Positions 1 through 38,865 of a DNA stretch of 38,865 bases are shown here, piece by piece (the first letter of the stretch is position 1; the number at the start of each line of letters is the position of its first letter). The position numbers and the translations under genes were made by a program. The notes beneath the pieces are model-generated. The model worked only from the letters and a program-made list of their open reading frames with translations. It was not told where the DNA came from and made no database searches. The DNA is from Candidatus Polarisedimenticolaceae bacterium (lineage in GTDB: Bacteria > Acidobacteriota > Polarisedimenticolia > Polarisedimenticolales > DASRJG01), in NCBI GenBank assembly GCA_036376135.1, contig DASVAW010000078.1, forward strand, positions 1 through 38,865, given 5' to 3'.

Positions 1-183
1 TGGATCATCCGGATCAACGCGGCCGCGCGCCTGCACGACATGTCGTACTCGACCCTGATGCACGCGCTCAAGGTCGCCGGCGTCGGCCTCGATCGGAAGA
101 TCCTGGCCGATCTCGCCGTGCGCGACCCGCAGGCGTTCGGCGCGGTGGTCCAGGCGGCGAGGCAGGCGGCGGCGCACGCCTGA
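1..183 (+). CDS. rplT: 50S ribosomal protein L20, C-terminal part
   Basis: The window opens inside an open frame that ends at TGA 181-183 and gives about 60 residues. The start [16 protein letters not shown], followed by the stretch around [17 protein letters not shown], is the typical C-terminal half of ribosomal protein L20, which binds 23S rRNA early in assembly of the large subunit. The 5' part lies outside the window. pheS begins 13 nt after the stop, matching the widespread order infC-rpmI-rplT-pheS-pheT, so the three genes here are probably co-transcribed. Confidence 0.93.
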
Positions 184-196
184 GCCGGGGTCTGCC

Positions 197-1243
197 GTGA
201 GCGCGGACCTCGAACGGATCGGGGCGGCATTCGACGCCGCCCTCGCCGCAGCCGGCTCCGATGCGGCCGCCGTCGAGGCGGTGCGGGTTCGCTTTCTCGG
301 GAAGAAGGGTGAGCTGACGGCGCTCCTCAAGGGGCTCGGCGCCGTACCGCCGGAGGACCGGCCGCGCGCCGGCCAGGAGGTGAACGCCCTGCGCCGGCGC
401 TTCGAGGGGGCCGTGGACGAGGCGGTCGCGCGCGCGGCGGACGCGGAGCGCCTGAGGGCCGTCGACCGGGAACGGGTCGACCCGACGCTCGCCGCAAGGG
501 TGCCGCCGGCGGGGTCGCTCCATCCCGTCACGCGCACCCGGCGCGACCTCGAGACGGTGTTCCGCTCGATGGGATTCACCGTGGAGCAGGGACCGGAGGC
601 CGAGGACGACTTCCACAACTTCGAGGCGCTGAACCTCCCCGCCGACCATCCCGCGAGGGACGCGACCGACACGTTCTACCTCGACGGCGGACTCCTGCTG
701 CGCACGCACACCTCGCCGGTGCAGATCCGAACGATGCGGCGCCAGCGGCCGCCGATCCGGATGATCTGCCCGGGGCGCGTCTACCGGAAAGACCTCGACG
801 CGACGCACCTGCCGATGTTCCACCAGCTCGAGGGGCTCGTCGTCGGCGAGGGGATCTCGCTCGCCGACCTCAAGGGAACGATGGCGGCGGTCTGGAGCCG
901 GTTCTTCGGCGACGACGTCGTCGTACGCCTTCGTCCCGGGTACTTCCCGTTCGTCGAGCCCGGGTGCGAGTTCGACATCTCCTGCCGCGTCTGCGGCGGA
1001 GGGGGGCGCACGGCCGACGGCGTCGGCTGCCGGGCCTGCAAGGCCTCCGGCTGGCTGGAGATGGGGGGCGCGGGGATGGTGCATCCGCGCGTCTTCGAGG
1101 CGGTCGGAATCGACGCCGAGCGGTACACGGGCTGGGCCTTCGGCCTCGGGATCGACCGGATCGCCATGCAGCGCTTCGGCGTCGACGACCTGCGCCTGCT
1201 CATCGAGAACGACGTCCGATTCCTCCGACAGCTCGCGGAGTAG
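197..1243 (+). CDS. pheS: Phenylalanyl-tRNA synthetase alpha subunit
   Basis: 348 residues starting at GTG 197, close to the usual length for bacterial PheS. It is the catalytic subunit of the (alpha-beta)2 enzyme that charges tRNA-Phe in the cytoplasm. An N-terminal coiled-coil arm (about 1-90) is followed by the class II core: motif 2 region LLRTHTSPVQIRTM and motif 3 region FGLGIDRIAMQRFG near the C-terminus. Cys263, Cys266, Cys278 and Cys281 form a CxxC...CxxC pair just before GWLEMGGAGMVHP; such a cysteine cluster occurs in Thermus-type PheS and not in the E. coli protein, and probably binds zinc (inference). pheT begins 3 nt after the stop. No strong Shine-Dalgarno sequence precedes the GTG, so coupling to rplT is likely. 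Confidence 0.97.
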   Translation: MSADLERIGAAFDAALAAAGSDAAAVEAVRVRFLGKKGELTALLKGLGAVPPEDRPRAGQEVNALRRRFEGAVDEAVARAADAERLRAVDRERVDPTLAARVPPAGSLHPVTRTRRDLETVFRSMGFTVEQGPEAEDDFHNFEALNLPADHPARDATDTFYLDGGLLLRTHTSPVQIRTMRRQRPPIRMICPGRVYRKDLDATHLPMFHQLEGLVVGEGISLADLKGTMAAVWSRFFGDDVVVRLRPGYFPFVEPGCEFDISCRVCGGGGRTADGVGCRACKASGWLEMGGAGMVHPRVFEAVGIDAERYTGWAFGLGIDRIAMQRFGVDDLRLLIENDVRFLRQLAE

Positions 1244-1246
1244 CCC

Positions 1247-3313
1247 GTGCTCGTCTCCGTCGCCTGGATCAAGTCGCTCCTTCCGGGGCTCCCGGGAGCC
1301 GCCGAGGTCGCCCGCGTCCTCACCGCGCGCGGCCTCACCGTCGATGCGATCGCGAACGCCGGAGCCGACGTGGTGCTCGACGTCGACGTTCCGGCGAACC
1401 GCCCCGACGCCCTCGGGCACCTCGGCGTCGCGCGGGAGATCGCCGCGGGGCTCGGGATCCCCTTCCAGCCCGTGTACGAGGCTCCCGCCGGCTCGGGCGC
1501 GCCCGCGACCGCCGCCGTCCGCGTGGCGATCGACGACGAGGATCTCTGCCGGCGCTACACCGCGGGGCTCGTGCGCGGCGTCCGCGTGGGCCCCTCTCCC
1601 GAATGGGTCGTCGCCCGCCTCGAGGCGTGCGGCCTGCGCTCCATCAACAACGTCGTCGACGCCTCGAACCTCGTCCTTCTCGAGCTCGGGCAACCCGTCC
1701 ATTTCTTCGACCTCGCCCGGCTCTCCGGTCCGGAGATCCGCATCCGCCGCGCCGCCGAAGGGGAAGTCCTCGTCAGCCTCGACGGGGGCGAGCGCCGGCT
1801 CGCACCGGACATGCTCGTCATCGCCGACGACCGCCGGCCGGTCGCCCTCGCCGGCGTGATGGGGGGCGCCGACAGCGAGATCGGCGAAACCACGAGCGAC
1901 GTGCTGATCGAAGCCGCCTGGTTCCTGCCCGGCTCGGTCCGGCGCACGGCGCGCCGGCTCGGCATGTCGACCGAGGCGAGCCAGCGCTTCGAGCGCGGTT
2001 GCGATCCGGAGGCTCCGCTCGCGGCGCAGCACCTCTCGATGCGCCTGCTCATGGAGCTTTGCGGCGGCACCGCGGCCCCCGGGGTGGTCGACCTCTACCC
2101 GGGCCGCCGCGCCCCCGCCCGCCTGAGCGTGCGCCTCGAGCGCGCCGCCACGCTCCTCGGATACGCGCCGGCGCGCAACGAGGCGCGGCGCGCCCTCGAG
2201 GCCGTCGGCTGCCGCATCGCCGCCGCCGACGCCACCTCGTTCGAGGTCGAACCGCCGAGCTGGCGCGTCGATCTCGAGCGCGAAGCCGACCTCGTGGAGG
2301 AGATCGGGCGCCACATCGGCTACGACCGGATCCCGACGGCGTCGATCCCCCTCGCCCCGGCGGGCACCGGGGTCCCGTCGGACGCCGACGAGGAGCGCGT
2401 TCGCGATCGCCTCGCCGCGCTCGGTTTCCACGAAGCCTTCAGCTACGCGATGATCGGTCCCGGGGAGGACGCGGGGTTCGCCGCGGACGACGACCCGGCG
2501 CCGCTCGCGTTGACGAATCCGATCTCGGAATCGCTCGGCTGGCTGCGGCGGTCCCTTCTCCCCGCGCTCGCCGCGGCGGCCGCCGCCAACCTGCGCCGCG
2601 GCGTCGACGACGTCCGGCTCTTCGAGGCGGGACGCGTCTTCCTGCCGACCGGTCGAGGCGCGTTTCCGCGCGAGCCGATGCGGGTCGGAATCGCGTGGGC
2701 CGGCGCGGCGACGCCCCGCCACTGGTCGGCGCCCGCGCGGCCGCTCGACCTCTGGGACATCGCGGGTGCGGTCGAGGCGGTCCTCCACCTGCTCCGACCG
2801 CAGGGCGCGTTCGAACGCGGCCGAAGCGCGCGCACCTGCTTCCAGCCCGGACGGTCGATCACCTGGGCGGGCCCGGCGGGGGCGACCGTGGCCTGGTGCG
2901 GACAACTCGACCCCGCCGTCGCCGCCGCCCTCGAAGCCCCCGGGCCGATCTACCTCGCCGAGGTCGATCTCGACGCCGTCGCGACGCTGCCGAGGGTCCT
3001 GCCCCAGCACCGCCCGGTCCCCCGCGTTCCGGCGAGCTGGCGCGATCTGTCCCTGCTGTGCGCTGCCGGGGTCGAGGCGGGAGCGGTCCTCGCGGCCTTG
3101 TCGGCGGTCCCGTCGCCGGCTCCGGCCTCGTTCGAGGTGGTCGACCGCTTCGAGGGGGCCCCCCTTCGCGAGGGCGAAGTCTCGCTGACGGTGCGTGTTA
3201 TCCTCCGCCCGCTCGAGCGGACGCTGGAGGACGCGGTGACCGAGAGTTACCGAACCGCGCTCGTCCTCGCCCTCGACCGGGTTCCCGGCGTGAAGATGCG
3301 CGCGGGGGCATGA
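1247..3313 (+). CDS. pheT: Phenylalanyl-tRNA synthetase beta subunit, compact form without the OB-fold insert
   Basis: 688 residues from GTG 1247. Bacterial PheT is usually near 780-800 residues. The N-terminal B1 segment (VSVAWIKSLLPGLP, then GLTVDAIANAGADVVLDVDV) passes directly into PANRPDALGHLGVAREIAAG, so the roughly 110-residue EMAP/OB-fold tRNA-binding domain (B2) normally inserted here is absent. The editing domain B3/B4 is present (INNVVDASNLVLLELGQPVH), as are B5, the catalytic-like core and the C-terminal ferredoxin-like anticodon-binding domain (from about PRVPASWRDLSLL to the end). The subunit should still pair with PheS, proofread and bind the tRNA anticodon, but with a reduced tRNA contact surface. 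Its stop is 12 nt before the next ATG. Confidence 0.95.
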   Translation: MLVSVAWIKSLLPGLPGAAEVARVLTARGLTVDAIANAGADVVLDVDVPANRPDALGHLGVAREIAAGLGIPFQPVYEAPAGSGAPATAAVRVAIDDEDLCRRYTAGLVRGVRVGPSPEWVVARLEACGLRSINNVVDASNLVLLELGQPVHFFDLARLSGPEIRIRRAAEGEVLVSLDGGERRLAPDMLVIADDRRPVALAGVMGGADSEIGETTSDVLIEAAWFLPGSVRRTARRLGMSTEASQRFERGCDPEAPLAAQHLSMRLLMELCGGTAAPGVVDLYPGRRAPARLSVRLERAATLLGYAPARNEARRALEAVGCRIAAADATSFEVEPPSWRVDLEREADLVEEIGRHIGYDRIPTASIPLAPAGTGVPSDADEERVRDRLAALGFHEAFSYAMIGPGEDAGFAADDDPAPLALTNPISESLGWLRRSLLPALAAAAAANLRRGVDDVRLFEAGRVFLPTGRGAFPREPMRVGIAWAGAATPRHWSAPARPLDLWDIAGAVEAVLHLLRPQGAFERGRSARTCFQPGRSITWAGPAGATVAWCGQLDPAVAAALEAPGPIYLAEVDLDAVATLPRVLPQHRPVPRVPASWRDLSLLCAAGVEAGAVLAALSAVPSPAPASFEVVDRFEGAPLREGEVSLTVRVILRPLERTLEDAVTESYRTALVLALDRVPGVKMRAGA

Positions 3314-3325
3314 CGGAATGGACAC

Positions 3326-3556
3326 ATGAGCGAAGCCGCTGTTAAGCTTCTGGAGGCTCGCATCGGAGAGGCCGTCGAACGGCTCCGGGAGCTCGCCGCG
3401 CAGCGGCGGGCGCTCGAGACCGAACGGTCGAGGCTGCTCGACGAAGTCGACGCCCTCCAGCGCGAGCTGACGTCGTCCCGCGACGACGGCCGGCGGCGGG
3501 ATGTCGAGCTTCGCTCCGCCCTTGCGGACGCTCTCGCGGCGCTCGGCGAGGAGTGA
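3326..3556 (+). CDS. Short coiled-coil protein, ZapB-like
   Basis: 76 residues from ATG 3326. Nearly the whole chain is charged heptad-repeat sequence (for example LLEARIGEAVERLRELAAQ, then RALETERSRLLDEVDALQRE), predicting one continuous coiled coil without signal peptide or membrane segment. Its stop overlaps the zapA region, so the pair is surely co-expressed. In many bacteria a small coiled-coil protein of this kind precedes zapA. ZapB of E. coli is a similar-sized pure coiled coil that bundles at the division site through ZapA. Function as a division-ring accessory is inferred from form and position; coiled coils carry little family-specific sequence, so orthology with ZapB cannot be claimed. 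Confidence 0.8.
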   Translation: MSEAAVKLLEARIGEAVERLRELAAQRRALETERSRLLDEVDALQRELTSSRDDGRRRDVELRSALADALAALGEE

Positions 3557-3558
3557 CG

Positions 3559-3894
3559 ATGTCGGACGCCTCGACCGGCGAGCCCACGCCGGTGACGATC
3601 TTCGGTCGGACCTACAGCCTCCGCGGCGGAGGCGATCCGACTTATCTCGGCCTCCTCGCGAAGGAGGTCGACCGCCGCATGCGGGAGGTCGCGGAGGCGA
3701 CCGGCACCGCGGACACGCTGAAGGTGGCGATCCTCGCCGCCCTCAACATTGCCGACGACAACCTGAGGGCCCGCCAGGCGTCCCCGTCCGCTTGGGACGA
3801 GGCCGCAGTGGGCCGCATGACCCGCCTGCTCGAAGAGATCCTCGACGAGACGGGCGGCCGCTCCGATGCCGGCGACGCCGGCCGGGCGGAGTGA
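3559..3894 (+). CDS. zapA: Cell division protein ZapA
   Basis: 111 residues. I place the start at ATG 3559 because GAGGAG at 3548-3553 sits at good ribosome-binding distance; an in-frame GTG at 3553 is the alternative and adds two residues. The ZapA pattern is clear: VTIFGRTYSLRGGGDPTYL, then LAKEVDRRMREVAE, a helical middle with LKVAILAALNIADDN, and a charged C-terminal coil. ZapA tetramers cross-link FtsZ filaments and stabilise the Z ring. The gene follows the ZapB-like coil and precedes a 6S RNA candidate, the same order (zapA then ssrS) seen in E. coli and many other bacteria. Confidence 0.9.
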   Translation: MSDASTGEPTPVTIFGRTYSLRGGGDPTYLGLLAKEVDRRMREVAEATGTADTLKVAILAALNIADDNLRARQASPSAWDEAAVGRMTRLLEEILDETGGRSDAGDAGRAE

Positions 3895-3912
3895 TCGCGT
3901 GATTCGGAAGGA

Positions 3913-4112
3913 CGACTTCGGATTCCCCTGTGGAGTGCGTGATGGATTGAAGCGCTTGAGCCAACGTCGAATACCCGGGATCCCGCCGTCGCGCCGCGAG
4001 GAGCAAGCCCCTCTCCGAAGGGGAAGCCCAAGGCGGCCGCAGGGATCCCACCTGAGGGACCTGGTTCAACGGGTCCGATCCACACGGCTCTCGCGGGGGT
4101 TTCCGGACTTCT
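3913..4112 (+). ncRNA. ssrS: Candidate 6S RNA (RNA polymerase regulator)
   Basis: The 277-nt gap between zapA and rny holds no convincing ORF but has the layout of a 6S RNA of about 200 nt. The ends pair: ACTTCGGATTCCCC (3915-3928) opposes GGGGTTTCCGGACT (4096-4109), 11 of 14 positions matching. After the 5' stem come CCCTGTGGAGTGCGTGAT and GCGCTTGAGCC, like the 5' side of the 6S bubble; on the 3' side CACCTGAGGGACCTGGTTCA recalls the CACCUUGAACCAAGG block of E. coli 6S RNA. An internal hairpin (CCCCT/AGGGG type) lies at 4009-4024 and a GGACC/GGTCC hairpin at 4057-4076. 6S RNA mimics an open promoter and sequesters sigma-70 holoenzyme. Position after zapA is strong support. No U-tract terminator is visible at the 3' end, and the exact ends are uncertain. 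Confidence 0.72.
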
Positions 4113-4171
4113 TCTGATCGGCGCGACCTCGCGCTCGGCCGCGGCGCCTGGAGCGAGCTGGAGGCTCGAAG

Positions 4172-5710
4172 GTGACCGGCCTGCAGTGGTTCGACATCAT
4201 CGGCGCCGGCATCGCGGTCCTGCTCGCGGCCGCGGGAGCGTGGAGCGCCTGGCACATGCGCCGGCAGGCGTATGACGACGCGGAGCGCATCAAGCTCGAC
4301 GCCCGCGCCGAAGGCGAAGCGCGCGCCAACGAGATTCTGGTCGGGGCGCAGGAGAAGGCCGTCGCGCTCGGCGAGGAGGCCGACCGCCGCGAGGCCGACC
4401 TCGACGCCCGCGAGTCCGCCCTCGACGCCCGCGCACGGCAGCTGGAATCCGACGTCGCCGCCATCGACCGCCAGCGAAAGGAGCTCGAGAGGCGCTCCAC
4501 CGTCGTCACGCGCAACGAGGAGCGCTCCCGGGAGGCGCTCGCCGTCGCCCTCGCGAACGAGGCTCAGGCGCTGCGCTCCCTCGAGCGCGTCGCGGGCCTT
4601 TCCGCCGAGGAAGCGCGTGCGGAGCTCGTGCGGACGATCGAGGACGAGGCCCGCAGGGAGGGGGCCCGGATCGCGCGACGGATCGAGGAGGAGGCCCGTG
4701 AGCGCGCCGCGCGCGACGCCGTGGGGCTCGTGGTCGACGCCGCGCAGCGGGTCACCGTGCGGGAGCCGGTGGAGTCCGCCGTCACCTTCGTGAAGCTCCC
4801 GAGCGACGAGATGAAGGGCCGGATCATCGGCCGCGAAGGGCGCAACATCCGCGCGCTCGAATACGCGACGGGGATCGACGTCATCGTGGACGACACGCCC
4901 CAGGCGATCCTCATCAGCTCGTTCGACCCCGTCCGTCGCGAGGTGGCGAGGCTGTCGATCGACCGCCTCCTCGAGGACGGGCGCATCCACCCCGCCAAGA
5001 TCGAGGAGGTCGTGGCGAAGGTGAAGGAGGAGTTCGAGGGGATCGTCGAGGAGGCCGGGCGACAGGCCGCGTTCGAGCTCGGCATCGCCGAGCTCGCGCC
5101 GCGGCTCGCGCGACTGGTCGGACGGATGCGCCTGCGGTATCACCACGGCCGGAGCCTGCTCGCGCACGCCGCCGAGGTCGGGCTGCTCGCCGGGCACATG
5201 GCGTCCGAGATCGGCGCCCGCGCGGACGTGGCGCGGCGCGCGGGGCTGCTCCACGAGATCGGGCGCGTGGACGAGACGGCGACGGGTCCCGCGGCGCTCG
5301 CCTCGGCGGACATCGCCGCCAAGGCCGGAGAACGCGACGTGGTCGTGCACGCCATCCAGGCGATGCACCCCGACGTCGCGCCGAAATCCGTCGAGGCGCT
5401 CCTGCTCCGGGTCGCGAACCGGATCTCCGACAATCGGCCCGGGGCGCGCAAGGACAACCTCGACGTGTTCATCGAGCGTCTCACGCGCCTCGAGAAGGTG
5501 GCGTCGTCGTTTCCGGGCGTGCGGCAGGCCTACGCCGTTCGCGCGGGGAAGGAGGTTCGCGTGATCGTGGACGCGGACACCGCGGGAGACGATCGCGCCT
5601 ACGCCCTCGCCAAGGAGGTGGCCCGCGCGCTCGAGTCCCAGCTCGACTTCCCCGGCGAGATCAAGGTCAACGTGATCCGCGAGACCCGCGCCGTGCAGTA
5701 CGCGGTGTGA
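4172..5710 (+). CDS. rny: Ribonuclease Y homologue with altered HD active site
   Basis: 512 residues from GTG 4172, preceded by GGAGG at 4160-4164. Order: N-terminal membrane helix (about 5-27), long charged coiled coil (about 35-190), KH domain around VKLPSDEMKGRIIGREGRNI, HD domain (about 325-440) and the conserved RNase Y C-terminus ending FPGEIKVNVIRETRAVQYAV. RNase Y is the membrane-bound endonuclease that starts mRNA decay in many bacteria. Compared with the B. subtilis sequence recalled from memory, conserved HD-domain residues are changed: the HD pair is H361-E362, the His of the GSHVEIG block is A374, the first His of the AHHGD block is M398, and the Asp of AADALSAARPGAR is N416. The His of LLAHAAEV remains. 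Nuclease activity is therefore doubtful, though fold and membrane anchor are intact. Its stop overlaps the ispA start. Confidence 0.93.
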   Translation: MTGLQWFDIIGAGIAVLLAAAGAWSAWHMRRQAYDDAERIKLDARAEGEARANEILVGAQEKAVALGEEADRREADLDARESALDARARQLESDVAAIDRQRKELERRSTVVTRNEERSREALAVALANEAQALRSLERVAGLSAEEARAELVRTIEDEARREGARIARRIEEEARERAARDAVGLVVDAAQRVTVREPVESAVTFVKLPSDEMKGRIIGREGRNIRALEYATGIDVIVDDTPQAILISSFDPVRREVARLSIDRLLEDGRIHPAKIEEVVAKVKEEFEGIVEEAGRQAAFELGIAELAPRLARLVGRMRLRYHHGRSLLAHAAEVGLLAGHMASEIGARADVARRAGLLHEIGRVDETATGPAALASADIAAKAGERDVVVHAIQAMHPDVAPKSVEALLLRVANRISDNRPGARKDNLDVFIERLTRLEKVASSFPGVRQAYAVRAGKEVRVIVDADTAGDDRAYALAKEVARALESQLDFPGEIKVNVIRETRAVQYAV

Positions 5711-6582
5711 TCGTGGCGGCCGACCTCGCCTCCTGGATCGAGCTGCGCCGCCCGCAGGTGGAGCGCGCGCTCGAGCGCATCCTCCCCGCTCCCGAAGGGC
5801 CCGCGGCGACGGCGATCGAGGCGATGCGATACGCGGTCTTCGGCGGCGGCAAGCGCCTGCGCCCGCTGCTGGCGGTCGCCGCCTACGAGGCCTGCGGGGG
5901 TGCCGCCGAGACGACGCCCTGGGAGCCGGCCGCGGCGCTCGAGCTCGTGCACACCTACTCGCTCGTGCACGACGACCTCCCGGCGATGGACGACGACGAC
6001 CTCCGCCGCGGACGGGCGACGGTCCACCGGGCGTACGGCGAGGCGGAGGCGATCCTCGCCGGCGACGGCCTGCTGACGCTGGCCTTCGAGGTCCTCGCGC
6101 GCCACCCGGAGGCGGTCGCCGCCGTCGCGCGCGCCGCGGGGATCGGCGGGATGGTCGGCGGGCAGATGGCCGATCTCGAAGCCGAGGGGCGCGCGACCGA
6201 CCTGGACGGCGTCGTCTGGATCCACGCGCACAAGACGGGAGCGCTGCTCGCCGCGTCGGCGGAGCTCGGCGCCATCCTCGCCGGCGCGCCGACGGCGGCG
6301 CGCGACGCCCTCGGGGACTACGGACGCGCCCTCGGCCTCGCCTTCCAGGCCCACGACGACGTCCTCGACCTGGTCGCCGACGCCCGGACGCTGGGGAAGA
6401 CCCCGGGGAAGGACCGCGACGCCGGCAAGGCCACGATCCCCTCCCTGCTGGGCCTCGACGGCGCCCGCGAGGAAGCGGCGCGGTGGGCCGAGCGCGCGGA
6501 GCGCTGTCTCGACGGCGTCCCGCTCGCGTCGCGCGACACGCTCGCCGCGTTCGCGCGGTGGTCGGTCGCTCGGGCCGCGTGA
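5707..6582 (+). CDS. ispA: Short-chain polyprenyl (farnesyl/geranylgeranyl) diphosphate synthase
   Basis: 291 residues from GTG 5707, whose codon overlaps the rny stop; GTG 5713 is a possible alternative. It condenses isopentenyl diphosphate with allylic diphosphates to give C15-C20 precursors for undecaprenyl phosphate, quinones and carotenoids. FGGGKRLRPLL provides the IPP-binding basic residues. The first Asp-rich motif is DDLPAMD beginning at Asp89, with the two-residue insert typical of bacterial FPP synthases; the second is HDDVLDL with Asp217, Asp218 and Asp221. GKTPGKDRDAGKATIPSLLG is the conserved C-terminal loop. Product length cannot be settled from sequence. The usual dxs neighbour is absent between this gene and tlyA. 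Confidence 0.95.
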   Translation: MIVAADLASWIELRRPQVERALERILPAPEGPAATAIEAMRYAVFGGGKRLRPLLAVAAYEACGGAAETTPWEPAAALELVHTYSLVHDDLPAMDDDDLRRGRATVHRAYGEAEAILAGDGLLTLAFEVLARHPEAVAAVARAAGIGGMVGGQMADLEAEGRATDLDGVVWIHAHKTGALLAASAELGAILAGAPTAARDALGDYGRALGLAFQAHDDVLDLVADARTLGKTPGKDRDAGKATIPSLLGLDGAREEAARWAERAERCLDGVPLASRDTLAAFARWSVARAA

Positions 6583-7385
6583 AGCGCGTCCGCGCCGACC
6601 AGCTCCTCGTCGAGCGGGGGCTCGCCGGAACCCGCGCGAAGGCGCAGGCGCTCATCCTCGCCGGGCGCGTGACGCGCGCGGGCCGGCGCGTCGAGAAGGC
6701 CGGCGAGAAGCTCCCCGAGGATGTCCCGCTCGAGGTCGCCGAAGGGCCCCGTCACGTCAGCCGCGCGGGAGGCAAGCTCGAGGGCGCGCTCGAGGCCTTC
6801 TCGGTCGACCCTGCCGGGAGAGAGGCCCTCGACGTCGGGGCCTCGACCGGGGGCTTCACGCAGGTGCTGCTCGAGCGGGGAGCGTCCCGGGTCGCGGCCG
6901 TGGACGTGGGCCGCGGGCAGCTCGACTGGTCCCTGCGGACCGACCCGCGGGTCGTCGTCCTCGACGGCCTCAACGCGCGCAACCTGGAGGCGGGGCGGCT
7001 CCCCTTCCGTCCTTCGCTCGCCGTCGTCGATGTATCCTTCATCTCGCTCCGGCTGGTCCTGCCCGCGATCGCCGCGACGCTCGCGGAAGGGGGGGAGGTC
7101 GTCGCGCTCGTGAAGCCCCAGTTCGAGGTCGGCCGCGGCAAGGTCGGTCCGGGCGGCATCGTCCGCGACCGCGTCCTCCACGGGGAGGTCCTTCACGCCC
7201 TCGCCGCGTTCGCCCGGGATTCCGGCTGGGGCGTCCACGGCGTGGCCCCGTCGCTCGTCCCCGGCGCGGAGGGGAACCTCGAGTTCTTCCTGCACCTGGT
7301 CCCCGCTGCCGGAGGGCTGTCCGCCGCCGAGATCGCGCGCCGCATCGACCGGGCGGTCGCCGGCGCGCACGGAGATCCCGCGTGA
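6579..7385 (+). CDS. tlyA: TlyA-family rRNA 2'-O-methyltransferase
   Basis: 268 residues from GTG 6579 within the overlap GTGA shared with the ispA stop. The open frame runs further upstream, but homology begins at VKRVRADQLLVERGLAG, so the upstream part is shadow of ispA. An N-terminal S4 RNA-binding domain (about 1-60) is followed by an FtsJ-like SAM methyltransferase: SAM loop LDVGASTGGFTQVLLERGA, VVDVSFISLRLVLPAI, and LVKPQFEVGRGKVGPGGIVR. TlyA of Mycobacterium methylates riboses in 16S and 23S rRNA and sets capreomycin sensitivity; older annotations call it a hemolysin. Placement between ispA and nadK is common in bacterial genomes. Confidence 0.94.
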   Translation: MKRVRADQLLVERGLAGTRAKAQALILAGRVTRAGRRVEKAGEKLPEDVPLEVAEGPRHVSRAGGKLEGALEAFSVDPAGREALDVGASTGGFTQVLLERGASRVAAVDVGRGQLDWSLRTDPRVVVLDGLNARNLEAGRLPFRPSLAVVDVSFISLRLVLPAIAATLAEGGEVVALVKPQFEVGRGKVGPGGIVRDRVLHGEVLHALAAFARDSGWGVHGVAPSLVPGAEGNLEFFLHLVPAAGGLSAAEIARRIDRAVAGAHGDPA

Positions 7386-8266
7386 AGGCCCGCCGCGCCG
7401 CTCACCCTCCCATCCGCCGGGTCGTCGTCGTCGCCAAGAAGCAGGCCTCCGAGGGGCTGCGCATCGCCGACGAGATGGCGGCGTGGTTCCGCAAGCGCAG
7501 CGTGCGCGTCCGATTCGACGCCCGGACCGCGAAGGCGCTCGGCTTGAAGGACGGCGTGCCGGAAGGGTCCCTTCCGGCCGACACCGACCTCGCCGTCGTC
7601 GCCGGAGGGGACGGGACCTTCCTCTCGGTCGCCCGTGCGGCCGTGCCGCGCGGGATCCCGATCCTCGGCGTGAACTTCGGCGGCCTCGGCTTCATGACGG
7701 AGCTCCAGCCCGAGGAGACCTACGCCGGCCTCGAGAAGGTCCTCGCGGGAGACTACGCGGTCGAGGAGCGCACCGTCCTGCGCGTGCGCCCCAAGCGGGG
7801 CGGTCGCCGCGCGCAGGAGTACGCGATCCTCAACGACGCCGTCCTCGCCAAGAGCGCGTCGCCGCGCATGCTCTCCCTCGAGCTGCGCATCGACGACGAT
7901 CTCGTGGCGAAGATCCATGCGGACGGACTCATCGTCTCGACCGCGACCGGCTCGACCGCCTACAACCTCTCGGCCGGCGGACCGATCGTCGACCCGCGGA
8001 TGCGCGCGTTCGTGGTGACGCCGATCTGCCCGCACACGCTGTCGTACCGGCCGCTCGTCGTGCCCGGCCACGTCTCGATCGAGGTCGTGCTCCGCTCGAC
8101 CCCCGAGGCCGCGATGCTCACCCTCGACGGGCAGGTCGCGCTGGGGATGAAGCTCCACGACGAGATCCGCATCGACGCCCATCCCAAGCCGGCCAAGCTC
8201 GTGCGCGTCGCGCACCGGGGGTTCTTCGAAGTGCTGCACCGCAAGCTCGGCTGGGGGGAGCGATGA
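7382..8266 (+). CDS. nadK: NAD kinase
   Basis: 294 residues from GTG 7382, overlapping the tlyA stop by 4 nt. It phosphorylates NAD to NADP in the cytoplasm. The catalytic GGDGT motif is at about residues 75-79 (VVAGGDGTFLSVAR), followed by GVNFGGLGFMTEL and the second conserved block STATGSTAYNLSAGGPIV, both diagnostic of the family. The C-terminal beta-rich domain contains LTLDGQVALGMKLHDEIRI. Length is normal. The stop overlaps the ATG of the following transporter gene, so rny through the transporter forms one translationally coupled run. Confidence 0.96.
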   Translation: MKARRAAHPPIRRVVVVAKKQASEGLRIADEMAAWFRKRSVRVRFDARTAKALGLKDGVPEGSLPADTDLAVVAGGDGTFLSVARAAVPRGIPILGVNFGGLGFMTELQPEETYAGLEKVLAGDYAVEERTVLRVRPKRGGRRAQEYAILNDAVLAKSASPRMLSLELRIDDDLVAKIHADGLIVSTATGSTAYNLSAGGPIVDPRMRAFVVTPICPHTLSYRPLVVPGHVSIEVVLRSTPEAAMLTLDGQVALGMKLHDEIRIDAHPKPAKLVRVAHRGFFEVLHRKLGWGER

Positions 8267-9570
8267 ACGCTCCCGGAACCAAGCGCCTGCTCCGTAAGGA
8301 AGTCCTCGGCTGGTGCGCGTTCGATTTCGCGAACTCCTCCTACACGACCCTCATCACGACGGTCGCCTTCTCCGTGTATTTCACGAACGCGGTCTTCGCC
8401 AAGTCGGATCCGCGGGGCGACCTGTACTGGGGACTCGCGGGGATCGCCGTCAACGTCGCCCTGATCCTCACCTCCCCCGTGATGGGCGCGCTGGCCGATT
8501 ACTCGGGGCGGAAGAAACGATTCCTCGCCGCGACCGTCCTCCAGACCGTCGTGGCGACCGCGCTGCTCGCGACGGTCGGCCCCGGCGACGTGTTCTGGGC
8601 CTTCGTCCTCTACGTGGTCGCGAGCATCGGATTCGAGGGCGGGTACGTCTTCTACAACGCCTTCCTCCCCGAGATCAGCGACGACTCCACGGCGGGGAAG
8701 ATCTCGGCGCTGGCGTGGGGTACCGGGTTCCTCGGGGGCCTCATCTCCCTCCTGGCGTGCCTCTGGTTCATCGCCCGGCCGCTCACCGACCCTTCGACCG
8801 GTGCGCTCGACCTCACGGCCGTCGCGCGATTCCGCGGCGCGTTCCTGGTCGTGGCGGCGTTCTTCGCGCTCTTCTCGATTCCGACGTTCCTGTGGCTTCG
8901 CGAGCGCCCCTCCGACCGCGCGTTGTCGGGAATCGGGGAGTACGCCTCGGTGGGGTTCCGGCGGGTCGGCGAGACGCTCCGGCACCTGCGTGACTATCGC
9001 GAGACCGCGAAGTACATCCTCGCCTACGTCTTCTTCTTCGGCGGGGTGAACGTCGTCATCCGCTTCAGTGCGATCTTCGCGAGCAAGTCGTTCGGGATCG
9101 AAGGGATCTGGCTGCTGGTGTTGTTCATGAGCACGAACCTGATCGCGTTTCCGGGGACCGTGACGGCGGGATGGATCGCCGACCGGATCGGAGCCAGGCG
9201 CGCCCTCGCCCTCACCCTCGTCCTGTGGACGGGGGTCGCCCTGATCGGCGCCTTCGCCAAGGGCATCCCGATGTTCTGCCTGATGGCGGCGGGGGCGGCG
9301 ATCGGGATGGGAAGCACCCAGTCGATCGCCCGCGCCTACATGGCCCGACTCTCCCCACGGGAGCGGGAGTCGGAGTTCTTCGGCTTCTACGTCCTGGCGG
9401 GGCAGGTCGGCTCCATCGTCGCGTTCCTCGTCTTCGGCCTGGTTTCGAGCGGATCCGGGAGTCAGAGGCTCGCGGTCCTCTGGACCGTGCCGTTTTTCGT
9501 CATCGGGCTCCTGCTCGTCCTGTGGATCGACGAGGCCCGCGCGCGCAGGGACACCGCCCCGGGGGCCTGA
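8263..9570 (+). CDS. MFS transporter, Atg22/UMF1-like
   Basis: 435 residues from ATG 8263, in the ATGA overlap with nadK; the open frame continues upstream but only as shadow of nadK. About twelve hydrophobic segments are visible. The N-terminus (WCAFDFANSSYTTLITTVAF) and the loop ADYSGRKKRFL are characteristic of the Atg22-like (UMF1) branch of the major facilitator superfamily, named after the yeast vacuolar amino-acid effluxer. Bacterial members have no agreed substrate, so I name none. The C-terminal half carries a second loop ADRIGARRALALT. It closes the coupled run beginning at rny; the XRE regulator that follows has its own promoter. Confidence 0.9.
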   Translation: MNAPGTKRLLRKEVLGWCAFDFANSSYTTLITTVAFSVYFTNAVFAKSDPRGDLYWGLAGIAVNVALILTSPVMGALADYSGRKKRFLAATVLQTVVATALLATVGPGDVFWAFVLYVVASIGFEGGYVFYNAFLPEISDDSTAGKISALAWGTGFLGGLISLLACLWFIARPLTDPSTGALDLTAVARFRGAFLVVAAFFALFSIPTFLWLRERPSDRALSGIGEYASVGFRRVGETLRHLRDYRETAKYILAYVFFFGGVNVVIRFSAIFASKSFGIEGIWLLVLFMSTNLIAFPGTVTAGWIADRIGARRALALTLVLWTGVALIGAFAKGIPMFCLMAAGAAIGMGSTQSIARAYMARLSPRERESEFFGFYVLAGQVGSIVAFLVFGLVSSGSGSQRLAVLWTVPFFVIGLLLVLWIDEARARRDTAPGA

Positions 9571-9571
9571 T

Positions 9572-9601
9572 TTGCCTCCCCCGCCGCCGGGTCCCCATAT
9601 T
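9572..9601 (+). promoter_or_regulatory. Putative promoter for the XRE regulator
   Basis: TTGCCT (9572-9577) and CATATT (9596-9601) are separated by 18 nt in the 39-nt gap after the transporter gene. The -10-like box ends 8 nt before ATG 9610, so transcription would begin at or next to the start codon, giving a leaderless mRNA. No Shine-Dalgarno sequence is present in the gap, which agrees. Confidence 0.5.
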
Positions 9602-9609
9602 CCCCGGGC

Positions 9610-10143
9610 ATGCGGGAAATCGACCGTCCGTCCGTGGGCCGCCGGATCCGCGAGATCCGCCGCCAGTCGGGGCTGCGGCAGTGGGAGCTGGCGCGCATGC
9701 TGGGGACCACCCAGTCGGCGATCCACAAGTACGAGCACGGGATCGTGCCCGAGCCCCGGCGCCTGATGGAGCTCGCCCGCGTCGGGCAGACTTCCATCGA
9801 GTGGATCCTCACGGGCCGACACGGGGAGAACGGGCCCGAGGGGCGCGAGCTCCCCTCGATCGAGGTCCTCGAGACGGCCTCGGTGCTGGCCCGACTCGAG
9901 GGGCCGGAGCGCCCCTACGTCGAGGAGGCGCTGCGCGTGCTGCGCGAAGCCGCCGCCGCGCTCCACCTGGGCTCGGACTCCCCCGTCGACGCCAGGGTCG
10001 TGCGGGCGGAGCTGGCCGAACACGGCTCGGACACCCTGCGGGTGCTCGAGTCCGCCTGGCGCGTCCAGCGCGCCGTGTTGCGCCGGCTCGTGCGCGAGGC
10101 GCACGGAAGGCTCGAAGCGGCCTCCGCCGACGAGGAGGAGTGA
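9610..10143 (+). CDS. XRE-family helix-turn-helix regulator with uncharacterised C-terminal domain
   Basis: 177 residues from ATG 9610. Residues about 9-65 form a classic HTH_3 (Cro/CI) domain: VGRRIREIRRQSGLRQWELA, then LGTTQSAIHKYEHGIVPEP and IEWILTG, with the recognition helix at TQSAIHKYE. The remaining 110 residues are helical and highly charged and match no domain I recognise. No membrane segment or catalytic motif is visible. The gene converges on lysS, whose end lies 8 nt downstream, and has a probable leaderless promoter. Targets are unknown; lysS or the gene itself would be natural guesses without direct evidence. Confidence 0.88.
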   Translation: MREIDRPSVGRRIREIRRQSGLRQWELARMLGTTQSAIHKYEHGIVPEPRRLMELARVGQTSIEWILTGRHGENGPEGRELPSIEVLETASVLARLEGPERPYVEEALRVLREAAAALHLGSDSPVDARVVRAELAEHGSDTLRVLESAWRVQRAVLRRLVREAHGRLEAASADEEE

Positions 10144-10150
10144 CCGGTCC

Positions 10151-11689
10151 TCAGGCCGCCGCCTCGCGGAAACGCGCGGCGCACCTCTCGGCCCCGACCA
10201 CCGTCACGAACCAGCCCGCGCGCGGCCCCCGCGGCTTTCCCAGGAGCGCGACGTAGATCGCCTGGAAGGCCTCGGAGGGCTTGACCCCCGCGGCGGGAGC
10301 GAGCTCGTAGATCAGCTGGTGGACGGTCTCGCCGTCCTGACCCGGAGCCAGGCGATCCGCGAAGGCCGCGAGGAACGCCCGCTGCGCGGCGTTGAGCGAC
10401 GCCGCCTCCTCGGGGAGCCCGCCGCGCACCTCGAACTTCAGATCCTCGGGGGCGAACCGCTCGAGCCACCGCCGCGCGAACCCGAGCCGCTCGGCGACGG
10501 CCCCGCGGTCGAGACCGGGGTACCCGGCGCGGTCGAGCGTCGCGAGCGTGGCGTCGAGGTCGAAGCCCGCCGCCTGCGCGACGACCACCAGGTGCTTGAA
10601 CGGAACCCCCGCGGGTGAGAATCCCGCCGCGCGCGACAGCTCCAGCGCGCGATCGGGGGCTCCCGCCGCGGTCGCCGCCTCGACGGCGTCGACGAGGGCG
10701 AGGAGCGGCTCGCCGGGATCGAAGGTGATCGTCCGCGCGGGCCGCTCGCGCATCACGAGGTAACGGAGCGCCTCGGGCGGAACGACCTCGAGCGCCTGCG
10801 TGATCGACAGGACGTTCCCCTTGCTCGAGGACATGTCCCCCTTCCCCTTCAGGCTGATCCACTCGTAGGCGATCGGGTAGGGCGGCTCCCAGGAGAAGAC
10901 CTCCCTGCTGATCCGGACCCCGGTGTCGTAGGAGCCTCCGCGCGTCGCGTGGTCCTTGCCGAACGGCTCGACGGTCACGCCGAGCATCCGCCACCGCGCG
11001 GGCCAGTCCACGCGCCACGTCAGCTTGCCTCCGCCCGCGATCGCGACGGCGCCCGCCGCGCCGCAGGCGCAGGCGTAGTCCACGGTCTCCTTCGCGCGCG
11101 AGAAGCCGACGACGGAAGCCTGGGTGATCCTGCCGCACGCGGGGCAGAGCGGATTGAACGGCGACCAGTTCTCCTCCACCTGCTTTCCGGTCAGCTCCTT
11201 CAGGATCGCCGCGATCCGGTCCCGCCCCTCGAGGGCGAGGAGCACGACCTCGTTCATCCGCCCCGACTTGTACATGCGGTCGGCGTGCTCGACGTCGACC
11301 TCGACGTGCAGCGTGCGCAGCGCCGCCAGGAAGGGCTCGAGGAAGTGGTCCGCGTACGAGCGGTGGGCGCCGCACGGGCAGGGAATCTCCGAGAGGGGCC
11401 TTCCGATGAGCGGCTCGTAGACGGAGGCGTCGAGGAACGGGTAGACGCGGCGCAGGGGATCGAAGTTGTCGGCGACGTAGTTGAAGCGCGCCGGAGCGCC
11501 GCGCTCGCGAAGCGCGCGGAAGACGGCGTCCGCGGTGAGCACCTCGCGCATGTTGCCGATGTGGATCTCGCCGGACGGCGAGATCCCCGAGGACACGATC
11601 GCCCCGCGCCCCGCGGCGAGCACCGATTCCGCGGCCTCGTCCGCCCAGTGGCGGGGTCCCGCGCTCGGGTCGCTCCTCTCCGTCGTCAT
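10151..11689 (-). CDS. lysS: Class I lysyl-tRNA synthetase
   Basis: 512 residues. ATG 11689 is chosen because GGAGGTGG precedes it at good spacing; the frame stays open upstream to 11773 without homology. It charges tRNA-Lys. This is the class I (archaeal-type, LysK) enzyme with a Rossmann fold, unrelated to the common class II LysRS: signature SGISPSGEIHIGN with HIGN at about residues 43-46, and KMSKS-like MSSSKGN further on. Cysteine pairs CPCGAH, CPACG and CACCGA-type CACGAAG lie in the connective region and probably bind zinc. The C-terminal helical domain ends in LLGKPRGPRAGWFV. Class I LysRS is known from archaea, spirochaetes, alphaproteobacteria and scattered other bacteria. No class II copy is in this window. 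Two candidate promoters sit in the gap to the divergent HTH gene. Confidence 0.95.
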   Translation of the reverse strand: MTTERSDPSAGPRHWADEAAESVLAAGRGAIVSSGISPSGEIHIGNMREVLTADAVFRALRERGAPARFNYVADNFDPLRRVYPFLDASVYEPLIGRPLSEIPCPCGAHRSYADHFLEPFLAALRTLHVEVDVEHADRMYKSGRMNEVVLLALEGRDRIAAILKELTGKQVEENWSPFNPLCPACGRITQASVVGFSRAKETVDYACACGAAGAVAIAGGGKLTWRVDWPARWRMLGVTVEPFGKDHATRGGSYDTGVRISREVFSWEPPYPIAYEWISLKGKGDMSSSKGNVLSITQALEVVPPEALRYLVMRERPARTITFDPGEPLLALVDAVEAATAAGAPDRALELSRAAGFSPAGVPFKHLVVVAQAAGFDLDATLATLDRAGYPGLDRGAVAERLGFARRWLERFAPEDLKFEVRGGLPEEAASLNAAQRAFLAAFADRLAPGQDGETVHQLIYELAPAAGVKPSEAFQAIYVALLGKPRGPRAGWFVTVVGAERCAARFREAAA

Positions 11690-11716
11690 CGGCCACCTCC
11701 CCGTTCGGGCCGCCAG

Positions 11717-11745
11717 ACCGTAGCGCAGGACCGCTTTCGGCTCAA
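11717..11745 (-). promoter_or_regulatory. Putative promoter for lysS
   Basis: Read on the minus strand: TTGAGC (-35, 11745-11740), 17-nt spacer, TACGGT (-10, 11722-11717). Transcription would start near 11710, leaving a leader of about 20 nt that contains the GGAGGTGG ribosome-binding site before ATG 11689. No T-box-like leader fits in this space. Confidence 0.5.
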
Positions 11746-11760
11746 GCGCCCTCGAGGTTC

Positions 11761-11790
11761 TTGTGGCCCGCACGACGCGTGTGGTACAAA
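11761..11790 (+). promoter_or_regulatory. Putative promoter for the HTH/coiled-coil protein
   Basis: TTGTGG (11761-11766) and TACAAA (11785-11790) with an 18-nt spacer. The -10-like box ends 9 nt before ATG 11800, suggesting a leaderless mRNA. It points away from the lysS promoter in the same 110-nt gap. Confidence 0.42.
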
Positions 11791-11799
11791 CGCCCGGTC

Positions 11800-12480
11800 A
11801 TGGAGCGCATGAGCCTGCGCGAGGCATCCGCGCGCACTTCCCTTTCGATCACGACGCTGCGCCGTTACATCCGCAGCGGGCGTCTGCACGCGGAGAAGCT
11901 CCAGGGGCGCTTCGGGCCGGAGTACTTCGTCTCGCCCCGCGACCTCGAGTCCGCGGGGATCGAGCCGCTCGACGGGCCGCCGGCGGACCAGGAGACCGCG
12001 ATCGCGCTTCCGTCGGCGACGGCGATCGAGCGCGCGTTCCGGGAGAGCGTCCCCATCGCGTTGTTCCAGGAGCTGCAGATGAAGCACGAGCAGCTGCTCG
12101 TGCAATACGGGATGATGCGCGCGGGCGGCCTGCGCTCGCTGGAGATCCAGGCGGAGCTCGATGCGCGGCGCGGGCAACTCGACGAGGCGCGCGCCGAGAC
12201 GGCGCGCCTTCGCGATCGCCTCGCCCGCGAGGGAACCGACCTGCGCAGGCGCGCCCGCGAGTTCGAGCTGGAGATCGAGGGGCTTCGACTCGAGAACGCC
12301 GCCTTGCGCGAGAAGGTCCGGGCCCTCGAGATGCTCACCCGCAACGCGGTCACCAGCGAGTCGATCGAGCGCCAGTGGGAACGCGTGGTCGAGCAGTCCC
12401 GCAAGGTCGACCGGCTGATCGCGGGGGGCGAGCTGCCGCCCGCGGCCCCCGCTCCGGCGGGGCTCGAGCCGGAGCACTGA
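11800..12480 (+). CDS. MerR/excisionase-type HTH protein with long coiled coil
   Basis: 226 residues from ATG 11800 (ATG 11809 also possible). Residues about 4-60 form a winged helix-turn-helix of the MerR/HTH_17 kind: LREASARTSLSITTLRRYI, then SGRLHAEKLQGRFGPEYFVS. A linker leads to a coiled coil of about 110 residues rich in Arg, Glu and Leu (from about 85 to 200), ending in a Pro/Ala-rich tail. No ligand-binding domain or cysteine sensor is seen. The shape (DNA-binding head plus long coil) suggests a dimeric DNA-binding or nucoid-linked protein; its targets are unknown. It is divergent from lysS and convergent with the methyltransferase gene, whose end lies 11 nt away without an evident terminator. 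Confidence 0.82.
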   Translation: MERMSLREASARTSLSITTLRRYIRSGRLHAEKLQGRFGPEYFVSPRDLESAGIEPLDGPPADQETAIALPSATAIERAFRESVPIALFQELQMKHEQLLVQYGMMRAGGLRSLEIQAELDARRGQLDEARAETARLRDRLAREGTDLRRRAREFELEIEGLRLENAALREKVRALEMLTRNAVTSESIERQWERVVEQSRKVDRLIAGGELPPAAPAPAGLEPEH

Positions 12481-12491
12481 CCCCTTCCGCC

Positions 12492-13139
12492 CTACTCGCG
12501 GCGCATCACGATCAGACGCCACATCCCGAGCAGGTTCACCGTCTCCTCGCGGTCGACGCGGAGCCCCGGCGTCCCCTTGACCGTTTCGACGGGAAGGTCG
12601 AGCCGGAAGCCGATCCAGTGCGTCAGCGGGCTCAGGGCCGATTCCACGGCGCGGACGGCCCGGAACCGGTGGCCGAAGTGGTTCACCACGATGACCGTCC
12701 CGCCCGGGCGGCACACGCGGGCCATCTCGATCATGACCCGGTCGGGGTCCGGCACGACCGACATCACGTAAGGCGCGACGACGGCGTCGAAGGTGCCGTC
12801 AGGAAAGGCGAGCTCGCGCGCGTCCATCCGCCGCAGGTCCACGTCGCCCCGGCCGAGGTCGGCCAGTCGCGCCCGCGCCTGGTCGAGCATGGCGTCGCTG
12901 ATGTCGATCCCGGTCACGCGCCATCGGGGGGAGTAGTGCGGGAGGGACAGTCCGGTCCCGACCCCCACCTCGAGGACGCGGGCGCCCTCGGGGAGGTCCA
13001 GCCGGGAGACCGCCACGCGCCGACCGGGGCCTAGAGCCCAGTCGAAGAACGCGTCGTAGACGCGGGCCAGCGTGGAGTAGACGCGCTCGACGCGCTTGGC
13101 ATGTTCGGCCACCTGCTCCGCACCCGTCATCCGCGCCAT
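12492..13139 (-). CDS. SAM-dependent methyltransferase, PmtA/UbiE-like
   Basis: 215 residues. ATG 13139 is chosen because GGAGGAG precedes it at good spacing; the frame is open further upstream without homology. Class I methyltransferase fold: motif I LEVGVGTGLSLPHY, acidic loop VTGIDISDAMLDQARARL, motif II FDAVVAPYVMSVVPDPD, and RVCRPGGTVIVVNHFG. The N-terminus (YSTLARVYDAFFDWALGPGR) and motif I closely resemble the Rhodobacter-type phosphatidylethanolamine N-methyltransferase (PmtA), which makes phosphatidylcholine in three methylation steps. A quinone methyltransferase of the UbiE group is the alternative. No membrane helix is obvious. A TAACAT box at 13176-13171 (minus) may be its -10, with no clear -35. 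Confidence 0.82.
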   Translation of the reverse strand: MARMTGAEQVAEHAKRVERVYSTLARVYDAFFDWALGPGRRVAVSRLDLPEGARVLEVGVGTGLSLPHYSPRWRVTGIDISDAMLDQARARLADLGRGDVDLRRMDARELAFPDGTFDAVVAPYVMSVVPDPDRVMIEMARVCRPGGTVIVVNHFGHRFRAVRAVESALSPLTHWIGFRLDLPVETVKGTPGLRVDREETVNLLGMWRLIVMRRE

Positions 13140-13215
13140 CGAGCTCCTCCACCCGGACGAAACCGGCCGGATGTTAACACGCGGGGCGGAGCCCGCGGCC
13201 GTCGGGCGAGTTGCC

Positions 13216-13244
13216 TTGACGCGCCGGATCGACTCGGGTAGGTT
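13216..13244 (+). promoter_or_regulatory. Putative promoter for the outer-membrane protein gene
   Basis: TTGACG (13216-13221), 17-nt spacer, TAGGTT (13239-13244). Transcription would begin near 13251 and leave a leader of about 73 nt before ATG 13324. It is one of the better -35/-10 pairs in the window. The 184-nt gap otherwise holds only the upstream signals of the divergent methyltransferase gene. Confidence 0.58.
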
Positions 13245-13323
13245 CCCGGTTCCGTTCCGGATTTCGGGGGGAATCACTGTCCATGGCGTCGCGGCCGAGA
13301 CCGCGGCGCACCGGGAGTTTTCG

Positions 13324-14526
13324 ATGCGCTCGTCGCCGCTGCCGATCGTCCGCGCCGCGCTCGCCGCCCTGCTGCTCCTCTCGCCCGCGCTCGCTCAGGA
13401 CGAGCCCTCGTCCGGTTCGGCCGAAGCGGACGCCGCGTCCCTCGAGGTGAAGCGCCCCTACAAGCTCTGGGCGCAGTGGGAGCAGTGGTACGTGCAGCCG
13501 ATCGGCCTCGAGATGAACATCGTCACCGAGATCGACCCCTTCGCTACCTCCGCCCTCTACCGGGGACGCACCCTGCCGACGCCGTTCGGAACCGACGGCG
13601 CGACCCGCTGGCGCGGCGGCGTGACGCTGCCGAACGACGCCGGCGAGGCGGTGCTCACCTACTGGGCGACGCAGAACCGTTTCGAGCGGACGGAGGCGCG
13701 CCCCGGCCAGTTCGTCTTCGGAACCAACCTCGCCTACCCCGCGTTCGCGGGGATCCTCGACGACTCGCTCGCCGACGGGTACGCGGCCCTGGTGGACGTG
13801 GGCACGCGCGACCTCCGCATCGAGTACCAGCGGGCGGTCGTCACCTCCCCGCGGATCCAGGCCATCTGGTCGGTCGGCGGGCGCTGGGTGGACGCCCATC
13901 TCACGACGGAAGCCTCCTACCAGGCGCTCGCGGCCCCGATCCCGGCGTTCTACGACCCCCCCGCCAACGTCGAGCTCGCTCAGGTGCTCCCGATCCCGGA
14001 CCGGGTGCGCATGGATTCCCGATTCTCGGGGCGCGGCCTCTCGACGGGACTCGAGGCCCGGATGCCGTTCTTCAAGGACCGCTTCACGGTCGAGGCCTCG
14101 GTCAACGTGAGCGTGCTGCGGGGCGACAAGGAATCGAACTACAACTCGATCACCTCCGCGTACATCTGGAACTCCGACAACGGACTGATCTACCTCGACA
14201 AGGACCTGCTTCTCGACCCCACGATCACCGGCGACGCGGCGATCCTCCAGCGGATCTTCCAGTCCGAGTTCCCCGTCTACGCCTCCGATCCGGGATCGTC
14301 GGGGTCCGCGTTCGTCTACGAGGCCGGCCTGGGCTTCCGCGCCCGGGTCTGGAAGACCCTCGAGGTCACCGGAGGTTTTCGCACCGCCCGCTACGACGAC
14401 ATCCTCGACGAGCTGCGTCCCGCGGACCTCACCGTCGTGGGCACCGTCGTGGTGCCCGGGATCCAGCGGAGCAGCCGCTCGCTGACGTACGAGGGGTTCT
14501 ATTTCGGAGCCTGCTTCACGTACTGA
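13324..14526 (+). CDS. Predicted outer-membrane beta-barrel protein
   Basis: 400 residues from ATG 13324, with GGGAG upstream; the frame is open further 5' but the signal peptide fixes the start. Residues 1-25 are a Sec signal peptide (IVRAALAALLLLSPALAQ, cleavage after Ala-Leu-Ala). The mature part has alternating beta-strand patterns, Tyr/Trp girdle residues, turns rich in Asp/Asn/Gly and a C-terminal strand ending in aromatic residues (YFGACFTY), as outer-membrane barrels do. Overall it recalls the Lpg1974-like/BBP7-like pore proteins, but I cannot assign a substrate. mrp follows 14 nt downstream and is probably co-transcribed, which says little about function. Confidence 0.78.
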   Translation: MRSSPLPIVRAALAALLLLSPALAQDEPSSGSAEADAASLEVKRPYKLWAQWEQWYVQPIGLEMNIVTEIDPFATSALYRGRTLPTPFGTDGATRWRGGVTLPNDAGEAVLTYWATQNRFERTEARPGQFVFGTNLAYPAFAGILDDSLADGYAALVDVGTRDLRIEYQRAVVTSPRIQAIWSVGGRWVDAHLTTEASYQALAAPIPAFYDPPANVELAQVLPIPDRVRMDSRFSGRGLSTGLEARMPFFKDRFTVEASVNVSVLRGDKESNYNSITSAYIWNSDNGLIYLDKDLLLDPTITGDAAILQRIFQSEFPVYASDPGSSGSAFVYEAGLGFRARVWKTLEVTGGFRTARYDDILDELRPADLTVVGTVVVPGIQRSSRSLTYEGFYFGACFTY

Positions 14527-14540
14527 ACTCGAGAGGACCG

Positions 14541-15719
14541 ATGCCGCTCGAAGCCAACGACGTCCTCGCGGCGCTCTCCCGCGTCCGCTACCCGGGCTTC
14601 ACGCGGGACATCGTCTCGTTCGGCGTGGTCAAGGACCTCCGTGTGGAAGGAGGCGACGTCGCCTTCCGCGTGGAGCTCGGCCCGGGGAACCCCGCCGTCG
14701 CCGCGGCGATCGAGCGGGATGCGCGCGCGGCGGTCGAGTCGCTGCCTGGGGTGCGGTCGATCGCGATCCGCGTCGGCGGATCCGCCGCCCCGGTCGCCGC
14801 GGGGGCGCCGCTCCCCATGGCGGGGATCGGGGCGCCGGGCGCCGCGCCGTCGGGTCCCGCTGCAGGGCTCGACCCCGCGCTCGTCCCCGGCGTGCGCCAC
14901 CTCGTGGCGGTGGCTTCGGGCAAAGGGGGCGTCGGAAAGTCCACCGTCGCGGTCAACCTCGCCGTGGCGCTCGCGAAGCGTGGCGCCCGCGTCGGCCTCG
15001 TCGACGCCGACATCTACGGCCCCTCGATCCCCCTGATGATGGGGGTCGACGAACGCCCCGCCCTCGACGCGAGCGGAAGCCGGCTCGTCCCCTTCGAGCG
15101 GTTCGGCGTGCGCTTCATGTCGATCGGCTTCCTGGTCGAGAAGGACCAGGCGGTGATCTGGCGCGGGCCCATGGTGATGAAGGCCGTCGAGCAGTTGCTG
15201 CGCGACGTCGCGTGGGGAGAGCTCGACGTGCTCATCGTCGACATGCCCCCCGGGACCGGGGACGCCCAGCTGACCCTCTCCCAGAAGGTCCGACTCGCGG
15301 GCGCGGTCGTCGTGACGACCCCGCAGGATGTCGCCCTTGCCGACGCGACCAAGGGGGTCGCGATGTTCCGGAAGGTGGGCGTGCCCGTGCTGGGCATCGT
15401 CGAGAACATGAGCTTTTTCACCTGCCCGCACTGCGGCGAGCGGTCGGAGATCTTCGGCCACGGAGGCGGGCGCGAGGAGGCCCGGCGCCTGGGCGTCCCC
15501 TTCCTCGGCGAGATCGAGCTCGATCCCGCGATCCGCGACGGCGGCGATGCCGGCCGACCGATCGTCGAGGCCAGCCCCGAATCCCCGCGAACCGCCGCCT
15601 TCCTCTCGATCGCCGACCACGTCCTGCAGGCGATCGGCGCGGAGGCGTCCCCTTCCCCCAAGCCCGGCGTCCTGGGTTGGATCCAGAAGTGGACCGGCGG
15701 GGGCGCGGAGGGGCGCTGA
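14541..15719 (+). CDS. mrp: Mrp/ApbC-family P-loop iron-sulfur cluster carrier
   Basis: 392 residues from ATG 14541. It is expected to bind and hand on [4Fe-4S] clusters to apoproteins in the cytoplasm. Residues about 1-80 form an MIP18-like (DUF59) domain, LSRVRYPGFTRDIVSFGVVK, then a Gly/Ala/Pro linker. The ATPase follows with the deviant Walker A SGKGGVGKST at residues 126-135, VDADIYGPSIP, and VDMPPGTGDAQLTLSQ. The cluster-binding CxxC is Cys295 and Cys298 (FFTCPHCGERSEIFG). The C-terminus has a short tail ending GWIQKWTGG. Only 14 nt separate it from the outer-membrane protein gene. Confidence 0.95.
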   Translation: MPLEANDVLAALSRVRYPGFTRDIVSFGVVKDLRVEGGDVAFRVELGPGNPAVAAAIERDARAAVESLPGVRSIAIRVGGSAAPVAAGAPLPMAGIGAPGAAPSGPAAGLDPALVPGVRHLVAVASGKGGVGKSTVAVNLAVALAKRGARVGLVDADIYGPSIPLMMGVDERPALDASGSRLVPFERFGVRFMSIGFLVEKDQAVIWRGPMVMKAVEQLLRDVAWGELDVLIVDMPPGTGDAQLTLSQKVRLAGAVVVTTPQDVALADATKGVAMFRKVGVPVLGIVENMSFFTCPHCGERSEIFGHGGGREEARRLGVPFLGEIELDPAIRDGGDAGRPIVEASPESPRTAAFLSIADHVLQAIGAEASPSPKPGVLGWIQKWTGGGAEGR

Positions 15720-15751
15720 ACCGGCCCGTGGCCCGCGCGGGACCCTGAGCG

Positions 15752-15757
15752 TATACT
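15752..15757 (+). promoter_or_regulatory. Putative -10 box for the HEAT-repeat protein gene
   Basis: TATACT at 15752-15757 in the 63-nt gap after mrp is a near-consensus -10. No good -35 lies 16-18 nt upstream. The leader would be about 20 nt and includes AGAGGA before GTG 15783. Confidence 0.45.
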
Positions 15758-15782
15758 CCGGCGGTTTTTCCAGAGGAACGGC

Positions 15783-16643
15783 GTGAAGCTCCCCCCGGCC
15801 CTGGCCTTCTCCCTCCTGGCCCTTCTCCCGGCCGTCGCCGCGACCGCGGCCGAGCCCGATCCGGAGCGGGTCGTGATCGACGCGCTCGCCGCCGTCGGCA
15901 CGAACATCCCCGCCCAGGCCGAGGCGCTTGCCAAGCTGGCGTGGTACGACCCCTCGGTCCCCCCGCCGGTCCGCGCCCGCGCCCGCCAGGAGCTCGTCGC
16001 CTTCGGCGCGGCCTCCATGGATGCGCTGTACCGCGCCGCCGAGACCGTGCCCCCGAAGGACCTCGCGGCCGTCGTCGAGACGCTCGTCGCGGCGCGCGTG
16101 GCCGTTCCGGGGCAGGACCCCGGCTCGTACGTGCCGGCGCTCGACGCCGCCCTCTGGCGCGGGGACCGGCTCGCTCGCGAGCGGGCCATCCCGGTCCTCG
16201 CCGTGCGCCGCTCGCGGATGAGTGTCCTCCCCATGATCGACGCCGCGATCGAGGATCCGGCGCTCCTCCCGATCGTGGTCGACGCCCTCGGCGAGATCGG
16301 CGACGACCGCGCGCGCTTCTTCCTCGATCGCGTGTTCCACGAGCGGCGCCCGGGGGTCTCCGATCAGGCCGCGGTCGCGCTCGCGCGCATCGGGAACCAG
16401 GCGCTCGAGCCGCTGCGCGACGCACTGCGCGAGCCGGATCGCGGAGTCCGCCTCGCCGCGATCCGCGCGCTGCTCCCCGTCGCGGGCGAGAGCGAGCTGA
16501 CGTCCTTCTACGACTGGATCGCGGCGCACCCCGACGACGACCCGTCGCTGCTCAAGTCGGTCCGCGACGCGTGCGCGAGGATCGAGGGCTGGATCGAGAT
16601 GCGCAACGCCGCCGAGGCCGCGAGCAGCCCGAAGGGCCCCTGA
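15783..16643 (+). CDS. Secreted HEAT-repeat protein
   Basis: 286 residues from GTG 15783, preceded by AGAGGA. Residues 1-22 are a signal peptide (LPPALAFSLLALLPAVAATA then Ala-Glu), so the protein is probably periplasmic. The rest is alpha-helical with HEAT-like repeats: IPVLAVRRSRMSVLPMIDAA, LPIVVDALGEIGDDRARFFL, SDQAAVALARIGNQALEPLR, VRLAAIRALLPVAGESE. These solenoids act as protein-binding scaffolds. No enzymatic motif is visible and no partner is evident nearby. The gene ends 4 nt from the end of the convergent lysine operon, with no terminator between them. Confidence 0.8.
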   Translation: MKLPPALAFSLLALLPAVAATAAEPDPERVVIDALAAVGTNIPAQAEALAKLAWYDPSVPPPVRARARQELVAFGAASMDALYRAAETVPPKDLAAVVETLVAARVAVPGQDPGSYVPALDAALWRGDRLARERAIPVLAVRRSRMSVLPMIDAAIEDPALLPIVVDALGEIGDDRARFFLDRVFHERRPGVSDQAAVALARIGNQALEPLRDALREPDRGVRLAAIRALLPVAGESELTSFYDWIAAHPDDDPSLLKSVRDACARIEGWIEMRNAAEAASSPKGP

Positions 16644-16647
16644 AGGT

Positions 16648-17781
16648 TCAGCCGCGGAGCATTTCGCCCAGCGCGCGGACGCCCGTCACGATGTCCGCGT
16701 CGGAGGCGGCGTAGGAGATCCGCAGCCAGCCGCGGGCGTTCGAGCCGAACGCCTCTCCCGGGATCGTGACGACCTTGCGGGATTCGAGCAGGCGCATCGC
16801 GATCGGCGTCGCGTCCCCGAATGCCGAGACGTCGACGAAGAAGTAGAACGCGCCGTCGGGCATCGCGAAGCGGAGTCCCTCGATCCTGGACAGCTCCTCC
16901 GCCATCAACGCGCGGCGACGACGGAAGACCTCGAGATAGGCGCTCCGCTCCGCCTGGTGTGCTCCCGAGAACGCCGCGAGCGCCGCCGCCTGCGACACGC
17001 TCGACGCGCACGTCACCATGTACTGGTGCGCCGCGATCACGCGGGCGATGAACGCGTCCGCCCCGCAGGCCCACCCCACGCGCCAGCCGGTCATGCTCAG
17101 GTCCTTGGACAGCCCCGAGATCACGACGCCGCCGTCGGGGGAGAAGGCGCGGATCGACGGCGCCGGGCCGTCGTAGGCGAACCCCGCGTAGATCTCGTCC
17201 GAGATCCACGCCACGCCTCGCGCACGGAGCCCCTCCGCGAGTCGCGCCAGGTCCTCGGCGCGGTCGATCGCGCCGGTCGGGTTGGACGGGGAGCACAGGA
17301 TCACCGCGCGCGTCCGCGGCGTGATGCGGGACAGGACGTCGTCGGGATCGACCCGGAAGCCGCGCTCCGCCCGCAGGGGGAACGCGACGCCGGAGGCGCC
17401 GAGCAGTCGCGCGACCACCGGATACGCCGGGTATCCCGGATCGGGATGGAGGACCTCGTCCCCGGGGTCGCACAGCGTCATGAGGACGGCGAACATCGCC
17501 TCCTGCGAGCCGATCGTGACGACGACGTTCTCCGCCGCGGAGGCGAACGGCGCGTACCGCGCCGCGATCGCCGCGCGGAGCGCCGGATCCCCCGCCGTCG
17601 AGGTGTAGGCGGTTCTCCCCTTGCGGATCCCCTCGATTCCGGCTTCGCAGATCCGCGGCGGCGTCGGAAGGTCGGGCTGGCCGAGTCCGAGGTTGATCGC
17701 CCCCTTCGGTGCCGCGTCGAAGATCCGCCGGATCAGGGTGCGATCGATCCCCTCCATCCGACGTCCGGCGCGGAGGATCAT
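16648..17781 (-). CDS. Class I/II PLP aminotransferase, last gene of the lysine operon (possible DapC role)
   Basis: 377 residues from ATG 17781, which overlaps the dapD stop by 4 nt. Fold-type I aminotransferase: INLGLGQPDLPTPP at the N-terminus, GSQEAMFAVLMTLCDPGDEV, substrate loop CSPSNPTGAI, SDEIYAGFAYDG, the PLP-binding lysine in ISGLSKDLSMTGWRVGW, and the C-terminal Arg in WLRISYA. Such enzymes are usually labelled aspartate or aromatic aminotransferases. Being the sixth gene of a DAP operon directly after dapD, it is the best candidate for N-succinyl-LL-2,6-diaminoketopimelate aminotransferase (DapC), the step following DapD; this is inference from context. dapE, dapF and lysA are not in the window. 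Confidence 0.9.
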   Translation of the reverse strand: MILRAGRRMEGIDRTLIRRIFDAAPKGAINLGLGQPDLPTPPRICEAGIEGIRKGRTAYTSTAGDPALRAAIAARYAPFASAAENVVVTIGSQEAMFAVLMTLCDPGDEVLHPDPGYPAYPVVARLLGASGVAFPLRAERGFRVDPDDVLSRITPRTRAVILCSPSNPTGAIDRAEDLARLAEGLRARGVAWISDEIYAGFAYDGPAPSIRAFSPDGGVVISGLSKDLSMTGWRVGWACGADAFIARVIAAHQYMVTCASSVSQAAALAAFSGAHQAERSAYLEVFRRRRALMAEELSRIEGLRFAMPDGAFYFFVDVSAFGDATPIAMRLLESRKVVTIPGEAFGSNARGWLRISYAASDADIVTGVRALGEMLRG

Positions 17782-18617
17782 CGCAGCGCCTGCTCGAGGG
17801 CCGAGGCCGCGTCGGTCCCCTCGTCGCGGTACTTGACGATCACCGGGGTCTGGAGCGACAGGCCGTGCCGCGCGGCGAAGGCTCCGGAGAGCGAACGCGC
17901 GCCGGGGACGACGACGGCCCCGGCGGGGATCGTCAGCGGCTCCGTCTCGGTCGCGCGGTGGATCTCCTCCCGGACGAGGTCGTAGACGGGAACCGACCGC
18001 GCGAGGACCACGCCCGCGGCGAGCACCGCTCCCGCGCCCACGCGGGTTCCCTCGTAGACCCCGCAGCCTCCGCCCACGAAGACCCCGTCCTCGAGCACCA
18101 CGGGGATCGCGCCCACCGGTTCCAGGACGCCGCCGACCTGCGCCGCCGCGGAGAGGTGGACGCGCGAGCCGACCTGGGCGCACGAGCCGACGAGGGCGTG
18201 GCTGTCCACCATCGTGCCCTCGCCGACGAAGGCGCCGACGTTCACGTACGCGGGAGGCATCACGACGACCCCTTCCGCGAGGAAGGCGCCGCGACGGACG
18301 GTCGTTCCGCCGGGCACGACCCTCACGTTCCGCCCGGAGAGCGCCGGATCCCACGTCGGAAAGGTGTCGCGGTCGCGGAAGTGGAACGCGGCCCCTCCGT
18401 CGACCGGAACGTTGGTCCCGATGCGGAAGGCGAGCAGGATGCCGCGCTTCACCCAGGCGTTCACCGTCCAGCCGCTCCCCGAAGGCTGCGCGGCACGCAC
18501 CCGTCCCGCCTCCAGCGCGTCGAGCAGCGCGCGCACCGCCGGGAGCGCCTCCTCGCGCGACGGCGACGGGGAAGCCGCGAGCCGCTCGATCGTCGCTTCG
18601 AGCTCGGCGAGCGTCAA
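17778..18617 (-). CDS. dapD: Tetrahydrodipicolinate N-succinyltransferase
   Basis: 279 residues. The only start that matches family length (E. coli 274) is TTG 18617, overlapping the dapA stop TGA in TTGA; no ATG or GTG lies nearby in frame. The enzyme transfers succinyl from succinyl-CoA to tetrahydrodipicolinate in the succinylase branch of lysine/DAP synthesis. The N-terminal helical domain (about 1-85) is followed by a left-handed beta-helix of hexapeptide repeats: VVMPPAYVNVGAFVGEGTM, VDSHALVGSCAQVGSRVHLS, VGAIPVVLEDGVFVGGGCGV. These are textbook DapD sequences. The dependence on a TTG start implies translation coupled to dapA. Confidence 0.95.
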   Translation of the reverse strand: MTLAELEATIERLAASPSPSREEALPAVRALLDALEAGRVRAAQPSGSGWTVNAWVKRGILLAFRIGTNVPVDGGAAFHFRDRDTFPTWDPALSGRNVRVVPGGTTVRRGAFLAEGVVVMPPAYVNVGAFVGEGTMVDSHALVGSCAQVGSRVHLSAAAQVGGVLEPVGAIPVVLEDGVFVGGGCGVYEGTRVGAGAVLAAGVVLARSVPVYDLVREEIHRATETEPLTIPAGAVVVPGARSLSGAFAARHGLSLQTPVIVKYRDEGTDAASALEQALR

Positions 18618-19492
18618 CGCAGTCCCGCCTTGGCCAGGGCGGCGGACAGCGTCTGCCGCGTCTTCTCGGTCGGCGGCCCCAGCGGCGCGCGCACCCGATC
18701 CGAGCAGCGACCCAGGAGGGCCATCGCCGCCTTCACCGGCACGGGATTCGACTCGACGAAGTTCGCGCGCATCAGGTCGAGCAGGCGGTAGTGAAGGGCC
18801 CGCGCCTGCGTGAAGTCGCCGCGAAGCCCCGCCTCGGCGAGCGCCGCCATCTCGGCGGGGGCCTCGTTGGACACGACGGAGATCACGCCGTCGATCCCCA
18901 GCGCGAGCGACGGCACGACGAGCGAGTCGTCCCCGGAGAGGATTGCGAACCCCTCCCGCCGCCCCGCCACGAGGTCGGCCACCTGCTCGAGGTTCGCGGC
19001 GGCCTCCTTGACCGCGACGACGCCCGGGATCTCGGCGATTCCGAAGATGAGGTCGGGCGGGAGGTTCTGCCCCGTCCGCCCCGGAACGTTGTAGGGGACG
19101 ATCGGAATGCCCGCGGCCTCCGCAACCGCGCGGTAGTGGGCGAGCATCCCGGAAGCGTTCGGCTTGTTGTAATACGGGCTCACGACGAGAAGGGCGTCCG
19201 CCCCCGCCCCGACCGCGCGCTTCGCCCCGGCGATCGTGGTCCGCGTGTCGTTGGTCCCGCACCCCGCGATCACGGGGACGCGGCGGCCGGTCTCCTCGAC
19301 CACCGTGCGGATCACGAGCGCGTGTTCGTCCGGTTCCAGCGTCGCCCCCTCGCCGGTCGTGCCGCAAGGGACGAGGCCGTGGATCCCCGACTCGATCTGC
19401 CACCGCACGAGCGCGCGAAGGGTCTCCACGTCCACCGACCCGTCCTCGCGGAACGGGGTCACGATCGCGGTCATCGCTCCTCTGAGCTTCAT
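18614..19492 (-). CDS. dapA: 4-hydroxy-tetrahydrodipicolinate synthase
   Basis: 292 residues from ATG 19492, overlapping the dapB stop by 4 nt. It condenses aspartate semialdehyde with pyruvate. TIM-barrel aldolase family: CGTTGEGATLEPDEHALVI, the catalytic tyrosine in LLVVSPYYNKP, PYNVPGRTGQNLPPDLI, and the Schiff-base lysine in VVAVKEAAANLEQVADL. ILSGDDSLVVPSLALGIDGV follows as usual. Length is normal. Lysine feedback depends on residues at the dimer interface that I did not try to judge. Position between dapB and dapD is consistent with the pathway order. Confidence 0.96.
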   Translation of the reverse strand: MKLRGAMTAIVTPFREDGSVDVETLRALVRWQIESGIHGLVPCGTTGEGATLEPDEHALVIRTVVEETGRRVPVIAGCGTNDTRTTIAGAKRAVGAGADALLVVSPYYNKPNASGMLAHYRAVAEAAGIPIVPYNVPGRTGQNLPPDLIFGIAEIPGVVAVKEAAANLEQVADLVAGRREGFAILSGDDSLVVPSLALGIDGVISVVSNEAPAEMAALAEAGLRGDFTQARALHYRLLDLMRANFVESNPVPVKAAMALLGRCSDRVRAPLGPPTEKTRQTLSAALAKAGLR

Positions 19493-20175
19493 CGCCCGCC
19501 TCCCTTCACCAGATCCGCAAGGACCTCCTCGAATCCGTGCAACCCGGACTTGCCCCGAGCCCATTCCGCCGCCAGGACCGCCCCGGCCGCGAACCCCGCG
19601 CGCCCGCGCGCCCGGTGCGTCAGGACGATCGCGTCGTGTTCGCCGTCGAAGCCCACCTCGTGGTGTCCCGGCTCGAACCCCGCGCGTGCCGCCGCGACCG
19701 AGGTCCGGCGTCCGCCGAAGGCGTCGACGACGCCGGCGAGCTTCTTCGCCGTGCCGCTGGGTGCGTCGAGTTTCTGGCGGTGGTGGGTCTCGAACAGCCA
19801 CGGGTCGTACAGCCCCGTCCCGGAGAGCCTCCGCGCCGCCTCGGCGACGATCTCGAAGAACAGGTTCACGCCGATCGAGAAGTTCGGCGCCACGACCGCC
19901 GCCCTCCCCGCCTCGCGCGCGATCGCGTCGATCCCCGCCCCTGCCGGATCCCAACCGGTCGTGCCGCAGACCACGTGTTGCCCCGCGCGAAGCAGGGACG
20001 TCACGTTCGACCCGGCGGCGGAAGGCTCGGTGAACTCGAAGGCCACTTCGGCGCCGCGCGCCCCTTCGAGCGCGTCGCCGCGATCGAGCGTGGCGACGAC
20101 GAGGTGCCCCCGCGCCTGCGCCGCCTTCGCGATCTCGACCCCCATCTTGCCGTGACCGACGATGGCGACCTTCAT
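19489..20175 (-). CDS. dapB: 4-hydroxy-tetrahydrodipicolinate reductase
   Basis: 228 residues from ATG 20175, overlapping the lysC stop by 4 nt; slightly shorter than the usual 240-270. It reduces the DapA product with NAD(P)H. N-terminal dinucleotide-binding motif VAIVGHGKMGVEIAKAA, then EFTEPSAA, CGTTGWDPA, APNFSIGVNLFFEIV, and the catalytic/substrate-binding block ETHHRQKLDAPSGTAKKLA. The C-terminal half contains RAGFEPGHHEVGFDGEHD. The family signature is complete, so the small size appears to come from shortened N-terminal loops and not from truncation. Confidence 0.95.
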   Translation of the reverse strand: MKVAIVGHGKMGVEIAKAAQARGHLVVATLDRGDALEGARGAEVAFEFTEPSAAGSNVTSLLRAGQHVVCGTTGWDPAGAGIDAIAREAGRAAVVAPNFSIGVNLFFEIVAEAARRLSGTGLYDPWLFETHHRQKLDAPSGTAKKLAGVVDAFGGRRTSVAAARAGFEPGHHEVGFDGEHDAIVLTHRARGRAGFAAGAVLAAEWARGKSGLHGFEEVLADLVKGGGR

Positions 20176-21536
20176 CCCCCGCCCCCCTCGAAGAAGGTCC
20201 GGTGCAGCGAGCGCACGACGTCGGCGAGCCGCGTTTCGGCGACGAGGGCCGAGACGCTCGTCCCCGAGCCGCCGAGCGAGACGAGCGCCGGATCGTGCTC
20301 GGCGAGCGCGGCGAGCACGCGGCCCCGGATCCGACCGTCTGTGGCGAGCCCCGAGCCGACGATGCAGACGATCCCCTGCTCCGGGTGGATCTCCACCTCG
20401 ACCCCGTCCCCCGCGCGCGTCGCGAGACGCTTCGCGTCGAGCCGCCCGGCCACCGCGGCCGCCACGCCGACCTCGGACGAGACCACGAGGTCGGGAACGA
20501 CCCCTTCGGCCTCGAGCGCCGCGAGCGCCTGGGGCAGGAACCCCGCGTCGATGCGCATCCGCCGCGACCGGAGCCGAACCAGCGTCGCCCCGCCGCGGCT
20601 GGCGACCGCGACGAGCGGGGGCGCCCCTTCCCCGGGCTCGGCGACGACGACGGTCCCCGCCCCCTGCGGCCGCAGCGAGTTCAGCACCCGCACCGGGATC
20701 CCGCGCGCCACCGCAGGCGCGATCGCCGCGGGGTGCAGGACCTTCGCCCCGTAGAACGCCAGCTCCGCCGCCTCCGCGAACGCCACGCGCGCGCACACCC
20801 GGGCCTCGGGACAGACGCGCGGATCGGCGCTGAGGATCCCGTCGACGTCGGTCCAGATCTGGATCTCCGAAGCGAGAAGGGCGGCACCCAGGACCGCTGC
20901 GGAGGTGTCGGAGCCCCCGCGCCCGAGGGTCGTCGTGTGCCCCTCGCGCGTCGCGCCGACGAACCCGCCGACGACGGGGATCTCGCCCGCGTCGAGCGCC
21001 TCCGTCACGAGCGGTCTCGCCCGCTCTCCGGTGGCCTCGACGTCGGCGGTCGCCGCACCGTGGCGGTCGTCGGTGACGACGAACTCGCGGGGATCGACCC
21101 ATCGCGAGGGGAGCCCCGACGCCCGGAACGCCGCCGCGACGATCCGGGAGGACATCAGCTCCCCGAACGCCAGGAGCGTGTCCGACGCCCTCGGCGTCCC
21201 CTCGCCCAGAAGCCGCACCGAGCGCAGGAGCTGGCGCAGATCCTCGAGCATCCCGTCCACCTGGAGGGTCAGGTCGTGACGCGCGCCCGCGGGCTCCACC
21301 GCCCCCGAGATCGCCCAGCGGTGCCGCCGGGCGAGGTCGGAGAGGAGCGGCTCGATCCCCTCGCGGTCCCCCGCCTTCGCGCACGCGACCGCCCGCGCGA
21401 GCAGGTCGGTCACCCCCGCGAGCGCGGAGACGACGACGAGCGGCCGCGACCCGGCGCGCGCCTTCACGATCGCGGCGACCCCGAGGATGCGTTCCGCATC
21501 CGCGACGGAGGTGCCGCCGAACTTGAGGACGATCAC
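20172..21536 (-). CDS. lysC: Aspartate kinase (monofunctional, with C-terminal ACT domains)
   Basis: 454 residues from GTG 21536, overlapping the asd stop in GTGA. It phosphorylates aspartate, the first step of the lysine/threonine/methionine branch. VLKFGGTSVADAERILG begins the amino-acid kinase domain; FGELMSSRIVAAAF, VGGFVGATREGHTTTLGRGG and DVDGILSADPRVCPEA are the other kinase blocks; VAFAEAAELAFYGAKVLHPA follows. Two ACT domains occupy about 300-454, with LVSLGGSGTSVSALV in the second, the usual allosteric site. Length and layout match the E. coli LysC type. No homoserine dehydrogenase fusion is present, and the operon composition suggests a lysine/DAP role. Confidence 0.95.
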   Translation of the reverse strand: MIVLKFGGTSVADAERILGVAAIVKARAGSRPLVVVSALAGVTDLLARAVACAKAGDREGIEPLLSDLARRHRWAISGAVEPAGARHDLTLQVDGMLEDLRQLLRSVRLLGEGTPRASDTLLAFGELMSSRIVAAAFRASGLPSRWVDPREFVVTDDRHGAATADVEATGERARPLVTEALDAGEIPVVGGFVGATREGHTTTLGRGGSDTSAAVLGAALLASEIQIWTDVDGILSADPRVCPEARVCARVAFAEAAELAFYGAKVLHPAAIAPAVARGIPVRVLNSLRPQGAGTVVVAEPGEGAPPLVAVASRGGATLVRLRSRRMRIDAGFLPQALAALEAEGVVPDLVVSSEVGVAAAVAGRLDAKRLATRAGDGVEVEIHPEQGIVCIVGSGLATDGRIRGRVLAALAEHDPALVSLGGSGTSVSALVAETRLADVVRSLHRTFFEGGGG

Positions 21537-22576
21537 CGGCCGCTCCGCCTCGGCACCTTTCCGAGGGAGGCGAACAGCTCGGCGTTCATGAGCGTCGCCC
21601 CCGCCGCCCCGCGCACGGTGTTGTGGGACAACACCTCGAAGCGCAGCGAGAAGACCGGGCAGCGGCGCACGCGACCGACGACGGCGCTCATCCCGCCGCC
21701 GGTGTCGCGATCGAGGCGCGGCTGGGGCCGGTCCACTTCGGAGCGCACGACGATCGGCCGTTCGGGGGACGACGGCAGTCCGCGATCGGCGACGTCCCCG
21801 CGGAACGAGGCGAACGCCGCGACCGCCTGCTCGGGCGTCGCGTCGCGCTCCAGCTCGACCGACACCGCCTCGAGGTGCCCGTCGATCGTCGCCACGCGGT
21901 GGCAATGCGCGGAGACGAGAATCGGCGCCCCGAGCATCTTCCCGATCTCGGATTCGAGCTTCTCCTCCTCCCCGCCGATGTAGGGCACGACGTTGTCGAC
22001 GACGTCGAGCCCGCGCGGACCGTCAAGGCCGGCCCCGGAGAGCGCCTGCATCGTCGAGACGATCACGCGCTTCACGCCGAACTCCCGATGGAGCGGCGCC
22101 AGCGCCAGCACGAGCCCCGTCGCCGAGCAGTTGGGGTTGGTCGCGAGGAAGCCGGGCCAGCCGGTTCGCCTGCGCTGGGCATCGACGAGCGACGCGTGCG
22201 CGGCGTTGACCTCGGGGACGAGCAACGGGACGTCGGGGGTCATGCGAAACGCCGACGCGTTGCTCAGGACCGCGATCCCGTGGGCGGCGAGAGCCGGCTC
22301 GACCTCCTTCGCCGTCGCGGCGTCGAGCCCGGAGAGGACGACGTCGCACCCGTCGAGGTCGCCGGGGACGCATCTCCCGACGCGAAGCCCGGCGACCGCG
22401 GAGGGCATGGGCGTCGGCAGACGCCAGGTCGTCGCTTCGGCGTAGGTCTTGCCGGCGGACCGCTCGCTCGCCGCAACCGCGACGAGGTCGAACCAGGGAT
22501 GCCCTTCCAGGCGCTGGACGAGGCGCTGGCCCACGAGCCCCGTCGCCCCCACGATGCCGACTCGGTAACGTTCCAT
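21533..22576 (-). CDS. asd: Aspartate-semialdehyde dehydrogenase, archaeal/fungal type
   Basis: 347 residues from ATG 22576; the frame extends further upstream without homology. It reduces aspartyl phosphate to aspartate semialdehyde. NADP-binding motif VGIVGATGLVGQRLVQRLE; catalytic cysteine in ATNPNCSATGLVLALAP; the segment DNVVPYIGGEEEKLESEIGK and the His in SAHCHRVATIDGHLEAV mark the archaeal/fungal-type Asd branch rather than the E. coli or common bacterial branches. It is the first gene of the six-gene operon. GATAAT ends only 6 nt before the ATG and there is no Shine-Dalgarno sequence, so the operon mRNA is probably leaderless. Confidence 0.95.
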   Translation of the reverse strand: MERYRVGIVGATGLVGQRLVQRLEGHPWFDLVAVAASERSAGKTYAEATTWRLPTPMPSAVAGLRVGRCVPGDLDGCDVVLSGLDAATAKEVEPALAAHGIAVLSNASAFRMTPDVPLLVPEVNAAHASLVDAQRRRTGWPGFLATNPNCSATGLVLALAPLHREFGVKRVIVSTMQALSGAGLDGPRGLDVVDNVVPYIGGEEEKLESEIGKMLGAPILVSAHCHRVATIDGHLEAVSVELERDATPEQAVAAFASFRGDVADRGLPSSPERPIVVRSEVDRPQPRLDRDTGGGMSAVVGRVRRCPVFSLRFEVLSHNTVRGAAGATLMNAELFASLGKVPRRSGR

Positions 22577-22582
22577 GCGGGC

Positions 22583-22588
22583 ATTATC
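22583..22588 (-). promoter_or_regulatory. Putative -10 box of the lysine operon
   Basis: GATAAT on the minus strand, 6 nt before asd ATG 22576. No convincing -35 sits at 16-18 nt. The spacing places the transcription start at the start codon. There is no room for a lysine riboswitch: the whole divergent gap is 63 nt. Confidence 0.5.
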
Positions 22589-22609
22589 GCCGCACCCGCA
22601 AGCTCGGCG

Positions 22610-22615
22610 TACACT
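22610..22615 (+). promoter_or_regulatory. Putative -10 box for the small Cys-rich gene and gph
   Basis: TACACT at 22610-22615, about 25 nt before ATG 22640, in the same gap as the divergent asd promoter. The same local pattern (a TAnnnT box followed by a short C/G-rich leader and a Shine-Dalgarno sequence) precedes the genes at 15783, 25508 and 31787. Confidence 0.42.
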
Positions 22616-22639
22616 TCCGGCTCGGTTCCGGAGGCCCCC

Positions 22640-22804
22640 ATGACGGACGACTTCTTCTGCTTGCGATTCGCGGTCTGGTACCCCTCGTTCGACTGCGCGT
22701 TCCGGACGAAGTTCCAGACCTGTCCGAGCTGCTCCAACTGCGATCAGGGGCGCTTCAACCTGAAGCGCCACGCGGCGGTGCTCCCGCGTGAAAGGGGCTG
22801 GTGA
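22640..22804 (+). CDS. Small cysteine-rich protein (54 aa), family not recognised
   Basis: 54 residues from ATG 22640, preceded by GGAGG (22630-22634) and a TACACT box. The chain begins MTDDFFCLRFAVWYPSFDC and continues with FQTCPSCSNCDQGRFNLKRH. Five cysteines occur, of which CPSC and SNC give a CxxCxxC cluster like a metal-binding knuckle; aromatic residues are abundant and there is no signal peptide. The stop TGA overlaps the gph GTG start by 4 nt (GTGA), so the two are translationally coupled. Composition, promoter, ribosome-binding site and coupling argue for a real gene despite its size. Zinc or iron-sulfur binding is inference; the function is unknown. Confidence 0.75.
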   Translation: MTDDFFCLRFAVWYPSFDCAFRTKFQTCPSCSNCDQGRFNLKRHAAVLPRERGW

Positions 22805-23439
22805 AGGTTCGCGGCATCGTCTTCGACCTCGACGGCACGCTCGTCGATTCGTTCGAGGCGATCGCCCGCTCGGTCAACGCCGCGCGAGCCGGCCTGAGCC
22901 TTCCCCCCCTCCCGAAGGCGGAGATCACGAAACACGTCGGTCGCGGACTGCACCTTCTCCTCGGCGACCTCGTCGGCCCCGATCTCGCCGATCGCGCCGT
23001 CGTCCTCTATCGCGAGGACCACGCGCGCACCTACCTCGGTCACACGAAACCCCTTCCCGGCGCCCTCGAGACGGTGCGGCGTCTCCACGAAGCCGGCATC
23101 CGGATGTCGGTCGCGAGCAACAAGCTCTCGACCTTCAGCCGCGGCATCCTCGACCACCTCGGGTTCGGGCCGTACCTCACCACCGTCGAAGGCCCCGACA
23201 CGGCGGGAGCGACGAAGCCGGATCCCGCGATGATCGGGCGCTGCCTGTCCGCGATGGGCGTCGAGGCGCCGGAGGCGATCTACGTCGGCGACATGCCGCT
23301 CGACGTCGAGAGCGCGCGGCGGGCCGGGGTGGCGGTCGTGCTGGTGGCGACGGGAGCGGTGGCGGCGGAAGTGCTCGAGGCGACCGGGGCCGAAGTGGCC
23401 GCGGACCTCGGCACGTTCGCCCGACGGGTGACACGCTAG
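22801..23439 (+). CDS. gph: HAD-superfamily phosphatase, phosphoglycolate phosphatase-like
   Basis: 212 residues from GTG 22801, overlapping the small upstream gene. HAD motifs: FDLDGTLVDSFEAIARS (nucleophile and acid/base Asp), VASNKLSTFSRGIL (motif II Ser), the conserved Lys in GATKPDPAM, and YVGDMPLDVESARRAGV (motif IV). A helical cap of C1 type lies between motifs I and II. The closest described group is Gph, which removes 2-phosphoglycolate formed in DNA repair; related nucleotide or sugar phosphatases look the same at this level. It converges with the PDZ gene, with only 7 nt between stops. Confidence 0.88.
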   Translation: MKVRGIVFDLDGTLVDSFEAIARSVNAARAGLSLPPLPKAEITKHVGRGLHLLLGDLVGPDLADRAVVLYREDHARTYLGHTKPLPGALETVRRLHEAGIRMSVASNKLSTFSRGILDHLGFGPYLTTVEGPDTAGATKPDPAMIGRCLSAMGVEAPEAIYVGDMPLDVESARRAGVAVVLVATGAVAAEVLEATGAEVAADLGTFARRVTR

Positions 23440-23446
23440 GTCCGCC

Positions 23447-24298
23447 CTACCGCTCCTCCCGCCTCAGCTGCTCCATCTCGATCTCGATGCGGCGCAGCTC
23501 GTCCTGGAGCCGCGCACGCTCCGCGTTGAGGCGCTCGATCTCTTCCTGTCGCACCCCTTGCGGGAGCTCGTGCCCGGTGGGGACCTCGATCCTGAGCGGC
23601 TTGCGGTCGCGGACGACGTCGAGGACGACCTTGGGCACCCGCGTCTGGAGGAAGACGCGCACCGCATCGAGCGGGATCCGGACGGTCCGTCCGGAAGCGC
23701 GGACGACGACGTCGCCGACCTTGACCCCCGCCGTCGCGGCTTCCCCCTCGAGCTCGACGGCCGTCACGAGGACGCCGGCATCCTCAGGGGCGCCGTAGAA
23801 CGCGCGAAGCTCCTTCGGGATCGACTCCGTCTCCATCCCCGCGACCGCGAGGCCGCGCGGGACGGCGTCGCCGGCGTACCAGCGTGCGAACGGGAAGGGC
23901 TCGGTGCGACGGGCCTGGATTCGAAGCGGCCGCTTCTCCGTGCGCCCCTGGCGGATGACGGTCGCCTGGATCGTGCTGCCGGGTTTCAATGCGCGGATCG
24001 CCTCCTCGAGGGCGCGACGGTTGGGGGTGTCCACGCTCCCGAGGGCGACGAGGAGGTCGCCGTCCTTGAGGCCGCCCGCGGCGGCCGGGCCCCCCGGGAC
24101 GACCGCGACGACCTGCACTCCGCCGTCCACCGCGTCCCCGAAGAGCAGCCCCAGCCACACGTCCGCCGGGCTCGGGGGCGCCGGGGCTGCCTGGGCGGAA
24201 GGGGGGCTCGGGGGGGAGACGGGGGCGACTTCCGCCGGGGGAGCGGGTGCGGCCGCGACGGCCAACGCGAGCGATGCGACGAGGATCATGCGTCTCAT
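23447..24298 (-). CDS. Secreted tandem-PDZ protein with C-terminal coiled coil, no protease domain
   Basis: 283 residues from ATG 24298 (a second Met at residue 4). Residues 1-17 form a signal peptide, followed by a Pro/Ala-rich linker to about 45. Two PDZ-like domains follow: VQVVAVVPGGPAAAGGLKDG with DLLVALGSVDTPNRRALEEA, and VLVTAVELEGEAATAGVKVG with DVVVRASGRTVRIPLDAVRV. The last 40 residues form a charged coiled coil (EEIERLNAERARLQDELRRI). HtrA/DegP proteins pair a trypsin-like domain with such PDZ repeats, but no His/Asp/Ser protease sequence is present, so this is more likely a periplasmic binding or adaptor protein. No partner is clear. It lies 40 nt downstream of rnd and may be co-transcribed with it. 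Confidence 0.83.
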   Translation of the reverse strand: MRRMILVASLALAVAAAPAPPAEVAPVSPPSPPSAQAAPAPPSPADVWLGLLFGDAVDGGVQVVAVVPGGPAAAGGLKDGDLLVALGSVDTPNRRALEEAIRALKPGSTIQATVIRQGRTEKRPLRIQARRTEPFPFARWYAGDAVPRGLAVAGMETESIPKELRAFYGAPEDAGVLVTAVELEGEAATAGVKVGDVVVRASGRTVRIPLDAVRVFLQTRVPKVVLDVVRDRKPLRIEVPTGHELPQGVRQEEIERLNAERARLQDELRRIEIEMEQLRREER

Positions 24299-24338
24299 GG
24301 TACGCGCGAGCGGGGGGTTCGGACGATTCGTGCGGGGC

Positions 24339-25454
24339 TCAGGCCTCGGGGCCGATCAGGTTCCATTGCCAGGCGCGAAGGTCGGGGGTGGCGGCGGGGT
24401 CCTCCCCCGCGTCGATCCGGCGCTGGATCGCCTCCAGAAGCGCGCGGCCTCCGATCACCCCCGGCTCGAGCCCCAATTCGAGCGCCACGGCGTCCCTTTT
24501 CGACTTCAGGACGGCCACGCGCCGCTCGAACTCGGGGTCGGGGCGAATCCGGCGGTCCTCGAAGGGGGGTGGGAGTTCGTCCTCCGGGACGGCGACCCCC
24601 CGGGCGACGGCATCCAGGAGCGCGGGTGCTCCCGACGACCGGACGAACCCGGGGAAGATCCCCTCGACCTTCTCGAGCTCCGAACGGTTCGCCGGCCGCT
24701 TGCGGGCGACCGCGACGAGGGCCTCGTCGCGGAGGACCTTGAACGGGGGACGGTCCTTGGCGCGCGCGGTCGCGTCGCGCCAGCGCCAGAGCTCCCGCAG
24801 CACCGCCAGCGCGCGGCGGTCGAGGGAGGTCGCTCCCTTGGTTCTCCTCCACGCGTCGGGGGACGGCTCCTCGCCGTTCTTCCAGCGCACAACCTCGATC
24901 CGCTCGAACTCCTCCTTCGCCCAGTCGAGGCGGCCGAGCGCCTCGAGGCGGGCCTCGAGGATCGCGGCGAGCGCGTGGAGGTGACGCGTATCGGCGACGG
25001 CGTAGTCGGCCATCGCGACGGGGAGCGGGCGGATCGACCAGTCGGCGCGCTGGTGGGCCTTGTCGAGACGGACGTTCAGATGGGCCTCGAGCAGGGGCGC
25101 GAGGCCGAAGGCGGTCTCCCCGGTCAGGCGGGCGGCGATCATCGTGTCGAAGATCCCGCGGGGCGCGAAGCGGAAGTCGCGGTGGAGGATGCGGACGTCG
25201 TAGTCGGCGCCGTGGAGGATCTTGCGGATCGACGCGTCCTCGAGCGGCCGCCGCAGCGGCTCGAGGTCGATCCCGGCGAGCGGGTCGACGAGCACGTCCC
25301 CGCATCCCGCGGTGATCTGCACGAGGCAGACCTTCTCGTGGTAGTGGTGGAAGGAATCGGCCTCGGTGTCGAGCGCGAACGACGAGCCCGCGATCTCGGA
25401 AACCAGCGATTCGAGCCCTTCCTGCGTGTCGATCCAGCGAATTCCTGCGTCCAC
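24339..25454 (-). CDS. rnd: Ribonuclease D
   Basis: 371 residues from GTG 25454. A 3'-5' exoribonuclease of the DEDDy group that trims tRNA and other RNA 3' ends. Exo I is FALDTEADSF with Asp29 and Glu31; Exo II is LHGADYDVRIL with Asp86; Exo III is YAVADTRHL with Tyr151 and Asp155. An HRDC-type helical domain follows (about 220-300, around KRPANRSELEKVEGIFPGFV), and the C-terminal region resembles a second one. Length matches E. coli RNase D (375). A TACCAT box ends 7 nt before the GTG, suggesting a leaderless mRNA. It is divergent from mlaE. Confidence 0.94.
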   Translation of the reverse strand: MDAGIRWIDTQEGLESLVSEIAGSSFALDTEADSFHHYHEKVCLVQITAGCGDVLVDPLAGIDLEPLRRPLEDASIRKILHGADYDVRILHRDFRFAPRGIFDTMIAARLTGETAFGLAPLLEAHLNVRLDKAHQRADWSIRPLPVAMADYAVADTRHLHALAAILEARLEALGRLDWAKEEFERIEVVRWKNGEEPSPDAWRRTKGATSLDRRALAVLRELWRWRDATARAKDRPPFKVLRDEALVAVARKRPANRSELEKVEGIFPGFVRSSGAPALLDAVARGVAVPEDELPPPFEDRRIRPDPEFERRVAVLKSKRDAVALELGLEPGVIGGRALLEAIQRRIDAGEDPAATPDLRAWQWNLIGPEA

Positions 25455-25461
25455 GTTCCGG

Positions 25462-25467
25462 ATGGTA
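25462..25467 (-). promoter_or_regulatory. Putative -10 box for rnd
   Basis: TACCAT on the minus strand, ending 7 nt before GTG 25454. The box overlaps the TAGACT box used in the other direction, so the two divergent promoters would compete for polymerase. No clear -35. Confidence 0.35.
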
Positions 25468-25471
25468 GACT
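25466..25471 (+). promoter_or_regulatory. Putative -10 box for the mlaE operon
   Basis: TAGACT at 25466-25471, 36 nt before the TTG start, with GGAGGGG at 25498-25504 as ribosome-binding site. No convincing -35 hexamer at 16-18 nt. Confidence 0.4.
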
Positions 25472-25507
25472 CACCGGCGCTTCCGCGTCGAATCCCGGAG
25501 GGGTCCC

Positions 25508-26278
25508 TTGCGACGGTTGCTCGAGTGGTTCGGAGCGCTGTGGCTTCGCGTCTTCGAGGAAACCGGGCGGTTCTTCTGGGTCTTGGGATCGGCGCTGCGC
25601 TGGGCGCCGCGCCGGCCGTTCGACGGCGCCGAGTGGGCGCGACAGATGGTCCGCGTGGGGGTGGACTCGATCCCCGTCGTGGCGCTGACCGCGCTGTTCA
25701 CCGGGATGGTGCTCGCCCTCCAGACCTACAACGGCTTCGCGCGCTTCAACGCGACCGCGTTCACCGGGACGATCGTGGCGCTGTCCCTCGTGCGCGAGCT
25801 CGCGCCGGTGCTCACCGCCCTGATGATCGCGGGGCGCGTCGGCTCGGCGATGGCGGCGGAGCTGGGGAGCATGCGCGTCACCGAGCAGATCGATGCGCTC
25901 GAGGCGATGGCGACCGAGCCGATGCACTACCTCGTCGTCCCCCGCGTGGCGGCCTCGACCCTGATGTTGCCCCCGCTCGTGGGGATCGCGAACGCGATCG
26001 GGGTCGCCGGCGGGTGGCTCGTCGCGGTGGGCCTTCTCGGGGCGAACCCGGTCGTGTACTGGGAGCGCACGTTCCAGTACCTCGACGGCGAGGATCTCGT
26101 CTCGGGGATGGTGAAGGCGGGCGTCTTCGGCTTGATCCTGGGGGTCGTCGGGTGCTCCAAGGGGTACCACACGACCGGCGGCGCCGAAGGGGTGGGGCGC
26201 TCGACGACCGCCGCGGTCGTCCTGGCGTCGCTGACGATCCTGCTCTCCGACTTCTTCCTCACGAAGATGCTGTTCTGA
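25508..26278 (+). CDS. mlaE: MlaE-type ABC transporter permease
   Basis: 256 residues from TTG 25508, supported by GGAGGGG just upstream and by homology starting at RRLLEWFGALWLRVFEETG. Five or six membrane segments; the permease signature FTGMVLALQTYNGFARFNAT, LVRELAPVLTALMIAGRVGS, and SAMAAELGSMRVTEQIDALE is complete and includes the EQIDALE motif of the MlaE family. In Gram-negative bacteria MlaE forms the inner-membrane core of a phospholipid transporter between inner and outer membranes. Its stop overlaps the ATG of the ATPase gene (TGATG). The operon here has only E, F and D; no MlaA, MlaB or MlaC is adjacent. Confidence 0.94.
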   Translation: MRRLLEWFGALWLRVFEETGRFFWVLGSALRWAPRRPFDGAEWARQMVRVGVDSIPVVALTALFTGMVLALQTYNGFARFNATAFTGTIVALSLVRELAPVLTALMIAGRVGSAMAAELGSMRVTEQIDALEAMATEPMHYLVVPRVAASTLMLPPLVGIANAIGVAGGWLVAVGLLGANPVVYWERTFQYLDGEDLVSGMVKAGVFGLILGVVGCSKGYHTTGGAEGVGRSTTAAVVLASLTILLSDFFLTKMLF

Positions 26279-27039
26279 TGGACGTGCCGAAGATCGAGGT
26301 GCGGAGTCTCTGGAAGGCCTTCGGGTCCAAGCAGGTCCTTCGCGGGGTCGACCTCGCGGTCGCTCCGGGCGAGTCGCTCGTCCTTCTCGGCGCGAGCGGC
26401 ACCGGCAAGAGCGTCCTGCTCAAGCACCTCATCGGACTCATGGCGCCCGACCGCGGGAGCGTCCTCGTCGACGGGACGGACCTGACCCACGCGCCCAAGA
26501 CGGATTGGCTTCGGTTCCGGCGACGTTGCGGGATGGCGTTCCAGGAAGGGGCCCTCTTCGACTCGATGAACGTCTTCGACAACATCGCCTTCCCGCTGCG
26601 GCGGCACGCCTCGATGACGCCGCAACAGGTTGCGGCGCGCGTGTGCGAATGTCTCGCGACCGTCCAGCTCGACGGCGCCGGGACCAAGGCGACCGGCGAG
26701 CTCTCGGGGGGGATGCGGCGCCGCGTCGGCTTCGCCCGCGCGATCGCGCTCCGGCCCGAGGTGCTCCTCTTCGACGAGCCGCACAGCGGGCTCGATCCGA
26801 TCACCGCCGCCGTGATCGACCGCGTCATCGGCGGGATGCGCCGCGAGATGGAAGTGACCCTCGTCACGATCACCCACGACGTGCGCGCCGCGTTCCGCAT
26901 CGCCGACCGGATCGCGGTCCTCCGGAACGGCCGGATCCTCGCCGACGGCCCGCCCGGGCGGATCGAGGCCAGCGCGGACCCGTTCATCCGGAGCTTCCTC
27001 GCCGGGGAGCCGTACGACGACGAAGGAGAAGCCGCATGA
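26278..27039 (+). CDS. mlaF: MlaF-type ABC transporter ATPase
   Basis: 253 residues from ATG 26278, overlapping the mlaE stop by one base. Cytoplasmic ATPase of the lipid transporter. Walker A is GASGTGKS at residues 38-45, Q loop in MAFQEGALFDSMNVFDN (the MlaF-type GALFDS sequence), signature LSGGM at 142-146, Walker B LLFDEPHSGLDP with Asp166 and Glu167, and the switch His in TITHD. The phrase FQEGALFDS is typical of Mla/Mkl ATPases rather than other ABC families. Its stop overlaps the mlaD start (ATGA). Confidence 0.95.
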   Translation: MDVPKIEVRSLWKAFGSKQVLRGVDLAVAPGESLVLLGASGTGKSVLLKHLIGLMAPDRGSVLVDGTDLTHAPKTDWLRFRRRCGMAFQEGALFDSMNVFDNIAFPLRRHASMTPQQVAARVCECLATVQLDGAGTKATGELSGGMRRRVGFARAIALRPEVLLFDEPHSGLDPITAAVIDRVIGGMRREMEVTLVTITHDVRAAFRIADRIAVLRNGRILADGPPGRIEASADPFIRSFLAGEPYDDEGEAA

Positions 27040-28508
27040 ACAGCACGGCCAAGCTCGGTGCCCTGATGCTCGCCGCGCTCGTCGCGGTCGCGATCTTCAT
27101 CCTGAACATCGAGAAGATCTCGATCGGCCGCGCGGGCGACCGGTTCCGGGTGCGGGCCACCTTCCCGTCGGTCGCCGGCCTCGAGCCGAAAACCGCGGTG
27201 CGGATCGCCGGGGTGCGGGTGGGCCTCGCCGAGACCATCGCGCTCGAGCAGGGTCGGGCGACCGTCACCCTCGCCCTGGACCCCGGCGTCGTACTTCACG
27301 AGGGGGCGCGGGCGTCGCTCAAGAGCATCGGCCTTCTCGGAGAGCTCTACGTGGAGCTCGACCCCGGCCCGCCCGACGCACCGGCGCTTCCGCGCGACGC
27401 GCTCATCGTCGGCGCGCCCCCCGCCGGCTTCGACGACGTGATCCGCCAGGCCTCCGACATCGGCGTGGACATCAAGGGGGTCACCTCCTCGCTGCGCGGG
27501 GCGATCGGCGGCCCGGAGGGCGAGCGACGGCTCGACGAGATCCTCGAGAACATCCGGGACCTGACCGCGAGCATCCGGGACCTCGTCGCGGCCAACCGGG
27601 GGAACGTCGACGCCACGATGGCGAACTTCCGCGACTTCTCCGAGACCCTGCGCGTCGAGCTCCCGAAGCTCGCCGAGCAGCTGAATCGCGTCGCCTCGGA
27701 CGTCGAGGCCGTCGTCGCCGAGAACCGCGACGACCTCAAGGGCTCGACCGCGAACATCCGCGAGCTGTCGGACAAGCTCAAGACGACCGCGGACAACCTG
27801 AACACCATCACCGGGAAGATCGCCCGCGGCGAGGGCTCCGTCGGCAAGCTCGTGAACGACGAGGCGACCGTCCAGCAGCTCAACTCGACCCTCGCGTCGG
27901 TGGAGTCCGGGGTCGAGTCCCTCAAGAACACGATCGGTCGCGCCGAGCGCTGGAAGCTCGACGTCAACATGCGCGCCGAATCGCTCCCCCGCGTCGACGA
28001 CACGCGCTTCACCGTGGGGGGCGATCTCTACACGAACGACCGCCGGTTCTTCCGCGCGGGAATCGCGGACGCCCCCCAAGGCAAGCGGCGCGAGACGCGC
28101 GAGGACATCACGACGACCCTTCCCGACGGCACCGAGACGACGGTCTCGAAGTTCACCGTCAAGACCACCGACAACTGGACGTGGAACGTGCAGGCGGGGT
28201 ACCGGCTCGGGAACACGCGCCTGCGCGCCGGCCTCTTCGAGTCCTCCGGCGGCGTCGGGGTCGACCAGTCGTTCCTGAAGAACCGCCTCGGCCTGACCTT
28301 CGAGGCGTACGAGTTCGACCGGGACGAGAAGGCGCCTCACCTGCGCCTCGAGGCGCGCTGGTTCTTCCACCCGAATCTCTACACGTACGGCGGCTGGGAC
28401 GATCCCGTCTGGTCCGAGCGCCAGTCCGCCTTCGTCGGGGCCGGCATCCGCTGGAGCGACGAGGACCTCAAGTACCTTCTCGGGACGGCCGCCGCGGCCG
28501 TTCCCTGA
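27036..28508 (+). CDS. mlaD: MlaD-type MCE protein with long helical linker and beta-rich C-terminal domain
   Basis: 490 residues from ATG 27036; E. coli MlaD has 183. Residues 5-24 are a membrane anchor. The MCE domain is about 36-112 (VRATFPSVAGLEPKTAVRIA, then GARASLKSIGLLGELYVELD). A helical segment rich in Asn, Asp and Leu occupies about 135-300 and includes GKIARGEGSVGKLVNDE, seen in MCE proteins that build long tubes. Residues about 306-485 alternate as short amphipathic strands with aromatic residues (WTWNVQAGYRLGNTRLRAGL, LGLTFEAYEFDRD, LYTYGGWDD, FVGAGIRWSDEDLKYLLG), as in outer-membrane barrels. The protein might itself reach from inner to outer membrane, which could explain the absence of MlaC and MlaA nearby. 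The barrel idea is inference. Confidence 0.9.
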   Translation: MNSTAKLGALMLAALVAVAIFILNIEKISIGRAGDRFRVRATFPSVAGLEPKTAVRIAGVRVGLAETIALEQGRATVTLALDPGVVLHEGARASLKSIGLLGELYVELDPGPPDAPALPRDALIVGAPPAGFDDVIRQASDIGVDIKGVTSSLRGAIGGPEGERRLDEILENIRDLTASIRDLVAANRGNVDATMANFRDFSETLRVELPKLAEQLNRVASDVEAVVAENRDDLKGSTANIRELSDKLKTTADNLNTITGKIARGEGSVGKLVNDEATVQQLNSTLASVESGVESLKNTIGRAERWKLDVNMRAESLPRVDDTRFTVGGDLYTNDRRFFRAGIADAPQGKRRETREDITTTLPDGTETTVSKFTVKTTDNWTWNVQAGYRLGNTRLRAGLFESSGGVGVDQSFLKNRLGLTFEAYEFDRDEKAPHLRLEARWFFHPNLYTYGGWDDPVWSERQSAFVGAGIRWSDEDLKYLLGTAAAAVP

Positions 28509-28524
28509 TCCACGGAGTCCCACG

Positions 28525-31500
28525 ATGCTCGCACTCGCCTCCTTGTTGCTCGCCGCGGCGTCGACCTCCGCCCCTCCGGAGGCCCGCCTGCTGCGATTCC
28601 CCGACATCCACGACGACTTCGTCGTCTTCGTGTACGCGGGGGACCTCTGGCGCGCGCCGTCCACGGGCGGCCCCGCGTGGCGCCTGACCAGCCACCAGGG
28701 GACGGAGCTGTTCCCGAAGATCTCCCCCGACGGCCGATGGGTCGCCTTCAGCGCGGAATACACCGGGACGCGGCAGGTCTACGTGATGCCGGCGTGGGGC
28801 GGCGCGCCCCGGCAGCTCACCTACTACAACGACGTCGGGCCGATGCCCCCTCGCGGCGGATGGGACAACTGGATCCTCGGCTGGACCTCCGGCGGGAAGA
28901 TCCTCGTGCGCATGAACCGAACCCCGTGGGGGGAGCGCATGGGGCGTTACTTCCTCGTCGATCCCGAGGGAGGACTCGAGACTCCACTTCCCCTCCCCGA
29001 AGGGGGGTCGGCGTCGCTGTCCCCCGACGGGACGAAGCTCGCCTACACCCCCGTCGACCGGGAGTTCCGCACGTGGAAACGCACGATGGGCGGGCGCGCG
29101 CAGGACGTCTGGATCTACGACCTGAAGGGGGCGCGCTCCGAGCGGGTCACCGATTGGAAGGGGACCGACAACTTCCCGATGTGGGCCGGGGACTCGATCT
29201 ACTTCACCTCCGACCGCGAACGCACGCTGAACCTGTACGCCTATGACGTCGCGTCCCGGACGACGCGCAAGGTCACGCGCTTCGACGAATACGACGTGTT
29301 GTGGCCGAGCCTCGGACCCGGCGCGATCGTCTTCATGAACGGCGGGTTCCTCTGGAAGACCGACCTCGCCTCCGGCGAGACCGCGAAGATCCCGATCACC
29401 CTCGGCACCGACGCCGCGGCCACCGTCCCCGCCTTCAAGGACGTCCAGGGGCAACTCGGCGGCGCCGAGCCCTCCCCGAGCGGCGCCCGCGTCGTCCTCG
29501 AGGCCCGCGGCGAGATCTTCACCGTCCCGGCGAAGGACGGCGCCGCCCGGAATCTCACGCAGACGCAGGGGGTGCGCGAGCACTCCCCCGCGTGGTCCCC
29601 CGACGGGAAGTGGATCGCCTACCTCTCCGACGCCACCGGGGAATACGAGATCTGGCTTCGTGCGCAGGACGGCACCGGGACGCCGCGTCGGCTCACCCGC
29701 GACGGCGACGTCTGGCGTTTCGCCCCGTCGTGGTCCCCCGACTCGAAGAAGCTGGCGTGGGGGGACCGCAAGCGCCGCCTGCGCGTGCTCGACATCGACA
29801 CCGGGAAGACGACCGAGGTCGATCGCGGCACGCAGGGGGATCTCGACACGTACGTCTGGTCCCCCGACTCGAAGTGGATCGCCTACGAAACCGGCCATCC
29901 CAGCCGGCTTCCCGCGATCGCGGTGTGGTCGCTCGAGGCGAATCGTTCCTGGGTGCTCGGCGACGGGTTGACCGCGGACTTCTCCCCCGCGTTCTCCCCC
30001 GACGGGAGCCACCTCTGGTTCCTGAGCAACCGCAACTACGAGCTCGCCTTCAGCGCCTTCGAGTTCAACTACGTCTACCGCAACGCGACCGAGGTGCTGG
30101 GCGCGGCGCTCGCGGCGTCCGGACCGTCTCCGTTCCCGCTCCGAAGCGACGAGGAGAGCGGGAAGCCGGCCGAATCGAAGAAGAAGGACGAGGCTTCGCC
30201 CGCGATCGCGGTGCGCGTCGACCCCGAGGGGATCGTCTCGCGCACGGTGGGCGTTCCGGGGCTCGCGGCCGGGGATTACGCCGCGCTCCGGGCGTCCGAA
30301 GGAGCGCTCTGGTACCTCCGGGGAACCGGCGGTCCCGACGGCGAGCGCGCCCTCTGGCGGTACGACCTCAAGGAGCGCAAGGAGGAGAAAGTCACCCAGC
30401 CCTGCAACGGGTACGCCCTGTCCGCGGACGGGAAGAAGCTCCTCTACCGCGCGAAGGGCGGCCTGTTCCTCGTCGACGCCAAGGCGGGGGCGAAGGAAGG
30501 GGACGGGAAGCTCGATCTCGCGGGGCTGAGGGTGAAGATCGACCCGAAGCTCGAGTGGGCGCAGATGTTCGACGACGCGTGGCGGATCACGCGCGACTGG
30601 TTCTACGACGAGAAGATGCACGGGGTCGACTGGCCCGCGATGAAGCGGCGGTACGGGGCGCTCGTGCCCTTCGTCGCCCACCGCGCGGATCTCGATTTCC
30701 TTCTCGGGGAGATGCTCGGCGAGCTGGAGGCCGGGCACACGTACGTCGCCTCGGGGGACGAACCCCGCGTGCCGCGCGTCGCCGGAGGGATGCTCGGGTG
30801 CGAGCTCGAGCCGGATCCTTCCGGGCGTTATCGCATGGCGAAGATCTACGCCGGCGAGAACTGGGACGAGGCGTGGCGATCGCCGCTCACCGAACCCGGG
30901 CTCGACGTCCGCGAGGGGATGTTCCTGCTCGCGATCGACGGGGTCGACCTCACGACCTCCGAGAACCCGTACCGCCTCCTCGAGAGCAAGGCGAACGCGC
31001 AGGTCGCGCTTCGCGTGGGCGACCGCGCGGACGGCACCGGCTCCCGTGTGGTCCAGGTGCGCACGATCGCGAGCGAAGGGAACCTGCGCTACCTCGACTG
31101 GGTGCGCTCGCGGATGGCCCTCGCCGACCGACTCTCCGGGGGCAGGGTCGGCTACCTGCACCTTCCGGACACGGCGGTCTCGGGGAACCGGATGCTGCAG
31201 AAGCTGTTCTACTCGCAGGTCGGCAAACCCGCGCTCCTCGTGGACGACCGGTACAACGGCGGCGGGTTCATCCCCGATCGCATGATCGAGTACTTCAGCC
31301 GCCGCACGCTGGCCTATTGGGCTCGCCAGGGGATCGACAGCATGCGCACCCCGGGGTTCGCCCACGACGGCCCGAAGGTGATGCTCGTCAACGGCTACTC
31401 CTCGTCGGGGGGAGACGCCCTCCCCTACTTCTTCCGGCTCCACGGCCTCGGCCCGCTCGTCGGCACCCGGACGTGGGGTGGTCTCATCGGCCTGTCCGGG

Positions 31501-31746
31501 AACCCCTCCCTCGTGGACGGGGGCGCGGTCCAGGTCCCCACCTTCCGGATCTACGACCGCGAGGGGAACTGGGTGATCGAGAACGAAGGGGTCCAACCGG
31601 ACGTCGAAGTCGTCGATCTCCCCGAGCGACGGATCGCCGGCGGCGACCCGAGCCTGGAGAAGGGGGTGGAGATTCTCCTCGAGGCGCTGGCGAAACGCCC
31701 CTCCGGGGACCCGAAGCCCCCGACACCCCCCTCGTACGTGCCCTAG
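28525..31746 (+). CDS. Tricorn-like S41 peptidase with signal peptide
   Basis: 1073 residues from ATG 28525, 16 nt after mlaD. Residues 1-16 form a short signal peptide (LALASLLLAAASTSA). About 20-330 and 330-560 are WD40/TolB-like beta-propeller repeats with the recurrent form FPKISPDGRWVAFSAEYTGT and HSPAWSPDGKWIAYLSDATG. A tricorn core follows: catalytic His738 in ELEAGHTYVASGD, PDZ-like domain about 750-850, and the S41 serine region VNGYSSSGGDALPYFF with probable nucleophile Ser961, then GTRTWGGLIGLSG. Archaeal tricorn is cytosolic and degrades peptides from the proteasome; bacterial homologues with signal peptides presumably process peptides in the periplasm. Co-transcription with mla genes is possible but the functional link is unclear. 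Confidence 0.92.
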   Translation: MLALASLLLAAASTSAPPEARLLRFPDIHDDFVVFVYAGDLWRAPSTGGPAWRLTSHQGTELFPKISPDGRWVAFSAEYTGTRQVYVMPAWGGAPRQLTYYNDVGPMPPRGGWDNWILGWTSGGKILVRMNRTPWGERMGRYFLVDPEGGLETPLPLPEGGSASLSPDGTKLAYTPVDREFRTWKRTMGGRAQDVWIYDLKGARSERVTDWKGTDNFPMWAGDSIYFTSDRERTLNLYAYDVASRTTRKVTRFDEYDVLWPSLGPGAIVFMNGGFLWKTDLASGETAKIPITLGTDAAATVPAFKDVQGQLGGAEPSPSGARVVLEARGEIFTVPAKDGAARNLTQTQGVREHSPAWSPDGKWIAYLSDATGEYEIWLRAQDGTGTPRRLTRDGDVWRFAPSWSPDSKKLAWGDRKRRLRVLDIDTGKTTEVDRGTQGDLDTYVWSPDSKWIAYETGHPSRLPAIAVWSLEANRSWVLGDGLTADFSPAFSPDGSHLWFLSNRNYELAFSAFEFNYVYRNATEVLGAALAASGPSPFPLRSDEESGKPAESKKKDEASPAIAVRVDPEGIVSRTVGVPGLAAGDYAALRASEGALWYLRGTGGPDGERALWRYDLKERKEEKVTQPCNGYALSADGKKLLYRAKGGLFLVDAKAGAKEGDGKLDLAGLRVKIDPKLEWAQMFDDAWRITRDWFYDEKMHGVDWPAMKRRYGALVPFVAHRADLDFLLGEMLGELEAGHTYVASGDEPRVPRVAGGMLGCELEPDPSGRYRMAKIYAGENWDEAWRSPLTEPGLDVREGMFLLAIDGVDLTTSENPYRLLESKANAQVALRVGDRADGTGSRVVQVRTIASEGNLRYLDWVRSRMALADRLSGGRVGYLHLPDTAVSGNRMLQKLFYSQVGKPALLVDDRYNGGGFIPDRMIEYFSRRTLAYWARQGIDSMRTPGFAHDGPKVMLVNGYSSSGGDALPYFFRLHGLGPLVGTRTWGGLIGLSGNPSLVDGGAVQVPTFRIYDREGNWVIENEGVQPDVEVVDLPERRIAGGDPSLEKGVEILLEALAKRPSGDPKPPTPPSYVP

Positions 31747-31749
31747 TGG

Positions 31750-31755
31750 TAGGAT
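31750..31755 (+). promoter_or_regulatory. Putative -10 box for the chalcone-isomerase-like gene
   Basis: TAGGAT at 31750-31755, 31 nt before ATG 31787; AAGGAGG at 31776-31782 is a near-perfect ribosome-binding site. No clear -35. Confidence 0.4.
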
Positions 31756-31786
31756 CGCCGCTCCGCGGAAGCCCCAAGGAGGTTCC

Positions 31787-32353
31787 ATGCTGAAGAAGTC
31801 GGCTGCTGCGCTCGTCCTGCTCCTCGCCGCCACGGCTCCCGCTTTCGCCGCCTCGAAAGCGGGCGTCACGCTCCCCGATACGGTGCAGGTGGACGGGAAG
31901 ACGCTGCTCCTGAACGGCCTCGGATTGCGCGAGGCGACCTTCCTGAAGATCGACGTCTACGTCGCCGGGCTGTACGTCGAGAAGAAATCCTCCGATCCGG
32001 CGGTCCTCCTCGGCCCCGGTCCCAAGCAGCTTCGCATGCACTTCGTCCGCGGCGTCGGCTCCGGGGACCTCGTGAAGAACTGGCAGGAAGGGATCGCCCG
32101 CAACGTGAAGGGCGCCGAGGCCGACGCGGTGAAAGAGCGCTTCGACCGGGTCTACGCCGTCATGGCCGATGTGGCGGAGGGCGACGAGATGGTGCTCACG
32201 GAGATCCCCGAGAAGGGGGTCACGCTCTCCCTCAAGGGGAAGGACCTGGTCACGATCCCGGGCGCGGATTTCGCGAAGGCGCTTTGGAGCATCTGGTTCG
32301 GCACGCCGCCCAATCCGGAGCTCAAGGAAGGGTTGCTCGGGAAGCTCGACTGA
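31787..32353 (+). CDS. Secreted chalcone-isomerase-like domain protein
   Basis: 188 residues from ATG 31787 with AAGGAGG upstream. Residues 1-21 are a signal peptide (SAAALVLLLAATAPAFA). The mature part matches the bacterial chalcone isomerase-like family: GVTLPDTVQVDGKTLLLNGL, GLREATFLKIDVYVAGLYVE, LRMHFVRGVGSGDLVKNWQE, and a C-terminal FAKALWSIWFGTPPNPELKE. The bacterial family shares the fold of plant chalcone isomerase but lacks known catalysis and may bind fatty acids or other lipids. Cell location is probably periplasmic. It converges with the TPR gene, stops 9 nt apart. Confidence 0.9.
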   Translation: MLKKSAAALVLLLAATAPAFAASKAGVTLPDTVQVDGKTLLLNGLGLREATFLKIDVYVAGLYVEKKSSDPAVLLGPGPKQLRMHFVRGVGSGDLVKNWQEGIARNVKGAEADAVKERFDRVYAVMADVAEGDEMVLTEIPEKGVTLSLKGKDLVTIPGADFAKALWSIWFGTPPNPELKEGLLGKLD

Positions 32354-32362
32354 CCGCCTCGC

Positions 32363-33475
32363 TCAGGGCCGGGGCCGCGCCGTCAGTCCCTCGCGGACCT
32401 TCGCCGCGGCCTCGTTCTCCGGCTCGAGCTCCAGCGCGCGGTTCGCCGCCTTGAGGGCCGCCTTCGACCGGCCTCGCGTCGCCTCCGCCTGGGCGATCGC
32501 CGTCCACACTTCGGCGAGGTCCGGCGCGAGCCTGCGCGCCTTGCGGTACCAGGACAACGCGGCCTCCACGTGTCCGTCCGCGGCCTCGAGGTCCCCGCGG
32601 ACGAGCAGCGCCCAGGGGGTCGCGGCGCGAAGGTCCGCGCTGCGGAGCGCCGCCGCCGCCTCGCGCGGCCGCCCGAGCCCCCGGTAGAGCGCGGCCAGGT
32701 TCCCCAACACGGTGGCGTCGCGGGGGGAGATCTCGAGAGCCCGTCGATAGGCGTCGAACGCCCCCTCCAGATCGCCCCGGCGGCGCCGGACGACGCCCAG
32801 GTTCCCGAGGGCGCCGACGAAATCCGGAACCAGCCTCAGGGCCTGATCGAGCACGGCGTTCGCTCCTTCGAGGTCCCCCGTTCTCAGCCTGCGGACCGCG
32901 AGGTTGTTGAGGTAGATCCCGGTCACCCAGATGTCGTCCAGGAGTCGGATCCCCCGTACCTCGTCGCGACGGAGCCGGTAGAAGTCGTACACGGTCAGCT
33001 TGCCGGAATGGGCGTACGCCGCGACGACGTGCGTGTTGACGAGGACGAGGTCCCCCTCACGCTCCGCGCGGGCCTCCCGCTCCACGACGGCCAGCCGAAC
33101 GGGGATCCCGCGGCTCCGGCCCAGCGCGATGAAGAGGTTCGTGAAGGAGACGCAGTTCCCCCGTCCCGCCTCGAACGCCTCCGCGGCGGTCAGGGAGAGA
33201 TCCGTGTCGTAGTCGAAGACGTAGTCGCCTCCGTCGAACATCGCCGCCTGCATCGAGGCCAACTGCGCCAGGTGGCTCGTCCCGTAGCCCAGGCGCAACG
33301 CCGCCTCGCGGATCGCACGCGTCGGCTCGATCGGGTCGGGGATCGAGGCGGGATCGATTCCCGCCTGGCGCACGACGCGCTCCCACTCGGCGTGGGTCAG
33401 GAGGCGGGGAGCCCGGGCCTCGGCGGAGGCGGCCAGCAGCCCCCCGAGGATCCCGGCGAGAAGCAGGCGCCGCAT
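32363..33475 (-). CDS. Transglutaminase-like domain protein with C-terminal TPR repeats
   Basis: 370 residues from ATG 33475; GTG 33478 and GTG 33484 are in-frame alternatives, but the promoter places the transcript start near 33478, favouring ATG 33475. A signal peptide spans about 1-20 (LLLAGILGGLLAASAEA). Residues about 50-170 form a transglutaminase-like fold with the apparent triad Cys108 (AGRGNCVSFTNLFIALGR), His149 (LVNTHVVAAY) and Asp164 (LTVYDFYRL). Residues about 190-365 are four to five TPR repeats (FVGALGNLGVVRRRRGDLEG, YRRALEISPRDATVLGNLAA). Such proteins are probably periplasmic peptidases or isopeptide-forming enzymes with a protein-binding solenoid; no substrate can be named. 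Confidence 0.88.
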   Translation of the reverse strand: MRRLLLAGILGGLLAASAEARAPRLLTHAEWERVVRQAGIDPASIPDPIEPTRAIREAALRLGYGTSHLAQLASMQAAMFDGGDYVFDYDTDLSLTAAEAFEAGRGNCVSFTNLFIALGRSRGIPVRLAVVEREARAEREGDLVLVNTHVVAAYAHSGKLTVYDFYRLRRDEVRGIRLLDDIWVTGIYLNNLAVRRLRTGDLEGANAVLDQALRLVPDFVGALGNLGVVRRRRGDLEGAFDAYRRALEISPRDATVLGNLAALYRGLGRPREAAAALRSADLRAATPWALLVRGDLEAADGHVEAALSWYRKARRLAPDLAEVWTAIAQAEATRGRSKAALKAANRALELEPENEAAAKVREGLTARPRP

Positions 33476-33484
33476 CACGCCCAC

Positions 33485-33513
33485 AGCATGCGAACGCGAG
33501 GGGCGGGTGTCAA
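33485..33513 (-). promoter_or_regulatory. Putative sigma-70-type promoter for the transglutaminase/TPR gene
   Basis: On the minus strand: TTGACA (33513-33508), 17-nt spacer, CATGCT (33490-33485). The -35 hexamer is the perfect consensus. The -10 ends 9 nt before ATG 33475, predicting a transcript that starts within a few bases of the start codon. No Shine-Dalgarno sequence is seen. Confidence 0.6.
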
Positions 33514-33542
33514 CGCCGAGGGCGGCGAACGGCGCTCGGGGG

Positions 33543-34382
33543 TCAGTAGGAGCGGTTCGCGAGATCTCGAAGGGAGTTCGGTTCCTCGGTGCGGGCGAAC
33601 CGCTTCCGGACCTCGATCCCGTTGAACGTGAAGGTCACCTCGTTCACCCGGCCGCCGACGGCGTCGAGGAAGTCCGCCGTGTCATGGAACGGGACGCGAA
33701 GGAGCGGGTTCGACAGATCCGCGATCGTCGTCCGCCGGCCGTTCCCGAGCATCGTCAGCCGGACCGACCCCGCGAGCGGCACGATCTCGGTGGCCCCCGC
33801 GAGGTTGTCGAGGGTCAAGCTCGCGTTCAGCGGCGTCGCCGTCCATTGCAGTCCCGCCACTCCCCGCTCTCGGACCAGACGCCCCTGGTTCAGCAGGGAG
33901 AGGCGATCGGTCAACGGCAACGCGCGACCACACTCGCCGTAGTAACGGGTCGTGGCGCTCAGGTAGTACAGCGACCGGGCCCCTTCGCAGCCGGGATTGA
34001 AGCGGTAGTCGTAGGGGTCGTCTTCCGGGACCTCGGGGTCCGCCGCGGTCACGATCGCGCACCCCTGGCGCTCGGGGCTGCAGTAGAGTCCCTGCCAGAA
34101 CGCGAACTCGTCCGACGTGGTGAACGCGCTGTAGGTGGACAACGTGCGATCTCCGTTGGCCGCCTGGTCCACGTGCCAATAGAACGCGTCGCCGCCGTCG
34201 GGCCATTTCGCGATGAACAGGGACTTCCGCTGGATCGCGGCCTTGCCATTCGTGTTGACGACGCCGCTCCCCTGCCCGTTCCGGACCTGGTCGTTGTCGA
34301 CGATGAGCTCGTAGTCGGTGATCGCGCAGCCGCAGCCGAGCAGGAGGGCCGCGGTCAGCGCCGGCGCCGTCCGGATTCGCAT
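33543..34382 (-). CDS. Putative lipoprotein of an unrecognised family, copy A
   Basis: 279 residues from ATG 34382, with GGGGGTG upstream. The N-terminus is a lipoprotein-type signal (ALTAALLLGCGC), the acylated Cys being 17 or 19. I recognise no family. The mature sequence aligns without a gap to copy B (34505-35344): by hand count 162 of 259 positions are identical (63%). Shared blocks include DNDQV, NGQGSGVVNTNGKA, VDQAANGDRTLSTY, YCSPERQGCAIVT, YYGECGRAL, LTDRLSLLNQGRLV and FNGIE near the end. Four conserved cysteines (101, 108, 132, 151) could form two disulfides. The pattern is beta-strand-rich. It has its own promoter after the terminator of copy B. Role unknown; a surface or periplasmic location follows only from the lipobox. 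Confidence 0.85.
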   Translation of the reverse strand: MRIRTAPALTAALLLGCGCAITDYELIVDNDQVRNGQGSGVVNTNGKAAIQRKSLFIAKWPDGGDAFYWHVDQAANGDRTLSTYSAFTTSDEFAFWQGLYCSPERQGCAIVTAADPEVPEDDPYDYRFNPGCEGARSLYYLSATTRYYGECGRALPLTDRLSLLNQGRLVRERGVAGLQWTATPLNASLTLDNLAGATEIVPLAGSVRLTMLGNGRRTTIADLSNPLLRVPFHDTADFLDAVGGRVNEVTFTFNGIEVRKRFARTEEPNSLRDLANRSY

Positions 34383-34404
34383 GGTCACCCCCGGGATGGG
34401 CGGA

Positions 34405-34433
34405 ACGCTACGCCCGGCAAGGTGAGGCGTCAA
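34405..34433 (-). promoter_or_regulatory. Putative promoter of lipoprotein copy A
   Basis: On the minus strand: TTGACG (34433-34428), 17-nt spacer, TAGCGT (34410-34405). It lies just past the terminator of copy B, so the two genes appear to be separate transcription units. The leader would be about 15-20 nt and contains GGGGGTG. Confidence 0.55.
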
Positions 34434-34445
34434 CGCCCCGGCGGA

Positions 34446-34480
34446 CAAAAAGAAAGGGCGGGTCTTGCGACCCGCCCCTT
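34446..34480 (-). terminator. Rho-independent terminator after lipoprotein copy B
   Basis: Read on the minus strand, a perfect 9-bp stem GGGCGGGTC/GACCCGCCC (34477-34456, 4-nt loop) is followed by TTTCTTTTTG (34455-34446). It is the clearest terminator in the window and sits 25 nt after the stop of copy B. Confidence 0.9.
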
Positions 34481-34504
34481 CGAGGGAAGCCAATCGGACC
34501 GGAA

Positions 34505-35344
34505 CTAGAACTTGCGGTTCGAAAGGTTGCGCAGCGAGTTCGAGTCCTCGGTGCGGCCGAACGAGCGCTTGATCTCGATGCCGTTGTACACGAACGAGAC
34601 CTCGTTGACCGAGCTGCCGTAGTTCGACATGAAGTCGGCGGCCGAGTTGAACAGCACCTTGTTCATCGGGTTGTTGAGGTCGATGATCGTCTGGCGCTGA
34701 CCGTTCGGGATCATCGTGATCGAGAACGAGCCGGCCATCGGGAGCAGCTGCTGCACGCCAGCCTTGTTGTTGAGGGTGACGGTCGTGTTCATCGGGGTCG
34801 CGGCCCACTGCAGGCCCGCAACGCCGTTCTTCGACACGAGACGGCCCTGGTTCAGGAGCGAGAGGCGATCGGTCAGCGCGAGGGCGCGGCCGCACTCCCC
34901 GTAGTACCGGGTCGTGCTGGTCAGGTAGTAGACCGAGCGCGCGCCGGCGCAGTTCGGGTTGTAGCTGTAGTCATAGATGTCGACGTCGCCGACCTCGGGG
35001 TCGGAGGACGTGACGATCGCGCAGCCCTGACGCTCGGGCGAGCAATAGAGATCGTCCGGGAAGATCGGGTCGCTGCCCGTGCTGAAGTTGTTGTACGTGG
35101 AGAGCGTGCGGTCGCCGTTGGCGGCCTGATCCACGAACCACACGGCGTTGTCGGTGCCATCGGGCCACCCGAGGGCGACCTGCGAGGACTGCCGGACGAG
35201 GGCCTTGCCGTTCGTGTTGACCACGCCCGAACCCTGACCATTGGACACCTGGTCGTTGTCCGTGATCAGCTCGTAGTTCGAAAGGGCGCAGCCGACGCCC
35301 GTGGTCAGAAGGGCGCAAAGGCCAAGATAGAACAGCTTCTTCAT
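34505..35344 (-). CDS. Putative lipoprotein of an unrecognised family, copy B (probably highly expressed)
   Basis: 279 residues from ATG 35344, with AAAGGAG ideally spaced before it. Lipoprotein signal KKLFYLGLCALLTTGVGC with lipobox Cys19. The mature part begins ALSNYELITDNDQVSNGQG and is collinear with copy A (63% identity, no gaps), keeping Cys101, Cys108, Cys132 and Cys151. This gene is visibly less GC-rich than its neighbours and uses fewer codon variants; with its strong ribosome-binding site, consensus TTGACA and strong terminator it looks built for high expression. No transmembrane or enzymatic motif is evident. I do not recognise the family. It could be a surface or periplasmic binding or structural protein; this is a guess. 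Confidence 0.87.
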   Translation of the reverse strand: MKKLFYLGLCALLTTGVGCALSNYELITDNDQVSNGQGSGVVNTNGKALVRQSSQVALGWPDGTDNAVWFVDQAANGDRTLSTYNNFSTGSDPIFPDDLYCSPERQGCAIVTSSDPEVGDVDIYDYSYNPNCAGARSVYYLTSTTRYYGECGRALALTDRLSLLNQGRLVSKNGVAGLQWAATPMNTTVTLNNKAGVQQLLPMAGSFSITMIPNGQRQTIIDLNNPMNKVLFNSAADFMSNYGSSVNEVSFVYNGIEIKRSFGRTEDSNSLRNLSNRKF

Positions 35345-35392
35345 GAACTGGCTCCTTTAAGAAGGTCGTGAACCCATCCCAGCGAAACAAAA

Positions 35393-35398
35393 TGTCAA
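35393..35398 (-). promoter_or_regulatory. Consensus -35 box upstream of lipoprotein copy B
   Basis: TTGACA on the minus strand, followed by TTTTGTTTCG. At 16 nt there is only a weak -10 candidate (TGGGTT, 35376-35371). The leader would be about 25 nt and contain AAAGGAG. The poor -10 may point to an activator or another sigma factor. Confidence 0.4.
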
Positions 35399-35524
35399 GC
35401 TGGCTTCCCCCCTATCCCCGTCCTGCGACGACCGCCCCAGGCCTCACTCCGGAAACGGCCTCGACAGATCCGCGTCAAGGTGCGTGCTTTATACGGTGGG
35501 GTTTGTTGCAGGGCAAAAGGAAAG

Positions 35525-35556
35525 AAGTGACCGAACTTGACTTTATGAGGTCACTT
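35525..35556 (-). terminator. Inverted repeat, possible terminator of the sulfatase operon or an operator
   Basis: AAGTGACC (35525-35532) and GGTCACTT (35549-35556) are perfect inverted copies around a 16-nt loop. On the minus strand, about 50 nt after the sulfatase stop, the stem is followed by CTTTCCTTTTGCC, a loose T-rich tract; on the plus strand CTTTTAG follows. The long loop makes it an imperfect terminator; a dimeric-repressor site is the alternative. Confidence 0.4.
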
Positions 35557-35609
35557 TTAGCCGGTTTTGTAAGCCCGTGCGGATAACGCTTCCGCAGTGC
35601 GGAGAGCCA

Positions 35610-36995
35610 TCAATTGATATAGCCAAGTGAGCGCAACGCCTCCCGCAGTTCCGGGGAGATGTGGTAGTCGCGATCCTGTTGGGTGTCCTCCGAGAGCCAC
35701 GCATCGAGGCGGCGGGCAAGATCGAACACGACCTCGGGGTGGGACGCCGCGAGGTCGGTCGTTTCTCCCGGATCGCTTTCGACATCGAACAGGAGGCGTT
35801 CGGCGGGCGCGCCCATCCGGGGGACGTGCACGAGCTTGAATCGGCCCAGGCGTACCCAGCGGCGCTTCCCCGCGATCCCCTCGAGCTCGCGGCGCGACGC
35901 GGCCTCTTCGTGCAGGCTCCGGTCGGTCTCGCCGAGACAGGGACGGTCCGCCCGCTCGGTCCCCTCCAGCAGGGGGCGGACCGAGACCCCTCGGAAACGC
36001 CCGTCGGCGGGAAGGCCGGCGAAGTCGAGGACGGTGGGCGCGACGTCCAGGCTCCGCGTCGAGAAGGGAACCCTCGTCCCCGGGGCGATCGACCCGGGAA
36101 GGGCCACCGCGAACGGGATCGCGATCTCGGCCTGCGTGCCGAGGTCGCCGTGTTCGAAGAAGTACTGCTGCTCCCCGAGCGACTCCCCGTGGTCGGCGGT
36201 CACGACGACGAGCGTCTTCCGGTCGAGCCCCTTCTCCGCCATGGCCGCGAGGAGCTTCCCCAGGGAATCGTCGGTGTAGCGCAGTTCGGCGTCGTAGAGA
36301 TTCACGAAGGCGGAGATCTCGTCCGGAGGCATCCGATTCTGGAAGATGAGGGGGCCGATCGTCCGCCTTCTCGCGGAGAGATCGTCGTAGACCTGCCGCG
36401 GCCGGGGATCGTCGGGGCCGAAGGCCGAGCGCCACCGTTCGGGGGGATCGTAGGTCCAGTGAGGGTCCATGACGTGGACCCAGAGGAACCACGGCCGGTC
36501 CTCGCGCGACGCCTCCACGATCCAGCGCCAGGCCTCCCCGAGCGACTGCTCGGCGAGGGGGTGCGCGCGGAAGTCGTCGAGGTAGTCGTCGAACCCCTGC
36601 TCGAAGCCGCTGCGTTTCACGAGCCGGGGATGGGTCTGCACCGCCCCCGTGCGGTAACCGGCCTCTCTCAGGATCTCCGCGAGGGTCCGGCTCTCCGGCT
36701 CGAGGGGCATCAGGATGTTCCGGGTCCCGTGCTCGTGCGGATAGGTGGAGGTCAGAAGCGAGGCGAGCGACGGATTGGTGCGTGGCGACACCGTGTGGTG
36801 CCGCTCGAAAAGCGCCCCGGTCGACGCCCACGCGTCGAAGTTGGGGGTCGTCTTCCGGGCGTACCCGTAGGCGCTGACGTGGTCCGCCCGCGTCGTCTCC
36901 AAGGTCACGAGGAGGACGTTTCGCCCGTTCCCCTGAACCGGTCGGGAGCACCCCGCCCCGAGCGCGAGCAGCACGATCGCCAGGAGCCGTCTCAC
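35610..36995 (-). CDS. Sulfatase-fold (alkaline phosphatase superfamily) lipoprotein
   Basis: 461 residues from GTG 36995, overlapping the stop of the membrane-protein gene in GTGA; the longer upstream frame is shadow. Lipobox LLALGAGC puts the acylated Cys at 16. The sulfatase/phosphodiesterase core follows: VLLVTLETTRADHVSAYGY, SPRTNPSLASLLTSTYPHEHG, VVVTADHGESLGE, EHGDLGTQAEIAIPF, SLDVAPTVLDFAGLP. Two key positions differ from true sulfatases: the first metal-binding Asp is Glu33, and the residue aligned with the formylglycine Cys/Ser is Thr73. Thr is the nucleophile in phosphoethanolamine and phosphoglycerol transferases, so phosphoryl transfer or phosphodiester hydrolysis at the cell surface is at least as likely as sulfate release. 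It is coupled to the polytopic protein upstream. Confidence 0.87.
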   Translation of the reverse strand: MRRLLAIVLLALGAGCSRPVQGNGRNVLLVTLETTRADHVSAYGYARKTTPNFDAWASTGALFERHHTVSPRTNPSLASLLTSTYPHEHGTRNILMPLEPESRTLAEILREAGYRTGAVQTHPRLVKRSGFEQGFDDYLDDFRAHPLAEQSLGEAWRWIVEASREDRPWFLWVHVMDPHWTYDPPERWRSAFGPDDPRPRQVYDDLSARRRTIGPLIFQNRMPPDEISAFVNLYDAELRYTDDSLGKLLAAMAEKGLDRKTLVVVTADHGESLGEQQYFFEHGDLGTQAEIAIPFAVALPGSIAPGTRVPFSTRSLDVAPTVLDFAGLPADGRFRGVSVRPLLEGTERADRPCLGETDRSLHEEAASRRELEGIAGKRRWVRLGRFKLVHVPRMGAPAERLLFDVESDPGETTDLAASHPEVVFDLARRLDAWLSEDTQQDRDYHISPELREALRSLGYIN

Positions 36996-38470
36996 CGGGG
37001 GCTCCACCGGGCCAGCGCCTGCCGGTTCGCCCCGGTGTCCCGGAGCACGAGCACGATCTCGGGATCGGTCGGCAGCGGCGCGAGCCAACCCGCCTCCCCT
37101 CCGATCGCCCGCGCGAGCGGGGCGTCGGCGTCGAGAAGGAGCCAGCCCAGGTCGTAACGCGTCGTCGCCTCGGCGAGGCGCTCGCTCCAGCCGGGGGCGG
37201 CGTCGTGGATGGGCATCCACACGTCCCGTCGGAAGGTCGTGTACAGGTCGTTCCGCCCGTCCATGAACACGCGCTCCTCCGGGTACTGCCGGAACATCAG
37301 GAAACCGCCGAAGCGATAGGCGTTGAACCCGTTTCCCTCGATCCGCTCGGCGGCGAGGAAACGTACGGCGCGTTCGGGCATCGGACGAGTCATCCGCTCC
37401 TCGAACCTCGGGATCGGGGAGACGAACTTCGCCCCCGAGAGCGCGACCGACGCGATCGCGAGCCCCCCGAGGAACGACGGGCCGCTCCAACGGGCCCGTC
37501 CGAGCGCGGCCAGCAGCGTGGGCACCAGGACCAGCGAGGCGAGCGGCAGGTGGCGGATCGCGGTGGTCAGCAGGAGGAGGGACGCCGCGAGCCTCCCCCA
37601 CTCCGAGAAACGACGCTCGCCTCCCCGGACGGTCGCGACGACGGCCAGCAGGAGCGCGCCGCAGAACAGCGGGAGGCGCAGGAAGTTCGGCCGGGTCCAC
37701 TCGGCGTTCCCTTCGTGGATCTCCGGACGGAGGACGTAGAGGAAGGGGTGGGTCACCTGCAACCACCCGTGGGGGTTGAGGCAGGCCGCCAACGGCATGA
37801 GGAGCACGGTGAGCGCGAGCCTGCGCGCCCGCGGTCGGTCCCGCTCGAGGAACGCCCCGATCGCCTCGGCCGCCACGAGGAATGGCGCCACGATGAACGC
37901 CGCGTGGAGATTCGCCCAGATCGCGATCGACCCGAGGATCGCCGGAACCGCCCAGCGCGCCCCGCCGCGGTCGCGCTCGAGGAGGTACAGGAGAACGGCG
38001 ATCCCGAGGTAGGTGAAGATCTGCGGGCGCACGTCCCAGAAGAGATTCCCGAAGGTCAGGAACGCGGCGAGAACGACCCCGACCGCCCGCGCCGCGGCGC
38101 CGATCCCCATGCGCGCCATGGTGGCGGAGAGGAACGCCAGCGTCGCGGCGAGGACGAGCGCGCGCATTCCGACGAGCGCGACGCGCCCGGAGGGGGCGAT
38201 CTCGAGCACCCCCGAGGCATCGCGCGCCGTCGGCGCGATCGCCGCGGCGAGGAGCTGGAACCCCCACTCGTTGTCGTGCCACGGCGCGTCCCCGAAGGTC
38301 GCCGAGCCGACGCCGCGCGAGGGGATCTCCCCCGCGTCGAGGATCCGTTTGCCGATGGCGAGGTGGTAGTAGGCATCGACGCTGGAGATCGGAAAGAGCG
38401 CGAGCCATGCCATCGCCGCGATGGCGACGGCGGGGAGGAGGCGCTCGAGGGTCGGCCGGGGATGGTCCAT
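36992..38470 (-). CDS. Polytopic membrane protein, GT-C glycosyltransferase-like
   Basis: 492 residues from ATG 38470. About ten hydrophobic segments are visible in residues 10-350, followed by a soluble C-terminal part (about 355-492). The N-terminal loop SSVDAYYHLAIGKRILDAGE, with an Asp just after the first membrane helix, is the arrangement found in GT-C glycosyltransferases, where an acidic residue in the first extracytoplasmic loop is catalytic. VRPQIFTYLGIAVLLYLLER and NLHAAFIVAPFLV are further conserved-looking blocks; similar proteins appear in databases as hypothetical membrane or mannosyltransferase-like proteins. The stop overlaps the sulfatase-like start by 4 nt, implying joint work on an envelope polymer or lipid; this is inference. 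Confidence 0.82.
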   Translation of the reverse strand: MDHPRPTLERLLPAVAIAAMAWLALFPISSVDAYYHLAIGKRILDAGEIPSRGVGSATFGDAPWHDNEWGFQLLAAAIAPTARDASGVLEIAPSGRVALVGMRALVLAATLAFLSATMARMGIGAAARAVGVVLAAFLTFGNLFWDVRPQIFTYLGIAVLLYLLERDRGGARWAVPAILGSIAIWANLHAAFIVAPFLVAAEAIGAFLERDRPRARRLALTVLLMPLAACLNPHGWLQVTHPFLYVLRPEIHEGNAEWTRPNFLRLPLFCGALLLAVVATVRGGERRFSEWGRLAASLLLLTTAIRHLPLASLVLVPTLLAALGRARWSGPSFLGGLAIASVALSGAKFVSPIPRFEERMTRPMPERAVRFLAAERIEGNGFNAYRFGGFLMFRQYPEERVFMDGRNDLYTTFRRDVWMPIHDAAPGWSERLAEATTRYDLGWLLLDADAPLARAIGGEAGWLAPLPTDPEIVLVLRDTGANRQALARWSPR

Positions 38471-38482
38471 CGGGGGGAGGAG

Positions 38483-38511
38483 TATCTACGCGGACCGGCG
38501 GCCGGATGCAA
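38483..38511 (-). promoter_or_regulatory. Putative promoter for the membrane protein/sulfatase operon
   Basis: On the minus strand: TTGCAT (38511-38506), 17-nt spacer, TAGATA (38488-38483). The -10 ends 12 nt before ATG 38470, so the leader would be about 5 nt. It overlaps the upstream region of the divergent gene at 38522. Confidence 0.52.
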
Positions 38512-38521
38512 GAATGCGCCG

Positions 38522-38865
38522 ATGCGAAGGTGGCGGGCGCTCCCCTGGCTTCTCTCCGCGATGCTCGCGGTGCGTTACGGCCCGGCGTTCGCCTCGTCGC
38601 CGCTCCTCCAGGGCGACATCCCCGGCCACCTCGAGACGATGCGCTGGTACGCGGAGCACGTCTGGCCGCTCCCCTGGGGATGGGATCCGCGCTGGCTTCT
38701 CGGAACGCCGGTCGGGATCCTCTACCCGCCGCTTTTCCACTGGCTGGGCGGAGGGCTCGGCAAGCTCGTCGGCGTGGACGCCGCGATGAAGCTGCTGGTC
38801 TTCGTCGCCGTCGTCGCCCTGCCTCCCGCACTCGCCGCGGCGGCGCGGGGCTTCGGCCTGCGGGC
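38522..38865 (+). CDS. Polytopic membrane protein, N-terminal part (runs off the window)
   Basis: At least 114 residues from ATG 38522; the 3' end lies outside. The first segment WLLSAMLAVRYGPAFA is hydrophobic, followed by an extracytoplasmic-looking loop LLQGDIPGHLETMRWYAEHV with Asp and His, then LLGTPVGILYPPLFHWLGGG and a second hydrophobic stretch LLVFVAVVALPPALAAAA. An acidic residue soon after the first helix and the YPPLFHW element recall GT-C-type membrane glycosyltransferases and the 6-pyruvoyl-tetrahydropterin-synthase-related membrane family. It is divergent from the other polytopic gene with only 51 nt between starts, so they may belong to the same envelope locus. Confidence 0.7.
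   Translation, partial: MRRWRALPWLLSAMLAVRYGPAFASSPLLQGDIPGHLETMRWYAEHVWPLPWGWDPRWLLGTPVGILYPPLFHWLGGGLGKLVGVDAAMKLLVFVAVVALPPALAAAARGFGLR

Follow-up and report, generated by a model that had tools for sequence, protein, structure and literature searches.

The gene described here lies at positions 22640–22804 on the forward strand of the window, by which we mean the whole 38,865-nucleotide stretch of DNA that was analysed. It begins with an ATG at 22640, ends with a TGA whose last letter is 22804, and encodes a protein of 54 residues with the translation MTDDFFCLRFAVWYPSFDCAFRTKFQTCPSCSNCDQGRFNLKRHAAVLPRERGW, which we call the four-cysteine protein. A GGAGG motif precedes it, and the following gene starts with a GTG at 22801 that overlaps the stop codon (GTGA); the initial annotation pointed out both, as well as the strings CPSCSNC and QGRFNLKRH, which are indeed present in the translation. 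The divergent genes upstream read by eye as asd, lysC, and dapB, and asd recurs at 9 of the 35 homologous loci, in identical order in all of them. The features of the locus are as follows:

21533–22576, reverse strand: aspartate-semialdehyde dehydrogenase gene (asd), divergent and upstream, named by eye from its sequence
22610–22615, forward strand: TACACT, corresponding in degenerate form to the extended −10 box of relatives, placed by upstream comparison
22630–22634, forward strand: GGAGG, ribosome-binding site assigned from the sequence
22640–22804, forward strand: gene of the four-cysteine protein, stop codon included, with homologues in 35 of 41 genomes of the class and under purifying selection
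22649–22768, forward strand: conserved 40-codon core, D4–R43, ungapped in 35 of 35 homologues
22801–23439, forward strand: HAD-IA hydrolase gene, downstream with the GTGA overlap, adjoining at 11 of the 35 loci with a homologue

Searching with the single sequence gave matches in 35 of 60 related genomes, every one of them in the same class, and none of the matches contains an in-frame stop; the 40 codons of the core are free of gaps and stops throughout. Between the four closest pairs of homologues pN/pS is 0.05–0.09, and it is 0.05–0.33 across the 25 closest pairs; taken over all 595 pairs it has a median of 0.54 and rises to at most 1.40, with synonymous sites saturated. Two shadow ORFs taken from the region of the HAD gene, one of them antisense to it, were our controls. 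The antisense ORF matched 21 of 40 other genomes far more weakly (best E 1e-8), with in-frame stops in 16 of the 21 non-self matches, and the second matched 6 of 40. The ORF at 22640–22804 is a genuine gene, and the four-cysteine protein is under strong purifying selection. The excess of synonymous change that the initial annotation had proposed to look for is present in the closest pairs, and neither of the grounds that it had named for giving the gene up, a want of homologues that keep the cysteines or a disrupted frame, applies: 35 of 35 homologues are stop-free, with four cysteines invariant.

The initial annotation also placed a promoter box ahead of the gene. A scan for the sigma-70 consensus found no promoter and missed TACACT, so that the box is no match to that consensus, but TACACT corresponds to an extended −10 box in relatives. 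Boxes resembling TGnTATACT occur upstream of homologues within the window's order, and for 18 of the 35 homologues TGnTATAMT with at most one mismatch is found within the 200 nt upstream; the figure for random stretches of that length is 1.8% (a background of 4000, mostly coding). The window's own TACACT is a weaker form and lies outside these 18 matches. Comparison among relatives thus supports a putative promoter belonging to the gene itself.

With a profile, A1, built on the family, one match each at E ≤ 0.001 was found in 35 of 41 genomes of the class (85% of those examined), including 23 of the 24 of good quality (completeness of 90% or more, contamination of 5% or less). Among 396 genomes drawn from the phylum, none of the 355 from other classes had a match at E ≤ 0.001; a first draw of 297 genomes from the phylum had given 30 matches, every one inside the class. 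This spread, with no in-frame stop in 35 matches, is far beyond chance, as the initial annotation had argued for the composition of the ORF. Matches at 0.001 < E ≤ 0.1 occurred in 24 of the 355 other-class genomes, about the chance level, and five of these, inspected by eye as candidate distant homologues together with one match in G017, appeared to be noise. The four-cysteine protein is near-universal and single-copy in one class of the Acidobacteriota. The six class genomes that lack it (G015, G017, G020, G033, G039, and G040) returned only short fragments in a lax search, so either the gene is not indispensable in every member of the class or these assemblies are incomplete. All three genomes examined from families f9 and f11 (G015, G017, and G020) are among the six, and their assemblies are small, at 2.0–2.7 Mb.

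Patterns made from one sequence were also run over 84,980 genomes and returned four loci, all in genomes already in our set and three of them named Acidobacteria; because the patterns were built on a single sequence, homologues in other phyla may have escaped the scan. Searches of plasmids, phages, and viral contigs found no relative, and on this ground we rejected a mobile or phage origin. Acidobacteria bacterium Mor1 is a member of subdivision 22. It lives on Moorea producens and is described as not having been cultured separately (PMC5006271). The GTDB class Mor1 is named Candidatus Polarisedimenticolia (PMC8528874), and the window is probably from this class, in the order of Mor1.

Alignment of the 35 homologues reveals 11 invariant positions, F5, C7, W13, Y14, D18, C19, R22, C31, C34, Q36, and G37, with D4, T27, and N40 nearly so. 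The conserved cysteine pattern is C-x11-C-x11-C-x2-C, and the codons concerned are these:

22658–22660, forward strand: invariant C7, in the first β strand of the model
22694–22696, forward strand: invariant C19, in helix 1 of the model
22721–22723, forward strand: C28, first cysteine of CxxCxxC, a cysteine in only 3 of 35 homologues
22730–22732, forward strand: invariant C31, from the alignment
22739–22741, forward strand: invariant C34, directly N-terminal to helix 2 of the model

The CxxCxxC cluster on which the initial annotation laid weight is therefore incidental, C28 being so rarely kept, and we set it aside as a motif. Zinc ribbons of the Ruc type have two CxxC pairs and bind one zinc that oxidation releases; here only C31-x2-C34 is a conserved pair, and C7 and C19 stand singly. 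By eye, none of the 35 sequences contains a signal peptide or membrane stretch. The net charge of the core ranges from −2 to +5 and is positive in 26 of 35.

The four-cysteine protein belongs to no Pfam, NCBIfam, or PHROG family. The window's protein matched no Pfam or NCBIfam family at E ≤ 1, and across the 35 members of A1 the best E values were 0.028 (Pfam), 0.029 (NCBIfam), and 0.021 (PHROG), with each family appearing in one to three members. A sequence search of the PDB likewise matched no family. The literature that we consulted on small or cysteine-rich proteins of Acidobacteriota, class signature proteins, and small zinc proteins, in part at the level of titles, yielded nothing on this family. 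The view of the initial annotation that the protein is real and undescribed is supported, and related genomes conserve its cysteines.

We modeled the protein from the alignment with AlphaFold2 (pLDDT 90.6, pTM 0.73). The predicted order of elements is a β hairpin (strands 5–7 and 12–14), a helix (16–25), the CxxC, and a second helix (35–43). A member from another family, 41% identical, gave a model with matching elements and a short third helix (pLDDT 86.4). Foldseek searches of the PDB and BFVD with the two models produced no convincing match, and VIA-align produced none with a Z of 2 or more (5 chains). Four cysteines, a β hairpin plus helix, and a CxxC before a helix recall zinc-ribbon and treble-clef fingers. 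The predicted protein differs from these fingers in placing single cysteines in strand 1 and helix 1 instead of using two CxxC knuckles, and no profile or fold of this kind matched it. The modeled fold is possibly new, and we go no further than this because small domains are hard for fold searches.

Our preferred reading, held with moderate confidence, is that the four-cysteine protein is a cytosolic mini-protein whose four cysteines hold one metal ion, most likely Zn2+, and that its role is that of a small adaptor or regulator. The chain would fold as the predicted β hairpin, helix, CxxC loop, and second helix, with C7, C19, C31, and C34 as ligands of a single structural ion. The apparent lack of a signal peptide or membrane stretch means that the cysteines should be reduced, making metal ligation likelier than disulfides. 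W13-Y14, D18, R22, Q36-G37, and N40 would form an invariant surface, the putative face to which a partner common to all these bacteria binds. That partner may be another protein or a nucleic acid, the latter not strongly indicated given how widely the charge of the core varies. The protein would be neither an enzyme nor part of the neighboring phosphatase. In favor of this reading count the single copy in 35 of 41 class genomes, the 11 invariant columns with all four cysteines among them, the low pN/pS of the closest pairs, and the positive net charge of most cores. One confident fold predicted for two members only 41% identical is consistent with a metal-binding mini-protein; for the zinc site itself, the structure searches found no supporting relative, solved or predicted.

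A bolder version of this reading, which we consider rather unlikely, would make the protein a class-defining metalloprotein with an unseen mini-fold, fixed in core machinery (transcription, translation, or envelope control, for example) at the origin of the class and without counterpart in other bacteria.

The distribution of the four-cysteine protein resembles that of the FESNov synapomorphic families, which are families of no known function, near-ubiquitous in one class, absent elsewhere in the sample, and low in dN/dS (PMC10849945). As set out in that source, a class-level synapomorphic family covers no less than 90% of its clade and is 100% specific to it (PMC10849945). Coverage here is below the strict 90% over all class genomes and exceeds it among those of good quality; specificity is complete across the other classes of the phylum sampled, with other phyla covered through the narrow pattern scan only.

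The four invariant cysteines could instead form a redox switch, a Cys4 zinc site that, as in Ruc or Hsp33, opens on oxidation, upon which the protein binds clients or a regulator. Ruc (Rv0991c) is a small bacterial protein with a domain of about 50 residues, four cysteines, and a variable hydrophilic C terminus, and the four-cysteine protein shares this general build (PMC7448276). In the same account Ruc is a redox-regulated zinc ribbon that occurs across phyla and adjoins chaperone genes (PMC7448276). The C-x11-C-x11-C-x2-C spacing is unlike that of a Ruc-type ribbon, however; the protein is confined to one class in our sample; and no chaperone gene was recognized among the identified neighbors, which are part of all neighbors. 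The core is also predicted to be well ordered, and the invariant W, Y, D, R, Q, and G exceed what a bare switch would need. We regard a switch as improbable.

It is decidedly doubtful that the cysteines bind an iron–sulfur cluster, with the protein serving as a sensor or a small carrier of electrons. Four invariant cysteines would suffice for such a cluster, but neither the ferredoxin nor the rubredoxin profiles of Pfam and NCBIfam match the protein, and its cysteine spacing differs from that of ferredoxins and rubredoxins.

The genomic neighborhood bears on a further proposal, that the protein is a cofactor or regulator of the phosphatase encoded downstream, to which the initial annotation had tied it. 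The GTGA overlap in the window favors such a role, and the HAD gene adjoins in 11 of 35 loci, in ten genomes of the order and in G013, representing one family outside it. In the remaining 24 loci the HAD gene is not near, and other genes take its place; most of those 24 genomes carry a HAD relative elsewhere, and 39 of 41 class genomes have one, among them genomes that do not encode the small protein. Neighbors were taken from a home-made ORF caller that misses and overcalls genes, and were identified by scanning one representative per type with Pfam. In f5 and G010 (11 loci) the next co-directional called gene encodes a homologue of adenosine deaminase; at 6 of 7 f8 loci, as called, an amidohydrolase gene takes that place; and in f12 an FG-GAP/ASPIC protein and then an amidohydrolase follow in 4 of 4. 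Such variety across lineages indicates that the gene travels without a fixed partner and makes a phosphatase cofactor highly unlikely; the lack of HAD linkage beyond the 11 loci favors a stand-alone role. The name gph for the gene at 22801–23439 could not be kept either: against the phosphoglycolate phosphatase equivalogs it scores 107.1 bits for a curated cut-off of 225 and 101.7 for 180, and among the best 25 of its 52 matches it passes only general HAD-IA models.

That the ORF is spurious, as its short length and the abundance of shadow ORFs in this GC-rich DNA might suggest, has a negligible probability against stop-free conservation in 35 genomes, purifying selection, a single copy per genome, invariant cysteines, and shadow-ORF controls that behave otherwise.

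An ORF of 54 residues can be a core gene even though none of the profile libraries searched contains it, and proteins of this kind, near-universal, single-copy, and conserved in a class yet missing from profile libraries, point to biology that model organisms do not reveal. The four-cysteine protein offers a compact marker for its class and perhaps a new fold, and at about 50 residues it is small enough for synthesis, structure solution, and direct testing.

Two further observations concern the surroundings of the gene. At 16 of 35 loci (f5, f8, and f12) a response regulator with a GGDEF domain is encoded no more than 4 kb away. These regulators fall into two groups, only about 32–37% identical to each other and differing in orientation, and for the low identity we set them aside as a linked partner.

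Upstream of the core in two families, a TAGAAT or TACAAT hexamer stands 6–9 nt before an in-frame ATG. This arrangement is present in all seven members of f8 (L032, L035–L039, and L088; for L032 the count rests on the second-ranked hexamer) and all four of f12 (L082, L083, L085, and L086), with hexamer and ATG about 130–165 nt upstream of the core. The close spacing suggests that the transcripts may be leaderless in f8 and f12, with the protein carrying an N-terminal extension of about 40 residues.

Follow-up and report, generated by a model that had tools for sequence, protein, structure and literature searches.

What do two neighbouring genes for lipoproteins of equal length, outside any recognised family, contribute to the envelope of the bacterium that carries them? 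The genes lie in a window (the whole stretch of 38,865 nucleotides analysed here) from a member of Candidatus Polarisedimenticolia, a class of Acidobacteriota found widely in marine sediments (PMC8528874). A first-pass annotation of the window had singled them out as its best candidate for an undescribed envelope system. The pair is real, its family has no name and it is more structured than the window alone reveals; the envelope system itself is put forward here as a hypothesis. This nameless family occurs in close to half of the genomes of the class that were tested, at a conserved locus and with two candidate partners. An anonymous gene pair becomes a testable surface system, and profile, partners and locus make up a defined annotation query.

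Two sister lipoproteins encoded in tandem

The products of copies A and B (Table 1) align without gaps and are identical at 170 of 279 residues overall and at 162 of 259 after residue 20, the latter figure being exactly that of the first-pass annotation. Both start with a hydrophobic signal and a lipobox and have in common Cys19 and, as noticed before, four further cysteines (101, 108, 132 and 151). In the lipobox of copy A, the lipid-bearing cysteine could equally well be C17 (LLGC) or C19. The signal and the lipobox show both copies to be predicted secreted, lipid-anchored envelope proteins. The residue at +2 after the lipid cysteine is Ala (C-A) in both copies, and not Asp. In E. coli the absence of Asp at +2 designates the outer membrane, a rule that may not hold in this phylum; judging from the Ala at this position, the lipoproteins most likely sit in the outer membrane, where their cysteines would form disulphides. 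The reading frame of copy A is intact and third-position GC is 0.90 in A and 0.93 in B, as in the genuine genes of the window. Overall GC is 67.7% in copy A and 63.3% in copy B compared to 71.6% in the window, which agrees with the lower GC reported earlier for copy B.

The family tree groups A and B as fully supported sisters and so places their origin within the lineage of the window; the pair is a lineage-specific duplication inside a larger family. The branch of copy A (0.52) is longer than that of copy B (0.20). Gene conversion between the two was considered and rejected, the longest identical DNA run being 16 nt and synonymous identity being uniform. The equal length of the proteins had been taken as a sign of strong structural constraint. 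This argument does not hold: mature lengths in the family range from 246 to 275 aa, and equality is unremarkable in a pair this close.

Table 1. Positions in the window of the lipoprotein genes, their neighbours and their candidate expression signals.
Feature	Position	Strand	Remarks
Secreted tricorn-type protease	28525-31746	(+)	PD40 propeller, PDZ, S41
Secreted chalcone-isomerase-like protein	31787-32353	(+)	PF16036
Secreted protein, transglutaminase-like core and TPR repeats	32363-33484	(-)	Right after copy A
Copy A, sister lipoprotein, 279 aa	33543-34382	(-)	Signal peptide with LLGCGC, four further Cys
Weak candidate promoter of copy A, TTGACG-N17-TAGCGT	34433-34405	(-)	Read from sequence; missed by scan
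Intrinsic terminator after copy B, separating B from A	34481-34452	(-)	13 pairs, loop 4, T-rich tail
Copy B, lipoprotein, 279 aa	34505-35344	(-)	Lipobox GVGC with Cys19; Cys 101/108/132/151
AAAGGAG ribosome-binding site of copy B	35352..35358	(-)	Kept as A(A)AAGGAG in relatives' leading genes
Candidate promoter of copy B, TTGCCC-N17-TATAAA	35516-35488	(-)	-10 position kept in relatives; missed by strict scan
Sulfatase/phosphodiesterase-type gene upstream of copy B	35610..37130	(-)	PF00884; start uncertain
492-aa protein of a family without name	36992..38470	(-)	Hydrophobic N-terminus; homologue at lipoprotein locus in G001 and Mor1

Expression signals

Several signals of high expression had been attributed to copy B. 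The perfect terminator is real and lies between the two genes, and the AAAGGAG is likewise real and conserved in relatives. The consensus -35 did not survive scrutiny: the TTGACA upstream of copy B (35398-35393) is not followed by a -10 at a spacing of 17 nt, and a strict scan of the region returned no promoter. TTGCCC-N17-TATAAA is a better candidate for the promoter of copy B than TTGACA, because similar -10 boxes (CGTATAAA, CGTATATT, CGTACTTT) precede the ATG of leading genes by about 150-190 nt in several relatives. Copy A, which lacks a clear AAAGGAG, had been credited with a promoter of its own; what can be retained is the weak candidate listed in Table 1, which is absent from the strict scan. 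An inverted repeat, AAGTGACC-N16-GGTCACTT, lies between the sulfatase gene and copy B (35525-35556, (-) strand) and may be a terminator or an operator.

Long leaders are present upstream of leading lipoprotein genes in relatives (L040:10320-10512, with counterparts at the equivalent position in L041, L042, L039, L052 and L079). They carry the linear motifs AGAAAGGGGGTCGG and CTGGTAGAGAGACGG, of which looser forms occur in L077 and L047. Within the 11 genomes searched, exact copies of AGAAAGGGGGTCGG were found at lipoprotein loci only; the copy at G015:C3:142 is at the end of a contig, next to an SLT gene. A structured RNA leader was rejected as an explanation: the linear motifs are conserved, but RNAalifold detected no conserved structure and Rfam gave no match.

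A lipoprotein family detected in a single class

Searches of Pfam, NCBIfam and PHROGs with a cut-off as lax as E 10 assigned neither copy to a family, and no PDB sequence matched with a meaningful E-value; 44 aligned members searched against family databases gave scattered sub-threshold matches alone. The first-pass annotation had proposed an iterated profile search for homologues and their neighbours. Relatives were found in 18 of the 41 genomes of Ca. Polarisedimenticolia (GTDB Mor1), amounting to about 60 gene copies; a profile search extended to 396 genomes of the phylum matched these 18 and no others. Outside the phylum, one single-sequence scan of genome contigs was made, and plasmids, phages and viral contigs were negative. 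As far as tested, the family thus appears to be confined to Ca. Polarisedimenticolia. Its members are found, among others, in Ca. Polarisedimenticola svalbardensis and Acidobacteria bacterium Mor1. No description of the lipoprotein family, nor of surface lipoproteins of Ca. Polarisedimenticolia, turned up in the literature searched. An origin from a phage or plasmid was dismissed, as there was no match to phage or plasmid records and no relative on viral contigs, and the window carries housekeeping chromosomal genes.

In all, 66 open frames were recovered. Of these, 55 are full-length; among the partial ones, a few represent the same gene, truncated where a locus ends. The family alignment comprises 57 full-length members and has 11 invariant positions: the lipid cysteine, the four other cysteines and Tyr, Asp, Ala, Gln, Glu and Gly positions, an ECG motif being included. 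The Cys19 lipobox position is invariant across all aligned members. Combined with the negative searches, this coherent family upholds the earlier view that the pair belongs to no recognised family, and no confident match to a characterised one turned up in Pfam, NCBIfam, PHROGs, PDB or the predicted folds. One member, L073 (G014:C1:2665594-2666436), has an in-frame TGA and is probably a decayed copy.

Structure prediction and fold comparison, also proposed by the first-pass annotation, were run on two models, that of copy B (44 sequences; mean pLDDT 81, pTM 0.50) and that of a mature f6 member (57 sequences; pLDDT 85, pTM 0.50). Beta structure predominates in both, and their C-terminal part consists of strands and one long helix. 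Foldseek returned no match at E<=0.001 for either model, and neither matched the fold libraries significantly, the best Z being 3.6 (71 residues) and 4.1 (63 residues), a result that does not establish a new fold. Lectin, filamin, Ig-like, aspartic-protease and OspA folds were rejected since all rows were weak and mutually inconsistent.

Copies per genome reach nine and are mostly in tandem, in arrays of up to five genes. In family f6, two paralogue clades alternate in the arrays, S (mature length about 246-260 aa) and L (about 254-274 aa). The L genes lead, several of them behind a long, conserved leader, and usually have S genes a short distance after them, so that the unit multiplied in the f6 arrays looks like an L-S cassette. 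Mor1 underwent its own separate expansion to nine copies.

The conserved locus of the lipoprotein genes

In families f1, f3, f6, f10 and f11, the arrays lie downstream of alaS and a small gene for a lytic transglycosylase with an SLT domain (assigned by Pfam), usually after pilT and recX. The SLT gene is directly upstream of the first lipoprotein gene in f6, f10 and f11. In G001 and Mor1, a membrane-like gene of the 492-aa type lies between alaS-SLT and the array, and in Mor1 a sulfatase then follows; sulfatases are also present at the lipoprotein locus in G018, G023 and G029. Because a 492-aa-type gene and a sulfatase are found upstream of copy B, we place the window at this conserved position: it is probably the pilT-recX-alaS-SLT locus, cut by the contig end. 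No counterpart of the transglutaminase-like/TPR gene was found at the lipoprotein locus in relatives.

Association with an S8 protease and a giant protein

On the far side of the arrays, and convergent with them, is a gene for an S8 protease, which adjoins the arrays in f1, f3, f6, f10 and f11. In 11 genomes this gene is head to head (divergent) with that of a giant protein of about 2,250-2,800 aa, which has a signal-peptide-like N-terminus and, by Pfam, FG-GAP and thrombospondin type 3 (TSP_3) repeats. Catalytic His and Ser are kept in 17/17 aligned S8 proteins and the Asp is visible in the alignment. The protease often carries a signal and a lipobox-like motif of its own (several members); in three orthologues scanned, PF00082 was the sole domain and the protein ends with it. 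In the genome of the window, the S8-giant pair is on another contig, C137, and in G035 and G036 it is the lipoprotein that has moved elsewhere, S8 and giant being at the locus. The arrangement is known from the loci of relatives, the window itself hiding such context. Strong S8 orthologues (269-1115 bits) were restricted to this class among the 396 phylum genomes, the next matches having at most 167 bits.

In the 41 class genomes, lipoprotein and S8 orthologue were both present in 17 and both absent in 22. The lipoprotein alone was found in one, G014 (74% complete), and S8 alone in one, G031, in which the giant was not detected either. At the conserved locus, S8 was absent in the 15 lipoprotein-negative genomes examined (16 with G004, where the contig ends), with the exception of G031. 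A plain Fisher test of the co-occurrence, which ignores kinship, gave a p of 2e-9. On the AlaS tree, lipoprotein presence changed independently 4-5 times, and S8 agreed in 3-4 of the 4 supported comparisons and disagreed in none; with four such comparisons only, a sign test cannot reach significance. The link between lipoprotein, S8 and giant is supported by these gene distributions, and a functional tie of the lipoproteins to the other two appears likely but unproven. The earlier suggestion of an undescribed envelope system has gained from this linkage, found outside the window, which makes it a lead, and the system stays hypothetical.

Possible roles of the lipoproteins

In the reading that we favour, the lipoproteins are quite possibly the membrane-anchored small parts of a three-part surface system serving a protease-processed giant. 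The giant secreted FG-GAP/TSP3 protein, of calcium-binding type, would be exported and processed by the S8 protease, and the small lipoproteins would serve to dock it at the cell surface, to retain it there or to assemble it; repeated tandem duplication would diversify their copy number and sequence. The docking, retention or assembly role is the step that we infer, and structure gives no pointer to docking, given a pTM of 0.50 and no fold match. That the S8/lipoprotein association survives separation, in the window genome (C137) as in G035/G036, argues for the three-part system; G031 (S8 without lipoprotein or detected giant) and G014 (lipoprotein without S8) argue against it. Much of the linkage could be due to nothing more than gene order inherited from an ancestor. 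A possible but doubtful reading is that these are expanded, abundant, structural or antigenic coat-like lipoproteins of the outer membrane, protease and giant being merely inherited neighbours. It is favoured by the tandem arrays of up to five genes with up to nine copies per genome, the strong ribosome sites and the conserved promoter and leader before leading genes, the retention of the locus across families of the class and the non-significant sign test on independent changes. It does not explain why the S8 orthologue tracks the lipoprotein in 3-4 of 4 supported comparisons, also after physical separation.

Two further partnerships were considered. The co-occurrence with S8, the conserved cysteine-rich part with its invariant ECG motif and the segments variable between copies are what one might expect if the lipoprotein met S8 at the surface or in the periplasm as its inhibitor or substrate, the disulphide domain either inhibiting the protease or being cleaved by it, so that the cell is protected or the protease kept under control. 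We find this improbable, since no likeness to a known inhibitor was seen by sequence or fold and multi-copy arrays with a single S8 are left unexplained. It is very unlikely that the lipoprotein is a partner of the adjacent SLT lytic transglycosylase in peptidoglycan remodelling, as the position of SLT directly upstream of the first lipoprotein gene in f6, f10 and f11 would suggest. SLT-domain genes are present in 41/41 class genomes, and those lipoprotein-negative ones that were examined retain the alaS-SLT pair, so that SLT is uninformative for lipoprotein presence and was set aside as a specific partner; gaps of about 250-300 nt with a separate promoter lie between SLT and lipoprotein genes. 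Returning to the three-part system, its full form, namely an undescribed surface-assembly system of one Acidobacteriota class that combines the giant, a dedicated S8 lipoprotease and duplicating disulphide lipoproteins that would anchor or assemble the giant, with a family-specific promoter and leader, is offered as a tentative possibility.

Comparison with known systems

Copies A and B have the lipobox signal of bacterial outer-membrane lipoproteins processed by signal peptidase II. As an expanded paralogous lipoprotein family, they resemble the Osp proteins of Borrelia; no sequence relation to these was found, and the OspA structure rows (best Z 3.6 over 73 residues) were no better than unrelated ones. 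The S8 protease recalls the SphB1/NalP-type S8 lipoprotein proteases, which are subtilases with a lipoprotein-type N-terminus, but no C-terminal autotransporter beta barrel was found in the three orthologues scanned. Like the giant, Bap1 of Vibrio cholerae, a secreted protein of the matrix or surface, contains FG-GAP repeats. The giant differs by its size of about 2,250-2,800 aa and its many TSP3 repeats; we know of no lipoprotein array with Bap1. Bap1 is a matrix adhesin (PMC3161981, PMC3789753).

A giant-adhesin system with a dedicated protease, RtxA with LapD/LapG, is presented for Legionella (PMC11264772). LapA/LapG and RtxA systems combine a giant repetitive surface protein with a protease, as here, the likeness being in plan only. 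To our knowledge, LapA/LapG systems have no counterpart of the small lipoprotein family. They export their giant by type 1 secretion and have a c-di-GMP receptor in the inner membrane; the giant found here begins with a signal-peptide-like N-terminus. The protease associated with the lipoproteins is a Peptidase_S8 (subtilase) and not a LapG-type cysteine protease, and the giant is an FG-GAP/TSP3 protein.
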